Positions 1 through 64,000 of a DNA stretch of 64,000 nucleotides are shown here, piece after piece (position 1 is the first letter of the stretch; every line of letters starts with the position of its first letter). Below the pieces are notes generated by a model. The model had not been told where the DNA came from and searched no databases. It saw only the letters and a list, made by a program, of their open reading frames with translations. A program made the translations under genes and the position numbers. Source of the DNA: Pusillimonas noertemannii (lineage in GTDB: Bacteria > Pseudomonadota > Gammaproteobacteria > Burkholderiales > Burkholderiaceae_B); contig NZ_QEKO01000007.1 in NCBI RefSeq assembly GCF_003096595.1, positions 1-64,000 of the forward strand, written 5' to 3'.

Positions 1-233
1 GTGCCCAGGTAGGCCAGCGGATCGCGGCTGAGCGCCTTTTCGGCGTTGACCGGCGGCAGGTCCAGGCGGTTCAGGATGGCGCCCATCGACTGGACCGCGA
101 TCTGCGCCATGGCCAGGGTTTGCGGGTGGGTCGAGGCACTGGTCAGGATGGTGACGGTCTGGCCTTTTTCCAGCTTCGAAAGCTTCAGGACTTGTTTCCA
201 GGCCTCAAGCAGTTGGTGGTCACTTACAGCCAT
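1..233 (-). CDS. picD: 2,5-dihydroxypyridine 5,6-dioxygenase, N-terminal part (cut by window)
   Basis: The first 77 residues of a protein whose remainder lies beyond the left edge. The start (MAVSDHQLLEAWKQVLKLSK) resembles the N-terminus of NicX/PicD. These are Fe(II) extradiol enzymes that open 2,5-dihydroxypyridine to N-formylmaleamate. The call rests on this N-terminal similarity plus position: it directly follows the deformylase (28 bp gap) and the decarboxylase in the same direction, matching the picR-picC-picE-picD order described in Alcaligenes faecalis. The metal-binding residues are outside the window and cannot be checked. Confidence 0.72.
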   Translation of the reverse strand, partial: MAVSDHQLLEAWKQVLKLSKLEKGQTVTILTSASTHPQTLAMAQIAVQSMGAILNRLDLPPVNAEKALSRDPLAYLG

Positions 234-261
234 GGTGTTCTCCTAGTAAAAATTGTCGTGC

Positions 262-1095
262 TCAAGCCTTGGGGGCAAGGGGAGCGCCCAGGAAGGTACC
301 GAACGCGCTGTAGAAGCCCTCTTCGTTGTCCCAGGGAATCATGTGCCCCGCATCGCCCACGCGTGTGTGCTCGACGGACGACAACAGGCCGCGGATCTCT
401 TCGACGTCTTCATCGCGAACGACGTCGCCGCGCTCGGCGGTCATGAGCAGCACAGGCACCTTGGCCTCGGGGAAGTCGACATGGATGTCGTCGGTATGGA
501 AGCCTTCGAAGCTGGCCAATATGGCGCGCTCGTCGCAGGTGTGCAGCCATTCGGCGCGCAGGGCAAGCTGCTCTTCGGTCCAGGTGGGGCAATACTGCCG
601 CATGGCCTCGGCGTCGCAGCCCTTGCGCGCCAACGCCATCGAATCTACATACCAGGGCAGCTTGGAGGGATAGGCGCGGCGGCCCGGCCCCGACACGGGG
701 GGGTCGACCAGCACCATGCGGGTCAGGCCCTTGGGATGGCTGCGCGCGGCGCGCAGCGCGATGCGGCCGCCCATCGAATGGCCCACCAGGGCGTAGCGCT
801 GCAGCCCCAGCGCCTCGGCAAAGGCAACGACGTCGGCCGCCTGGGCGTCAAGGCTGTAGTCGAGCGCATCGGAGGCCTCGGACAGGCCGCGCCCGCGGAC
901 GTCGAGCACATAGGTGTCGAAATGCGTGCCGAAGCGTTCGCCCACGAAGCCCCAGGTGATGGCCGGGCTGGTGATGCCCGGAATGATGATGACCGCATCG
1001 CGGCCGGCGCGTTCGCCTTCGGTTCCGCCGTAGCGCAGGTAATGCTGCCGAATGCCGTTGGCATGCACGTTTGCGCCATATAGATAAGTACTCAT
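262..1095 (-). CDS. picE: N-formylmaleamate deformylase (alpha/beta hydrolase)
   Basis: A 277-residue alpha/beta hydrolase very similar to NicD/PicE, which hydrolyse N-formylmaleamate to maleamate plus formate in the cytoplasm. The nucleophile elbow GHSMGGR places Ser107. Asp131 in DPPVSGPGRR and His251 in GDAGHMIPW complete the triad, and the conserved segment PGITSPAITWGF (residues 39-50) is present. I chose the ATG at 1095 (MSTYLYGANV) because GGAG lies 8 bases upstream and family members start there; an in-frame extension to 1155 exists but overlaps picC. It lies between the decarboxylase and the ring-cleavage dioxygenase genes, as in a pic operon. Confidence 0.88.
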   Translation of the reverse strand: MSTYLYGANVHANGIRQHYLRYGGTEGERAGRDAVIIIPGITSPAITWGFVGERFGTHFDTYVLDVRGRGLSEASDALDYSLDAQAADVVAFAEALGLQRYALVGHSMGGRIALRAARSHPKGLTRMVLVDPPVSGPGRRAYPSKLPWYVDSMALARKGCDAEAMRQYCPTWTEEQLALRAEWLHTCDERAILASFEGFHTDDIHVDFPEAKVPVLLMTAERGDVVRDEDVEEIRGLLSSVEHTRVGDAGHMIPWDNEEGFYSAFGTFLGAPLAPKA

Positions 1096-1118
1096 GTATG
1101 TTCTCCAACCTACTCGAT

Positions 1119-2081
1119 TCAAAGCTTGAACAGACGCTCGGCGTTGCCGTGGCACACCAGTGCCCGCGTGGCATCGTCCATAGGCGCCTGCTCGATGAAG
1201 TCGGCCGCCACGGAACTGGACTCGTAGGGGTAATCCACCGAGAACATCACCGCCTCTGCGCCCATTTCGCCGATGGCACCCATAAGCGTAGCAGAAGAAC
1301 AGACTCCGGATGTAGTGATTACTATATTGGTGCCGATGTATTCGGATGGTTTGCGCTTGAGCGTGACGCCGCAGGGATAGACGGCGAAACGGCTGTCGAA
1401 GCGCCAGCGCTGGAAAGGCAGGCCTTCGCCCATGTGGCCCAGTATGACCTTCACGCCCGGGAAGCGGTCGAACACGCCGCCAAACAGCAGGCGCAACGCA
1501 TGAGTAGCGGTTTCCACGCCCCAGCCCCAGGTGGCGCCCGTCATTTCGGGGTGGCCGGTGTAGGCGTGCGGCATGCCGTAGGAATCGAAGGGATGCAGGT
1601 AGAAAGGCACGTCCAGCGCCTGGACGCGCTCCCAGAACACATCGTATTCGGGGCTGTCGTAGTACACGCCGTTGGTGTGCCCGTTGACCAGCGCGCCCTT
1701 GAAGCCCAGTTCTTTGACCGCGCGCTCGAGCTCATCGGCCGCCGCCTTGGGATCCTGCATGGGCAGGGTGGCAAAGCCGCCGTAACGGGTGGGGTGGCGG
1801 GCAATCTGCTGCGCCAGGAAATCATTGTTTTCCTTCGAGCGCGCTATGGCCACCGCCGTGTCTTTTTCAACCTGCACGCCGGGGCCGGTCTGGGAAAGAA
1901 TGACATAGTCGATGCCGGCGGCATCCATCTCCTGCAGGCGCATGTCGTCAAAATCGGTCAGCCGCCGGCCCAGGTCGGCCGCCACTTCGGGATCTATCTG
2001 GCTGACGAACGACTTCGAATAGTCTCCGAACCCCACGGCGGTAAAGTGCTCTTCAAAAGCGATCTTGCGTATTCGGCTCAC
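1119..2081 (-). CDS. picC: Amidohydrolase-2 family decarboxylase, likely 3,6-dihydroxypicolinate decarboxylase
   Basis: A 320-residue amidohydrolase-2 (ACMSD/resorcylate decarboxylase-type) TIM barrel. The metal-site pattern is complete: ExH at Glu10/His12 (AFEEHF), His163 (YLHPFDSYGMP), His216 (LGHMGEGLPF) and Asp283 (SVDYPYE). Family members non-oxidatively decarboxylate hydroxylated aromatic acids. Between a MarR regulator and the N-formylmaleamate deformylase/2,5-dihydroxypyridine dioxygenase pair, the substrate expected from the A. faecalis pic pathway is 3,6-dihydroxypicolinate, giving 2,5-dihydroxypyridine. Sequence alone would also fit gamma-resorcylate or 2,3-dihydroxybenzoate decarboxylase, so the substrate is inferred from context. 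Confidence 0.78.
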   Translation of the reverse strand: MSRIRKIAFEEHFTAVGFGDYSKSFVSQIDPEVAADLGRRLTDFDDMRLQEMDAAGIDYVILSQTGPGVQVEKDTAVAIARSKENNDFLAQQIARHPTRYGGFATLPMQDPKAAADELERAVKELGFKGALVNGHTNGVYYDSPEYDVFWERVQALDVPFYLHPFDSYGMPHAYTGHPEMTGATWGWGVETATHALRLLFGGVFDRFPGVKVILGHMGEGLPFQRWRFDSRFAVYPCGVTLKRKPSEYIGTNIVITTSGVCSSATLMGAIGEMGAEAVMFSVDYPYESSSVAADFIEQAPMDDATRALVCHGNAERLFKL

Positions 2082-2132
2082 TGCAATACTCCTTATCAGG
2101 GATCAAAACGGAAAGGCGTGGCTCCGCCTTTT

Positions 2133-2146
2133 ATCAGTATGCTGAT
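2133..2146. promoter_or_regulatory. Candidate PicR operator (14-bp palindrome) in the picC leader
   Basis: ATCAGTATGCTGAT is a perfect palindrome with 5-bp arms around TATG, flanked by TTTT and CAAAA. It lies about 50 bases upstream of picC. It fits the TCAG-N4-CT core that I recall being reported for the MarR repressor PicR. The rest of the 344-base gap (2082-2425) holds a small AAAGGCG/CGCCTTT hairpin at 2113-2132. I see no convincing -35/-10 pair or small gene there. Confidence 0.55.
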
Positions 2147-2425
2147 CAAAAAAATTGAGTCTGCCTTGCCGGCGCCCTTATTGCAATAACAAGGAAGAAC
2201 GCCGGCCCATGCGGCAAACGAAGGATTCAAGGTGCTGCGCCGCCCACGCCAACCGTTGTACGGAATGCGCCAGGAGCGGCCAATATCTGTAAGTATACTG
2301 AGAAATTTTCCGGGCGCATACGTAAAAAAGCGCCGATCAGGCGCTTGTACTGGTAAACCCCAGGTAAGCCCCGTACACGTCGCAGGGCAAGGCATGCGCG
2401 CACTGCGGAGAGACCCGCCGATTTC

Positions 2426-2965
2426 CTACAGGGCCTTGAGAGCCGCCCGCCCGTACTGATTATTGGCTTCTACAAGCTCGAGCAGCAGGGACATGAAGAT
2501 TTTCTGGTCGCGGGCCGACAGGGGCTGAAGCAGGCGGCGCTGCGAACGGGCCATGCTTTCTTGGAGCGCGCCCATCATGGACAAGCCCTTTTCGGTGACG
2601 GCCGCCTGGCGCGACCGCCGATCGAGATGGTTGATGCGGCGCTCGACCAGGCCCTTTTCTTCGAGCCGCTTGATGACATCGGCGGCCGTGGTGCGGTCAA
2701 GACCCACCTCGTAGCCGATGGCGGTCTGGTCAAGCCAGGGCTCGCGGGCCAGCACGGTAAGCACGCCATATTGCACCGGGGTGACACCGCCTTCTTTACA
2801 CTCTTCGAAAAACATGGCGTAATGAATCTGATGCAGGCGGCGGATCAAAAACCCCGGACGCGACCAAACCCCGCCGGCAATCACATCGATGTCGCTGTTT
2901 CTGTCGGCAAGGTCGGGGGTGTCGTGGTCCATTTTTTCAGTGGCCTGGCGGTATGTCTCAGTCAT
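2426..2965 (-). CDS. picR: MarR-family transcriptional regulator (PicR-like)
   Basis: A 179-residue winged-helix protein with the MarR layout: N-terminal dimer helices, recognition region around IGYEVGLDRTTAADVIKRLE, and wing DRRSRQAAVTEKG. MarR proteins repress catabolic operons and release DNA when they bind an aromatic ligand. It is the first gene of the picC-picE-picD run on the same strand, 344 bases ahead of picC, and a palindrome suited to a MarR dimer lies in that gap. I favour the ATG at 2965 (MTETYRQ) because GGTGAG precedes it. An ATG at 2986 would add seven residues but has no ribosome binding site. The ligand (picolinate or a hydroxylated derivative) is inferred. Confidence 0.78.
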   Translation of the reverse strand: MTETYRQATEKMDHDTPDLADRNSDIDVIAGGVWSRPGFLIRRLHQIHYAMFFEECKEGGVTPVQYGVLTVLAREPWLDQTAIGYEVGLDRTTAADVIKRLEEKGLVERRINHLDRRSRQAAVTEKGLSMMGALQESMARSQRRLLQPLSARDQKIFMSLLLELVEANNQYGRAALKAL

Positions 2966-3050
2966 GGCGATGCGCTCACCCAGCATATTAATTATTCAGC
3001 ACACATAACATTATAGCCCCAGGCCGCCGCGGGGCACACCCCCGTCGCAG

Positions 3051-4220
3051 TCAATCCAGCAAGGTCAGTTGCCTCGGCTCTTTTGCCGGGCTTGCGTCGT
3101 GCATCGGCCGCAGGCTGCTTATCCGCACCCCCAGGAGCCGGATCCGGCTCTCAAACGGCACACGCTTCAGGCATTGGCCCGCCGCGCCGCGTATGGCGTC
3201 GGCATCGGCCACGTCGTGATGCAGGGTAAGGTCGCGGGTCACCGTGCGGAAGTCGTCGAAGCGCAGCTTGATGCCCACGGTGCGCCCCACCACCCGCTTG
3301 CGCTGCAGGTCGCCTTCCAGTTGTCCGCACAGGCGGCTGAACACCTCGGACAGGCGGCTGCGATCGTGGATTACGTGCAGGTCGCGCTCGAAAGTGGTTT
3401 CGCGGCTGATCGACTTGGGGTCGGAGTGCGTGACGACCGGCCGCTGGTCCTCTCCATTGGCCACTCGCAGCAGCCAGCTTGCATAGGTAAGGCCGAAATG
3501 CTCCTGCAGCAGCGAGGGCCTGGCGTGCGCCAGCTGGCCTATCGTCTCGATGCCCAGGGCCTCGAGCTTGCGCGCCGACTTGGGGCCGATGCCGTTGACC
3601 TTGGCCGCCGGCAACGGCCATATCCGCGCTGGGATGTCGTCCATGCTCAACAGGGTCAGGCCGTCGGGCTTGTCCAGTTCGGAGCCGATCTTGGCCAGCA
3701 GCTTGTTGGGCGCGATGGCAATCGAGCACGACAGGCCGGTCGCGGCCCTGACCGCGTCTTTCAGGCGGCGCCCCACTTGCTCGTCCGGCTCGGGGTGGCC
3801 GCTCAGGTCGATGTAGATTTCATCGATGCCGCGGTCCTCGATGTGGGGAACGATCTGCGCCACCGCTTCCTTGAAGCGGCGCGAGCAGTCGCGGTAGGCG
3901 GCAAAGTCGGTGGGCAGCAGGATGGCCTGGGGCGCGAGCCGGGCAGCCTTCATCATGCCCATGGCGGAAAACACGCCGAACTTGCGGGCCTCGTAGGTAG
4001 AGGTGGTGATGACGCCGCGGCCGACATAGTCGCCCAGACGGGCAAAAAGGCGGGTGCCGTCGGATTGCAGCGGGGGCGGCGAGCCGCCCCCGCCGATCAC
4101 CACAGGCAGGCCGCGTAGCTCGGGATAGCGCAGCAACTCGACCGACGCATAGAAGGCGTCCATGTCGAGGTGCGCAATGCGACGCGGCGCCGCCGGTGTG
4201 GTTTGTGGGAAATCAGTCAT
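3051..4220 (-). CDS. dinB: DNA polymerase IV (Y-family translesion polymerase)
   Basis: A 389-residue Y-family polymerase. The palm motif DMDAFYASVE near the start supplies the first metal-binding Asp. GIDEIYIDLS holds the second acidic pair and is followed by the helix-hairpin-helix thumb (INGIGPKSARKLEALGI type). The last residues, RQLTLLD, form a beta-clamp binding tail. It extends mismatched or damaged primer ends with low fidelity during stress. The ATG at 4220 (MTDFPQTT) is chosen; a GTG at 4247 would add nine residues without better support. No LexA box was evident upstream. It appears unrelated to the catabolic genes on either side. Confidence 0.93.
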   Translation of the reverse strand: MTDFPQTTPAAPRRIAHLDMDAFYASVELLRYPELRGLPVVIGGGGSPPPLQSDGTRLFARLGDYVGRGVITTSTYEARKFGVFSAMGMMKAARLAPQAILLPTDFAAYRDCSRRFKEAVAQIVPHIEDRGIDEIYIDLSGHPEPDEQVGRRLKDAVRAATGLSCSIAIAPNKLLAKIGSELDKPDGLTLLSMDDIPARIWPLPAAKVNGIGPKSARKLEALGIETIGQLAHARPSLLQEHFGLTYASWLLRVANGEDQRPVVTHSDPKSISRETTFERDLHVIHDRSRLSEVFSRLCGQLEGDLQRKRVVGRTVGIKLRFDDFRTVTRDLTLHHDVADADAIRGAAGQCLKRVPFESRIRLLGVRISSLRPMHDASPAKEPRQLTLLD

Positions 4221-4284
4221 GCGTGGCCATCCGGCGCCGCGACGCACGGCGCCCTGACCGCAAGTGTAATACTGAAAACAGACG

Positions 4285-4986
4285 TCAGCCGGCCCGCCCG
4301 CTGCCGGGCGGCAGGCCTTCGGCCAGGCTCATGGTCTGGCTCTCGAGCTGCGTATGGGCGTGCTCGCGAAAAAGAAATTCGGCACGGTCGCCGTGGCGGG
4401 CCTCGATCGCACCGACGATGGCGTGGTGTTGCCGATGGGCATAGAACAGCAGGTCGAACATCTTTTCTTTGCTGGTGCTCGAGAAAGCGACACTGAGCGG
4501 CGCCGTGAACGGCACGACATTGCAACGGTCTATCAAGGTGCTTAGCAAGGGTATGCCGGCCTCTTCGACGATCAGGTCATGAAAGCGCTCGTTCATCTGG
4601 CCGTAGCGCAGTTCGTCGTCGTCCCGGAGGCGATGCCCGGTAAACAGCACGTCGCCCTCGGCCAGGCAGGCCTTGAGCCGGGCAAGAAAGGTGCTCGAGA
4701 CGCCGCGCTCGGCCACGGTGCGCGCCGCCACCCCCTCGAGCACGGAGCGCAGCTTGAGGGCGTCGAGCGAGTGTTGCATGGTAAAGGCCCGCACCGAATA
4801 GCCACGCTTGCCGGCCGGAACCAGCAGGCCCTCCTGGGCCAGGGCGGGCAGCGCCTGGCGCACCGGCGTGCGCGACACCCCAAGCCGCGTCGCCAGCTCG
4901 GCCTCTTTCATACGTTCGCCCGGCAGCACGTCGCCCCGAAGAATCATCTCGCGCAAGCGTACCGTTACCGTTGATTGCTGAGCCAT
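4285..4986 (-). CDS. GntR-family regulator, FadR/FCD subgroup
   Basis: A 233-residue regulator. The N-terminal winged helix spans residues 1-70 and includes the signature ATRLGVSRTPVRQALPALAQEGLL. It is followed by an all-helical FCD ligand domain in which NERFHDLIVEEAG and the HRQHHAIVGAI / FREH histidines are the usual metal and acid-binding positions. FCD regulators sense carboxylic acids. It is divergent from the ligB-ligA-fdhA genes, and the shared 250-base gap carries two GGATCC-centred repeats, so it probably controls that operon and itself. The ATG at 4986 (MAQQ) has GGGG upstream; 4995 is the alternative. Confidence 0.88.
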   Translation of the reverse strand: MAQQSTVTVRLREMILRGDVLPGERMKEAELATRLGVSRTPVRQALPALAQEGLLVPAGKRGYSVRAFTMQHSLDALKLRSVLEGVAARTVAERGVSSTFLARLKACLAEGDVLFTGHRLRDDDELRYGQMNERFHDLIVEEAGIPLLSTLIDRCNVVPFTAPLSVAFSSTSKEKMFDLLFYAHRQHHAIVGAIEARHGDRAEFLFREHAHTQLESQTMSLAEGLPPGSGRAG

Positions 4987-5100
4987 GCGCCCCATCCGAA
5001 AGAAGACTGCGAACCTGCAGTCGCACCGCCTTGGCCAAAAAACCCATTTGTACCCCCGATACCTGAGTCCTCAGGCCAATAGTAACAAGACCGGCCTCAT

Positions 5101-5115
5101 TTTGGGATCCCCAAA
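5101..5115. promoter_or_regulatory. Candidate GntR operator, inverted repeat TTTGGG-ATC-CCCAAA
   Basis: A perfect inverted repeat with 6-bp arms and a 3-base spacer between the GntR gene and ligB. A partial copy (TTAGGGATCCAAA) sits at about 5153-5165, one to two helical turns upstream of the expected ligB promoter area. Two similar sites in a divergent promoter region suit a GntR-FCD dimer pair. The assignment is by position only. Confidence 0.45.
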
Positions 5116-5236
5116 TAATAGATATCGCCTAGTATCAACCCTATGTTCATAATTAGGGATCCAAAAGTATAATCAGGGTTAGGGTCGCAAAATGCGTCCG
5201 ACACCCGCTCGCTCGACCCCAGCACAGGAACACACC

Positions 5237-6133
5237 ATGGCCAAGATAATCGGATCCATCGGCACCTCGCACGTGCCCACCATAGGCGTCGCCTACGACA
5301 AGGGCCGCCAGGCCGATCCCGCCTGGGCCCCGCTTTTCGACGGCTACAAGCCCGTAGCCCAATGGCTGGCCGAGAAAAAGCCCGACGCGCTGGTCTTCTT
5401 CTACAACGACCACGCCACCACTTTCTTCTTCGACATGTACCCCACCTTCGCGCTGGGGGTGGGCGAGCGCTTTCCGGTCGCCGACGAAGGCGCCGGCCTG
5501 CGGCCGCTGCCGCATATCAAGGGCAATGTCGATCTTCAATGCCATATTGCCGAGTCTCTCGTCAACGACGAGTTCGACCTGACCATCTTCCAGGAAAAGC
5601 CCATCGACCACGGCTGCGCCTCGCCGCTGCCGCTGCTGTGGCCGCACGATCCCGACTGGCCGGGTGCCCTGGTGCCCATCGCCATCAACGTGCTGCAGTA
5701 CCCCCTGCCCACCGCCAAGCGCTGCTACAAGCTGGGCCAGGCCGTGCGCCGCGCCGTCGAGTCCTATCCCGAAGACCTCAAGGTGGTCATCGTGGGCACC
5801 GGCGGGCTGTCGCACCAAATCCACGGCGAGCGCACCGGCTTCAACAACGAAGAATGGGACCACGAATTCCTGCGCCTGCTGCAGTTCGAACCTGAAAAGC
5901 TCACCGAGCTCACTCATGCCGACTTCGTGCGCCGGGGCGGCGCCGAAAGCGTCGAACAGATCATGTGGCTGGCCATGCGCGGCGCCATGCCCGAGAAAAT
6001 CCGCAGGCTGCATCTCAATTACTACCTGGCCACCACCACCGCCATGACCCTGGCGCTGTACGAAGAAGGCGAAGAGCCCGCCCAGACGGCCGCCGCAACG
6101 GCCAGCCGGGTTCCCGACAACGCAACCGCTTGA
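5237..6133 (+). CDS. ligB: Extradiol dioxygenase catalytic (LigB) subunit, protocatechuate/gallate type
   Basis: A 298-residue type II extradiol dioxygenase. Iron-ligand positions match LigB: His12 (IGTSHVPTIG), His59 (FFYNDHATTFF) and a Glu near 237-240 (GAESVEQIMW). His125 and the catalytic-base region GGLSHQIHG (His193) are also present. LigB enzymes open protocatechuate at the 4,5 bond, or gallate/3-O-methylgallate. The ATG at 5237 has AGGA upstream. ligA follows after 13 bp. The B-then-A order is the same as the domain order in the fused gallate dioxygenases (DesB/GalA). No LigC or LigI homologue is nearby, while galB, galC and galD are, which favours a gallate-like substrate over protocatechuate. 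Confidence 0.87.
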   Translation: MAKIIGSIGTSHVPTIGVAYDKGRQADPAWAPLFDGYKPVAQWLAEKKPDALVFFYNDHATTFFFDMYPTFALGVGERFPVADEGAGLRPLPHIKGNVDLQCHIAESLVNDEFDLTIFQEKPIDHGCASPLPLLWPHDPDWPGALVPIAINVLQYPLPTAKRCYKLGQAVRRAVESYPEDLKVVIVGTGGLSHQIHGERTGFNNEEWDHEFLRLLQFEPEKLTELTHADFVRRGGAESVEQIMWLAMRGAMPEKIRRLHLNYYLATTTAMTLALYEEGEEPAQTAAATASRVPDNATA

Positions 6134-6146
6134 GCAGGCAACAAAC

Positions 6147-6506
6147 ATGAATCCGCAACTCAAGGGCATGGAAGAGATCGAAGGCACCTATGCCTTCGAC
6201 ATCCGCACCAGCAACAAGGCCCTCAAGCTCAACCGCTTCTTCTGGAACATGATCCGCGCCGAATGGCGCGACCGCTACAAGACCGACCCCGAGGCCGTCA
6301 TGCAGGAAGCCGGCCTGAACGACACCGAGAAGAACCTGGTGCGCACCGAAGACTGGCTGGGCCTCGTCCAATACGGTGCCTGCTTCTTCGTCATCGAGAA
6401 ATTCGCCCGCGTCGTGCGCAAGACCAATCTCGAAGTCTATGCCATGATGCGCGGAGAAACCTTCGAACAGTTCATGGCCACGCGCAGGGTGCCCGAATCG
6501 CGCTAG
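6147..6506 (+). CDS. ligA: Extradiol dioxygenase small (LigA) subunit
   Basis: A 119-residue all-helical LigA-family protein. It carries the core seen in alpha subunits: FWNMIRAEWRDRYKTDPEAV, then LVRTEDWLGLVQYGACFFVIEKFARV. LigA caps the active site of LigB and contributes to substrate binding. It is slightly shorter than Sphingobium LigA (about 139 residues). It sits 13 bp behind ligB and is certainly co-transcribed with it. A hairpin at 6559-6586 separates it from fdhA. Confidence 0.88.
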   Translation: MNPQLKGMEEIEGTYAFDIRTSNKALKLNRFFWNMIRAEWRDRYKTDPEAVMQEAGLNDTEKNLVRTEDWLGLVQYGACFFVIEKFARVVRKTNLEVYAMMRGETFEQFMATRRVPESR

Positions 6507-6558
6507 CCGCGCCGGCTGTCCGTTCCCGCATTTCCAGTTTGACGCAGCACCGTTGAAA

Positions 6559-6586
6559 CGCGCCGCCCGCTCCAGCGGACGGCGCG
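6559..6586 (+). repeat. Intercistronic hairpin between ligA and fdhA
   Basis: CGCGCCG at 6559-6565 pairs with CGGCGCG at 6580-6586, and an inner CGCT/AGCG pairing tightens the loop. It is followed by only GCATTTT, so it is more likely an mRNA-stabilising or attenuating hairpin than a full terminator. fdhA begins 27 bases further on with its own strong AGGAG site. Confidence 0.4.
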
Positions 6587-6613
6587 GCATTTTCCACCAC
6601 CAAGGAGCACGAC

Positions 6614-7825
6614 ATGGCATCAAACAGAGGCGTGGCTTACATCGAGCCAGGCAAGGTCGAAGTCCAATCCATTCCCTTTCCCGAACTGGTCAACCCCGGG
6701 GGCAAAAAGGCCAACCACGGCGTCATCCTCAAGGTTCTTTCCACCAATATCTGCGGCTCCGACCAGCACATGGTGCGCGGCCGCACCACCGCCCCGGCCG
6801 GCCTGATCCTGGGCCATGAAATCACCGGCGAAGTGCTCGAGGCCGGCGGCGACGTCGAGTTCCTGAAAAAAGGCGACATCGTCTCGGTGCCCTTCAACGT
6901 GGCCTGCGGGCGCTGCCGCACCTGCAAAGAGCAGGACACCGGCGTGTGCCTGAACGTCAACCCCTCGCGCGCGGGCGGCGCCTACGGCTATGTCGACATG
7001 GGCGGCTGGATAGGCGGCCAGGCCGAGTACGTCATGGTGCCCTACGCCGACTTCAACCTGCTGAAGTTCCCCGACAACGACCAGGCGCGTGAAAAAATCC
7101 AGGACCTCACCTGCCTGTCCGACATCCTGCCCACCGGCTTTCACGGCGCGGTCAGCGCCGGGGTGGGCCCGGGCAGCACGGTGTATGTGGCGGGCGCCGG
7201 CCCCGTGGGCCTGGCGGCGGCCGCTTCGGCCCGCCTGCTGGGCGCGGCGGTGGTCATCGTGGGCGATCTCAATGCCGAACGCCTGGCGCACGCACGCAAG
7301 GTGGGTTTTGAAACCGTCGACGTGTCGCAAGACGCCTCGCTGGGCGAGCAGATCGCGCAAATCCTGGGCACGCCCGAGGTAGATTGCGCCATCGACGCGG
7401 TGGGCTTCGAGGCGCGCGGCCACGGCCACTCGGGTTCGCAAACCGAAGCACCCGCCACCGTGCTCAATTCGCTCATGGACATCACCCGCGCGGCGGGCAA
7501 GATCGGCATCCCGGGGCTATACGTTACCGAAGACCCGGGCGGCGTCGACAAGGCCGCCCAGCATGGCTCGCTAAGCGTGCGGTTCGGCCTGGGCTGGGCC
7601 AAGTCGCACAGCTTCTTCACGGGCCAGACCCCGGTCATGAAGTACAACCGGGCCCTGATGCAGGCCATTCTGTGGGACCGCATCAACATCGCCGAAGTGG
7701 TGGGCGTGCAGGTCATCAGCCTTGATGACGCCCCGCGCGGCTATCACGAGTTCGACGCCGGCGCGCCCCGGAAATTCGTGATCGATCCTCACAACCAGCT
7801 GGGGCATCTGCGCAAGGTCGCCTGA
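6614..7825 (+). CDS. fdhA: Glutathione-independent formaldehyde dehydrogenase (zinc, NAD+)
   Basis: A 403-residue medium-chain dehydrogenase closely resembling Pseudomonas putida FdhA, which oxidises formaldehyde to formate without added glutathione. Catalytic zinc residues Cys47 (ICGSD) and His68 (GHE) and the structural-zinc cysteines 98, 101, 104 and 112 are present. The long insert seen in the tetrameric formaldehyde dehydrogenases (AQHGSLSVRFGLGWAKSHSF region) is also there. AGGAG lies 8 bases before the ATG. Its place behind ligB-ligA suggests it removes formaldehyde set free from methoxyl groups or methanol. It ends at a strong terminator (7847-7876). Confidence 0.9.
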   Translation: MASNRGVAYIEPGKVEVQSIPFPELVNPGGKKANHGVILKVLSTNICGSDQHMVRGRTTAPAGLILGHEITGEVLEAGGDVEFLKKGDIVSVPFNVACGRCRTCKEQDTGVCLNVNPSRAGGAYGYVDMGGWIGGQAEYVMVPYADFNLLKFPDNDQAREKIQDLTCLSDILPTGFHGAVSAGVGPGSTVYVAGAGPVGLAAAASARLLGAAVVIVGDLNAERLAHARKVGFETVDVSQDASLGEQIAQILGTPEVDCAIDAVGFEARGHGHSGSQTEAPATVLNSLMDITRAAGKIGIPGLYVTEDPGGVDKAAQHGSLSVRFGLGWAKSHSFFTGQTPVMKYNRALMQAILWDRINIAEVVGVQVISLDDAPRGYHEFDAGAPRKFVIDPHNQLGHLRKVA

Positions 7826-7846
7826 CCTCCCGGCCAATGCAGTGCA

Positions 7847-7876
7847 ATGTGCGGCCCCCGGGCCGCACATTTTTTT
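7847..7876 (+). terminator. Rho-independent terminator after fdhA
   Basis: A perfect 10-bp stem, ATGTGCGGCC / GGCCGCACAT, with loop CCCG and a run of six T residues. It ends the ligB-ligA-fdhA transcript 22 bases after the stop codon. Confidence 0.9.
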
Positions 7877-8000
7877 GCCGATGGGGCCAGCTATTTTGCT
7901 CTAAGCCGATAAGCCCGAATAGAAAACTGCTGTACTGCAGAAGAGAAAAGTCGTGCAGAAAATCCAGCACACCAACCTGCGAAGCCCTGCGGCATCCCCG

Positions 8001-8243
8001 CCTTAGACACCCAGAGGAGCGATGCGGGGAAGTATTTTGGGCGACGTTGAGCGAGCCGAGCACCCTGACGTTTTTGGGGATGCAAGCCCGCAACTGTTCG
8101 AGCAACACGGGTGCGGGCCACCGGCCCGCAGTTGCGAGTTTTGCGGGCGCCCCAAAAATGATAGGGTGCGAGGGCAGCCGGCGAAGCCGGCCGAAGCTCT
8201 CCGGCGTCCAAAATACGGCCCCGCAGCACGCCGGCTTAAAGAC
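8001..8243. repeat. Long imperfect palindrome: two inverted copies of a repeat element
   Basis: In the 463-base gap between the convergent fdhA and aminotransferase genes, two arms of about 95-115 bases face each other. Shared blocks in arm 1 order are GCGGGG (8025 region), GTATTTTGG (8032), GAGC, GAGCACCCT, TTTTTGGGG and CGCAACTG (8089-8096). Arm 2 carries their reverse complements in mirror order, from CAGTTGCG (8129-8136) through CCCCAAAAA and AGGGTGCGA to CCAAAATAC and CCCCGC (8208-8223). Arm 2 has about 15 extra bases around a GCCGGCGAAGCCGGC hairpin. The outer flanks carry a TTTGCTCTA direct repeat (7895-7903, 8283-8291) that may be chance. No protein is encoded. It resembles a dispersed intergenic repeat inserted as an inverted pair. 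Confidence 0.65.
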
Positions 8244-8288
8244 CCAAATACAGACAGGCCCCAACTCTAAAGCATTTTCCGATTTGCT

Positions 8289-9422
8289 CTAGGCAGGGGT
8301 GATCCGCTCCAGCGCCTTGGCCAGATTGTTTACGCTGCGGTCCACATCGCGCAGCTTGTCCAGGCCGAACAGGCCCAGCCGGAAGGTCTTGAAGCCCGGA
8401 GGCTCGTCGCATTGCAGGGGCACGCCGGCCGCGGCCTGGATGCCCGCCTCGGCAAACTTGCGGGCCGAGTGGATGCCGTCGTCCGTGGTGTAGCTTACTA
8501 CCACCCCCGGGGCCTCGAAACCGGGTGCGGCAACGCTCTTGAAACCTTTTTCGCGCAGCAGCGCGCGCACCCGGGCGCCCAGTTCGAACTGCGCCTCGCG
8601 CAAGGCGTCGAAGCCTTCGGACTCGGCCTCGGCCATGGCGTCGCGCAGCACCGTGAGCGAGTCGGTGGGCATGGTGGCATGGTAGCCGAAGCCGCCCTGC
8701 TCATATGCCTGCATGATGCCCAGCCATTTGCGCAGGTCGCTGGCAAAGCTGGTGCTGGTGGTTTGTTCGATGCGCTCGAGCGCAGTGGCGGACAGCATGA
8801 CCAGGCCGCAGCAGGCGGAACCCGTCCAGCCCTTTTGCGGCGCGCTGATCAGGATGTCGACGCCGGTGTCGCGCATATCGACCCAGAGGGTTCCGGACGC
8901 GATGCAATCGAGCACGAACAGGGCGCCCACGGCGTGGGCCGCATCAGCCACGCGGCGCAGATAGTCGTCGGGCAGCAAGATGCCCGAGGCGGTTTCGACG
9001 TGCGCGGCAAATACCAGGTCGGGCTTCTGGCGCGCGATGGCCTGGACGACCTCTTCGATGGGGGGCGGCTGGTAGGCCGCTTGTTCGCCCGCCTCGATGG
9101 GCCGGGCCTTGAGGACGATTTCTTCGGCGGGAATGGAGCCGGCCTGGAAGATTTGCGTCCAGCGGTAGCTGAACCAGCCATTGCGTATGACCAGGCAGCG
9201 CTTGCCGGTGGCAAACTGCCGGGCCACGGCTTCCATGCCGAAGGTGCCGCTGCCCGGCACCACGATGGCGGCCTGTGCGCCGTACACCTGCTTGAGCGTG
9301 CGGGAGATGTCCTTCATGACGCCCTGGAAGGCGCTGGACATGTGGTTGAGCGCGCGATCGGTATAGACCACCGAATATTCGAGAAGTCCGTCGGGATCGA
9401 CGTCGGGCAGCAGGCCGGGCAT
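8289..9422 (-). CDS. Class V aminotransferase (alanine/serine-glyoxylate type)
   Basis: A 377-residue PLP enzyme of the alanine-glyoxylate / serine-pyruvate / 2-aminoethylphosphonate aminotransferase family. The PLP lysine is Lys197 in SAPQKGWTG. Asp172 in FVLDCIASG is the residue that contacts the pyridine nitrogen, and PGSGTFGMEA (residues 56-65) forms the phosphate-binding loop. The ATG at 9422 is chosen because GGAG lies six bases before it. It is last in the galB-C-D-hydrolase-dehydrogenase run. Such an enzyme is not part of the known gallate route, which is one reason to suspect a nitrogen-containing substrate. The amino donor and acceptor cannot be told from sequence. Confidence 0.8.
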   Translation of the reverse strand: MPGLLPDVDPDGLLEYSVVYTDRALNHMSSAFQGVMKDISRTLKQVYGAQAAIVVPGSGTFGMEAVARQFATGKRCLVIRNGWFSYRWTQIFQAGSIPAEEIVLKARPIEAGEQAAYQPPPIEEVVQAIARQKPDLVFAAHVETASGILLPDDYLRRVADAAHAVGALFVLDCIASGTLWVDMRDTGVDILISAPQKGWTGSACCGLVMLSATALERIEQTTSTSFASDLRKWLGIMQAYEQGGFGYHATMPTDSLTVLRDAMAEAESEGFDALREAQFELGARVRALLREKGFKSVAAPGFEAPGVVVSYTTDDGIHSARKFAEAGIQAAAGVPLQCDEPPGFKTFRLGLFGLDKLRDVDRSVNNLAKALERITPA

Positions 9423-9513
9423 ATGCGTCTCCACGTTTTCCGCCCTGATGGCGGCGGATCGATTGCTTATTGTAGGCCAGGAGGGAGCTTAGGGCCTGTT
9501 AACACTAAAGGCT

Positions 9514-10422
9514 CTAATCCTTCTTGAGCTGATCGACCAGCTCTTGCCATACGAAATCGCGCTGTGTGTCGTAGGCCAGGCCTGCGGCCTGCATGGCGTC
9601 GACCAGGGCATCCTGGCTCTGGGCCGTGGCCTGCGCCATCAGGGGCGTAACGTCGACGTCCTGCAGGGTTTCCATGACCTCGCGCATCTCGGCGGCGCGC
9701 CGGCGGCCGTGTTCGGCCACGCGGCTGATCAGGTAGTGAGGCAGGTTTTCCGTCCAGCCCATGCCGGGAAAGGTTTCGTTCAGCGAGGCCAGCACCGCCT
9801 CTTCGGCGCCGTAGCGGCGCGCCGCCGTCATGCATTCGACGGTCAGTGCCTCGAGGCCCTTGATCATCACGCTGCGGCACATCTTGATGGCCGAGGCCAC
9901 GCCCACCTGGGTGGAGACGGCCTTGGTCCGCAGACCGAGCTCGTTCAGGCTGCCCGACAGCGCCTGCGCGTGTTCGCCCCCAAGCAGCATGGGCACTTTC
10001 AGCCCATAGGGCGGCACCGGCGCCATCACGGCCGATTCAATATAAAAACCGCCGGCCGCCTCGATGGCGTCGCGATCGGCATGCTTGGTGGCCGGCGACA
10101 CCGAGTTGATGTCGAGGAAATACTGGCCGGCGTGCAGGCACTGGGCGGCATCGACGGCCGCCTGGGCCGCCGAACTGGCCGTAACGGCCGAGATGACCAG
10201 GTCGGCATCCTGCACCGCGGCCGCCAGGCTGGCATGCAGGCTGACGCCGGCCTGCTGGGCGCGTGCCTCGAGCCCCGGACGGTGCTCGGCGTCATGCACC
10301 TTGATGTCGTAGGCGCCGACTGTTGCACCCGCCTCGGCCAGGCCCTGGCCCAGCAGGAACCCGGCTTCGCCAAAGCCCACCAGGGCGATGGTGTTCAGGA
10401 GGGGAGCGGTTGCTTGGTTCAT
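9514..10422 (-). CDS. NAD(P)-dependent dehydrogenase, 6-phosphogluconate-like with DUF1932
   Basis: A 302-residue protein with an N-terminal Rossmann fold (VGFGEAG, glycines 16, 18 and 21) and a helical C-terminal DUF1932 domain. The segment QVGVASAIKMCRSVMIKG holds the lysine used for catalysis in beta-hydroxyacid dehydrogenases. The true substrates of DUF1932 enzymes are mostly unknown. It lies 34 bp behind the alpha/beta hydrolase in the gal operon. The operon lacks recognisable LigC and LigI, so this dehydrogenase and the hydrolase are the natural candidates for equivalent oxidation and hydrolysis steps. That is inference. Confidence 0.75.
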   Translation of the reverse strand: MNQATAPLLNTIALVGFGEAGFLLGQGLAEAGATVGAYDIKVHDAEHRPGLEARAQQAGVSLHASLAAAVQDADLVISAVTASSAAQAAVDAAQCLHAGQYFLDINSVSPATKHADRDAIEAAGGFYIESAVMAPVPPYGLKVPMLLGGEHAQALSGSLNELGLRTKAVSTQVGVASAIKMCRSVMIKGLEALTVECMTAARRYGAEEAVLASLNETFPGMGWTENLPHYLISRVAEHGRRRAAEMREVMETLQDVDVTPLMAQATAQSQDALVDAMQAAGLAYDTQRDFVWQELVDQLKKD

Positions 10423-10456
10423 AGTCTTTCTCGCAAGGCGGTCGTGGGCGGGGTGT

Positions 10457-11179
10457 TCAGCGGTCGAGCCAATCGGCCAGCACGGCCGTTACCTCATCGG
10501 GCCTTTCCATGGTGGACATGTGGCCGCTTTCTTCTATGGCCACCAGGGTGGCGTAGGGTGCCGGTATCAGGCTGCTTATGGTTTCGTGAAGCGCGTAGGT
10601 GCTCCAGGCGTCCTGGCGGCCGCAAATGACATAGGTGGGACAGGCCAGCGAGCGCAGCACCGGCTCGGCGTCGGGCCGGGCCAGCAGCGCCCTGATCTGG
10701 GCCTCGAACTGCTGCGGCGTGCGCCGCTCGATCATGTCCAGTATCTCTTCGAACAAGGGCGTGTCCAGCTGGCTGGGATGCACCATGCCCGGCGCCCAGA
10801 GCGTCTTGCCCATTTCGCGCATGCCGTGTTCGCGGGCGAACTGCAGCAGCGACATGCGCTTGGCCTCTTCCTGCCGGCCCGCCTCGCCCCCGTCCAGGGG
10901 CGCATAGCCCGTGTCCAGCAGCGCCAGCCGGCGCACGCGCTGCGGAGCCTGGCGCACGATCTCGACGGCCACCCGGCCGCCCATGGAATGGCCCGCCAGC
11001 GAAAAGGTGTCGTAGGGCGCGTCGCGCAGCACCTTGGCCGCCATGGCCGGCAAAGAATCGATGTCGTGGTATTCGGCAACGAAAGACTCGGCCCGCGGGG
11101 CGAGGCCGCTTTGCTGGTGCTTCCACACCGCCGCATCGCACATCAGGCCGGGAAGAAAAACGATTTGTTCTGTTGTCAT
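10457..11179 (-). CDS. Alpha/beta hydrolase of unknown substrate
   Basis: A 240-residue alpha/beta hydrolase. Triad members are Ser65 in GHSMGGR, an Asp in ICGRQDAWS and the His in IEESGHMSTMERP near the C-terminus, and LPGLMCDAAVW supplies the oxyanion loop. Relatives hydrolyse esters, lactones or C-C bonds of ring-cleavage products. The ATG at 11179 (MTTEQIV) is preferred over 11206 because AAGG lies just upstream. It is encoded between galD and the DUF1932 dehydrogenase with short gaps, so it is probably co-transcribed. Confidence 0.8.
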   Translation of the reverse strand: MTTEQIVFLPGLMCDAAVWKHQQSGLAPRAESFVAEYHDIDSLPAMAAKVLRDAPYDTFSLAGHSMGGRVAVEIVRQAPQRVRRLALLDTGYAPLDGGEAGRQEEAKRMSLLQFAREHGMREMGKTLWAPGMVHPSQLDTPLFEEILDMIERRTPQQFEAQIRALLARPDAEPVLRSLACPTYVICGRQDAWSTYALHETISSLIPAPYATLVAIEESGHMSTMERPDEVTAVLADWLDR

Positions 11180-11236
11180 GCCTTTTTCCAGTCGGGCCGT
11201 TGACATCGGAAAGGCCGCCGCATGGGCCTTTCCGCG

Positions 11237-12334
11237 TCAACCGGCCTTGGGGTTCCAAATACGCGCGGGCACGTGGACGTGGCCGTCGAACAGCCACCGG
11301 GCCGTGCGTATCAGGGCCGCGCTGGTGATGGTGACGGCATCGGCCTCGCGGCAAAGATGCATCTGGGTGCTGAGTTCGCCGCTGGGGTGCTCGATGCCCA
11401 GCACAGGGCTGTCGCCCGGCGGCAGCTGCGCCACGTCCTCGCACACGCTGCCCGGCAGCACTGCGGCCGAGGCGGCGCTGACCGCCCCAAGCACGCCGAT
11501 GGAGGCATGGCACACATGGGGAATGAAGCTGCGCGTATTGAGCGCGCCGCCCTCACGGGGTGGCGAAACCAGGCACATCTTGGGCACGGTGCGCTGGGCG
11601 ACGTCGCCCAGGTTCATCATGGGACCGGCCGCAAGACGTATGGCCTCGATGCGGGCCTTGAGCGCTTCGTCGGCATCGAGCTGCTCGCGGCTTTCATACC
11701 CCGTGCAGCCCAGGTCCCGGGCGCGCAACACCACGGTGGGCATGCCGTTGTCGATGAGGGTGGCCTCGATACCGTCGATGACGTCGCGCACATTGCCGGT
11801 GGGCAGCAGGGCGCCGCAGGAGGAGCCCGCCGTGTCCTTGAATTCGAGCGGGATGGCCGCGGCCGTTCCGGGCACGCCGTCGATGCGCTGGTCGCCCTCA
11901 TATTCGACCCGCCCCGCGGGCGTGGAGACCGTGGCTATGGCCACCTGCCCGGTATTGACCATGTGGATGGCGACGCGGGTGGTTTCGCCCTGGGCCGGGA
12001 CCAGGCCCAGCTCGATCGCGAACGGGCCGACGCCGGCCAGCATATTGCCGCAGTTCTGACCGTAGTCGACCCGCGCCTCGTCGACCAGCACCTGGGCGAA
12101 GAGATAGTCGACGTCGGCGTCGTCGCGCGTGGGCGGCGACACGATGGCAACCTTGCTGGTAAGCGAATCAGCGCCGCCGATGCCGTCGATCTGCCTGGAA
12201 TCGGGCGAGCCCATGACCGACAGCAGCACGCTATCGCGCAAGGCGGGGTCGGCGGGCAGGTCAGAAGCCAGGAAGTAGGCGCCCTTGGACGTGCCGCCGC
12301 GCATCTGCACGCAGGGGATACGGGTTTGCATCAT
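11237..12334 (-). CDS. galD: 4-oxalomesaconate tautomerase (PrpF family)
   Basis: A 365-residue PrpF/DUF453 protein with two diaminopimelate-epimerase-like lobes. The N-terminal signature [15 protein letters not shown] and the [17 protein letters not shown] and YGQNCGNM segments match GalD/LigU. These isomerise keto and enol forms of 4-oxalomesaconate. It overlaps galC by four bases (12331-12334), so translation is coupled. The neighbouring aldolase and PIG-L hydratase make this assignment firmer than homology to PrpF (aconitate isomerase) alone. Confidence 0.87.
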
Positions 12335-13035
12335 TTGCCTTGGAGTTCGTCCAGCGAGTCGACATAGCGCAGGCCCTTGGCCTCGAGCTTTTCGCGCATC
12401 TTATAGTAGTCAAGGCCCAGCGCGCCCGAGGCGAGCGTCTTGCGGGTAACGGCCTCTTTGTCGAGGCGGGCCTGCGAGGCCTGCGCCACCTGGGCCACAT
12501 TGGCCAACGGCACCACCACCACGCCGTCGTCGTCGGCCACGATGACGTCGCCCGGATTGACGATCTGCTGCGCGCACACCACGGGCACATTGACCGAACC
12601 CAGGGTTTCTTTCACAGTGCCCTGGGCCGACACGGCCCGCGACCACACGGGAAAGCCCATTTCCTTCAGCGCCTTGACGTCGCGGCAGCCCGCGTCGATG
12701 ACCAGGCCGCGCACGCCGCGGGCGGCAAGCGAGGTGGCCAGCAGTTCGCCGAAATAGCCGTCGAGGCATTCAGAAGTGGGCGCGACCACCAGCACGTCGC
12801 CTTCGCGGCACTGCTCGACCGCCACATGCAGCATCCAGTTGTCGGAAGGCGGCACCAGCGCGGTGACGGCGGAGCCCGCAATGGCCGCGCCCTGCCAGAT
12901 GGGACGCATATAGGGCGCCAGCAGGCCCAGGCGGCTTTGCGCTTCGTGCACCGTGGCGGCGCCCGCTTCTTGCAGGATGGCGACGTGGGCCGCGTCGGCG
13001 CGCGGAATGTTTTGAACGACGACGCCCCGGATCAT
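12331..13035 (-). CDS. galC: 4-carboxy-4-hydroxy-2-oxoadipate aldolase
   Basis: A 234-residue member of the RraA-like class II aldolases (LigK/GalC). It carries the pyruvate- and metal-binding stretch [24 protein letters not shown]. The basic residues of the family and [10 protein letters not shown] near residue 165 are also present. It splits 4-carboxy-4-hydroxy-2-oxoadipate into pyruvate and oxaloacetate and can also decarboxylate oxaloacetate. Its start overlaps the galB stop by four bases (ATGA at 13032-13035) and its end overlaps galD by four, so galB-galC-galD form a tightly coupled unit. Confidence 0.9.
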
Positions 13036-13778
13036 GACAGGTCTCCCACGACGGCCGGGGTCAGGCGCATATAGCCCTCGGCGTACTCGATGTTGCGCGC
13101 GGCGGTGATGCCGATGTTGCGCTTGGCCTGCACGCCGCGCTGCTGGGCAACGCGCGTGTAGTAGGCCCAAAGGTGTTCCTGGCCCGCCATGCATTCGATG
13201 GCCTGGCGCTTGATGTCCCAGACGTCGGTGATATCGAGGAAGGTGTTGGGCACCCATTCGCACTGTTCGGTCTGATGAGGCTCGAAGGCATATACCGGCG
13301 GGGCGCCGACGATCTTCTGGCCGGGGTTGTGGCCTTCGGCCTGGGCGATGACGCGGGCCTCTTGGGCCACGTGCATGGCCAGCGGATGGTCGAAGTTGTA
13401 GGGATCCTTGACAGAATGGCTGAGCACGAATGCCGGCTGCACGTCGCGGTACACATCCACCAAGCGGAACAGCGCCTCGTCGCTGACGCGCATGGGGTAG
13501 TCGCCCAGGTCGAAGAATTCGATTTCGGCGCCCAATATGTCAGCGGCCTTCTGTGCCTCTTCGCGGCGGGCCGCCTTGACTTTCTCGAGCGTCATCTCGC
13601 CCTTGCGCCACAGCTTGGCCGATTCGCCCCGCTCGCCGAAAGACAGACAGACGACTTTCATGCGATAGCCCTGGCGCACGTGGGTGGCGATGGCGCCGGC
13701 CGAGCGCCAGACGAAATCGGCCGAATGCGCGCTGATGACCAGCCCGGCGCGGGGAGTGGACTCTGTGCTTGCGTTCAT
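13032..13778 (-). CDS. galB: 4-oxalomesaconate hydratase, PIG-L/LmbE fold
   Basis: A 248-residue LmbE/PIG-L-fold zinc protein of the GalB type described in Pseudomonas putida, which is unrelated to the amidohydrolase LigJ. The AHxAD motif ([14 protein letters not shown], near residue 17) and the later FDHPLAMH histidines form the metal site. It adds water to 4-oxalomesaconate to give 4-carboxy-4-hydroxy-2-oxoadipate. The ATG at 13778 follows AGGA. It is the first gene of the gal operon, 113 bases behind the LysR gene; a 14-bp palindrome sits in that gap. Confidence 0.87.
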
Positions 13779-13871
13779 GGAGGTTCCTGTAAGGGTGTTA
13801 TGACTGAATATTGAGCTGCTCGCCTGCGCCCAGTGTGTCAAAACCCGCTCTCGAGCACCAGTGACATCGCG

Positions 13872-13885
13872 TGCCTAGCTAGGCA
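13872..13885. promoter_or_regulatory. 14-bp perfect palindrome ahead of galB
   Basis: TGCCTAGCTAGGCA lies in the 113-base gap between the LysR stop and the galB start. It has no loop, so it reads as an operator rather than a terminator. No regulator can be assigned; it does not resemble the ATATCGA sites in front of the RidA gene. Confidence 0.4.
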
Positions 13886-13891
13886 TTTTAC

Positions 13892-15151
13892 TTATAGGTC
13901 TTCTTGGGCCAACAATCGGATCTCGTCCATGAACATGCGCAGCGCCGACCCGGGATCGGCGTCGGCCCGCATTGTCAGGCCGATTTGCCGCTCGGTTTCG
14001 TGAATCTGAAGCGGCACGACAGCAAGCAGCCCTGCCGATACGCCTCGCACTATCTGCCGGCGCGACAACAGGGCGAGGCGGTCGCTGTCCATCAGCAGGG
14101 CCTGCACGACCACCGCACTATTGGCTTCGAGCAACCCACGCGGCGCAGCCACGCCCTCGGCCGCGAAGGCGCGCTCGAAAGCCTCTCTCGCCGGCGTCCC
14201 CGACAGAGGCGCGATCCACGGCGCAGCCTCCAGTTCGCGCAAGCCGCACGGCGGCTCGTCCAGCAGCGGATGGCCCCGCCGCGCCACGACGCAAAGCGTG
14301 TCGGTGAACAAGGTTTCCTGGACAATTTCGGGCCCGGCCGCCCAAGGACGCAAGGCGCCCACGATGACGTCCACGTCGGCATGCAGCAGCTGGTTCAGCA
14401 AGGCATCGTAAGTGCCGTCGACGATGGTGACGTGCAGGTCCCGGTGCCGCGAAAGCACGCGGTCGACGGCGCGCGGCACCAGCACGCCCGCCGACAGGGG
14501 CAGCGACCCCACCACAATGCGCCCCCGCATCCGGCCGCGCAGGGCGCCCAGGTCTTCGTGCGCGTGGCGCAGCTCGTCCATGGCCAGCTTGGCACGCCGC
14601 AACACCGCTTCACCGCTTTCGGTCAGCCGCATGCCGCGCGAAGAGCGCTGGAACAGTCTTGTCCCCAGCATGTGCTCGACCTGCCGCAAGGCCTGGTTCA
14701 CCGCCGGCTGGCTTACGCCCAGGCGCCGCGCGGCCGCCGATTCGCCGCGGCTTTCGCAAAACGCGATGTAGGTTTGAAGATGGCGATGAGAACAGGCGCC
14801 CGAGAAACGTCCGCGCCCAAACTCGAGCCTGCGGGCCGCTTCATCAGCAAGGCGGGCCGCCTCGGTTTCGGCAAGCTCGAGCTGGGCCATGGCACGGCTT
14901 GCACGATGGGCCAGCAGCCGGCCCTCGGCGGTGGCCAGCATGCCGCGGGCCCCGCGGTCGAATATGGTTAACCCCAAGCTCGATTCCAGTTGGCGTATGG
15001 CGCGCGCAATGGCAGACTGTGACAATGGCAGCGCTTCGCTCGCCCGCGCGGTGCTGCCTGCCCGGCATACCGCCAGCACGCATCGCAGCTGCTTCAGGTG
15101 GGGCGCCAAAGACTGCGCCTCCAGCTTGCCCCCTTCGTCGGACGCCGCCAC
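13892..15151 (-). CDS. LysR-type regulator with two tandem HTH domains
   Basis: A 419-residue protein against about 300 for ordinary LysR regulators. The extra length is a second DNA-binding domain. Residues about 17-90 carry one HTH (LPLSQSAIARAIRQLESSLG, with FDRGARGM as the wing). Residues about 120-195 carry another (LGVSQPAVNQALRQVEHMLG, with FQRSSRGM). Both have the linker-helix pattern. A normal LysR effector-binding domain (about 210-419) follows. The start is GTG at 15151 with AGAGG upstream. It is divergent from the RidA/cupin pair, reads in the same direction as galBCD, and faces an array of ATATCGA repeats. It probably controls both flanks. Confidence 0.88.
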   Translation of the reverse strand: MAASDEGGKLEAQSLAPHLKQLRCVLAVCRAGSTARASEALPLSQSAIARAIRQLESSLGLTIFDRGARGMLATAEGRLLAHRASRAMAQLELAETEAARLADEAARRLEFGRGRFSGACSHRHLQTYIAFCESRGESAAARRLGVSQPAVNQALRQVEHMLGTRLFQRSSRGMRLTESGEAVLRRAKLAMDELRHAHEDLGALRGRMRGRIVVGSLPLSAGVLVPRAVDRVLSRHRDLHVTIVDGTYDALLNQLLHADVDVIVGALRPWAAGPEIVQETLFTDTLCVVARRGHPLLDEPPCGLRELEAAPWIAPLSGTPAREAFERAFAAEGVAAPRGLLEANSAVVVQALLMDSDRLALLSRRQIVRGVSAGLLAVVPLQIHETERQIGLTMRADADPGSALRMFMDEIRLLAQEDL

Positions 15152-15243
15152 AAATGGCCTCTTTCAAGCAGGTATCAGAAGGCCCGATTGTACCGGCCGC
15201 CCTGTGGAACGGACATGGACAAGGGTGGGGTTCTGGGCTACAT

Positions 15244-15311
15244 TCGAAATATCGATTTTCCATATAAAATCGATATAACGACAAAATTTGGTATTGATGT
15301 CGAAATATCGA
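15244..15311. promoter_or_regulatory. Operator array: ATATCGATTTT inverted repeat plus repeated TCGAAATATCGA
   Basis: Between the tandem-HTH LysR gene and the RidA gene, ATATCGATTTT (15249-15259) and AAAATCGATAT (15266-15276) form a perfect 11-bp inverted repeat around CCATAT. The 12-base word TCGAAATATCGA occurs at 15244-15255 and again at 15300-15311, 56 bases apart. The second copy ends 22 bases before the RidA start codon. Multiple ATATCGA half-sites suit a regulator with two HTH domains per subunit. Confidence 0.65.
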
Positions 15312-15333
15312 CCGCCACGCAAAAGGACGCTCC

Positions 15334-15738
15334 ATGCCTAAAGTCATTGTTCATAGCCAGGCCGCCCCAACCACCGGCTTTACCGACAAGAACACCCCTT
15401 CGCCCCTGGCGCAAGCCATACGCGCGGGCGATTTCCTGTACGTGTCCGGCCAGGGGCCCCTCGACCCCGCCACCAAAGAGGTCGTCTCCGACGACATCCG
15501 CAAGCAAACCCAGCAAGTGCTCGGCAATCTCAGGGCCGTGCTCGAGGCGGGCGGCGCCACCATGGCCAATGTGGTGAACATGCGCGTGTGCCTGCGCAAC
15601 GTGTCCGACTTCCCCGCCTTCAACGAAGAATTCCGCGAATTCATGCAAGGCGAAAAGACCACCCGCACCTGCACCGGCGGCACCCCGCACCGCCAGGGCG
15701 TGCTGGTCGAAGTCGATTGCGTCGCCTACCTGGGCTGA
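15334..15738 (+). CDS. RidA-family enamine/imine deaminase (possible aminomuconate-type deaminase)
   Basis: A 134-residue YjgF/RidA protein. The conserved core includes YVSGQGPLD, the trimer-forming middle strand and VEVDCVAYLG at the end. TTRTCTGG places the arginine near the position that binds the substrate carboxylate. Family members hydrolyse reactive enamines; some (NbaF/AmnD type) deaminate 2-aminomuconate or its semialdehyde. It is first in a two-gene operon with a ring-cleaving cupin, divergent from the LysR gene. I infer that it deaminates the cupin's amino-containing ring-cleavage product. General stress-type RidA activity is the alternative. Confidence 0.82.
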   Translation: MPKVIVHSQAAPTTGFTDKNTPSPLAQAIRAGDFLYVSGQGPLDPATKEVVSDDIRKQTQQVLGNLRAVLEAGGATMANVVNMRVCLRNVSDFPAFNEEFREFMQGEKTTRTCTGGTPHRQGVLVEVDCVAYLG

Positions 15739-15783
15739 TTACCCGCCGCCTGGCAACACTCATTCCTTTAGAGAAGAGACACC

Positions 15784-16326
15784 ATGTACAAAATGCCCAT
15801 TGTTTCGCTTCCCGGCGAAGGCAAGATGCTCGACGAAACAGGACGCTATGTCAGCGTCCTGTGGCAGCAGCCCGAGTCGCTGGTCTTCGTCGCGCGCGGC
15901 CGGTCCTACCGCAGCGAATTCCACATCAACCCCACTGATGAAGTGATGTACATGCTCAAGGGGCAGATGAACCTGCATTACCGCACGCCCGAAGGCAAGG
16001 AAGAAATCGCCGTCCTTCCCGAAGGCGCGATCATCCATACGCCCGCCGGCATACCCCATTCACCGCGGTTTCCGCCCGACGCCCATCTGCTGGTGCTCGA
16101 ACGCAAGCGGCGCGAAGGCGAGGTAGACCGCTTCCAGTGGTACTGTCCCGAATGCGATGCCTTCCTGCACGAAGAAGAATTCACCGTCAGCGATTACGCG
16201 GTAGACCCGGTGGGCAAGGCCTACAGGCGCTTTTTTGACTCCGAAGAGCATCGCACCTGCAAGGAATGCGGCCACATCATGCCCAATGCCCTGGCCGAAT
16301 CAGAGGCCGAGAAGAAAAGCGACTGA
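15784..16326 (+). CDS. Cupin dioxygenase related to 3-hydroxyanthranilate 3,4-dioxygenase
   Basis: A 180-residue cupin. Iron-ligand positions of bacterial HAAO are kept: His47, Glu53 (FHINPTDEV) and His92 (GIPHSP). The second, rubredoxin-like iron site is also present (CPEC 121-124, CKEC 159-162). Substrate-binding Arg43 and Glu106 are retained. The second substrate arginine, found in HSPQRP of HAAO, is shifted by one residue here (HSPRFP, Arg95). The true HAAO of this window lies at 28262-28825, so this copy probably cleaves a different o-aminophenol-type acid, such as an aminohydroxybenzoate. It is co-transcribed with the RidA gene. Confidence 0.85.
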   Translation: MYKMPIVSLPGEGKMLDETGRYVSVLWQQPESLVFVARGRSYRSEFHINPTDEVMYMLKGQMNLHYRTPEGKEEIAVLPEGAIIHTPAGIPHSPRFPPDAHLLVLERKRREGEVDRFQWYCPECDAFLHEEEFTVSDYAVDPVGKAYRRFFDSEEHRTCKECGHIMPNALAESEAEKKSD

Positions 16327-16369
16327 TCCGCGGTGCACCGTAATCGATAAGGCACGCATTCACATGCTG

Positions 16370-16391
16370 CGGCCGCCCTCCCGGGCGGCCG
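16370..16391. terminator. Strong hairpin between convergent cupin and selD genes
   Basis: CGGCCGCCC and GGGCGGCCG form a perfect 9-bp stem with loop TCCC, 44 bases after the cupin stop. It has no T-run on either side, so termination is likely but not certain. The gap holds nothing else recognisable. Confidence 0.45.
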
Positions 16392-16467
16392 TGCCTTCAT
16401 GGGTGCAGGCGGGGCAAGTACAAGATGGAGTTGCGCCCGCCCTGCCGCTATGCCCAGCGTGGCTGCA

Positions 16468-17529
16468 TCAGGCTACGTACACACGCGCCGCACCGGCCCG
16501 CATTTCTCCGATGACGGCGGCCTGGCCAAAGCCCTGCGAGTGAAAGATTTCCAGCACTTTGGGCGCCGCATCGGCCCGGCATGACACCAGCAGCCCGCCC
16601 GAGGTCTGGGGGTCGGTAAGCAGCGCCCGGTCAGCCTCGCCCAGCCCCGCAGCCAGTTCAATGCCCTCGCCATAGGCTTGCCAGTTGCGCCCCGAGGCGC
16701 CGGTGATCACGCCTTGCCCGGCAAGCTCGCGAACACCCGGCAGCCACGGCAGGTCGGCCAGGCGCAAATGCGCCGCCAGGCCCGAACCGCGCGCAATCTC
16801 AAGGGTATGCCCCAGCAGGCCGAAGCCGGTGACGTCGGTAAGCGCATGCACGCCATCGAGCGCCGCCAACGCCGTGCCGGGCCGATTCAATTGAGTGGTT
16901 GCGTCGATCATGGCTCGATAGCCGTCGGCGGACAGCTGGTTTTTTTTAAGCGCGGCCGACAACACCCCCACGCCCAGCGGCTTGCCCAGAATCAATACGT
17001 CGCCTTCTTGCGCGTCGGCATTGCGCTTGATGCGCCCGGGATGGACCAGGCCCATGGCGGCCAGGCCGTAGATGGGTTCGACCGAGTCGATGGAATGGCC
17101 GCCGGCTATGGGTATGCCCGCTTCGGTACAGGCCGCGGCGCCGCCCTCGAGTATGGCCGCAATGTCGGACCGGGGCAGCACATTGATGGGCATGCCGACG
17201 ATGGCCAGCGCCATGATGGGCGTGCCTCCCATGGCATAGACGTCGGACAGCGCATTGGTGGCCGCGATGCGGCCGAAGTCGTAGGGGTCGTCGACGATGG
17301 GCATGAAGAAATCGGTGGTGGCGATGAGCGCCTGCTCGTCGTTAAGCCTGTACACGGCCGCGTCATCGGAGCTTTCGTTGCCCACCAGCAGGTCTTGGTA
17401 GGCCTGCATGCCCGGCATGCCCGCCAGCAATTCAGACAGAACCCCCGGCGCGATCTTGCAGCCGCAGCCGCCTCCGTGCGACAAGGAAGTTAGGCGGGGA
17501 GCGGTATGAAGCTGGGGGGAACCGGACAT
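16468..17529 (-). CDS. selD: Selenophosphate synthase (selenide, water dikinase)
   Basis: A 353-residue SelD. The N-terminal glycine-rich loop SHGGGCGCKIAP supplies catalytic Cys22 and Lys25, matching E. coli Cys17/Lys20. The enzyme uses Cys rather than Sec at this position. DDAAVY and the IATTDFFMPIVDDPYDFGRIAATNAL-type metal/ATP region follow. It makes selenophosphate from selenide and ATP for Sec-tRNA synthesis. The ATG at 17529 follows GGAG. It is the last gene of the selenium island, 65 bases after tRNA-Sec. Confidence 0.96.
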   Translation of the reverse strand: MSGSPQLHTAPRLTSLSHGGGCGCKIAPGVLSELLAGMPGMQAYQDLLVGNESSDDAAVYRLNDEQALIATTDFFMPIVDDPYDFGRIAATNALSDVYAMGGTPIMALAIVGMPINVLPRSDIAAILEGGAAACTEAGIPIAGGHSIDSVEPIYGLAAMGLVHPGRIKRNADAQEGDVLILGKPLGVGVLSAALKKNQLSADGYRAMIDATTQLNRPGTALAALDGVHALTDVTGFGLLGHTLEIARGSGLAAHLRLADLPWLPGVRELAGQGVITGASGRNWQAYGEGIELAAGLGEADRALLTDPQTSGGLLVSCRADAAPKVLEIFHSQGFGQAAVIGEMRAGAARVYVA

Positions 17530-17553
17530 GAAGCGTCTCCGACAGAATGCCTG

Positions 17554-17582
17554 CGCGGGGCCGGTCTTGGTGCGGCCCCGCG
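17554..17582. repeat. 10-bp stem hairpin between tRNA-Sec and selD
   Basis: CGCGGGGCCG (17554-17563) pairs perfectly with CGGCCCCGCG (17573-17582) around a 9-base loop. It lies between the tRNA 3' end and the selD start. There is no T-run in either direction, so I do not call it a terminator. It could mark an RNA-processing boundary within a selB-tRNA-selD transcript. Confidence 0.5.
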
Positions 17583-17594
17583 GCAAAAAACAAA

Positions 17595-17690
17595 TGGCGG
17601 AAAGCAGCAGGAGTCGAACCTACCTGGGAACGTCTGACGCCCCCAACTGGGTTTGAAGCCCAGCCGTGCCACCGGACACGAATGCCTTCC
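17595..17690 (-). tRNA. selC: tRNA-Sec (anticodon TCA)
   Basis: A 96-base selenocysteine tRNA with encoded CCA. The 8-bp acceptor stem is GGAAGGCA / TGCTTTCC, with one G-T pair. The anticodon stem-loop is CTGGGCTTCAAACCCAG with anticodon TCA, and the long variable arm follows it (GGGGGCGTCAGACGTTCCC). The T-loop reads GGTTCGACTCC. The long variable arm and 8-bp acceptor are diagnostic. It lies 11 bases after the selB stop and 65 before selD, so it is probably processed from an operon transcript. Confidence 0.96.
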
Positions 17691-17701
17691 GCAGCAGGCT
17701 C

Positions 17702-19710
<2,009 letters not shown>

Positions 19711-19714
<4 letters not shown>

Positions 19715-21144
19715 CCGTTCAGCCGCTGCAGTTGTGCGGCGAAGGCGGCTTCGTCGCGGGCCTCGAGACAGCGCAGGTCGAGCCACAGGGTGTCGTGCGC
19801 AATACGCCCGATGACCGGCTGCGGCAAGGCGCGCAATCGGCTTTCAAGCTGCTGCAGGGCGCGCCCGGGGCGGCCCGAACCTGCATGGCGCACCGCCAGG
19901 CCGTAGCTGGGCAACTGGTCGACCGGCAGCGCGCCACTGCCGATCTGGCTGAACATGGGCTCGGCGCTGACCGCGTAGCTTGCCCCCAGCGCCTGCTGCA
20001 GCATGGGCTGAAGTATTTGTGCTTGGCCCTGCATGGCGGCCATGGGTCGGGTAAGAAGGCGCAGCGTGGTAAGGCGTTCGGCCAGCAGCTCGGGCGAGCG
20101 GTACAGGGCCAGGACCGGCTCGAGGGCGGCCAGGGTCAGCTTGCCCACGCGCAGGGCGCGCTTGAGCGGGTTCTTCTTGATCTTCTTGATGAGGTCGGCG
20201 CGGCCCACCAGCAGTCCCGCCTGCGGCCCGCCCAGCAGCTTGTCGCCGCTGAAGGTGACAATGTCGGCGCCCGCCTCGATGGTCTCACGCACGGTGGCCT
20301 CTTGGGGCAGGCCCCAGCGGGCCAGGTCGAGCAGGGTTCCGCTGCCCAGGTCGACCGCCGTGGGAAGCCCATGGCGGCGGGCCGCCTGCGCCACCTGTGC
20401 GACGTCGACGCTTTTGGTGAAACCCGACACCTCGTAGTTGCTGCAATGCACCTTCATGAGCATGGCCGTGCGCGGCCCCACGGCCTGCTCGTAGTCGGCC
20501 AGATGGGTGCGATTGGTGGTGCCCACCTCGACCAGGCGGGCGCCGGCGCGCTGCATGATGTCGGGGATGCGAAAGGCCCCGCCGATTTCCACCAGCTCGC
20601 CGCGCGACACAATGACTTCGCGCCGGTTGCCCAGGGCATTGAGCATGAGCAGCACGGCTGCGGCATTGTTGTTGACCACGGTGGCGGCCTCGGCGCCGGT
20701 CAGCTCGCACAGCAGATCGCTGATGAGATCGTCGCGGTCGCCGCGCCGGCCCGTGGCCAGGTCGAACTCGAGGTTGGCGGGCGCCTGCAGGGCGCGGACC
20801 ACGGCCTGGACGGCCGCATCGGGCAGCAAGGCACGGCCCAGGTTGGTGTGCAGCACCGTGCCGGTAAGGTTGAAGACAGCCCGCAGGCGCGGGCGATCTG
20901 CCTGATGCAGCTGGTCGCGCGCCTGCGCGATCAGGGTTTCGTCAGCCAGGGCCTGGGGGGCGAGCTTGCCCTGCAGGGCCTGCTGGCGCAAGCCCGACAA
21001 GAGTTCGCGCAGCACACCCAGCACGCGGCTGCGGCCATGCTCGGCAATAAGCGCGGCTGCGGCCGCACTGCCCAGCAGGCGCTCGACCGATGGAATGTCG
21101 GCGGCGCCCGCCGTTGGGGAAACGGTGCCAGGAACAACCCCCAT
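19711..21144 (-). CDS. selA: L-seryl-tRNA(Sec) selenium transferase
   Basis: A 477-residue PLP enzyme that converts Ser-tRNA-Sec to Sec-tRNA-Sec in a decameric ring. The PLP lysine is Lys302 in [38 protein letters not shown] and [11 protein letters not shown] are conserved SelA segments. It begins 3 bases upstream of... i.e. directly after the fdhE stop, and ends overlapping selB by four bases. The tight spacing shows that formate dehydrogenase maturation and Sec synthesis are expressed together. Confidence 0.96.
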
Positions 21145-21147
21145 GCC

Positions 21148-22080
21148 TCAGGACTCCGGGCCCTGCCACAGCAGCGGATTGCCGCTGGCCCGCGAATAGC
21201 CTTCTTCGCCCATCAGCATGTCGAGGGTCAGGCTGGCCAGGTCGTCGGCAACCGGGTCGACGTTGTAGTCTTTTTCCTGGTAGAAGATCTTGCGATAGCT
21301 GTGGCAGTTGTCGCAGGACTCGGCCTTGATGCCCTCGGGCCCCCCTTCGACCGAATGAAAGGCCACGGTCTTGGTGTCTTCGCAATGCGAGCAGGTAACC
21401 CGCACCAGATGCCATTCGGTCGAGCACAGCGAGCAGCACAGGTAGCGGCAGCCGTCGCCCGGCCCACCCACCCGCACCACGCTGGACACCGGCAGGCTGC
21501 CGCACAGCGGGCAGACGCCAAAGGGGTTGACCACAGGCATCTTGCTGATGTCGAAGTCAATGGCAAGGCTGGTCCAGTACACCTGCAGGGCCGCCATGAT
21601 GAAAGGCGCCGTGGCCCCGTCGACCTCGGCATCGCGCTCGGCCAGGATGGCATCGGCCTGGGTTTCGATGGCGTCAGGGTCGGACTCGAGGCGTTCGCGC
21701 AACGAGGCCGCCACGGCTTTGGCCTGCTCGGGCACCTGGGCCTGCTCGCCGATGTGGTCGACCAGGGCGCGCAGGATGTCGCGCCATTGGGGGGAACGGC
21801 TCCAGCCGATGGCCTGCAGGGGTGGCATGCCATGCGCCTGGGCGCGTGAGACTTGCTCTTCGGTGGCCGGGGGCGCTTTGCAGTGGCCAAGGGCCTGGTG
21901 CTGCGCGTCGACCAACTGCGCCATCAGTGACAGATAGGCCGACGCGGGGTGGTCTTGCGCCAGCTGCCGCAGCCGCGCCGCGCGATCGGTGAAAACGGAT
22001 GCGCGCACGGGAATGCGGAATCGCGGAATATTGGTGTGGTCAAGCGATTCGATTTCGCCGCGCTCGAGAATTCGCTGCAA
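21148..22080 (-). CDS. fdhE: Formate dehydrogenase accessory protein FdhE
   Basis: A 310-residue cytoplasmic rubredoxin-like maturation factor for Tat-exported formate dehydrogenase. Four CxxC metal motifs occur in the C-terminal half: CPLCG, CCSLC, CSHC and CDNC. I propose a TTG start at 22080 (residues QRILERGEIESL follow) because CAGGAG lies six bases upstream and the resulting length matches E. coli FdhE (309). In-frame starts up to 22152 would give a longer N-terminus that FdhE proteins do not have. It sits between fdoI and selA. Confidence 0.9.
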   Translation of the reverse strand: MQRILERGEIESLDHTNIPRFRIPVRASVFTDRAARLRQLAQDHPASAYLSLMAQLVDAQHQALGHCKAPPATEEQVSRAQAHGMPPLQAIGWSRSPQWRDILRALVDHIGEQAQVPEQAKAVAASLRERLESDPDAIETQADAILAERDAEVDGATAPFIMAALQVYWTSLAIDFDISKMPVVNPFGVCPLCGSLPVSSVVRVGGPGDGCRYLCCSLCSTEWHLVRVTCSHCEDTKTVAFHSVEGGPEGIKAESCDNCHSYRKIFYQEKDYNVDPVADDLASLTLDMLMGEEGYSRASGNPLLWQGPES

Positions 22081-22170
22081 GGCATTCTCCTGAAAAACAT
22101 GGCTGCCCGGCACGGGGACCGGGCAGCCATTGCAGACTGCGACACCCCGCAAGGGGCGCCGAAATGGACG

Positions 22171-22815
22171 TTACTTGCGGGATGAAGCCCCACGCACCTG
22201 GCGGAACCACGCGCGATGATGCTTCCATGCCCAGCCCGGCGTGACCGTGCCGCGGGTCATGGCCCGGACAGAGCCCTTGACCCAGAAGCCGGCATAGATA
22301 TGCACAATGATCGCGCAAATCATCACAAAAGCAAAGATGGCATGCAGCACCGAGGCGAGCCTGATGAGCCCGACGCTGAAATACAGGCCGAAGAACTCGC
22401 GCCACATCACAATGCCGGTAAGCAGCAGGCCGATCATGAGCAGGATGAGCGCAAAATAAAGCACCTTCTGCCCGGCGTTGTAGCGGCCCACTTCGGGCAG
22501 CCTGTCTTCGCGGTTGTTGACGACGTCGTCGAACTGCTTCAGCCACTGGCGATCGTTTTTGTCCATCTTGTTGTGCCGGAACATGCGCACGGCAAGAATG
22601 AAGAACAGCAGGAACATGAACACGCCCACGTACGGATGCAGGATGCGTGTCCAGGTGCCGCCGCCAAACAGGTTGCTCAGCCAGTAGAACGCCGGATGGA
22701 ACAGCGCCAGCCCGGAAAGCGCCAGCAGGATGAATGCGATGGCGACTATCCAGTGGTTGGCCCGCTCGCCCGGCGAATAGCGCTGGATGAGCCTGGGTTT
22801 ATTCGCGTCATTCAT
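22171..22815 (-). CDS. fdoI: Formate dehydrogenase cytochrome b556 (gamma) subunit
   Basis: A 214-residue four-helix membrane protein of the FdnI/FdoI type, which carries two hemes b and passes electrons from the beta subunit to quinone. Heme-ligand histidines are visible in [30 protein letters not shown] and [15 protein letters not shown]. The ATG at 22815 has GGAGG eight bases upstream and overlaps the fdoH stop by eight bases. fdhE follows after 90 bases. Confidence 0.94.
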
Positions 22816-23728
22816 GAGTGGCCTCCTGCGATTGACGTTCGTTTTCAGCCGCCTGGCGTTCGTCCTCTTCGTCGACCTCGTTGGGGCCCACGCGGATGTA
22901 GTGGAAGAAGCCGGCAAGCGCTGTCAGCGCCATGGCGGCGACCCCCAGCGGCTTGGCGATGCCCTTCCATAGCGACACCATGGGACTGATGGTGGGGTTT
23001 GCCGGCAGCCCGCTGTACAGCTCGGGCCTGTCGGCGTGATGCAGCACGTACATGACGTGTGTGCCCCCGACCCCCGCAGGGTCGTACAGGCCGGCATTGT
23101 CGAAGCCGCGCGTCTTGAGATCGACGACGCGGTCGTCCGCGTGCTTGATCATGTCTTCTTTGGTGCCGAACACGATGGCGCCCGTGGGACAGGTCTTGAC
23201 GCAGGCGGGCTCTTGCCCCACCGCCACCCGGTCGGAACACAAGGTGCACTTGTACACCTTGTTGTCCTTCTGGGAAATGCGCGGCACGTCGAAGGGGCAG
23301 CCGGTAATGCAATAGCCGCAGCCGATGCAGTTTTCTTGATGAAAGTCGACGACGCCATTGGTGTACTGCACGATGGCGCCCGGCGACGGACAGGCCTTGA
23401 GACAGCCGGGGTCTTCGCAATGCATGCAGCCGTCTTTGCGAATGAGCCACTCGAGGTCGCCGCCCTGGTTCTCGTACTCGGAAAACCGCATCACCGTCCA
23501 GGAGTTCTCGGTAAGGTCCATGGGGTTGTCGTACACCCCATGGTTGAAGCCGATTTCATCGCGGACGTCGTTCCATTCCATGCACGCGACCTGGCAGGCC
23601 TTGCAGCCGATGCACTTGGTGGTGTCGATAAGCTTGGCAACCCCGCCGCCCACGAGCGCGTCGCGCTCGCTTGGCATGGGCGTGGTGGTTGCGGAGCGCC
23701 GTTTGATATCCAGTGATTGCAATGCCAT
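22808..23728 (-). CDS. fdoH: Formate dehydrogenase iron-sulfur (beta) subunit
   Basis: A 306-residue subunit with four 4Fe-4S cluster motifs: [35 protein letters not shown] and CTLC..ACVKTC. A single C-terminal transmembrane helix ([19 protein letters not shown]) anchors it at the periplasmic face, followed by an acidic tail. It carries electrons from the FdoG active site to the cytochrome b subunit. It starts three bases after the fdoG stop. Confidence 0.95.
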
Positions 23729-23731
23729 GGC

Positions 23732-26700
23732 TTACTCCCTCTCGACCTTGACCAGGAAAGACTTGAACTCGGGTGTTTGCGAGTTGCCGTCTCCTACGGG
23801 CGGGGTCAGTGTGTTGGCCAGGAAGCCCGGCCGGGCCAGGCCGACGAAACCCCAGTGAATCGGAATGCCCACCTGATGGACCGTTTTGCCCTCGACCGTA
23901 AGCGCCTTGATACGCTTGGTAACCAACGCCACGGCCTTGATGTAACCCCGGTTCGAAGACACCCTGACGCGCGAGCCGTTGGCAATGCCCAGCTCTTGGG
24001 CCAGCGCCTCGCCGATTTCGACGAATTGCTCGGGCTGCAGGATGGCGTTGAGCTTGACGTGCTTGGTCCAGTAGTGGAAATGCTCGGTCAGGCGGTAGGT
24101 GGTGGCCACATAGGGGAAGTCGGCCACCTTGCCCATGGTTGCGAGGTCGCCCTCGAATATGCGGGCCGCGGGATTGTTGACCGCCCGTTTTTCGTCGGGG
24201 AAAAGCGGGTTGTAGCCCAGGGGCGTTTCGAACGGCTCGTAGTGCGTGGGGAAGGGACCTTCGGCCATGCCCTTGCGGGCGAAGAATCGCGCCACGCCCT
24301 CGGGGTTCATGATGAAGGGGCCCATGCCGTCGAGCGGGTTCTCGTCGACCTTGAAGTCGGGCACGTCGGCGCCCACCCAGGCCTTGCCGTCCCAGTGGAT
24401 GACGCTGCGGCGCGGGTTGAACGGCTTGCCTTCCAGGTCGCACGACGCGCGGTTGTACATAATGCGCCGGTTGGCCGGCCAGGACCACGCCCAGTTCAGG
24501 GTTTGGCCGATGCCGGTGGGGTCGCTGTTGTCGCGGCGCGCCATGAGATTGCCCGCCGCGGACCAGCTGCCGGCGTAAAGCCAGCATCCGCTGATGGTGG
24601 AACCGTCGTCGCGCAGCTCGCCGAAGCCGGCCAGCTGTTCGCCCGCCTTGCGCAACACCCGCATGGGGTTGTTGGAGTCGACCAGGTCGACCAAGGCGCG
24701 GCCGCTGTACTCTTTGGCCAGCTCTTCGGCGGTGGGGTTCTCGGGGTTGGAATACGGCCACCACAGATTGACGATGGGGTCGGGGAAGGCCCCGCCGTCT
24801 TTCTCGTACATGGCCCGCATGCGGCTGAACAACAGCGCCATGATCTCGATGTCGCTCTTGCCCTCGCCGGGCGGGTTCGCGCCTTTCCAGTGCCACTGCA
24901 GCCAGCGTCCCGAGTTGACCAGGGCGCCTTCCTCTTCGGCGAAACAGGTGGTGGGAAGACGGAAGACCTCGGTCTGGATGGAAGCCGTGTCGACATCGTT
25001 GAACTCGCCGACATTGCGCCAGAACTCGGAGGTTTCTGTAACGAGCGGATCCATGATGACCAGGAACTTGAGCTTGGAGAACGCATCGAGCAGCTTGGCC
25101 TTGTAGGGCGCCGCCGCCAGCGGGTTGAAGCCCTGGCAGATGTAGCCGTTCATCTTGCCCTGATGCATCAGCTCGTAGACCTGCAGCATGTCGTACGGAC
25201 GGTCCATCTTGGGCAGGTAGTCGTAGGCCCAGTTGTTGTCGGGACGCGCGGCGTCACCCCACCATGCCTTCATGAGGCTGACGTGGAACTTGCGGTAGTT
25301 GCGCCAGTAACTGAGCTGGTTGGGGCGCAAGGGCATCTGCGTGCGGCTGGTGATGTAGGCCTCGTAGTCTTGCTCGGCGTCGTTGGGCAACGTCAGGTAG
25401 CCCGGCAGCAGGTTGGACATGAGGCCGATGTCGGTAAGGCCCTGGATGTTGGAGTGGCCGCGCAGGGCGTTCATGCCGCCGCCCGCCACGCCGATATTGC
25501 CCAGCAGCAGCTGCACCATGGCGCCGGTGCGGATAACCTGCGAGCCGATGGAGTGCTGCGTCCAGCCCAGTGCGTACATGATGGTGGCCGCGCGGTCGGT
25601 GGTGGCCGTTGAAGCCAGCATTTCGCACACCTTCAGGAACTTGTCGGCGGGTGTGCCGCACACGCTCTCGACCATTTCGGGCGTGCAGTTCGCGTAATGC
25701 TGCTTGAGCAGTTGATAGACCGTGCGCGGATGCTTCAGCGTGGGATCGACCCGGGCATAGCCGTCTGCATCGAGTTCGTAGTCCCACGACGCCTTGTCGT
25801 AGGTGCGCTTTTCTTCGTTGTAGCCCGAAAACAGGCCCTCTTCGAAGGAGAAGTCTTCGCGGACGATGAACGGAAGATCGGTGTAGTTGCGCACATATTC
25901 GTGCTGGATCTTGTCATTTTCGAGCAGATAGCGAATGACGCCCCCCAGGAACACGATGTCGGTTCCGGTTCGGATGGGCGCGTAGAAATCAGCCACCGAT
26001 GCCGAGCGGTTGAAGCGCGGATCGACGACAATGAGCTTGGCCTTGTTGTGCGCCTTGGCCTCGGTAACCCATTTGAAGCCGCAAGGGTGGGCTTCGGCGG
26101 CGTTTCCGCCCATGATCAGCACAATATCGGCGTTCTTGATGTCGACCCAATGGTTCGTCATCGCTCCACGGCCAAACGTCGGGGCAAGACCTGCCACCGT
26201 CGGACCATGTCAGACACGAGCCTGGTTGTCGAATCCAAGCGCGCCAAGGCTGCGGACAACCTTGTGCGTTACATAGGCAACTTCATTGGAACTGGCCGAG
26301 GCGGCCAGCATGCCGGTGGTGAGCCAACGGTTGACCAGCTGGCCTTTTTCGTTTCGCTCGATAAAGTTGGCGTCACGGTCTTCTTTCATGAGCTTGGAGA
26401 TGCGCGTAAGCGCGTCGTCCCATGAAATACGTTCCCATTTGTCGGAGCCGGGGGCGCGGTACTCGGGGTATTTCAGCCGGTTGGGGCTGTTGATGAAATC
26501 AATAAGACCCGCGCCCTTGGGACAGAGCGTGCCGCGGTTGACCGGGTGGTCGGAATCGCCCTCGATGTGGACGATGCGCGACGTGGCGTTCTTGGCGCCG
26601 TCGCCCAGACCGTATAGCAAAACCCCGCACGCTACCGAACAGTATGGACAGGTGTTGCGCGTTTCAGTCATGCGCGCAAGCTTGTATTGGCGAACCTCAG

Positions 26701-26800
26701 CCATTGCCGGACTGGGGGCGGCCCCCAGCAGCGTTAGACTGGAACCCGCCAATGTTGCCCCTGTCACCTTGAAGAATTGTCGCCGACTCATGTTGACCAT
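23732..26800 (-). CDS. fdoG: Selenocysteine formate dehydrogenase, catalytic (alpha) subunit
   Basis: A 1022-residue molybdopterin enzyme of the FdnG/FdoG type, which oxidises formate to CO2 in the periplasm. It starts with a Tat signal (SRRQFFKVTG, cleavage near AMA). A 4Fe-4S motif follows at Cys51, 54, 58 and 93. The reading frame is interrupted by TGA at 26210-26212, codon 197. Its context, ARV-U-HGPTVAGLAPTFGRG, is the conserved Sec site of E. coli FdoG (U196), so this is one gene and not a broken one. A SECIS-like hairpin follows at once. The frame continues without other stops to 23732. The ATG at 26800 has GGAGAG upstream. Confidence 0.96.
26180..26212 (-). promoter_or_regulatory. Sec UGA codon with bacterial SECIS hairpin
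   Basis: TGA (26212-26210) is followed on the minus strand by a small hairpin. The stem GGCA (26195-26192) / TGCC (26186-26183) displays the loop GGTCT (26191-26187), starting 18-20 bases after the TGA. The GGTCT loop at this spacing is what E. coli SelB recognises in fdhF and fdnG messages. Confidence 0.88.
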
Positions 26801-27002
26801 GACGCTCTCCAGATGATTAAAAACAACCGGTTCTTGTTGTATCGTTTCGAAATAACCCTAATTTTTATCGGGTATACACGCAGTATAGGAGCGGCTCCCG
26901 GAAAAAGCCAAGGTAAACGCGCTTTTTCAGCGCAGTTCGTTGTTGAGTCTTATTCCCATTGGATTCCTTCCGGTGTCCACGACGCGTCGTCGAGCAATAT
27001 TC

Positions 27003-27941
27003 ATGCCCCACAAAGCCCCTTCCCTACCTCCCGTCTCGCTGCACCGGCTCAAGCTGCGGCCCCTGCTGATCTTCGAGCGCGTGTTCAATTCGCCCTCGAT
27101 CGCCAGCGCCGCGCGCGAGCTCAATATGTCGCAATCGGCGGTCACCAAGGCCATACAAGAGCTCGAGGCCAGCCTGGACGTACCCTTGTTCGAACGCAGC
27201 AACCGGGGCACGGCGCCCACCTGCTACGGCGTCTTGCTGGGCGAGCGCGTGCGCACCGTCATCTCTGAATTGCGTTACCTGACCGACGAGCTGAATTCCT
27301 TCCGCTCCGGCGAAAGCGGCCACGTCATCGTCGGCACCCTCATTTCCGCCTCGGCCCAGTTGCTGCCCAAGGCCATACTCAAGCTCAAGAAGTTGGTGCC
27401 CGATGTGCTGGTAACGGTGCGCGAAGGGCCGAACGAGCAGCTGTTCCATGAGCTGGCCAACGGCGAGCTGGACATCGTGGTGGGGCGGCTGCCCGAAGCC
27501 AACCTGCCGCTGATGCGGCGGTTTCCGTTCAGCCATACTGTGCTGTACCCGGACGAGATCTGCGTCGTGGCCGGCCGCAAGCACCCCCTGGCTCGCCGCA
27601 AGGGGCTGGGCCTGCCCGACCTGCTGGGCTACCCCTGGATACTGCCCCTGCGCGAGTCACCCGCCCGCGCCATGACCGAAAAGCTGCTGCAGGACACCGG
27701 CCTGAGCATGCCTCGCAACATCACCGAGTCGCTTTCATTGGTGACCAATATCGGCCTGCTTCAAGACTCCGCCTCCATTCTGTTCATGCCCCTGGCCGCC
27801 GCGCGGCACTTCCAGCGGCTGGGCCTGGTGGCCATTCTGAACGTGGGGCAATTGGGCAAGTTCGGCGACGTGGGCTACACCGTACGCGCCGACCGGCTGC
27901 CCACGCCGGCCACGCAGCGCTTCATGGAATGCCTGCGCTGA
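27003..27941 (+). CDS. LysR-family transcriptional regulator
   Basis: A 312-residue LysR regulator. The HTH covers about residues 15-75 (SIASAARELNMSQSAVTKAIQELE), followed by the two-lobed ligand-binding domain. It lies divergent from fdoG (202-base gap) and 320 bases upstream of nbaC in the same direction, so nbaC-nbaD are its likely targets. The ATG at 27003 (MPHKAPS) is used; its ribosome site is weak. A TTG at 26940 could extend it by 21 residues. Confidence 0.87.
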   Translation: MPHKAPSLPPVSLHRLKLRPLLIFERVFNSPSIASAARELNMSQSAVTKAIQELEASLDVPLFERSNRGTAPTCYGVLLGERVRTVISELRYLTDELNSFRSGESGHVIVGTLISASAQLLPKAILKLKKLVPDVLVTVREGPNEQLFHELANGELDIVVGRLPEANLPLMRRFPFSHTVLYPDEICVVAGRKHPLARRKGLGLPDLLGYPWILPLRESPARAMTEKLLQDTGLSMPRNITESLSLVTNIGLLQDSASILFMPLAAARHFQRLGLVAILNVGQLGKFGDVGYTVRADRLPTPATQRFMECLR

Positions 27942-29817
<1,876 letters not shown>

Positions 29818-29913
29818 TTCGCGGAATGTACAAAAGAAACGGTTTTCCGTTTACCCTGTACCTCTGCGTTACTGTTTGAGTATTTCGTAACAATTCCAAA
29901 GTAAGGAAGAGAC

Positions 29914-31089
29914 ATGCAGACGACACACTTCAAGAAGATGCTTCTGGCCTCGGCCATCGCGATGGGTCTTGCGGCCGCCCCAGCATCCCAGGCCGAAGTC
30001 AAGATCGGCCTGATCACCACGCTGTCGGGCGGCGGCGCGGCCCTGGGCCAAGACCAGCGCGACGGCTTCATGCTGGCGGTCGAACAGAACGGCGGCAAGC
30101 TGGGCGGGCAGGACGTCTCGGTCATCATTGAAGACGACCAGCTCAAGCCCGAGCAGGGCGTGCAGATCGCACGCAAGCTGGTCAACAACGACAAGGTCGA
30201 CTTCGTCACCGGCATCATTTTTTCCAACGTGATGATGGCGGCGCGTACGCCCATTCTCGACTCCAAGACATTCCTGATCGGCTCCAACGCCGGCCCCTCG
30301 CCCATGTCGGGCGCCGAGTGCTCGCCGTATTTCTTCTCCACCTCGTGGAACAACGACCAATTGCACGAGGGCGGCGGCCAGATCGCCACCGACCAGGGCT
30401 ATAAAAAGATGTACATCATGGCGCCCAACTACCAGGCGGGCAAAGACGCCCTGGCCGGGTTCAAGCGCTTCTACAAGGGCGAGGTGGTGGACGAGGTCTA
30501 CACCCAGATCGGCCAGATGGACTATTCGGTTGAAATCGCCCAACTGCAGCAGGCCAATCCCGATGCCGTCTATGTGTTCTATCCCGGCGGCATGGGGGTG
30601 AACTTCGTCAAGCAGTACCGCCAGGCCGGCCTGTTGGGTAAGGTGCCCCTTATCTCCGCCAGCACGGTCGATGGCTCGACCCTGCCCGCGCTTCAGGACA
30701 TCGCCCTGGGCGTCATCACGCATGCGCCCTATGCGCCCAACCTCGACAATGCCCAGAACAAGCAGTTCGTCGAAGCGTTTGAAAAGAAATACAACCGCTC
30801 GCCTTCGCTGTATGCGGCCCAGTCGTATGATGCGGCCAACCTGATCGCCTCGGCCATCAAGAAGCTCGACGGCAACCTGCAAGACAAAGAAGCGGTGCGC
30901 AAGGCGCTCGAGGCCGCCGACTTCGATTCGGTGCGCGGCAACTTCAAGTACAACACCAACCACTTCCCCATCACCGACTGGTACCGCGTCGACGTCGTCA
31001 AGGGTAAGGACGGCAAGGCCGAACTGTCCGCCACGGGCGTGGTCTTCAAGGACCACAAGGACGCCTACTTCGAGCAGTGCAAGATGTAA
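29914..31089 (+). CDS. Branched-chain-type ABC substrate-binding protein (orphan)
   Basis: A 391-residue periplasmic binding protein of the LivK (type I) family with a signal peptide (cleavage near ASQA-EVKIG). The repeated lobes include ITTLSGGGAALGQDQRDGF and YIMAPNYQAGKDAL. Relatives bind amino acids or aromatic acids. No permease or ATPase of the Liv type is in the window, so partners must be elsewhere. Position behind nbaCD suggests the ligand is an aromatic acid of that pathway. A terminator follows. Confidence 0.85.
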   Translation: MQTTHFKKMLLASAIAMGLAAAPASQAEVKIGLITTLSGGGAALGQDQRDGFMLAVEQNGGKLGGQDVSVIIEDDQLKPEQGVQIARKLVNNDKVDFVTGIIFSNVMMAARTPILDSKTFLIGSNAGPSPMSGAECSPYFFSTSWNNDQLHEGGGQIATDQGYKKMYIMAPNYQAGKDALAGFKRFYKGEVVDEVYTQIGQMDYSVEIAQLQQANPDAVYVFYPGGMGVNFVKQYRQAGLLGKVPLISASTVDGSTLPALQDIALGVITHAPYAPNLDNAQNKQFVEAFEKKYNRSPSLYAAQSYDAANLIASAIKKLDGNLQDKEAVRKALEAADFDSVRGNFKYNTNHFPITDWYRVDVVKGKDGKAELSATGVVFKDHKDAYFEQCKM

Positions 31090-31110
31090 GGTCCGCGCCC
31101 AGGCGTAAGC

Positions 31111-31147
31111 AAACCGGCTCGTGGCCTGCGCCCCGGGCCGGTTTTTC
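31111..31147 (+). terminator. Rho-independent terminator after the binding-protein gene
   Basis: AAACCGGC (31111-31118) pairs with GCCGGTTT (31137-31144) and the second arm runs into TTTTTC. It lies 22 bases after the stop. Confidence 0.75.
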
Positions 31148-31334
31148 ATTGGGCGGCGCCTGGCCTGCCTGGCCTTGCCGGACAGTGCGGCTGCGCTTTC
31201 AGTGCCAAGAGGCCAAGCATGGCGAAGCCCACTTGTGCCGCTCTTTCACCGCCTATACACTTTGAACGCTTCTCGTGCGCCACCGCCCCGCCGGGCAACG
31301 GCAGCCGCCTCATAGCAAGGACGTACCGCTTTTC

Positions 31335-32552
31335 ATGAATTCCACCTCCGCACCCGGCAACAATCGCTCTTATTTCTGGGTTTGCGTATCGATGTGCGTC
31401 GGCGTCATGGGCACGGCGCTGGCCAGTCCCCTGTATCCCCTGTATCAAGAAGCCTGGAACCTCGCGCCCAGCCAGATCGCCCAGCTGTACACTGCCTACA
31501 TGATCGCGGCGCTGGCCACCCTGCTGTTCCTGGGCCGGCTGACCGACCGCCACGGCTTCCTTCCGGTGCTGCGCGGGGGCGTGATCCTGGTTACCGTGGG
31601 CATCACTATTTCGGCCCTGGCCTGGGACGCGGCCAGCTTCACCTTCAGCCGCATTCTCATCGGCCTGGCATCGGGGCTGATCGTCACTTCGTCCTCGCTG
31701 GGCCTGGGCCAGCTGCGCAAGGGAGGCAACAGCCAGCGCGTGGCCGCGACCATCAGCCTGACCCTGGCCTTCGGCTTCGGGCTGGGCCCGGTGGTGGGCG
31801 GCCTGATCGCCCAATGGACGCCTTACCCGCTCGTCAGCGCCTATGTGCCCTCCATCGTGCTGGGGCTGCTGGCCGTTTATGCGCTGTTCAGGCAGGACAT
31901 CAAGCCCGCACCGCAACTGGCCCCCGACGCCAGCGGATGGCGCAGCTGGCTGCCCGCGCTGTCGCTCCCGGCGCCGCCGCTTACCCGGCCCTACCTCATC
32001 GGCAGCCTGGCGGCCTTCAGCGCCTTCGGCATGTTCAGCCTGTACGCTTCGCTGGCACCCAGTTTCATGGACCGCATGGTGCCCTGGCATGGGCCAGCTG
32101 TCAGCGGCCTGTCCATCGGCATCATTCTTTTCCTGTCGGCAGCCTTCCAGTTCGTGGCCCGCCCCTGGGTCACCAAGAGGGTCGTCATCTGGGGCCTGCT
32201 GGGCTTGCTGCTGGCCAACGTGCTGCTGATGCTCAACACGCTCACGACGTCGCCGCTGCTGTTCGCCTCCAGCGTGCTAACCACGGCCTTCGGCCATGGC
32301 CTGTGCAACCTGGGCGGAATCTCGATCGTGAACAAGGTGGCGCCTCCCCATCAGCGCTCCAGCCTGCTCTCCACCTATCTGATGACCGCCTACCTGGGCA
32401 GCATCCTGCCCGTGCTCGGCATGGGCTGGCTGGCCGACCACATCGGCCTGAGCAATGCGCTGCTGGTCTTCTGCACCTGCATCGCCGTGCTGACCGGCTG
32501 CCTGGCCTTCGCGGCCCTGCGCACGCCTGTCATTGCCGCGCCCGAGGGCTGA
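31335..32552 (+). CDS. MFS transporter, 12 transmembrane helices
   Basis: A 405-residue major facilitator with the motif A loop GRLTDRHGFLPVLRGG after helix 2 and twelve hydrophobic segments. The central loop around residue 190-205 (DIKPAPQLAPDASGW) divides the halves. Substrate is unknown; members of this group export drugs or move small metabolites. The ATG at 31335 is used because upstream in-frame residues are low-complexity and lack hydrophobic character. It stands alone between the binding protein and a MarR gene. Confidence 0.83.
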   Translation: MNSTSAPGNNRSYFWVCVSMCVGVMGTALASPLYPLYQEAWNLAPSQIAQLYTAYMIAALATLLFLGRLTDRHGFLPVLRGGVILVTVGITISALAWDAASFTFSRILIGLASGLIVTSSSLGLGQLRKGGNSQRVAATISLTLAFGFGLGPVVGGLIAQWTPYPLVSAYVPSIVLGLLAVYALFRQDIKPAPQLAPDASGWRSWLPALSLPAPPLTRPYLIGSLAAFSAFGMFSLYASLAPSFMDRMVPWHGPAVSGLSIGIILFLSAAFQFVARPWVTKRVVIWGLLGLLLANVLLMLNTLTTSPLLFASSVLTTAFGHGLCNLGGISIVNKVAPPHQRSSLLSTYLMTAYLGSILPVLGMGWLADHIGLSNALLVFCTCIAVLTGCLAFAALRTPVIAAPEG

Positions 32553-32706
32553 GGCAGCTTCAGCAGCCTGGCCTTCCCGCCGTACGGTCCGAGCCCCCGC
32601 CTTCGCCTCAGCCCCTCGAGCAGGGGCTCTCATGGGTACAAACACTGTCGGTAGAAACACCCATTGTTCCGGCCTTCATGCCCGTGGCATTCTAAATTAA
32701 ATGAAA

Positions 32707-32723
32707 TTTTCAACTATTGAAAA
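32707..32723. promoter_or_regulatory. Candidate MarR operator TTTTCAA-CTA-TTGAAAA
   Basis: A perfect inverted repeat with 7-bp arms and a 3-base centre, 15 bases before the MarR start codon at 32739. Its size and position suit autoregulation by the MarR protein and control of the downstream ABC transporter. Confidence 0.6.
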
Positions 32724-32738
32724 CAGCGTTTAATTGCC

Positions 32739-33275
32739 ATGGCCAAGCAGAACTCACTCCATGCCCCCGTTGACATCAAGCTCGACTACGTCACTTTCAA
32801 GATAGACGTGGTCAATGAACGGGCCAAGGGCATCGCCTCTCAGGTCTATGAACAGAAAGTGGACCTGTCGCTGCGCGAACTGCGCCTCATGCGCTTCATC
32901 GCCACGCAGCCCGGGCTGACCGTCAGCCGGCTGGTCGAACAGACGCATATCGAAAAGACTCTCACGTCCAAATCGCTGGCCTCGCTTGCCGGACGCAAGC
33001 TGATACTGCGCGTCATCGACCCCGAAGACGCGCGCCAGACCAATCTTTATCTCACCGCTGAAGGCATCGGCAAGGTCAAGGCCGCCGACGCCATCGGGCG
33101 CGAGATGGAGGCCAACATGATGAGCGTGCTTTCCGAGTCCGAAGCCAGAACCCTCAAGCAGTGCCTGGAAAAGCTCTATGCCCTGCACGAGAACGCGCAA
33201 CACGCCACCGAGACATTCCTGCGATCGCTGGCGACCGACCCGCCCCGGCAAACGCCGCTTACCGACGCCAAATAA
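32739..33275 (+). CDS. MarR-family transcriptional regulator
   Basis: A 178-residue MarR protein. Winged-helix features are LTVSRLVEQTHIEKTLTSKSLASL and the wing DPEDARQTNLYLTAEG. It is first in the same direction as the dipeptide ABC genes (37-base gap to the binding protein) and has a palindromic site in its own leader. I infer that it represses itself and that operon, with the imported compound or its hydrolysis product as inducer. Confidence 0.86.
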   Translation: MAKQNSLHAPVDIKLDYVTFKIDVVNERAKGIASQVYEQKVDLSLRELRLMRFIATQPGLTVSRLVEQTHIEKTLTSKSLASLAGRKLILRVIDPEDARQTNLYLTAEGIGKVKAADAIGREMEANMMSVLSESEARTLKQCLEKLYALHENAQHATETFLRSLATDPPRQTPLTDAK

Positions 33276-33311
33276 ACAAGCAACGGCGCAATCCAACGAG
33301 GAGACAAGAAA

Positions 33312-34895
33312 ATGAAAACCAAGCTGCTTCGGCTTACAGCCATGATCGCCCTGGCAGGCGCTACAGCCATGGCCTCGGCGCAAGGCACCCAGAACGTGCT
33401 GCGCATGGTGCCGCAGGCCGACCTGAAGGTGCTCGATCCGATCTGGACCACCGCCTTCGTCACACGCGACCACGGCTACATGATCTACGACACCCTGTTC
33501 GGCATCGACGAAAGCGGCAAGGTCAAGCCGCAGATGGTCGACACCTACAGCGCCGACGCCGAAGGCCTGAACTGGACGCTCAAGCTGCGAGACGGCCTGG
33601 CCTTCCACGACGGCCAGCCTGTACGCTCTGCCGACGTTATCCAGTCGCTCAAGCGCTGGGGCCAGCGCGACGGCCTGGGCCAGAAAATGTTCGCGGCCCT
33701 GGACAAGATCGACGCCGCTGATGACAAAACGATCAGTCTGCATTTCAAGGAACCCTTCGGCATGGTGCTCGAGGCCCTGGGCAAGCCGTCTTCCAATCCG
33801 CCCTTCATCATGCCCGAGCGGGTGGCCAAGACCCCAGCCAACGAGCAAATTTCCGATACGACCGGATCGGGCCCCTACATCTTCAAAGCCGACGAGTTCC
33901 GTCCCGGCGAAAAAGCGGTTTACGTCAAGAACGAAAAGTACGTTCCACGCGACGAGCCCGCCTCGGGCACGGCCGGCGGCAAGCACGTGTATGTCGACCG
34001 GGTCGAATGGGTGATCATCAAAGATGCGCAAACGCAGGCCAACGCGCTCACGAACGGCGAGATCGACATGCTTTCGTGGGTGCCCGCCGAACAGTATGCG
34101 TCTCTCAAGGCCAACCCCAAGATCGAGCTGCTTACCCCGGTGCCCAAGGGCTCTTACGCCCTGCACATCAACCACTATGTGCCGCCGTTCGACAACCCCA
34201 AGATCGCCCAGGCCGCCATCCTGACACTGAACCAGGAAGCCCTGATGCGGGCCCAGATGATCAACAAAGACCTGTACAACACCTGCACGTCGATCTATCC
34301 CTGCGGTTCAGAGTACGACTCCGGCGATACCGCCTACTTTACGGGCAAACCGCAGTTCGAGAAGGCCAAGCAGCTGCTGAAGGAAGCCGGCTACGACGGC
34401 AAGCCGGTGGTCCTGATGAACCCCTCCGACTTCACCCTGCTGAACAAGTTTCCGCCGGTACTGGCCCAGCTGCTCAAGCAGGGCGGCTTCAACGTCGACA
34501 TGCAGTCGATGGACTGGCCCAGCCTGGTCACGCGCCGAGCCAACAAAAGCGCCCCTCAAGACGGCGGCTGGAACCTCTTCATCACCGGCTGGGGCGCTTC
34601 CGACACCATGAATCCGCTGTATTTCGCCCCCATGACGGGCAACGGCGAGAAAGGCTGGTTCGGCTGGGCCACCGACGAGAAGCTGGAACAATTGAAGGCC
34701 GAGTTCCTGGCCACCATGGACGAGGGCAAACGCAAGGAACTCGCGCAGCAGATCCAGCTGCAGGTGTTTGAAACCGGCCTGTATGCGCCGCTGGGCGAAT
34801 CGCAGAACTACACCGCCGTCCGCAAGGGCGTGGTCAGCGGCCTGGTCAAGGCGCCGATCAACGTGTTCTGGAACATCAAGAAAACCCAGCCCTAA
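33312..34895 (+). CDS. Dipeptide/oligopeptide-type ABC substrate-binding protein
   Basis: A 527-residue family 5 (DppA-like) periplasmic binding protein with a 23-residue signal peptide ending in ASA. The body shows typical segments: LDPIWTTAFVTRDHGYMIYDTLF, LRDGLAFHDGQPV and NPPFIMP. These proteins bind peptides, nickel chelates or acylated amino acids. It heads a complete importer of two permeases and a fused ATPase and is followed by an M20 hydrolase. This points to uptake and cytoplasmic cleavage of an N-acyl or peptide substrate. Confidence 0.9.
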   Translation: MKTKLLRLTAMIALAGATAMASAQGTQNVLRMVPQADLKVLDPIWTTAFVTRDHGYMIYDTLFGIDESGKVKPQMVDTYSADAEGLNWTLKLRDGLAFHDGQPVRSADVIQSLKRWGQRDGLGQKMFAALDKIDAADDKTISLHFKEPFGMVLEALGKPSSNPPFIMPERVAKTPANEQISDTTGSGPYIFKADEFRPGEKAVYVKNEKYVPRDEPASGTAGGKHVYVDRVEWVIIKDAQTQANALTNGEIDMLSWVPAEQYASLKANPKIELLTPVPKGSYALHINHYVPPFDNPKIAQAAILTLNQEALMRAQMINKDLYNTCTSIYPCGSEYDSGDTAYFTGKPQFEKAKQLLKEAGYDGKPVVLMNPSDFTLLNKFPPVLAQLLKQGGFNVDMQSMDWPSLVTRRANKSAPQDGGWNLFITGWGASDTMNPLYFAPMTGNGEKGWFGWATDEKLEQLKAEFLATMDEGKRKELAQQIQLQVFETGLYAPLGESQNYTAVRKGVVSGLVKAPINVFWNIKKTQP

Positions 34896-34964
34896 GGCCC
34901 CCGGCCGGGCGCCTCACGGTGCCCGGCAGCTGCGCCTTCCACATCGCCTGCACTCGAGACGCCC

Positions 34965-35906
34965 ATGCTTGCCTTCTTTCTGCGCCGGGTACTTTCAACC
35001 ATACCCGTACTGGTCATCGTCGCCCTGATCGTGTTCTTCATGCTGCGCCTGGCGCCCGGCGACCCGGCCGCCGCCATCGTGGGCAACAGCGGCACCGCCG
35101 ACGACATTGCGCTGGTGCGGACCGCATTGGGCCTGGACGATTCCATGCCCGTCCAGTTCATCCGCTGGGTAGGCCAGCTCGTTCAAGGCAATCTGGGCGA
35201 ATCCTTCTTCATGAAGATCCCCGTGTCCGAACTGATCGCGCATCGCATCGAGCCCACCCTGTCGCTGGCGGCCCTGACGCTGGTCGTGGCGGTGCTGGTC
35301 GCCGTGCCCCTGGGCGTGCTGGCCGCCTGGCGCCACGGAGGGTGGCTTGACCGCGCGCTGATGGGCTTCTCGGTGCTGGGTTTCTCGATACCCGCCTTCG
35401 TGCTGGGCTATATATTGATCTGGCTGTTTTCATTGCACCTGCAGTGGCTGCCGGTACAAGGGTACTCGCGCCTGGCGAACGGCATCATCCCGTGGCTCAG
35501 GCACCTGATCCTGCCCTCCATTGCGCTGTCCATCATCTACGTGGCGCTGATAGCCCGGGTGACGCGCGCGGCCGTGGCCGAGGCCATGACCGAGGACTAC
35601 ATCCGCACCGCCCGCGCCAAAGGCATTTCCGAGGCGCGGGTATTGATCCGGCACGGCCTGGCCAACGCGGCGGTGCCCATCGTGACGGTCATCGGCATCG
35701 GCGTCGCCCTGCTGATAGGCGGCGTGGTGGTCACTGAAACCGTGTTCGCAATTCCGGGCCTGGGGCAACTGACCGTCGACGCCGTGCTGTCGCGCGACTT
35801 CCCGCTGATACAGGGCATCATCCTGTTCTTTTCCGTGATCTACGTGCTGATCAATCTGCTGGTCGACCTGAGCTACCTGGTGCTCGACCCCCGCATACGC
35901 TACTAG
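34965..35906 (+). CDS. ABC transporter permease, DppB type
   Basis: A 313-residue inner-membrane permease with six helices. The N-terminal family block is MLAFFLRRVLSTIPVLVIVALIVFFML..APGDPA. The ATPase-coupling EAA loop reads EDYIRTARAKGISEARVLIRHGLANA. It lies 69 bases behind the binding protein and 15 ahead of the second permease. Confidence 0.92.
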   Translation: MLAFFLRRVLSTIPVLVIVALIVFFMLRLAPGDPAAAIVGNSGTADDIALVRTALGLDDSMPVQFIRWVGQLVQGNLGESFFMKIPVSELIAHRIEPTLSLAALTLVVAVLVAVPLGVLAAWRHGGWLDRALMGFSVLGFSIPAFVLGYILIWLFSLHLQWLPVQGYSRLANGIIPWLRHLILPSIALSIIYVALIARVTRAAVAEAMTEDYIRTARAKGISEARVLIRHGLANAAVPIVTVIGIGVALLIGGVVVTETVFAIPGLGQLTVDAVLSRDFPLIQGIILFFSVIYVLINLLVDLSYLVLDPRIRY

Positions 35907-35921
35907 AACCCGACAGCTGTC

Positions 35922-36872
35922 ATGGCCGAAACAATCATGCCCGATGAAACATCCCTGACGATGCCGGATACGGCGGCCTCGTCCCCGCCCGGCACCCGGC
36001 GCACCCTTTTCGCCGCCCTGCGCAACGGCTCGGTGCGCATCGGAGGCGGCGTGCTGCTGATTCTGGTCCTGATGGCCATTTTCGCGCCGTGGCTCGGCAC
36101 AATAGACCCCAATGCCATCGACCCGGCCAGCGGCAACATGCTGCCGCTAAGCGCCGGCGAGTTCAGCAGCCTGGCCGGCGACACCTTTCACCATTTCTTT
36201 CTGATGGGCTCCGACACCCTGGGCCGCGACATCTGGAGCCGCACCCTTTACGGCGCCCGCATTTCCATCACCATAGGCGTGGCCGTGGCATTGCTGGCCC
36301 TGGCCCTGGGCATGCTGGTGGGCTTGCTGGCCGGATACTTCCGCAGAATAGACGGGCTGATCATGCGCCTGATGGACGGCCTCATGGCCATTCCGGGCAT
36401 CCTGTTCGCCATCAGCCTGGTGGCGCTGTTCGGCGGCACGGTAACGACCGTCATCGTCGCCATCGCCATCCCCGAGATTCCCCGCGTGGCCCGGCTGGTG
36501 CGCTCGGTGGTGCTGACCATACGCGAAGAACCCTATGTCGAGGCGGCCATCGCGCTCGATACGCCCATCTGGAAGATTCTTCTCAAGCATATCCTGCCCA
36601 ACGCCATCGCCCCCCTCATCGTGCAAGGCACTTATGTGTGCGCGGCGGCGATATTGGTCGAGGCCATACTTTCCTTTCTGGGCGTCGGCCTGCCCACCGA
36701 CATGGCGACCTGGGGCAACATCATGTCCGAAGGCCGCGCCCAGTTCAACGAGTATCCGCACAACGTCCTCCTGCCCGGCATATTCCTGGCGCTGACCGTA
36801 CTGGCCGTGAACGTGCTGGGCGACGGCCTGCGCGACACCCTCGATCCCAAACTCAGCAAGCGAGAGGGCTAG
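35922..36872 (+). CDS. ABC transporter permease, DppC type
   Basis: A 316-residue permease. HHFFLMGSDTLGRDIWSRTLYGARIS is the DppC signature. The EAA loop is EEPYVEAAIALDTPIWKILLKHILPNA. An N-terminal cytoplasmic tail of about 40 residues precedes the first helix. It pairs with the preceding permease to form the channel. The next gene starts three bases after its stop. Confidence 0.92.
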   Translation: MAETIMPDETSLTMPDTAASSPPGTRRTLFAALRNGSVRIGGGVLLILVLMAIFAPWLGTIDPNAIDPASGNMLPLSAGEFSSLAGDTFHHFFLMGSDTLGRDIWSRTLYGARISITIGVAVALLALALGMLVGLLAGYFRRIDGLIMRLMDGLMAIPGILFAISLVALFGGTVTTVIVAIAIPEIPRVARLVRSVVLTIREEPYVEAAIALDTPIWKILLKHILPNAIAPLIVQGTYVCAAAILVEAILSFLGVGLPTDMATWGNIMSEGRAQFNEYPHNVLLPGIFLALTVLAVNVLGDGLRDTLDPKLSKREG

Positions 36873-36875
36873 GCG

Positions 36876-38510
36876 ATGAACACCACAGAAACTACAGCCC
36901 GCCCCGCGCCGGTGCTGGAAGTCCGGAACCTGACCATAGGCCTGCCCGCCGGGGCCGACCGCCCCCACGCCGTGCAGGACATCTCGTTCCGGGTCGAGCC
37001 CGGCAAGATCCTGTGCCTGGTGGGCGAATCGGGCTCCGGAAAGTCGGTCATCGCCAACGCCGTGATGGGCTTGCTGCCCAGGCAGCTCGGCCCCGCAAGC
37101 GGCTCGATAGCGCTGCAGGGCAGGGAAATCCTCAATGCCCCGCAGGAACAATTACGCAAGCTTCGCGGGGCCGCCATGGCCATGGTGTTCCAAGAGCCCA
37201 TGACGGCGCTGAACCCCACCATGACCTGCGGCGCCCAGGTGGCCGAACTGCTAAGGCAGCACACCGCCATGAGCGCCGCCGAGCAGCGCCTCGAGATTCT
37301 CGACATCTTCGCCCGCGTAAAGCTGCCCGAGCCGGAACGCATCTATGCCTCGTACCCGCATCAGCTGTCGGGTGGCCAGCGGCAGCGCATCGTCATCGCG
37401 ATGGCCCTGATCCTGAAGCCCGCGCTGCTGATCTGCGACGAGCCCACCACCGCCCTGGACGTCACCACCCAGGCCGAGATCCTGAAGCTCATCATGACGC
37501 TGCAGCGCGACAGCGAAACCGCCGTACTGTTCATCACGCATGATTTCGGCGTGGTGGCCGAAATCGCCGACGACGTCGCCGTCATGCAGTTGGGCGCCCT
37601 GGTCGAGTCCGGCTCCAAGACCCAGGTGCTGACCCGGCCCGCCCAGCCGTATACCAAGATGCTCCTGGCCGCCGTGCCTTCGATGTCGGCTCCGGCGCGC
37701 CCCGCCGTGCCCCAGGCCGAACCCCTGCTGGAGGCCCGCGAGCTTTCCAAGGTGTACCGCATGGGAAGCTGGCCGGCCAGACGTCGCGAGGTGCTCGCGG
37801 CGCGCAGCGTCTCGTTGTCGGTGCGCCCGGGCGAAACAATAGGCATCGTCGGAGAATCCGGCTCGGGCAAGTCGACCATGGCGCGCTGCATCGCGCGCCT
37901 GATCGAGCCGACCTCAGGCGAAATCTACGCCCAGGGGCGTTCATTGGCCCACGCCGGCAATAGGCAGCTTTCGCCTTACCGGCGCCACGTCCAGGTGGTA
38001 TTCCAGGACCCCTACCGCTCGCTCAACCCACGCCAGACCGTAGGCGCCTCGATCATCGAGGGGCCGGTCAATTTCGGCGTGCCGCGCAACGAGGCCTGGA
38101 AGCGCGCCGAGCAGCTGATGCAGCTGGTGCGCCTGAACCCCAGTGCGCTGCGTCGCTATCCCAACGAATTCTCGGGCGGGCAACGCCAGCGCATCTCCAT
38201 CGCACGCGCCCTGGCTTGCGAAGCCAAGGTGCTTATCGCCGATGAGGCCGTGTCAGCCCTGGACGTTTCGGTGCAGGCGCAGATACTGGAGCTGCTGGCC
38301 GATATTCAAAAACGCCTGTCGCTGGGCATATTGTTCATCACCCACGACCTGCGGGTGGCCAGCCAGATCTGCGACAGCATCATCGTCATGCACCAGGGCG
38401 AGGTCGTCGAGCAGGGCGAAACCCGTCAAGTCTTCAACACGCCCCGTCATGCCTATACCGCCAGGCTGCTTGCATCCGCGCCGGGGCGCGATTTTCGTTT
38501 CCAGGAATAA
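36876..38510 (+). CDS. Fused two-domain ABC ATPase (DppD-DppF type)
   Basis: A 544-residue protein with two complete ATPase domains. Walker A sites are GESGSGKSV (about 50-58) and GESGSGKST (about 327-335). The signature motifs LSGGQRQRI and FSGGQRQRIS each precede a Walker B (ICDEPTTALD, IADEAVSALD). Separate DppD and DppF proteins are fused in this subgroup. It energises the preceding permeases. Confidence 0.93.
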   Translation: MNTTETTARPAPVLEVRNLTIGLPAGADRPHAVQDISFRVEPGKILCLVGESGSGKSVIANAVMGLLPRQLGPASGSIALQGREILNAPQEQLRKLRGAAMAMVFQEPMTALNPTMTCGAQVAELLRQHTAMSAAEQRLEILDIFARVKLPEPERIYASYPHQLSGGQRQRIVIAMALILKPALLICDEPTTALDVTTQAEILKLIMTLQRDSETAVLFITHDFGVVAEIADDVAVMQLGALVESGSKTQVLTRPAQPYTKMLLAAVPSMSAPARPAVPQAEPLLEARELSKVYRMGSWPARRREVLAARSVSLSVRPGETIGIVGESGSGKSTMARCIARLIEPTSGEIYAQGRSLAHAGNRQLSPYRRHVQVVFQDPYRSLNPRQTVGASIIEGPVNFGVPRNEAWKRAEQLMQLVRLNPSALRRYPNEFSGGQRQRISIARALACEAKVLIADEAVSALDVSVQAQILELLADIQKRLSLGILFITHDLRVASQICDSIIVMHQGEVVEQGETRQVFNTPRHAYTARLLASAPGRDFRFQE

Positions 38511-38513
38511 TCC

Positions 38514-39698
38514 ATGTCCAGCCTTCTGCAGAACCCTCTTGACTACATGAAACAGCGAAGCGATGAAATCGCCGCCGTACGCCACGACATCCATCATCAT
38601 CCCGAACTGGGATTCCAGGAATTCCGCACCAGCGACCTGGTCGCGCAGCGCCTTGAAGAATGGGGCTATGAGGTCGAGCGCGGCCTGGGCGGAACCGGGG
38701 TGGTGGGGCGCCTGAGGCGAGGCGAGGGCAGCCGCAGCCTGGGCCTGCGCGCCGACATGGACGCCCTGCCCATCCAGGAAGAAACCGGCTTGCCGTATGC
38801 CAGCATCCACGCCGGCGTCATGCATGCCTGCGGCCACGACGGGCACACGGCCATGCTGCTGGCCGCGGCCCGGTACCTGGCGCAGCACGGCACATTCTCG
38901 GGCACGCTCAACCTCATCTTCCAGCCCGCCGAAGAAAGCCTGGGCGGGGCCAAGCGCATGATCGAAGAGGGGTTGTTCGACAAATATCCCTGCGACGCCG
39001 TCTTCGCCATGCACAATATGCCCGGCGTCAGGCAAGGACGACTGCTGTTTCGCGAAGGCGCGGCCATGGCCTCGTCCGACTATGTCACCATCACCCTCAC
39101 GGGCAAGGGCGGCCACAGCGCCATGCCGCACCTGTCTGTCGACCCCGTGGTGGCGGCGGCCAGCATCATCATGGCCCTGCAGACCATCGTGTCGCGCAAC
39201 GCGGATCCCCAGGAAACGGCGGTCGTGACGGTGGCCGCCGTACAGGCCGGCAAGGCCAACAACGTCATACCCAACACCGCCGTGCTCGAACTCAGCGTCC
39301 GCTCGCTCGACCGCAAGCTGCGCCAGCTGATCGAGCAGCGCATCCGCGAGATCGTCGCCGCCCAGGCAAGCAGCTTCGGCGTCCGGGCCGAGGTCGATTA
39401 CCGGCAGGGCTATTCCGTGCTGGTCAACACCCCCGGCGAAACCGAGTTCGCCCGCGAGATCGGCCGCAAGCTGGTCGGCCCCGACAATATCGAGCCGCAG
39501 TGCAACGCGCTGACCGCCAGCGAAGACTTCGCCTTCATGCTCGAAAAGCGCCCCGGCTGCTATCTGTTCATCGGCAATGGCGAAGACGGCATGCCCGGGG
39601 GCTGCGAGGTGCATAACCCCGGCTACGACTTCAATGACCACAACCTGCCGATCGGCGCTGCCTATTGGGCCATGCTGGCCGAAGAGTTTCTTCGATAG
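38514..39698 (+). CDS. M20 family amidohydrolase (hippurate hydrolase-like)
   Basis: A 394-residue M20D metallohydrolase. Metal-site motifs are MHACGHDGHTAML, QPAEESLGGAKRMIEEG and the later HNPGYDFND. GKGGHSAMPHLSVDPV is the dimerisation-domain His. Members cleave N-acyl amino acids, hippurate or indole-amino acid conjugates. It starts three bases after the ATPase gene, so import and hydrolysis of the same substrate are coupled. The exact substrate is not visible from sequence. Confidence 0.9.
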   Translation: MSSLLQNPLDYMKQRSDEIAAVRHDIHHHPELGFQEFRTSDLVAQRLEEWGYEVERGLGGTGVVGRLRRGEGSRSLGLRADMDALPIQEETGLPYASIHAGVMHACGHDGHTAMLLAAARYLAQHGTFSGTLNLIFQPAEESLGGAKRMIEEGLFDKYPCDAVFAMHNMPGVRQGRLLFREGAAMASSDYVTITLTGKGGHSAMPHLSVDPVVAAASIIMALQTIVSRNADPQETAVVTVAAVQAGKANNVIPNTAVLELSVRSLDRKLRQLIEQRIREIVAAQASSFGVRAEVDYRQGYSVLVNTPGETEFAREIGRKLVGPDNIEPQCNALTASEDFAFMLEKRPGCYLFIGNGEDGMPGGCEVHNPGYDFNDHNLPIGAAYWAMLAEEFLR

Positions 39699-39759
39699 CT
39701 CCGGGGCGCCCGTGCCGGCCGGCGCGGGGCCGTCCGGCCAGGCATACCGCCCCGGTTCA

Positions 39760-40833
39760 TTACCAGTGCACGCCCAGGCCCACTGAGTACCGCCTTTCAT
39801 TGGTCGAGGGCCTGTCCGACATGGTGATGCGGTTGTAGCCCGCCTTGGCATACAGCGACATCCACTGGGTCACGCTGTAGCGCAGGCCCAGTTCGGCCTC
39901 CAGACTGTAGTCCGAAGCGCCCTTGAGCGCGCGATTGAATTCGCCGGTGGTAAATATCTGCCACTGCTTGCCCGACAGAAACCGCGTGTAGTTCCAGCCC
40001 AGGCCCACCGTCTGGAAATTGTCGCGGCTGTCGTCATGATATCTGTCGCGCGTGTGCGTCACAAAGGCCGACATCGAGAACGCGCCCAGCTCGTTGTCCC
40101 AGAACTGATAGCCCGGGCCGGCGGCAAGACGAAGCCGGTGCGCGGGGTCGTCGATATGGTCGCGGCCATAGCGCACCCTGCCGCGCAAGAACAGCTTTTC
40201 CGACAAGAAGCGGTCGACCATATAGGCGGCGTTGTAGTTGTAGGTGCCCGTGACGCCGTCCTGAGTCTTGCGCGCGTAGTCCAGCTCTAGGCCATGGCGC
40301 CACCAGTCGCGGCGGGCCGTGGCGTGCAGGGCCGCATTCCAGTTCTGGTTGCTGCTCGAGGAATGGGTGGCGTCCATGGCCAGGTCGACGCCGCCCTCGA
40401 AACTCCAGTCTCGAAGAAAAGCGTTGGGGCGCACGATGCGCTCGATGTCGGCAAGCGCCACCTGGTCCGTGCCTGCCTGGGCCGTTGCGCCGTCCGGCTG
40501 CAAGGCGGCGACGCTTTCCGGCCCCGAGCCCGACGTCAGCCGGGCTTCATAGCCGGCGGGAAGGCCCTTGGCCCGCACAAGCATCGGATCATTCGTCTGA
40601 AGCTGGGCCACTTTGTCCCAGCTGATGCGGATCTCTCCGGCGTAATCAGTCTTGAGGACAAGCGTGCCGCCGTCCATCAGCAGCACCTCGCCGCTCAACC
40701 TGTCTCCATTGGTCATGACGATGGTGTCCGCCCAGGCGCAAGACGCCCACGCACTGCCCAATAACGCCGCCAGCATCACACCGGCACGTTTCAACCTGAA
40801 TTTTCGACCAGCCAAAAGCCCGCCCCCTTTCAT
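39760..40833 (-). CDS. DUF481 outer-membrane beta-barrel protein
   Basis: A 357-residue exported protein. A signal peptide (about residues 1-34, ending in CAWA) leads to a short SH3-like segment (TIVMTNGDRLSGEVLLMDGGTLVLKTD). A DUF481 barrel with alternating aromatic strands then runs to a terminal W (VGLGVHW), the usual outer-membrane C-terminus. The function of DUF481 proteins is unknown. I chose the ATG at 40833, because the next upstream ATG (40866) lies in the loop of the chemoreceptor's terminator. Confidence 0.8.
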   Translation of the reverse strand: MKGGGLLAGRKFRLKRAGVMLAALLGSAWASCAWADTIVMTNGDRLSGEVLLMDGGTLVLKTDYAGEIRISWDKVAQLQTNDPMLVRAKGLPAGYEARLTSGSGPESVAALQPDGATAQAGTDQVALADIERIVRPNAFLRDWSFEGGVDLAMDATHSSSSNQNWNAALHATARRDWWRHGLELDYARKTQDGVTGTYNYNAAYMVDRFLSEKLFLRGRVRYGRDHIDDPAHRLRLAAGPGYQFWDNELGAFSMSAFVTHTRDRYHDDSRDNFQTVGLGWNYTRFLSGKQWQIFTTGEFNRALKGASDYSLEAELGLRYSVTQWMSLYAKAGYNRITMSDRPSTNERRYSVGLGVHW

Positions 40834-40846
40834 TGAATGGATGAAT

Positions 40847-40875
40847 GAAAACGGGCGCCTATACATGGCGCCCGT
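40847..40875 (-). terminator. Rho-independent terminator of the chemoreceptor gene
   Basis: On the minus strand ACGGGCGCC, loop ATGTATA, GGCGCCCGT is followed by TTTC. The stem is a perfect 9 bp and lies 25 bases after the chemoreceptor stop. It separates that transcript from the DUF481 gene. Confidence 0.85.
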
Positions 40876-40900
40876 GGCGGTAATGCTAACAGCCGGTACC

Positions 40901-42532
40901 CTAATGCGACAAGGCCAGGCGAACGGGAGAGGCAAGCGGCACGGCCGCGGCCGACGGCGCTTGTTCCTCACCCTGGTCGATCTTGAACGTGGCCACAAGG
41001 CTGGCCAGCCGGGACGATTGCTCTTGCAGGCTGGCCGCGGCGGCAGCCGCTTCCTCGACCAGCGCGGCGTTCTGCTGGGTGGCTTGATCCATTTCGGACA
41101 CAGCCTGGTTCACCTGGTCGATGCCCACGCTTTGTTCTCGGCTGGCCTCGGTAATCTCGTTCATGATGTCGGTGACCCGCCGGATACTGGCCACGGTCTC
41201 GCTCATGCGTTCGCCCGCTTCGCTTGCCAGCTTGTTGCCTTCTTGCGCCCGGGTCACCGAGGTACCGATAAGGCTCTTGATCTCTTGCGCCGCCACGGCG
41301 CTGCGCTGGGCCAGGGCGCGCACCTCGCCGGCCACCACGGCGAAGCCACGGCCTTGCTCGCCCGCGCGCGCCGCCTCCACCGCCGCGTTCAAGGCCAATA
41401 TATTGGTCTGGAACGCAATCGTATCGATGACGCCGATAATGTCCACCACCTGCCTGGACGAGTCATTGATCTGCCCCATGGTGCCCACCACCTTGGCAAC
41501 CACTTCGCCGCTCTTGACCGCCACCTGGGCGGCCGTGTCGGCAAGACCCCTGGCCACTTCGGCGTGGTCGGCGTTTTGCTTCACCGTGGTGGTCAGCTGC
41601 TCCATCGTCGCGGCGGTCTCGGCCAGCGAGCTGGCCTGCTGCTCGGTGCGCGAAGACAGGTCGACGTTGCCGGCCGCGATCTGGCTGGCTGCACTGGCTA
41701 TGGATTCTGCGCCGCTGCGCACGTCGCGCACCACATCGCGCAGGCTGTCGTTCATTTGTTTCAACGCCTGCTGCAGCCGGCTGGTTTCGTCCCGGCCCCG
41801 CACGTCGATGGTGGCGGTCAGGTCACGCGACGACACCGTGGCGGCAAGCGCCACCGACCTGCGCAACGGCCCGGTGATAGAGCGCGTAATGGAGAGCGCC
41901 ATGAACAGCCCGGCCAGCAGCGCCGCAATCGCCAGGCCGATCAGCATCTTCAGGCCCGCATCGTTGTTGGCATAGAGTTCGGCCGCCCTGGAGTCGATCA
42001 ACTTTCTCTCGTACAGCAGCAGGTCGTTCACGCTGCCCGTGTAGGCGTCCAGAAGCGGCCCAAGCTCAGACTCGAAAAACTCGTTCGCCGCCCGATAGTC
42101 ACCCGCCAACCGCGCCTGGAACGCGGCATCGCGCCTGTCGCGATACTCCGTGCGCCGCTGCAGCACCGCCTGGAAAAGCTCCCGGGCGCCCGGATCGACC
42201 AGTTGGGCCGACAACTGCTCCTGAAGGCGCTGTATGTCGGCGCTGGTCTTTTCCATGGCCTGCTCGATATCGTGCCGGACATAGGGGTCGTCGATCTTTC
42301 CGGCGGCGATGGTGCGCACGGCGTTCAAGCTCGTGGCGCGGTTCCATTCAGCAATGGTCCGCTCGGCCGCGAAGCGGCTGCCAATGACTTCTTCAGCCAT
42401 GGCCGACGAGCCTTGTATGCGCCAGAGCCCTATGCCGGCCAGCAGGGCCAGAAGCAAAAGCAGCAGCAGGAAGCCAAACGCGAGACGCGTACCGATATTG
42501 AGTTTGTTCACGGGATGCCTACGGATGTGCAT
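40901..42532 (-). CDS. Methyl-accepting chemotaxis protein
   Basis: A 543-residue chemoreceptor. It has a transmembrane helix at about 18-38, a four-helix-bundle-type periplasmic domain (about 40-190, rich in Glu, Arg and Ala), a second helix near 195-215, HAMP, and a signalling domain. The hairpin tip reads [36 protein letters not shown]. It has no CheR-binding pentapeptide at its end. The ligand is unknown. The first ATG is taken, but GTG at 42511 (NKLNIGTRL) has a better AGG site. Confidence 0.93.
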
Positions 42533-42707
42533 GGCTCGAAAAAATGACGAGCCCTACTCGTTTAACGGCAAAAGTCGTGAAACTTTATTGCAACGTCGCG
42601 CGGACGGCTCCGCCGGTTACAAAAAGCCGGGCGCCCAGAACCGCGCCATCCGGCCGAGCCGGGCGGCGTGCCCTTTTTCAATATATTCGTAAAACAACCT
42701 ATGTACG

Positions 42708-42735
42708 AACGATAATAGTTTGCATTAATATCATC
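42708..42735. promoter_or_regulatory. Possible Fur-type site ahead of the iron-uptake operon
   Basis: GATAATAGTTTGCATTAATATC lies within an AT-rich stretch some 40-60 bases before the PepSY start codon; the stated span includes its flanks. The outer halves GATAAT and ATTAATATC resemble a Fur box, but the spacing departs from the 19-bp consensus. The call leans on the function of the genes downstream. Confidence 0.35.
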
Positions 42736-42768
42736 GTTTTGTTGTCCCAAGGGCACGGAGTTTTTTCA

Positions 42769-43992
42769 ATGACAGCCGCCGCTTCGCTCAAAACCTGGTA
42801 CTGGTGGCACAAGTGGACAAGCCTGGTCTGCACCGTCTTTCTGCTGATTATCTGCATTACCGGCCTGCCCCTGGTGTTCCACGAGGAAATCGAGCACTGG
42901 CTCGAAGAAGGCAAGCCCTTCGCCGTTGTAGACGCGGGCACGCCGCGCGTGGCGACAGACCAGCTCATGGCCTCGGCGCGCGCGCAGTATCCCAATGAAG
43001 TCGTCGAGTACGTTTTTTTCGACGAAGACCACCCCACCGTCTACGTGGGCATGTCGCCCTCGCATACGGGCGACCCCAAGCTGACGCACTATATGCGCTT
43101 CGACGCCCACACGGGCGAAATGCTGTATGACGCGCCCACGGCGCGCGAAGAGCAGTTCACCTTCATGGGCATGATGCTGGCGCTGCATGTGGACCTGTTC
43201 ACCAGCCTGCCCGGCCAGCTCTTTCTGGGCTTCATGGGCCTGCTGTTTGTCATCGCTATCGTATCGGGGGTCGTGCTATACGGCCCCTTCATGAAGAAGC
43301 TCGACTTCGGCACGGTGCGCAAGGAAAGGTCGCGCCGCCTTAAATGGCTCGACCTGCATAACCTGCTGGGCATCGTGCTGCTGGGCTGGATGATGGTGGT
43401 GGGGATAACCGGCGTCATCAACGAACTGTCGCGGCCGTTGTTCGGCCTGTGGCAGGCGACCGACCTGGTCGAGCTCACGTCCGGCTACCACGATACCGAT
43501 CCCCCTCAGCGCCTGGCCTCGGCCGACGCCGCCCTGCGGGCCGCAGCCCAGGCTGTGCCCAACCACCGCATCATCAGCTTCAGCCATCCGGGCAATATGT
43601 TCGCCACGCCTCATCACTATATGGTCTGGACGCGCGGCGACACCCCATTCACTTCTCATCTCATTATTCCCGTGCTGGTCGATGCCGCCACGGCCGAAGT
43701 CACCGCCGTGGCGCGTCCCCCCTGGTATCTGACCATGCTGGCGCTGTCACAGCCGCTGCACTTTGGCGACTACGGGGGCTTGCCGCTGAAGATACTGTGG
43801 GTGCTGCTCGATCTCCTGACCATCGTGGTGCTGGCCAGCGGCCTGTACCTGTGGTTTGCGCGGCGCAAGGCCACCGATGCCCGCGTGGCGCAGTTGACGC
43901 AGCGCCACCAGCAGCCGCAGGCCGCGCTTGCCAAGACAACACACGGCCACGAGGGCTCCAGCCCGGGCGCCATCGCCGGAGGCGGCTCATGA
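42769..43992 (+). CDS. PepSY-associated transmembrane protein (iron-uptake reductase type)
   Basis: A 407-residue inner-membrane protein. The first helix (WYWWHKWTSLVCTVFLLIICITGLPLVF) is followed by a PepSY-like periplasmic domain, then three more helices with conserved histidines (MLALHVDLF, WLDLHNLLGIVLLGW). Members are linked to reduction of ferric siderophores in the periplasm. The ATG at 42769 has GGAG upstream; a longer in-frame frame lacks support. Its stop overlaps the next gene (ATGA), and a TonB receptor follows. Confidence 0.87.
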   Translation: MTAAASLKTWYWWHKWTSLVCTVFLLIICITGLPLVFHEEIEHWLEEGKPFAVVDAGTPRVATDQLMASARAQYPNEVVEYVFFDEDHPTVYVGMSPSHTGDPKLTHYMRFDAHTGEMLYDAPTAREEQFTFMGMMLALHVDLFTSLPGQLFLGFMGLLFVIAIVSGVVLYGPFMKKLDFGTVRKERSRRLKWLDLHNLLGIVLLGWMMVVGITGVINELSRPLFGLWQATDLVELTSGYHDTDPPQRLASADAALRAAAQAVPNHRIISFSHPGNMFATPHHYMVWTRGDTPFTSHLIIPVLVDAATAEVTAVARPPWYLTMLALSQPLHFGDYGGLPLKILWVLLDLLTIVVLASGLYLWFARRKATDARVAQLTQRHQQPQAALAKTTHGHEGSSPGAIAGGGS

Positions 43993-44177
43993 AACCCCGT
44001 TCACCTTCTTTCAAGAAAGTCTGGGGCGCGCCCGTCGCCCTGGCCGTCCTGACCTGCTTCGGGCTGTTGTCGGCCCTGTTGGGCACCGGAGCCTGGCACT
44101 GGGCCTCGTGGCTCTCTCTTGCCATCCCGCTGGCCACAGGCCTTGGCTACTGGCTGTGGCCGCGCAAGAAAGCCTGA
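43989..44177 (+). CDS. Small inner-membrane protein, 62 residues, unknown function
   Basis: Two predicted helices (about 13-33 and 36-56) are bounded by a basic N-terminus (MKPRSPSFKK) and a basic C-terminus (WPRKKA). It overlaps the PepSY stop by four bases and lies 57 bases before the TonB receptor. I do not recognise the family with confidence. Position and coupling make it a likely accessory of the siderophore reductase. Confidence 0.7.
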   Translation: MKPRSPSFKKVWGAPVALAVLTCFGLLSALLGTGAWHWASWLSLAIPLATGLGYWLWPRKKA

Positions 44178-44234
44178 CCGCCTTCGGCAATAACAATAAT
44201 CCTCCATCTACCCATCCGCATTTCGGAGCACACG

Positions 44235-46370
44235 ATGTCCCATCCATTATCGGGCCGATCCCCGGCCCGGACAGCCGCCATCCTGGCCTGGGCCGGGTTC
44301 CTGACCCTTGGCCACGCGCCGGCCAACGCACAAACGGGTTCGGCCCAGCCGGCCGCCAGCGGCACGCTGGCCCCCATCACCGTAGAAGGCGCGGCAGACA
44401 ATGCCCTGGCACCCGTCGACGGCTACATCGCCACCTCGTCGATCAGCGCGTCCAAGACCGACATACCCCTGATCGAAACACCGCAATCGGTCACCGTGAT
44501 CACGGCCGACCAGATTCGCGACCAGGGCGCCCAGGGCCTGCAGGATGCGCTGAACTATGCCGCCGGCGTGCGTTCGGACGCCTACGGACTGGATTCCCGT
44601 TCCGACAACTTCATGGTGCGCGGGGCGTCGCCCTCCGTCTACCTGGACGGCCTGCGAACCAATTTCGATTACTACACCAGCACCACGCGCACCGAGCCCT
44701 TTACGCTCGAACGCATCGAAGTGCTGCGCGGGCCCGCCTCCATGCTGTATGGCCAGGGCAGCACGGCCGGTGTCGTCAACATGGTGACCAAGCGCCCGCA
44801 GGCCGAGACCTCGCGCGAGGTCGGCATTCAATATGGTTCGCACAATCGGCGCTCGATCCAGGCCGACCTGACTGGCGCCATCGATGAAGACGGCAAATGG
44901 CTTTATCGCCTAGTTGCGCTGGGACGCAAGTCGGACACCATGGTCGACCATGTGCCCGACGACCGCCTGGTGTTCGCGCCCTCGATCACCTGGCGGCCGT
45001 CCAACCGCACTTCGCTGACGCTGCTGGCGCTGTGGCAAGACGACAAGTCGGGCTCTACCGCGCAGTTCTTTCCGTGGGAAGGCACGCTGCTCGACAATCC
45101 CAACGGACAGATCCCCACAAACACCTTCATCGGCGACCCCGACTGGGACCGCTATGATTCCAGCCGACGCTCCATCGGCTGGGCGTTCGAGCACCAGCTG
45201 AACGACGGCTGGACAATACGCCAGAATGCACGCTGGTCGTACAACCACGTGGATTACCGCAGCCTTTATGGAGACTCGTTCTCTCTTCCCGGCGGCTGGG
45301 CCGCAGACCCGGTCAACAAGCGTTTGATCGGCCGCTATGCCTGGGGCACGGACACCACCGTGCGCATGGCCCAGGCCGACCAGCACGTGCAGGGCAAGTT
45401 CGACACCGGCCCCGTCAGCCACAACATGCTGATCGGCATGGATTACGTCTATGCCAAGAACGAACAATCCACCGCCTCAGAAGGGCCGGACACCGTGCCG
45501 CTGATCGACGCCTTCAACCCGGTGTATCCAGCCTACACGCCGCCGGCATTCTTTGGCGACCCCGCCATACGCCAGCGCGACATGGGCTTCTATATCCAGG
45601 ACCAGATGCGCCTGGATAACTGGATACTGGTTGCGGGCTTGCGCCATGACCGCTCTGAGAACACGGTGGACGGCTCGCCCTCGCAGGTCAGTCGCGCCAC
45701 CAGCAAGCGTTTCGGCCTGATGTACGCGTTTCCCGTGGGCATCTCGCCCTATGTAAGCTACAGCGAGTCGTTCACCCCCCAGCTGGGCCGCGACTCCAGC
45801 GGCGACGCCTTCGTTCCCTTGCGCGGCAAGCAATGGGAAGCGGGGCTCAAGTATGAATCGCCCGATCGCAACACCCTGGTGAACGCCGCGGTATACACCC
45901 TGCGCGAGGAAAACCGGCTTGTATCCGACCCCGCCAACCCCATGCAAAGCATCCAGGCCGGCGAAACGCGCACCCGCGGGTTCGAGCTTGAGGTCAAGAC
46001 AACGGTGGCGCGCCAGCTGGACCTGATCGCCAACTACAACTACCTGGACCAGGACGACCAGCTCGAAGGCGAGCCTCGCCACCAGGCCTCGCTGTGGAGC
46101 AAGTACCGCTTTGCCATCAACAACACGCCGGGCTTTTCGGTGGGCGCGGGTGTGCGCTGGGTAAGCGCATTCAGCGACGGCAGCGGCCCGCGTGTGCCCA
46201 GCGCGACGCTGGTCGACGCCATGGTGGCCTACGACACGCCGCAATGGCGCCTGGCGCTCAATGCCAACAACGTCTTCGACAAGACCTATGTGGCCACATG
46301 CCTGGAGCGCGGCGATTGCTGGTTCGGCGCGCGCCGGTCTATTGTGGCCAGCGCAACGTACAAGTTCTGA
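44235..46370 (+). CDS. TonB-dependent siderophore receptor
   Basis: A 711-residue outer-membrane receptor. A signal peptide (about residues 1-33, ending NAQT) is followed by a plug domain with ETPQSVTVITADQIRDQG, YAAGVRSDAYG and LRGPASMLYGQG. A 22-strand barrel ends in the terminal F (ASATYKF). The sequence is typical of hydroxamate or catecholate siderophore receptors (FhuA/FpvA group). There is no N-terminal signalling domain, so it is not a transducer type. With the PepSY gene it forms an iron-uptake operon. Confidence 0.93.
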   Translation: MSHPLSGRSPARTAAILAWAGFLTLGHAPANAQTGSAQPAASGTLAPITVEGAADNALAPVDGYIATSSISASKTDIPLIETPQSVTVITADQIRDQGAQGLQDALNYAAGVRSDAYGLDSRSDNFMVRGASPSVYLDGLRTNFDYYTSTTRTEPFTLERIEVLRGPASMLYGQGSTAGVVNMVTKRPQAETSREVGIQYGSHNRRSIQADLTGAIDEDGKWLYRLVALGRKSDTMVDHVPDDRLVFAPSITWRPSNRTSLTLLALWQDDKSGSTAQFFPWEGTLLDNPNGQIPTNTFIGDPDWDRYDSSRRSIGWAFEHQLNDGWTIRQNARWSYNHVDYRSLYGDSFSLPGGWAADPVNKRLIGRYAWGTDTTVRMAQADQHVQGKFDTGPVSHNMLIGMDYVYAKNEQSTASEGPDTVPLIDAFNPVYPAYTPPAFFGDPAIRQRDMGFYIQDQMRLDNWILVAGLRHDRSENTVDGSPSQVSRATSKRFGLMYAFPVGISPYVSYSESFTPQLGRDSSGDAFVPLRGKQWEAGLKYESPDRNTLVNAAVYTLREENRLVSDPANPMQSIQAGETRTRGFELEVKTTVARQLDLIANYNYLDQDDQLEGEPRHQASLWSKYRFAINNTPGFSVGAGVRWVSAFSDGSGPRVPSATLVDAMVAYDTPQWRLALNANNVFDKTYVATCLERGDCWFGARRSIVASATYKF

Positions 46371-46405
46371 CAGCAGGAAGACGGCCCGGCCACGCAGGGC
46401 CGACA

Positions 46406-47257
46406 CTACATATTGCTTTGCTCGGGCGGCACCGCCGCGGGAAGCCTGGCGGCGCTGCTTGCGTTCTTGCGAAGCTCCATCTGGGCGCCCAGGCCATAAC
46501 AGGTCATGGAAATCGAGCCCATCGAATAGCCCTGCACCAGAAGCTCGGGCTTGCTTGATTCGGCGGCGGCCAGCCCCGCCACATACAGCAATGGAATAAA
46601 GTGATCGGGCGTGGGCACGGCCAGGCCGTAATCGGGATGATCGGCCAAACGAAGCACATCGCCCGGATCGCGCGCAAGCTGTTCAACCGCGGCGTCGTCG
46701 AACCGCCGGGCCCAATCGTAAGCCTGGTCGGGCTGGTCGCGTTGCAGCCGCCGCAGATTATGGACCACATTGCCGCTGCCGATAATCATCACGCCGCGGC
46801 TTCTTAGCGCGTCGAGCCTGGCGGCAAGCTTCAGGTGGTATTCGAGCGCCTGCAGCGCATTGATGGACAGTTGAATCACCGGAATGTCGGCGTCGGGATA
46901 AATGTGGGTCAGCACCGACCAGGTGCCGTGATCCAGCCCCCACTGGTCTTGGTCCAGCCCTACCCAGTTCGGCTTGGCCAGCTCGACGATTTCCTTTGCA
47001 AGATCGGGCGCGCCGGGCGCCGGGTACTCAAAATCGAAAAGCGGCTTCGGAAAGCCGTAGAAATCGTGGATGGTTCTGGGCCGCGCCATGGCGGTTATCG
47101 CCGTTGCGCCGAAATACCAATGGGCCGAGACGACGAGAAGGGCTTTCGGCCGCGGCAGATGCTGCCCGAATGCCCGCCAGGCATTGGTAAAGTCGTTGCG
47201 CTCGAGCGCATTCGTCGGGCTGCCGTGGCCAATGAAAAGCGCGGGCATCTTGCTCAT
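46406..47257 (-). CDS. DODA-type extradiol dioxygenase (LigB superfamily, YgiD-like)
   Basis: A 283-residue single-domain class III dioxygenase. Metal-site residues are in LFIGHGSPTNAL, VVSAHWYFG and GSGNVVHNLR, with PTPDHFIPLLYV near the end. Members include E. coli YgiD, which cleaves DOPA, and various catechol dioxygenases. The ATG at 47257 has GGAG seven bases before it. It is divergent from the acetyltransferase gene and convergent with the TonB receptor. Substrate is not determinable. Confidence 0.88.
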   Translation of the reverse strand: MSKMPALFIGHGSPTNALERNDFTNAWRAFGQHLPRPKALLVVSAHWYFGATAITAMARPRTIHDFYGFPKPLFDFEYPAPGAPDLAKEIVELAKPNWVGLDQDQWGLDHGTWSVLTHIYPDADIPVIQLSINALQALEYHLKLAARLDALRSRGVMIIGSGNVVHNLRRLQRDQPDQAYDWARRFDDAAVEQLARDPGDVLRLADHPDYGLAVPTPDHFIPLLYVAGLAAAESSKPELLVQGYSMGSISMTCYGLGAQMELRKNASSAARLPAAVPPEQSNM

Positions 47258-47344
47258 GTCATACTCCTTCAAGTACTGCCGGCTGCGATGGCTGCCATTG
47301 CCCGGATGCAAAACCACTGTCGCAAGCTCATCCGCGGAGGGCGT

Positions 47345-47902
47345 ATGAAAACAGCGTATCAGAAAATGGTTGCCGGAGACCTCTACCACCCTACAGACCC
47401 GCAGCTGGTGGCGGCGCGCGCACGCGCACGAGACCTTTGCTGGGCGCTTAACGCCGCCGGCGAGGCCGAACAGGAAAGGCAGCGGCAAATGCTGTGCGAA
47501 CTGTTTGCCTCGGGTGGAGACTCCGTAATCATGCAGCCGCCCTTCTATTGCGACTACGGCTCGAATATCGAGCTGGGCGAACGCGTGTTCTTCAACTTCA
47601 ACTGCGTCGTGCTGGACGTCTGTCCGGTTCAAATCGGCAGCTTCACACTTTTTGGCCCAGCGGTACAGATCTACACCGCCATGCACCCGCTGAACGCCGA
47701 ACAACGCAGGCAGGCCGAGTACGGCAAGCCTGTAAAAATAGGCTCTGACGTATGGGTGGGCGGCGGGGCCATTATCCTTCCAGGCGTTCAGATCGGCTCG
47801 CGCACCGTCGTCGGCGCGGGCAGCGTGGTCACGCGCGACATCCCGGAAGGCGTGTTTGCCGCGGGAAACCCCTGCCGGGTGGTGCGCGAGATCACCGAGT
47901 GA
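47345..47902 (+). CDS. Sugar O-acetyltransferase (maltose/galactoside acetyltransferase type)
   Basis: A 185-residue left-handed beta-helix acetyltransferase. The N-terminal Mac domain is MKTAYQKMVAGDLYHPTDPQLVAAR. The catalytic His lies in YTAMHPLNAEQR, and hexapeptide coils (VWVGGGAIILPGVQIGSRTVVGAGSVV) lead to NPCRVVREI. It moves acetyl from acetyl-CoA to a sugar hydroxyl. The ATG at 47345 follows GGAGG. It stands alone in function. Confidence 0.9.
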   Translation: MKTAYQKMVAGDLYHPTDPQLVAARARARDLCWALNAAGEAEQERQRQMLCELFASGGDSVIMQPPFYCDYGSNIELGERVFFNFNCVVLDVCPVQIGSFTLFGPAVQIYTAMHPLNAEQRRQAEYGKPVKIGSDVWVGGGAIILPGVQIGSRTVVGAGSVVTRDIPEGVFAAGNPCRVVREITE

Positions 47903-47913
47903 GAAAGACGAGA

Positions 47914-48336
47914 ATGAAACAAAGCAGCATGCGCAGCTACAACCAGTATTTCCATGTTTACATCTTGTCAACGGAAGACGGCAAGATGATTAAAGTAGGC
48001 AAGGCCAACAATACGCAGCGCACTCGGCATCTGGCACGCATGGGCTACGCTGGATTCAAAGACTGGGTCCACGTAGCCACATTTCCAATGTGCTCTGACC
48101 ACGCCGCCACGGCTTTGGAAGCCATGCTTATTTCAAGACTGGCAAGCGCAGAATACCGAGTACCACGCATAAGCTGGGAAAATCAGCTGAATGGCAGAAA
48201 GAGCTATGCCGACGAATGCTTTCGTTGTGACGCATATCGAGCCATCCAGGCAGCGCTAGAACTCAGCCAAGTGTACTTTGAGCACGTTGTCCCGCAAATC
48301 AATACTCCGCGATGCGATCTTTCCGGCGCACCTTGA
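47914..48336 (+). CDS. GIY-YIG/T5orf172-like small protein
   Basis: A 140-residue protein whose first half resembles the T5orf172 branch of GIY-YIG nucleases: FHVYILSTEDGKMIKVGKANNTQRTRHL carries the Y-I-L...K-V-G-K-A..R pattern, followed by EAMLISRL. A full catalytic set is not evident. Base composition is visibly lower in GC than its neighbours (near 50 percent by eye), as expected for a recently acquired gene. It begins 11 bases after the acetyltransferase stop. Confidence 0.62.
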   Translation: MKQSSMRSYNQYFHVYILSTEDGKMIKVGKANNTQRTRHLARMGYAGFKDWVHVATFPMCSDHAATALEAMLISRLASAEYRVPRISWENQLNGRKSYADECFRCDAYRAIQAALELSQVYFEHVVPQINTPRCDLSGAP

Positions 48337-48460
48337 GGGTGGCCTTCTGAAAATAGTGGATCAGAGTCGCTGCCGGCTGGATTACCGGGTAGCCAATAGA
48401 TGAACCTGGGTTTATAGTGTCTGCCCCTGTTGTTCCATGCTTCACTCCACGGAGACGCTC

Positions 48461-49054
48461 ATGAACAAGCTCACCCTCACAGCCGCCTGCGCGGCGTTGC
48501 TTATCGGCAGCAGCGGCGCCTGGGCCGCAGAAAAAGAAGGCATTCCCGGTGTGCGCGGCATGGACCACATTGGCTTCACGGTTCCCGACATCGACCAGGG
48601 CGTGGATTTCTTCCGCGATGTCATTGGTTGCAGCGAAGTCATGCGTTTCGGGCCTTTCAGCGACGACAAAGGCACGTTCATGAAAGATCTCGTCAATGTG
48701 CATCCGCGGGCCGTCATCAAGCAAATCGCCATGATGCGCTGCGGCGACGGCTCGAACATCGAACTATTCCAGTACAGCGCCCCCGACCAGAAGACCGACA
48801 TGCCGCGCAATAGCGACTACGGCGGCTTTCATCTGGCTTTCTACGTCAAGGACATCAAGGCCGCGGTCGACAAGGCCAGGGCGCTGGGCCTGCAGACATT
48901 CCTGGGGCCGTTCGAGCTCAAGGAAGGCCCGGCCGCCGGCGAATCGATTACCTATGTGCTGACCCCCTGGGGCATGCAGCTGGAACTGATCAGCTATCCC
49001 GACGGCATGGCCTATGAAAAAGAGGCAAAGACCAAGCTTTGGGCGCCGGAGTAA
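48461..49054 (+). CDS. Exported VOC (glyoxalase/bleomycin-resistance fold) protein
   Basis: A 197-residue protein with a Sec signal peptide (MNKLTLTAACAALLIGSSGAWA) and two beta-alpha-beta3 VOC modules. The first begins GMDHIGFTVPDIDQGVDFF and the second GGFHLAFYVKDIKAAVDKA; ELISYP near the end is a typical metal-ligand strand. VOC metalloenzymes are normally cytoplasmic, so the signal peptide is unusual. The ATG at 48461 follows GGAGACGCTC. Function unknown. A terminator lies 20 bases after the stop. Confidence 0.82.
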   Translation: MNKLTLTAACAALLIGSSGAWAAEKEGIPGVRGMDHIGFTVPDIDQGVDFFRDVIGCSEVMRFGPFSDDKGTFMKDLVNVHPRAVIKQIAMMRCGDGSNIELFQYSAPDQKTDMPRNSDYGGFHLAFYVKDIKAAVDKARALGLQTFLGPFELKEGPAAGESITYVLTPWGMQLELISYPDGMAYEKEAKTKLWAPE

Positions 49055-49074
49055 CTGCGCGCCGACATCAATAA

Positions 49075-49106
49075 AAAGGGCTTGCGGAATATTCCGCGAG
49101 CCCTTT
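49075..49106. terminator. Bidirectional terminator between the VOC gene and gyrB
   Basis: Two 16-base arms, AAAGGGCTTGCGGAAT and ATTCCGCGAGCCCTTT, pair with one G-T exception and lie between convergent genes. A/T runs flank the stem on both sides, so it can end transcripts from either direction. Confidence 0.8.
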
Positions 49107-49157
49107 CAGCCGTCCGAATTGCTGCGCGCTCCTGGGCAGCGATAAGATCCTACAACC

Positions 49158-51683
<2,526 letters not shown>

Positions 51684-51703
51684 TCAAAGGGCATCTGCGG
51701 AAA

Positions 51704-52813
51704 TCAGATGCGCATTGGCATGACAACGTACTTGAACTGGTCGTCGTCGGGGGTGGTGAGGAGCGCCGAGGCGTTCACGTCGGGTTGTACCGACCACCGG
51801 ACCTTTTCGGTCTTGACGTTTGCCAGGACGTCGAGCAGGTAGCTGACGTTGAAACCGACGTCCAGCGGCTCGTGGCTGTAGTCGATGTCGATTTCTTCCA
51901 GCGCCTCTTCCTGTTCTGCGTTGGATGAGGTTATTTTAAGCTGGTTGTCGGAAAGCTGGATGCGGACACCCTTGAGCTTATCGGTGGTAAGAATGGCGGC
52001 GCGCTGCAGGCTGCCCTGCAGAATTTCGCGGTCGACCAGGAAATGCCGCGTGTAATTGGTGGGAATGACACGCGTGAAGTCGGGGAACTTGCCCTCGACG
52101 AGCTTGGAGACGAGCTCTACGTCGCCGAAGCGGAAGCGGATCTGGCCCGGCGCCACGTCGATGCTGACCGGGTCGTCGGTTTCGGCCAGCAGGCGCTGCA
52201 TTTCAAGAACCGTTTTACGCGGAACGATGACGTCGTGCTTGTTTTCGATGCCCTCGACCGCGGTGCCGCTATGGGCCAGGCGGTGGCCGTCGGTGGCCAC
52301 GGCGCGCACCCAGCCCGGCTCGAACACGAACAGCAGGCCGTTCAGGTAATAGCGGATGTCTTGCTGGGCCATCGAGAAATGCACCATGTTGAACAGGTGC
52401 TTGAGGGTTTTCTGCGGCAGCGTGAAAGAGACGTCCCATTTCTCGGGCTGGGCCAGGGTGGGGAATTCGTCGGGCGCCAGGGTTTGCAAGGCAAAGCGGC
52501 TTTTGCCCGCCTGCACGGTAAGCTTGCCCGAGGCAAGCGCCAGCTTGACTTCACCCGAATCGGGCAGGGCGCGCAGAATGTCGAGCAGCTTGCGCGCCGC
52601 AACCGTGGTCGATTCGTTGGAATCGCCCAGGCCGAACTGTGCATGCGTGGTGATCTGGACTTCGAGGTCGGTGGCGATAAAGGCAACTTCCTGGCCCTGC
52701 TTGCGCAGCAGGATATTGGCCAGAATGGGCAACGTATTTCTTCTTTCGACTATTCCCGCCACCGTGGACAACGGTTTCAACAAGGCGTCGCGAGTCGTTT
52801 GTACGAGTTGCAT
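51704..52813 (-). CDS. dnaN: DNA polymerase III beta subunit (sliding clamp)
   Basis: A 369-residue three-domain clamp. It starts MQLVQTTRDALLKPLSTVAGIVERRNTLPILANILL and ends VMPMRI, both conserved, and the length equals the family norm. It starts two bases after the dnaA stop, so the two are co-transcribed. gyrB follows after 98 bases. Confidence 0.97.
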   Translation of the reverse strand: MQLVQTTRDALLKPLSTVAGIVERRNTLPILANILLRKQGQEVAFIATDLEVQITTHAQFGLGDSNESTTVAARKLLDILRALPDSGEVKLALASGKLTVQAGKSRFALQTLAPDEFPTLAQPEKWDVSFTLPQKTLKHLFNMVHFSMAQQDIRYYLNGLLFVFEPGWVRAVATDGHRLAHSGTAVEGIENKHDVIVPRKTVLEMQRLLAETDDPVSIDVAPGQIRFRFGDVELVSKLVEGKFPDFTRVIPTNYTRHFLVDREILQGSLQRAAILTTDKLKGVRIQLSDNQLKITSSNAEQEEALEEIDIDYSHEPLDVGFNVSYLLDVLANVKTEKVRWSVQPDVNASALLTTPDDDQFKYVVMPMRI

Positions 52814-52815
52814 GG

Positions 52816-54225
52816 TTATCCTTTTAAGGTTTGTTCTAGTACGTGTAAAGCGTGATTGAGTTCAGTTTGCTTGGAACGCGCATCGGAAATCTTGCGTACA
52901 GCGTGCAGCACGGTGGTGTGGTCGCGGCCGCCGAACAGGTCGCCGATTTCGGGCAGGCTTTTTTGGGTGAGCTCTTTGGCCAGGTACATGGCGATTTGCC
53001 TGGGCAATGCAATATTGGCTGGCCGACGTTTCGAATACATGTCGGCAACCTTGATCTTGTAGAAATCGGCCACCGTCTTCTGGATGTTCTCGACCGTGAT
53101 CTGGCCGTTTGAAACCGAAAGCAGGTCTTTGAGGGCGTCTTTGCAGACTTCGACGGTAAGCACCTCGCGCCCGTGGAATCGAGCGTAGGCCGATACCTTG
53201 CGCAGCGCGCCCTCGAGTTCGCGCACATTGCTGCGCAGATGCTTGGCAATGAAGAAGGCCACCTCTTCAGGCATGGTTACGCCCTCGGTTTCGGCCTTGC
53301 GCAGCAAAATGGCCACGCGCATTTCGAGCTCGGGCGGCTCGATGGCCACGGTAAGGCCCGAATCGAAGCGCGAAATGAGGCGGCTGTCGATGTTGGACAG
53401 CTCTTTGGGGTAGGTGTCGGAGGTGATGATGATTTGCTTGCGCTGCGCCACCATGGCCTCGAAGGCGTAGAAGAATTCTTCCTGGGTGCGATTCTTGCCG
53501 GCAAAGAACTGGATGTCGTCGATCAGCAGCAGGTCGAGCGAATGGTAATACCGCTTGAATTCATCGAACGCCTTGCGCTGGTAGGCCTTGACCACGTCCG
53601 ACACGTACTGGTCGGCATGCACGTAGCGAACGCGGGTGCCCTTGCCGCTTTGCAGCAGGGCATTGCCGATGGCATGGATGAGGTGGGTCTTGCCCAGGCC
53701 CACGCCGCCATACAGAAACAGCGGGTTGTACGAGACCCCGGGGTTTTCGGCCACCTGCAGGGCGGCGGCGCGCGCCAGCTGGTTGGCCTTGCCCGTTACG
53801 AAGTTGTCGAAGCGCAGTTCGGTGTTAAGGCGCGAGCGGTCATGGACGACGTCGGCCACGGCGGCGGAAGCAGCCTGTTGCGGCGCAACAGGCTCAGGCG
53901 CCTGTGCTTCGGCACCGGCGGCAGCAGGCACGGCTTGCACGGCAAGCGGCGCAGCCGCCGGACGGGCGCCCACGGCACCCCCCGCGGCCAGTTCGAACGC
54001 CACCTGCACGGGACGCTCGTACCATTCGCTGGCCAGGATTTCAATTTGATGCGAAAAATTCTTGCGTACCCAATCGAGCTTGAATCGATTGGGGGCGGAC
54101 ACACGCAACACCGCCTGCGTTTCGTCGAACGCAAGCGGGATCAGAGGGCGTATCCATGCACTGATTTGCTGCGGAGGTAGGTCTTGCTCCAGACGCTGAA
54201 CGCAAGTCTGCCAAAATTCTTTCAT
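52816..54225 (-). CDS. dnaA: Chromosomal replication initiator DnaA
   Basis: A 469-residue DnaA. Domain I is [20 protein letters not shown]; an Ala/Pro-rich domain II spans about 105-150. The AAA+ domain has Walker [10 protein letters not shown] and DDIQFFAGK, and domain IV ends with [14 protein letters not shown], which contacts DnaA boxes. The ATG at 54225 matches the family start; an in-frame extension to 54312 would cross the DnaA box at 54272. Confidence 0.97.
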
Positions 54226-54593
54226 GTCCACCACTTGAGTAAACCTCGATTCTACCCTGTTGGAGGCCAAGTTATCCACAAGCCGGGACATCTTCGCCAC
54301 CCCGGCAACCACCTGGATATTTGACTGAAACCCAATAATCTGTTGAAATAGTGGGCTTATTGCGATTTTTGATTACCCGATCTTTATAGAGCAGGGTTTC
54401 CAATAAACAATAAACAACGCGCAATTAATAACGCGCAACCTACGCGGGCTAGGCCTTCAGGGCGTAACGCAAGTAAACCTGGTGCCGGCCCAGTTGGGTT
54501 TGATCCCATTACGGGTTACCCAGCCGCTATTTTTCGATTTTCATTGCCTGCCCGCCAAACACCTTGCGCGGCAAGCCTTTTGAGTTCTTACCC
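54226..54593. other. oriC: Probable chromosomal replication origin (oriC) between dnaA and rpmH
   Basis: A 368-base gap between divergent dnaA and rpmH. One perfect DnaA box, TTATCCACA, lies at 54272-54280. An AT-rich stretch at about 54350-54430 could be the unwinding element. It contains AATAAAC repeated head to tail (54402-54415) and the 9-base direct repeat AACGCGCAA at 54416-54424 and 54430-54438. I find no second perfect DnaA box by eye, so weaker sites must be involved if this is the origin. Gene order and the switch of transcription direction support the call. Confidence 0.78.
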
Positions 54594-54728
54594 ATGAAAC
54601 GCACTTTCCAGCCTTCCGTTACGCGCCGCAAGCGCACCCATGGTTTTCTCGTTCGCATGAAGACTCGCGGCGGCCGCGCGGTAATCAACGCTCGCCGTGC
54701 CAAGGGCCGCAAGCGCCTCGCCGTTTAA
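54594..54728 (+). CDS. rpmH: 50S ribosomal protein L34
   Basis: A 44-residue protein, [20 protein letters not shown] at the N-terminus and ending RKRLAV, which is the invariant L34 pattern of very basic residues. It is first in the plus-strand arm next to the origin, followed by rnpA after 40 bases. Confidence 0.97.
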
Positions 54729-54768
54729 GCGCCCGCCGGCTTTCCCTGAAAGCCGCGAATGCCAGCTC

Positions 54769-55134
54769 ATGCGTGCCACGCTCAGTCCGGCGGCGCGCCT
54801 GCACCGCCCCTCTGAATACGCCGCCGCCCTGAAAGGCCGGCGCGTTGCCAGAGGGGCGTTGCTTGTGGTGTCGACGCCCCGGGAACAGCCCGGCCAAGAG
54901 GCAGAGGCGCGGCTCGGAATGATTATAGCCAAGCGGTTTGCAGCCAGAGCTGTTACGCGCAATGCCATCAAGCGGGTCATACGCGAGGCCTTTCGCCAGC
55001 GGCGCCACGATCTGCCGCAGCGCGATTTTGTCTTCCGCCTGCACAGCCGGGTAGCGCCCCAATCGCTGACTCAGCTCAAGAAGCAATTGCGCGCCGAGGC
55101 CGATGCCCTGCTCGACAAGGTGCGGACGCCATGA
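54769..55134 (+). CDS. rnpA: Ribonuclease P protein component
   Basis: A 121-residue RnpA. The RNR signature region reads [24 protein letters not shown], and RDFVFRLH follows. It binds the P RNA and aids tRNA 5' processing. The ATG at 54769 ([11 protein letters not shown]) is taken. Its stop overlaps yidD by four bases. Confidence 0.93.
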
Positions 55135-55364
55135 TCAAGGCCCTGCTCATCGCGCCCATACGCTTTTACCGGTATTTCATCAGCCCGTGGGTGGGCCACA
55201 ACTGCCGTTTTACCCCCACATGCTCGGTCTATACCATTGAAGCCATCGAAACACATGGCGCCCTGAAGGGCCTCTGGCTGGGCATGCGCAGGCTGGGCCG
55301 ATGCCACCCGTGGTCGCCGGGCGGATGCGACCCCGTACCGGGCACCGAGCACCGGCATTCCTGA
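55131..55364 (+). CDS. yidD: Membrane protein insertion efficiency factor YidD
   Basis: A 77-residue protein with the family pattern [20 protein letters not shown], then [23 protein letters not shown]. The cysteines are conserved. It associates with the inner membrane and helps YidC-dependent insertion. Start ATGA overlaps the rnpA stop. Confidence 0.95.
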
Positions 55365-55462
55365 ACCACGCCCGCCGGCATCGCGGCAGTCAAGGTTATT
55401 TCAGCCGGCCTACGTTAAACTAACGAGCTTTTGCTTCGCTTGAACCCCAATCTACAGGCGCT

Positions 55463-57163
55463 ATGGATATCCGACGCACCATCCTCTGGATGATTTTCTC
55501 TTTCTCGCTCTTGCTGCTCTGGAACAACTGGCAGGTCTACAATGGCAAGCCCTCGCTGTTCACCGGCGCAACCCAGAGCCAGAGCACGGAACCGGCCACC
55601 ACCGCCGCCAACGGTTCAGCGGCCGCAGAGAGCCAAGGCCATGTGCCCGAGGGCATTCCCGCCCCCGCGGGCTCGTCCACGGCTCCGGCGGCGCCAGCCC
55701 AGCAAGAGCCGGCCGCAGCCGTTGCCGCCGAGCAAATCAATATCAGCACCGACGTCTACAACCTGGTCTTCAGCACCCAGGGCGCACAGCTGGTGCGGGC
55801 CGAGCTGCTGAAGTTCGGCGACGAAGAAGACCCCACCAAGCCCATGGTGCTGCTGGACAACGAAGCCAGCTCGACCTACCTGGCCCAGACCGGCATCGTC
55901 GGCGCGCCGCAGGGTTCCAGCTTTCCCACCCACCTGACCCCGTTTCGTCTGACCTCCACCGAAAAATCGCTTACCGGCGATACGCTCGATGTGGTCTTTG
56001 AAGCCGAGGCGGGCGGCGTCAAGGTCATCAAGACCTATACCCTGCATCGCGGCCGCTACGACATTCAAGTGCGGCACGAAGTCCACAACCAGGGCGACGC
56101 GCCGATTTCCCCCTCGGTCTACCTGCAGCTTACGCGCGACGGCAACGATCCGCCCAATACTTCCTTCTTCTACAACACGTTCACCGGCCCGGCCGTGTAC
56201 AGCTCCGAGCACAAGTACCAGAAGGTCAAGTTCTCGGACATCGAAAAGAACAAGGCCTCGTACGTCAAGCAGGCGGACGACGGCTGGGTGGCCATGGTCC
56301 AGCATTACTTTGCCGCGGCCTGGGTGCCTGTGGAAGAGCGTGCGCGCCACAATGAGATTCTGCGCGTGTCCGACAATCTGTATTCCGTGCGCACCATACA
56401 GCAGATCGGCACCATACAGCCCGGCGAGCAGCAAACCATACAGTCCAAGCTGTGGCTGGGGCCGCAAGACCAGCAAGCCATGCAGGCCGTCGCTCCGGGC
56501 CTGGACGTGGTCGTCGACTATGGCTTCCTGACCATCATCGCCAAGCCTTTGTTCAAGCTGATGACCTGGATACACGGCTTCCTGGGCAACTGGGGCTGGA
56601 CCATCGTGGTGCTTACCCTGCTGATCAAGCTGGTGTTCTACCCGCTGTCGGCGGCCAGCTACCGCTCGATGGCCAAGATGAAGCTGGTCACCCCGCGCCT
56701 GCAGGCCCTGCGCGAGAAATTCGGCGACGACCGGGCCAAGCTCAACGCCGCCATGATGGAGATGTACCGCACCGAGAAGATCAACCCCCTGGGCGGCTGC
56801 CTGCCCATGGTGGTGCAGATTCCGGTGTTCATCTCTTTGTACTGGGTGCTGCTGGGCAGCGTCGAGATGCGCGGCGCCCCGTGGATACTGTGGATCCACG
56901 ACCTGGCCGCGCCTGATTCCTGGTTCATTCTGCCCGCCATCATGATGGGCACCATGTTCCTGCAGATCAAGCTCAACCCCACGCCGCCCGACCCCATGCA
57001 GGCGCGCATCATGATGATCATGCCGCTGGTGTTCGGCGGGATGATGTTCTTCTTCCCGGCCGGCCTGGTGCTGTACTGGTGCGTGAACAACGCCGTATCC
57101 ATCGCCCAGCAGCGCTACATCATGCACAAGCTCGACAAGGAAACCAAAGCCGCCAAGCGCTAG
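55463..57163 (+). CDS. yidC: Membrane protein insertase YidC
   Basis: A 566-residue gram-negative YidC. An N-terminal helix (RRTILWMIFSFSLLLLWNNW) is followed by an Ala/Pro/Gln-rich linker and a large periplasmic beta domain (about 85-350). Five C-terminal helices complete it. The cytoplasmic loop between TM2 and TM3 includes the SMAKMKLVTPRLQALREKFG coiled region. It ends with a basic tail. A terminator follows. Confidence 0.97.
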   Translation: MDIRRTILWMIFSFSLLLLWNNWQVYNGKPSLFTGATQSQSTEPATTAANGSAAAESQGHVPEGIPAPAGSSTAPAAPAQQEPAAAVAAEQINISTDVYNLVFSTQGAQLVRAELLKFGDEEDPTKPMVLLDNEASSTYLAQTGIVGAPQGSSFPTHLTPFRLTSTEKSLTGDTLDVVFEAEAGGVKVIKTYTLHRGRYDIQVRHEVHNQGDAPISPSVYLQLTRDGNDPPNTSFFYNTFTGPAVYSSEHKYQKVKFSDIEKNKASYVKQADDGWVAMVQHYFAAAWVPVEERARHNEILRVSDNLYSVRTIQQIGTIQPGEQQTIQSKLWLGPQDQQAMQAVAPGLDVVVDYGFLTIIAKPLFKLMTWIHGFLGNWGWTIVVLTLLIKLVFYPLSAASYRSMAKMKLVTPRLQALREKFGDDRAKLNAAMMEMYRTEKINPLGGCLPMVVQIPVFISLYWVLLGSVEMRGAPWILWIHDLAAPDSWFILPAIMMGTMFLQIKLNPTPPDPMQARIMMIMPLVFGGMMFFFPAGLVLYWCVNNAVSIAQQRYIMHKLDKETKAAKR

Positions 57164-57227
57164 AAGGAAATATGGGCCGGCGGCGCGCCGGTTCTGCTCT
57201 TTCATGCGCCCGCCAGGCGCGCCAACG

Positions 57228-57293
57228 CCCCTTGGGCCTTGCAACAACGCCGATCCATCAGGACTCGGCCTTTGCAAGCCCAAGGGGCTTTCT
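57228..57293 (+). terminator. Terminator after yidC
   Basis: CCCCTTGGGC-CTTGCAA (57228-57244) pairs with TTGCAA-GCCCAAGGGG (57272-57287), a 16-bp stem broken by one bulge, and is followed by CTTTCTTT. It closes the rpmH-yidC transcript. Confidence 0.75.
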
Positions 57294-57387
57294 TTATGTA
57301 CAGTTCGCAGTGCATACGGGGTCATATGGGATCGGCCCGGCCCGGGGCGCAGGGGTCCGTACCTCCTTTCCCTTTTCTTGGCGATTA

Positions 57388-57402
57388 ATAGTTAAATACT
57401 AT
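57388..57402 (+). promoter_or_regulatory. OxyR-type half operator ahead of the catalase gene
   Basis: ATAG-TTAAATA-CTAT matches the ATAG-N7-CTAT unit of OxyR sites. It lies about 150 bases before the catalase start in an AT-rich leader; the second unit of a full tetramer site is not clear. The rest of the 389-base yidC-katA gap holds the yidC terminator (57228-57293) and the catalase leader, with no other gene seen. Confidence 0.5.
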
Positions 57403-57552
57403 TTACCTGTTTTAATCAATTAATTTTATCTTTGATCTTCCCATCGATATACTCGCCTTGTGCCTTTCGCTTTCGCCTTCACGAAAGCACGCCTTGAAGC
57501 ACTCGGTTTGAATCAGCACGCCTTGCGCGAGCGCAATAAGAGGAAAGATAAG

Positions 57553-58986
57553 ATGAAAAAACTTACCACCGCTGCGGGCGCACCCGTAGCCGACAACCAG
57601 AACACCAAGACGGCCGGCCCGCGGGGCCCGGCCCTGCTGGAAGATGTCTGGCTGATCGAAAAACTCGCCCACTTCGACCGCGAAGTCATCCCCGAGCGCC
57701 GCATGCACGCCAAGGGCGCCGGCGCCTTCGGCACCTTCACCGTCACCAGGGACATCACCCAATACACCAAGGCCCGGATTTTTTCGGAAGTGGGCAAGCA
57801 GACGCCCATGCTGATACGCTTTTCGACCGTGGCCGGCGAGCGCGGCGCGGCCGACGCCGAACGCGATATTCGCGGCGTGGCCATGAAGTTCTATACCGAG
57901 CAAGGCAACTGGGATCTGGTCGGCAACAACACGCCGGTGTTCTTCTTTCGCGATCCCCTCAAGTTTCCCGACCTGAACCACGCCGTCAAGCGCGACCCGC
58001 GCACCGGCATGCGCAGCGCCCAGAACAACTGGGAATTCTGGACCGGCCTGCCCGAGGCCCTGCACCAGGTCACCATCGTCATGAGCGACCGCGGCATTCC
58101 CGTCGGCTTTCGCAACATGCACCTGTTCGGCAGCCATACATTCAGCTTCATCAACGCCGATAACGAGCGCTTCTGGGTCAAGTTCACCTTCAAGACCAAG
58201 CAAGGCATCAAGAACTACACCGACGCCGAGGCCGGCGCCGTCATCGCCGGCGATCGAGAAAGCTCGCAGCGCGACCTGTTCGAAGCCATTGAAAACGGCG
58301 ACTTCCCGCGCTGGACGGCCTATGTGCAGATCATGCCCGAAAGCGAGGCCAATACCTATCGCATCAACCCCTTCGACCTGACCAAGGTCTGGCCGCATGG
58401 CGATTATCCGCTGATCGAATTCGGCGAAATCGAACTCAACCGCAACCCGGAGAACTTCTTCGCCGAGATCGAGCAAGCCGCCTTCACGCCCGCCAACGTC
58501 GTGCCGGGCATCGGCTTCTCGCCCGACAAGATGCTGCAGGCGCGCCTGTTCTCGTACGGCGACGCTCAACGCTACCGCCTGGGCGTCAATCACCACCAGA
58601 TCCCGGTCAACGCGCCCAAATGTCCCTTCCACAGCTATCACCGCGATGGCGCCATGCGGGTCGACGGCAACCACGGCCGCATCACCGGCAATGAGCCCAA
58701 TGCCCAGGGCGAATGGCAAGAACAGCCCGACTTCCGCGAGCCGCCGCTTGCCATCGACGGCGCCGCCGACCGCTGGGATCACCGCGTGGATGAAGACTAC
58801 TTCTCGCAGCCAGGCAACCTCTTCCGCCTGATGAACGACGAACAGAAGCAGCAGTTGTTCGACAACACCGCGCGCGCCATAAGCGGCGTCACGCCAGAGA
58901 TCCAGCAACGCCACATCGACCACTGCACCCAGGCAGATCCCGCCTACGGCGCAGGTGTCGCAGCGGCGATCAAGGCGCTGGGCTGA
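57553..58986 (+). CDS. katA: Monofunctional heme catalase, small-subunit clade 3
   Basis: A 477-residue catalase. The active-site block [20 protein letters not shown] contains the catalytic His, and the Asn is in [12 protein letters not shown]. The heme Tyr block is [14 protein letters not shown]. Length and sequence fit the clade 3 KatA type. It breaks down hydrogen peroxide in the cytoplasm. The ATG at 57553 has AGGA nine bases upstream. A possible OxyR unit lies in the leader. Confidence 0.96.
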
Positions 58987-59356
58987 TGCCGCGGGCCGGC
59001 TGTTCAAGCGCTCTTTTGGCCGGGGCTCGATGTCCGGCCACGTTCAAACGGCGGAGTGGCATTGAACAACGGTGAAACGTAGCAATAAATCACCTGCCAA
59101 GTTGGCTGTATAAAGGCGTGCCCACAAGGCGCGCCCTTTTTACGGTGCCAGCACTTACCCGACCACTATCCCCACGTTCCAAGCAAAAAAATGCAGTCTG
59201 GCAAGCGGCGGGCTGCGCGCGCCCACTGTGCTCGGGGGGATGTGGCATTATTGAGGGGCCCGAAACTAGAACTTGGCCAGACGGTCGAACCGGGCTTTGC
59301 GGCCATTGGCCGCTTTATAGCTTTACATATTCCCAGCACACATCCTCAATCAAGCC
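58987..59356. other. Intergenic region between katA and mnmE
   Basis: This 370-base gap contains a terminator-like hairpin at 59112-59141 (AAAGGCGTGCC, loop CACAA, GGCGCGCCC followed by TTTTT), which may end the catalase transcript. The mnmE promoter must lie in the last 200 bases, but I cannot assign it. No small gene is supported. Confidence 0.55.
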
Positions 59357-60877
59357 ATGGCCGCTTCATCGTCCCAACCCATTGCAGCCATCGCCACCGC
59401 CCCCGGGCGCGGCGGCATCGGTGTCGTACGCATCTCGGGGCCCGATCTGGCCCCCATCGTCAAGCGGCTATTCCACGCGCCGCTGACGCCACGACACGCC
59501 CATTACCTGCCCTTCAACGACGCCCAGGGCCAGCCTATCGACGCCGGCATCGTGCTGTTCTTCCAGGCGCCCCATTCCTACACCGGCGAAGACGTGCTCG
59601 AGCTTCAAGGGCACGGCGGGCCGGCCGTACTGCGCCGCCTGCTGGAGCATTGCCTGGAGGCCGGCCGCGAGTTCGGCCTGCGCCACGCGCAGCCCGGCGA
59701 GTTCACCCAGCGCGCCTTCCTGAACGAACGCCTTGACCTGGCCCAGGCCGAGGCCGTTGCCGACCTTATCGACGCCTCGTCCGAAGCCGCCGCGCGCAGC
59801 GCCATGGCCTCGCTCAGCGGCGCCTTTTCTGAGCGCGTCAACGCCCTCAACGACCGTATCGTGCATTTGCGCATGCTGGTCGAGGCCACGCTTGATTTCC
59901 CCGAAGAAGAAATCGACTTCCTCGAAAAATACCAGGCCCGCGACACCCTTGACGACATACGCCGGCAACTGGCCGAGCTCGTTCGCCAGGCCCGCCAGGG
60001 CATGATCCTGCGCGAAGGCCTGCACGTGGTTCTGGCCGGCCAGCCCAATGTCGGCAAGTCCAGCCTGCTCAACGCCCTGGCCGGCGACGAAGTCGCCATC
60101 GTCACCCCCATCGCCGGCACCACCCGCGACAAGGTCGTGCAGCAGATCCACATCGAAGGCGTGCCCTTGCACATCGTCGACACCGCCGGTCTCCGCGAAA
60201 CCGAAGACACGGTCGAAAGCATAGGCATCGCCCGCACCTGGGCCGAGATCGAAAAAGCCAACGTCATCATCCATCTCAAGGATGCGCGCGACCCGGCTGG
60301 CGAACTGGACACAGCCATCAAGCAGCGGCTGCCCGCGCGCACGCCAGTGCTCGAGGTGCACAACAAGATGGATCTGTTGCCGGATGGCGCCACGACGAAG
60401 CCGGGGATATATGAAGAAGCGGTAAGACAAGCGGCTGTGGAGGGAGGCATGCCAAAGATGGATGATGACGGCTCTACTGCCGGCGAATCCCGGACAAGCC
60501 GTTTACAGGCAGTGGAGCATGCAGAAGCCGACTCAAACGGACAACTCCGACACGAGCCCGGCGTGTCAGTGCTGGCCATCTCCGCCAAGACCGGCATCGG
60601 TCTGGACGACCTGCGCCGAAAGCTGCTCGACATCGCCGGCTGGAACCCCGGCGCCGAATCCCCGTGGCTGGCCCGCGAACGCCACCTGGTGGCCCTGCGC
60701 AACGCAGCCGAACACCTGGACGCCGCCGACGAGCACGCCAGCCACGCCGACAATGTGCTCGACCTGTTCGCCGAAGAGCTGCGGCTGGCCCATGAAGACC
60801 TGTGCGCCATTACCGGGCAGTTCACCAGCGACGACCTGCTGGGCGAGATTTTTTCGAGTTTTTGTATTGGGAAGTGA
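59357..60877 (+). CDS. mnmE: tRNA modification GTPase MnmE, with an insertion in the G domain
   Basis: A 506-residue MnmE, about 50 longer than usual. The N-terminal domain ([20 protein letters not shown]) binds formyl-tetrahydrofolate. G motifs are [22 protein letters not shown] and NKMD, with SAKTG as G5. The C-terminus ends in the catalytic CIGK. With MnmG it modifies wobble U34 of several tRNAs. Between NKMD and SAKTG there is an extra stretch of about 50 residues (bases about 60390-60565), Gly/Glu/Asp/Ser-rich and with codon use unlike the rest of the gene. The G motifs are intact, so the enzyme is probably active. Confidence 0.94.
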
Positions 60878-61037
60878 GGTGGGGTCTATGGACGTCCATT
60901 GATAGCACGGACGGCTGTTCAAGCACCTGGACGAACCAGCCTTCGCCATTTAACAACCCATTTGCACCCATTCCGACAAACTAGGCGGCGCCCCCGGGCT
61001 TCCCCCACTTGCGCTCCCCATCATTTTATTTATAATC

Positions 61038-61066
61038 AATAATAGTTATGTTTTATAACTATTATT
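61038..61066. promoter_or_regulatory. 12-bp inverted repeat operator ahead of the acyl-CoA operon
   Basis: AATAATAGTTAT (61038-61049) and ATAACTATTATT (61055-61066) are perfect reverse complements around GTTTT, ending 16 bases before the crotonase start codon. It has no GC pairs to make a terminator, so it reads as the binding site of a TetR- or MarR-type repressor that is not in the window. Confidence 0.6.
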
Positions 61067-61082
61067 CGAGAGCCCTTTTTTC

Positions 61083-61871
61083 ATGAGCAAACCCGCCCAC
61101 TCTCCCCTGCTTGAAGTCAAATTCACCGGTGCCATCGCCCAGGTCGGCATCAATCGCCCCAAAAAGCGCAACGCCCTGAACGACGACCTGGTCAAGGCCA
61201 TCAAAAACTGTTTCGAAACCATGCCCGAAACGGTCAAGGCCATTGTCTTGTACGGCATCGGCGAGCATTTTTGCGCCGGGCTCGACCTGTCCGAGGTTTC
61301 GGCGCACACCGTGCCCCAGTCTGTCATGCATTCGCGCGGCTGGCATGCGGCGTTCGAGCAGATCCAGTTCGGCCGGGCCCCGGTCATTGCGGTGCTGCAC
61401 GGCGCGGTGGTGGGCGGCGGGCTGGAATTGGCCTCGGCGGCTCACGTGCGCGTGGCAGAGGAATCCAGCTTCTATGCCTTGCCCGAAGGCAAGCGCGGCC
61501 TGTTCGTGGGCGGCGGCGGGTCGGTGCGCATCACGCGCCTGATCGGCGTTTCACGCATGACCGACATGATGCTTACCGGGCGTGTGCTCGACGCGCAAGA
61601 AGGCCATCAGGCAGGCATATCGCATTATTCGGTGGGCGTGGGCCAAGGCCTGGCCAAGGCGCTGGAACTGGCCGAGAACATCGCCAGCAACGCGTCCATG
61701 ACCAACTACGGGGTCATGCATCTGCTGCCGCGCATCGCAGACCAGTCCATCCACGACGGCCTGGCCACAGAATCGCTGATGGCGGCCGTGGCCCAGACCG
61801 ATCCGGCCACGCTCGACCTGCTGGCCCAATTCCTGGAAGGCAAGAAGAACAAGGTGAAGTTCAAGCCCTGA
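61083..61871 (+). CDS. Enoyl-CoA hydratase/isomerase family protein (crotonase)
   Basis: A 262-residue crotonase. The CoA/oxyanion segments are GEHFCAGLDLSEV and LHGAVVGGGLELASAAHVRVAEESSFYALPE. The usual catalytic Glu positions are only partly kept, so the reaction could be hydration, isomerisation or C-C cleavage of an acyl-CoA. It is first of a plus-strand run with an SDR and an acyl-CoA dehydrogenase, consistent with degradation of a fatty or aromatic acyl-CoA. Confidence 0.87.
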   Translation: MSKPAHSPLLEVKFTGAIAQVGINRPKKRNALNDDLVKAIKNCFETMPETVKAIVLYGIGEHFCAGLDLSEVSAHTVPQSVMHSRGWHAAFEQIQFGRAPVIAVLHGAVVGGGLELASAAHVRVAEESSFYALPEGKRGLFVGGGGSVRITRLIGVSRMTDMMLTGRVLDAQEGHQAGISHYSVGVGQGLAKALELAENIASNASMTNYGVMHLLPRIADQSIHDGLATESLMAAVAQTDPATLDLLAQFLEGKKNKVKFKP

Positions 61872-61973
61872 TCAGCCCGCAAAAGGCGAGGGGCCCGCGT
61901 TCGCATGTGGCTCGGGTTCCAGGCGGACGCTCAATGACTGCAAGCATCGACCATATACCGACTAGGGGGAACC

Positions 61974-62738
61974 ATGGACATTCAAGGACAAAGCGCGCTC
62001 GTGACGGGCGGCGCATCGGGACTGGGCGCTGAAACCGTGCGCCAGCTGGCGGCGGCCGGCGCTAAAGTGGCAATACTGGACCTGAACGAACAGGCCGCCC
62101 AAGAGCTTGCCAAAGAGGTGGGCGGCGTTGCCCTGGTCTGCGACATCACCAATACCGATAGCGTCGAAAAGGCGCTTGACGCCGCCGCCCAGGCCCACGG
62201 CCCGGCGCGCATTCTCGTCAATTGCGCAGGCATCGGCGGCGCCAAGCGCCTGGTGGGCAAAGACGGCAGCGCCATGCCCCTTGAACACTTCAGCCGCATC
62301 ATCGATGTGAACCTGATCGGCACCTTCAATGTCATGCGCCTGGCGGCGGCCCGCATGCTGGCGCTCGATCCCCTCGACGAAGGCGAACGCGGCGTCATCA
62401 TCTGCACATCGTCGGTAGCAGCATACGACGGGCAAATCGGCCAGGCGGCCTACTCGGCCTCGAAAGGCGCATTGGCATCGATGACACTGCCTCTGGCCCG
62501 CGATCTGGCGCAATTCGGCGTACGCGTCATGACGATCGCGCCCGGACTGTTCCTGACCCCTCTTCTTTATCAGCTGCCCGAAGAGGTCCAGCAATCGCTG
62601 GCTTCCACAATCCCGTTTCCAAAGCGCCTGGGCAAGCCCTCTGAGTTCGCCCAACTGGCCGTGCACATCGTGAGCAACCTTTCACTCAATGGCGAGGTCA
62701 TCCGCCTGGATGGCGCACTGCGCCTGCCTCCTCGCTGA
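61974..62738 (+). CDS. SDR-family 3-hydroxyacyl-CoA dehydrogenase type 2-like
   Basis: A 254-residue classical short-chain dehydrogenase. The cofactor loop is TGGASGLGAET, DITN follows strand 4, and the NCAG motif and the catalytic SSVAAYDGQIGQAAYSASK (Ser, Tyr, Lys) are present. It resembles type 2 3-hydroxyacyl-CoA dehydrogenases (HSD17B10 group), which oxidise 3-hydroxyacyl-CoA with NAD+. It lies 102 bases behind the crotonase and 18 ahead of the acyl-CoA dehydrogenase. Confidence 0.88.
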   Translation: MDIQGQSALVTGGASGLGAETVRQLAAAGAKVAILDLNEQAAQELAKEVGGVALVCDITNTDSVEKALDAAAQAHGPARILVNCAGIGGAKRLVGKDGSAMPLEHFSRIIDVNLIGTFNVMRLAAARMLALDPLDEGERGVIICTSSVAAYDGQIGQAAYSASKGALASMTLPLARDLAQFGVRVMTIAPGLFLTPLLYQLPEEVQQSLASTIPFPKRLGKPSEFAQLAVHIVSNLSLNGEVIRLDGALRLPPR

Positions 62739-62756
62739 TCCACAGGAATTTCCGTC

Positions 62757-64000
62757 ATGTTCTCGTACCAGCCTCCGCTCAAGGACATCCGCTTCGTACT
62801 GTCCGAACTGCTCGATGCCTCGGCCACACTGTCGCAGCTTCCGACCTATGCCGAGGTGGACGACGAACTGACGATGCAGGTGGCCGAAGAAGCCGGCCGC
62901 TTTGCCAGCGAAGTACTGTTTCCCCTGAACGCGGTGGGCGACCGCGAAGGCTGCCGCTACGAAAACGGCGCGGTCACAACGCCACCCGGCTTTGCCGATG
63001 CCTACCGCCAGTTCCAGGAGGCCGGCTGGCCCGCGCTGGCCTGCGACCCTAACTACGGCGGCCAGGGCCTGCCCAACACGCTCAACAGCGTGCTGTACGA
63101 AATGCTGAGCTCGTGCAACCACGCCTGGACAATGTACCCGGGCCTGCTGCATGGCGCCTACGCCTGCCTGCACAAGCATGCCAGCGAAGAGCTCAAGCAG
63201 CGCTATCTGCCGCGCATCGTCAGCGGCGAATGGCTGGCCACCATGTGTCTGACAGAATCGCAGGCGGGCAGCGACCTGGGCCTGCTGCGCACCCGCGCCG
63301 TGCCCCAGGATGACGGCTCGGTGCGCATCACAGGAAGCAAGATATTCATTTCGGGCGGCGAACAAGACATCACCGAGAACATCGTTCACCTGGTGCTGGC
63401 GCGCCTGCCCGATGCACCGGCAGGCAGCAAGGGCATATCGCTTTTCCTGGTTCCCAAGTACCTGCCTGAAGGAGACGGCCTGGGCAAGCGCAACGCCGTT
63501 GCCTGCACAGGCCTGGAACACAAGATGGGCATACACGGCAGCGCCACCAGCAGCCTGCAGTTCGACGAGGCCGTGGGCTGGCTGGTGGGCGAACCCAACC
63601 GCGGCCTGGCCGCCATGTTCGTCATGATGAACGCCGCCCGCCTGGCCGTGGGCATACAGGGCCTGGGCAGCGCTGAAACCGCCTACCAGAACTCGCTGGC
63701 CTATGCCCAGGAACGCCTGCAGATGCGGGCCGCGGTGCGCCCGGCGCAGCGGCGCGGCGAGCCCGCCGACCCCATCGTCATGCATCCCGCCATGCAGCGG
63801 CTACTGATGAACCAGCGCGCCTATGTGGAAGGGTTCCGCATGCTTGCCTATCACAGCGCCCTGGCGCTGGACATGGCAGAACAGCACCCCGACGCCCAGG
63901 TGCGCGCCGACATGGACGCGCAACTGGCCCTGCTGACCCCCATCATCAAGTCGATGATGACGGATCAGGGCTTTTACGGCTCGAGCCAGGCGCTACAGAT
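62757..64000 (+). CDS. Acyl-CoA dehydrogenase, N-terminal part (cut by window)
   Basis: At least 414 residues, open at the right edge. The family signature MCLTESQAGSDLGLLRTRA holds the FAD/substrate-binding Thr and Ser. An N-terminal helical domain (SYQPPLKDIRFVLSELLD) typical of the long, roughly 600-residue acyl-CoA dehydrogenases is present. The ATG at 62757 has AGGA ten bases upstream. It supplies the first oxidation of a beta-oxidation cycle together with the two preceding genes. The catalytic Glu lies downstream and cannot be checked. Confidence 0.9.
   Translation, partial: MFSYQPPLKDIRFVLSELLDASATLSQLPTYAEVDDELTMQVAEEAGRFASEVLFPLNAVGDREGCRYENGAVTTPPGFADAYRQFQEAGWPALACDPNYGGQGLPNTLNSVLYEMLSSCNHAWTMYPGLLHGAYACLHKHASEELKQRYLPRIVSGEWLATMCLTESQAGSDLGLLRTRAVPQDDGSVRITGSKIFISGGEQDITENIVHLVLARLPDAPAGSKGISLFLVPKYLPEGDGLGKRNAVACTGLEHKMGIHGSATSSLQFDEAVGWLVGEPNRGLAAMFVMMNAARLAVGIQGLGSAETAYQNSLAYAQERLQMRAAVRPAQRRGEPADPIVMHPAMQRLLMNQRAYVEGFRMLAYHSALALDMAEQHPDAQVRADMDAQLALLTPIIKSMMTDQGFYGSSQALQ

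Follow-up and report, generated by a model that had tools for sequence, protein, structure and literature searches.

In the window, by which we mean the whole 64,000-nucleotide stretch of Pusillimonas noertemannii DNA that was analyzed, a convergent gene pair comprises a left gene at 6614-7825 (+), which we take to be zinc alcohol dehydrogenase-like, and a right gene at 8289-9434 (−), presumably aminotransferase-like. Between them, at 8001-8243 (+, which serves as the reference orientation), lies an imperfect palindrome that we term the element, or palindrome B. The inverted arms that a reading from the sequence alone (the sequence-only reading) had proposed between these convergent genes were recovered by inverted repeat search as two pairs, namely (i) an outer left arm at 8016-8052 (+), which is 76% complementary to the outer right arm at 8196-8232 (+), and (ii) an inner left arm at 8060-8079 (+), which is 85% complementary to the inner right arm at 8150-8169 (+). 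Two doubts attached to that reading, that the arms might show no significant similarity and that the sequence might be unique, were both removed: the arms scored 29.5 against each other, above the maxima of 25.0 reached by 1,577 other 243-base tiles taken across the window at a step of 40 and of 23.0 reached by 1,000 one-arm shuffles, and blastn found repeats of the element in its own genome. The + strand was predicted to fold at −130.4 kcal/mol (z −6.95), a value equaled by none of 200 shuffles. Mechanical open reading frames overlap the element on both strands, and none of them, on either strand, passed a codon-usage gene caller; a coding role was rejected on these grounds, in keeping with the lack of coding capacity proposed from the sequence.

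The central part of the element, at 8076-8153 (+), is a core conserved between genera, with stems P1-P4 and one-sided bulge motifs; it matched R1, our 79-position model of the core, at 89.2 bits, a score to be read in light of the window copy's own presence in the R1 training set. An accessory hairpin at 8176-8192 (+), which was predicted from the fold with coordinates taken from the sequence, is carried by the right arm only. The window copy is uninterrupted at 8138-8139 (+), the equivalent of the point GCGAG^TTTTGCGGG at which, judging from the junctions in sister copies, an intron has inserted. To the right, a short flank at 8244-8288 (+) resembles, in a ten-copy alignment and by eye, the tandem-repeat flank of the sister copies; to the left, the flank at 7882-8000 (+) is part of a segment absent in P. 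caeni and lacks palindrome A, the partner palindrome of other copies. A terminator-like hairpin followed by a T run, at 7846-7871 (+) and thus outside the element, belongs to the left gene; P. caeni has an equivalent of it.

Copies, fold, and composite unit

A blastn search of the own genome (15 contigs totaling 4.2 Mb) gave 21 matches, which resolve into 17 places and four inverted single-arm matches that fall inside those places. Ten places hold full or nearly full copies; the other seven hold half copies (three left and four right), all at contig ends, and every half copy runs into one end of one common sequence, a group II intron. The 5′ ends of this intron lie at the contig ends in L008, L011, and L017, and its 3′ ends at those in L013-L016; the sequence starts with GTGTG and finishes with AT. 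In each of the two loci tested, its first part scored 34.5 bits against the Rfam family group-II-D1D4-3 (cut-off, 32), and two loci with only the intron 3′ end gave no Rfam match, RF02001 being matched by the 5′ part alone. A 144-base query from the intron 5′ end matched three own-genome places, which are the three left halves. The insertion site is one exact point in the core, common to four copies. Since gene neighborhoods in P. caeni pair two of the left halves with two of the right halves, the elements in the own genome number at least 14, of which 10 are uninterrupted and four are split by the intron. The group II intron also breaks the own-genome assembly at the repeat, and the intron body is absent from the assembled loci.

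Beyond this genome, R1 (matches at E 0.001 or better) was found in at least 56 of the 151 genomes of the bacterial family and in at least 22 of its 43 genera, counts that are lower bounds given the strict filters and the 30 candidates scored per genome. Among 250 genomes drawn from the order, two matched: one was the own genome, and the other gave four weak matches (best, 2.6e-4). Rescoring in small sets gave 50 R1 matches in CGII-64 (G151, the same as G393), 49 in G003, 47 in G035, 34 in G066, 22 in G004, and 16 in G020. The R1-confirmed carriers include Pusillimonas sp. MFBS29, Pollutimonas subterranea, P. nitritireducens, Allopusillimonas ginsengisoli, and Alcaligenaceae CGII-56, with CGII-64 and P. 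caeni (G002) as further carriers. Of 25 pattern-matched loci that belong to neither CGII-64 nor P. caeni, 10 had a strong R1 match, all in Alcaligenaceae; the other 15 had none (best, 0.02), and pattern matches outside Alcaligenaceae were rejected as chance. Plasmid and phage records gave no blastn match to the whole element at 1e-5, and no Rfam family matched it at the gathering cut-off, permissive matches of 14.7-17.3 bits lying far under the cut-offs. The element belongs to a dispersed, non-coding, structure-conserved repeat family whose named carriers are Alcaligenaceae. The dispersed REP/MITE-like repeat suspected by the sequence-only reading is thereby borne out through the search of own and related genomes, in the 14 or more own-genome copies, the large hairpin, and the family-wide matches. 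Two loci in P. caeni, L264 (G002:C16, 595-661) and L263 (G002:C20), carry palindromes that follow the element's plan but are divergent or shortened; R1 scores such palindromes weakly or not at all, and the family is therefore wider than R1.

The ten own copies align throughout, and the unpaired blocks conserved among them are not the same in the two arms. Other genera share a core of 76-85 bases. In alignments that were built without structure, and from which the structures were then predicted, 16 of the 22 predicted core pairs (21 sequences) show at least one pair-keeping double change, as do 30 of the 56 predicted pairs over the full length (22 sequences, comprising 10 own, 10 P. caeni, and two G001 copies). 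The stems differ between genera yet remain paired, and the one-sided bulge motifs are conserved. Because each arm has its own conserved unpaired motifs, and because all seven half-matches end at the intron, at contig ends, the arms are not copies of one repeat; palindrome B is one asymmetric fold rather than a monomer repeated in two facing copies. Of the earlier proposal that two facing repeat copies form a dimer with a large hairpin, the hairpin therefore stands, whereas the dimer, at the 240-base scale, does not.

The true facing pair consists of palindrome B and an inverted palindrome A upstream, of which the window copy has B alone. In CGII-64, a second, inverted palindrome precedes B, and degenerate tandem repeats flank both sides. 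Ten copies in the own genome have, upstream, a conserved block of ~180-220 bases that is palindromic by eye and ends 19 to ~260 bases before the element; it is absent at the window copy and at L156, L155 is cut by a contig end, and the four right halves cannot show it. Both partner palindromes match R1 in other genera, and 11 pairs less than 1 kb apart, drawn from the matches listed in G003, G004, G020, G068, and G097, were head-to-head (− then +) in 10 cases and + then + in one. The full unit opens with degenerate tandem repeats, continues with palindrome A, a spacer, and the inverted palindrome B, and closes with tandem repeats again.

The base composition of these flanks is skewed in some genomes. 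In the convergent gaps of CGII-64, the tandem flanks are T-/G-rich on the strand transcribed from each gene, and the skew flips sign across palindrome B (22 convergent copies given, two dropped for lack of palindrome A, and 20 counted). Flank T exceeds A in 13 of 15 own copies, seven of eight in P. caeni, and 12 of 20 in G066, which does not have the CGII-64 pattern. Since the copies are related, the flank skew was not used as evidence of termination.

Chromosomal placement and turnover

The location preference that the sequence-only reading had raised as a point to check was examined in six genomes, in which 56 of 85 copy-bearing two-sided gaps were convergent, compared with 22 of 255 other gaps in five genomes (those of at least 50 bases within the loci that hold the copies, with genes from a simple codon-usage caller). 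By genome, the convergent fractions of occupied versus other gaps (one-sided Fisher tests) were 7/9 versus 9/77 in the own genome (p 6e-5), 23/31 versus 5/109 in CGII-64 (p 4e-15), 12/19 versus 5/38 in G066 (p 2e-4), 6/10 versus 1/15 in G004 (p 0.007), and 4/8 versus 2/16 in G020 (p 0.07); in P. caeni, for which no background was taken, the fraction was 4/8. The placement therefore shows only weakly in P. caeni and G020. The copies entered were the 17 own places, all 10 from P. caeni, 45 pattern-found copies from CGII-64, 20 of 34 from G066, 16 of 22 from G004, and nine of 16 from G020. Where only one side could be assigned, the known gene points at the element in seven of eight own copies and in 13 of 14 from CGII-64.

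Four of the 10 P. caeni copies lie at positions common with the own genome and in the same orientation, with flanking proteins 82-98% identical. At all four, copies from the same genome are closer to one another (best, 0.81-0.93) than to the positional counterpart (0.67-0.77), a pattern that shows homogenization within each genome. Orthologous gaps, measured from stop to stop, were sought for seven own copies (the window copy, L165, L157, L156, L158, L162, and L160). The window gap spans 463 bases in the own genome and 112 in P. caeni, where there is no recognizable remnant and where a 37-base R1 match (E 0.09) is at chance level. At L165, the gap is 958 bases, whereas the orthologous genes overlap, by some 7 bases in P. 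caeni and by 11 in G001; the best reading is that the own lineage gained the insertion. As a candidate target-site duplication, a 4-base AACG occurs on both sides of it but is too short to trust. At the same locus (L165 5625 / L256), the 958-base insertion shortens the C terminus of the neighboring MutY-like protein, whose gene overlaps the next in P. caeni.

Losses with remnants are shown by the P. caeni sequences at two further loci: the L157 gap (1,008 bases, versus 167 in P. caeni and −1 in G001) retains in P. caeni, by eye, the end pieces of both palindromes, and the L156 gap (430 bases, versus 118 in P. caeni and 10 in G001) contains in P. caeni the end of the left arm fused to the right flank. 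The L158 gap measures 683 bases versus 31 in G001, the genes not being adjacent in P. caeni. At L162 (905 versus 439 bases), the palindrome in P. caeni is divergent but contains the core motif (R1 E 0.0025); at L160 (1,107 versus about 790 bases), P. caeni has tandem flanks together with a shortened palindrome from which the core motif is missing. As judged by these alignments, the family has been gained, lost, and homogenized in related bacteria.

Relation to known repeats

To our knowledge, REP, BIME, and ERIC have long been without a settled function, and ERIC also without a known mechanism of movement. By analogy, the element would work like ERIC and BIME. As an imperfect intergenic palindrome of more than 100 bases, it has the form of ERIC, and it shares with the ERIC/RU type (treated in excerpts of PMC2759123) its non-coding nature, a dispersed intergenic distribution, and a MITE-like character without a gene of its own. 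In contrast to ERIC, it is about twice as long, has conserved one-sided bulges and stems that vary by genus, has an inverted partner palindrome and tandem flanks, and occurs in another bacterial family; this comparison is by description, its sequence side being the lack of an Rfam match. Terminal inverted repeats and the absence of coding capacity are features that it has in common with MITEs. Like REP and BIME, as covered in excerpts of PMC3733652 and PMC2817692, it is palindromic, has many copies, forms inverted pairs, is enriched between convergent genes and downstream of genes, and may have an RNA or DNA role. However, its 243 bases compare with a REP unit of 20-40 bases, and REP and BIME have RAYT transposases, whereas the element shows no RAYT association. 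A tagged REP was rejected for the window copy, in which GTAG is absent and CGTC occurs once, at 8205, inside the right arm.

Group II introns insert into hairpins such as terminators and attC, and we considered attC as a candidate kind for the element, given its bulged hairpin and the presence of an intron in sister copies. Like intron-targeted hairpins, the element carries a group II intron at one hairpin point, in four copies; unlike terminators and attC, the target here is a dispersed repeat. A link between group II introns and integrons is treated in excerpts of PMC7923331. Our literature search for an earlier description found BRE and Bor-1 as the nearest published repeats, and we therefore make no claim that print holds no relative. 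BRE, in excerpts of PMC3110155, is a GC-rich intergenic repeat of ~75-91 bases in Bordetella and other Betaproteobacteria, arranged in tandem head-to-tail arrays, mostly in co-directional gaps; its length is similar to that of our core, whereas our pairs are head-to-head (10 of 11 among the matches listed). Bor-1 of Bordetella, in excerpts of PMC2267715, is an intergenic stem-loop with a 117-base model and 196 matches in B. bronchiseptica, and resembles the element in being intergenic and structured. Both comparisons are by description, and either repeat may be a relative.

Mechanism and alternatives

With a little less than even confidence, we favor a structured repeat that is mobilized in trans, survives at gene 3′ ends, and acts there as a two-way barrier. 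A trans-acting enzyme would recognize the folded strand and spread the element; copies would persist at gene 3′ ends, where they would do least harm; and the hairpin in place would limit read-through between convergent units in both directions, as proposed for ERIC and BIME. The insulation of convergent transcripts, also put forward by the sequence-only reading, is plausible by this analogy. No intrinsic-terminator pattern was found inside the element, and the sole terminator-like site in 7800-8320, where chance would give about 0.8, precedes it; the element was therefore rejected as an intrinsic terminator. That a terminator-like hairpin of the left gene precedes the window element counts against the barrier explanation, as do the lack of a terminator pattern inside the element, the weak convergent placement in P. 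caeni and G020, and the absence of the element from several orthologous gaps in P. caeni, which keeps the left-gene hairpin at the orthologous site though the element is absent. Regarding the moving enzyme, the transposase association suggested for checking did not materialize in the one family searched, Y1/RAYT (PF01797): 12 of the 56 genomes with the element carry such genes, as do 21 of the 95 without it, and the own genome has none. RAYT/Y1 was rejected as the mover on present evidence.

The observed gain, loss, and decay remnants, a fate not tied to the neighboring genes (with four of 10 P. caeni positions common), and carriage by only 56 of the 151 family genomes are also what would be expected of a purely selfish MITE-like element, whose fold would serve its own spreading, whose insertions convergent gaps would tolerate, and which would have no effect on host transcription. 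We regard this as possible but less likely: under neutrality, the convergent excess of occupied gaps would demand strong purging elsewhere, no associated transposase was found in a search of the Y1 family, and the candidate target-site duplication, the AACG at L165, is too short to trust. A broader proposal, which we judge unlikely, is that the family represents an undescribed trans-mobilized class in which the shape of a folded strand, as RNA or lagging-strand DNA, would be recognized, with the paired palindromes as a putative insulator between convergent genes, homogenized per genome and, in some lineages, held in one orientation per replichore.

Which strand folds, and whether it does so as RNA, bears on a reading that we hold to be very unlikely, namely that a + strand transcript acts through its fold, either within a 3′ UTR or as a small RNA, with RNA stability as one possible target. 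Non-standard pairs favor G-T over A-C by 22 to 3 in the own and P. caeni copies (pairs from the + strand fold), and by 5:2 in G066, 12:5 in G004, 9:8 in G020, and 9:3 in CGII-64 (both-strand pairs). Moreover, in stem P2, two adjacent G-C type pairs are jointly swapped for G-A and A-G in five of 21 sequences, and constraint is unequal between the arms. Together, the G-T excess and the P2 exchange hint that the + strand is folded, as RNA or as single-stranded DNA. However, a mutational strand bias could yield a like excess, G020 shows none (9:8), the + strand fold is no better than the − strand fold there (three of seven copies), no Rfam family matches, and single-stranded DNA would leave the same trace. 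Less probable again is a DNA-level chromosome element, for instance an orientation mark, or a putative topoisomerase site at which supercoils between convergent genes would be relieved. The convergent placement would suit it, as would the strand order in two genomes, in which neighboring copies lie on one strand in 25 of 26 cases (CGII-64, 45 of the 50 matches listed) and 23 of 27 (G035, 47 of 47), and the whole-locus GC skew in CGII-64, which in element orientation is positive in only four of 42 loci and thus not positive in 38. Against it, there is no strand order in G003 (22/44), G066 (15/28; 29 of 34 copies used), the own genome (3/9), or P. caeni (2/3), and the third-position skew in CGII-64 gives a less clear picture, with 15 of 42 loci positive, the gene strand being unbalanced there. 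Replication polarity, seen in two of six genomes, was rejected as a general rule; the near-constant orientation in CGII-64 and G035 is a lineage trait of chromosome polarity.

Closely related species provide orthologous sites at which a copy is present, decayed, or missing, the conserved motifs of the family point to a recognizer, and its placement in convergent gaps is strong; the questions of whether the element stops transcription and of what moves it are thereby directly testable.

Elsewhere in the window, Rfam searches identified a selenocysteine tRNA at 17599-17690 (−; 73.2 bits) and a SECIS_3 element at 26157-26215 (−; 79.5 bits), which together mark a selenocysteine cluster ~9 kb long.
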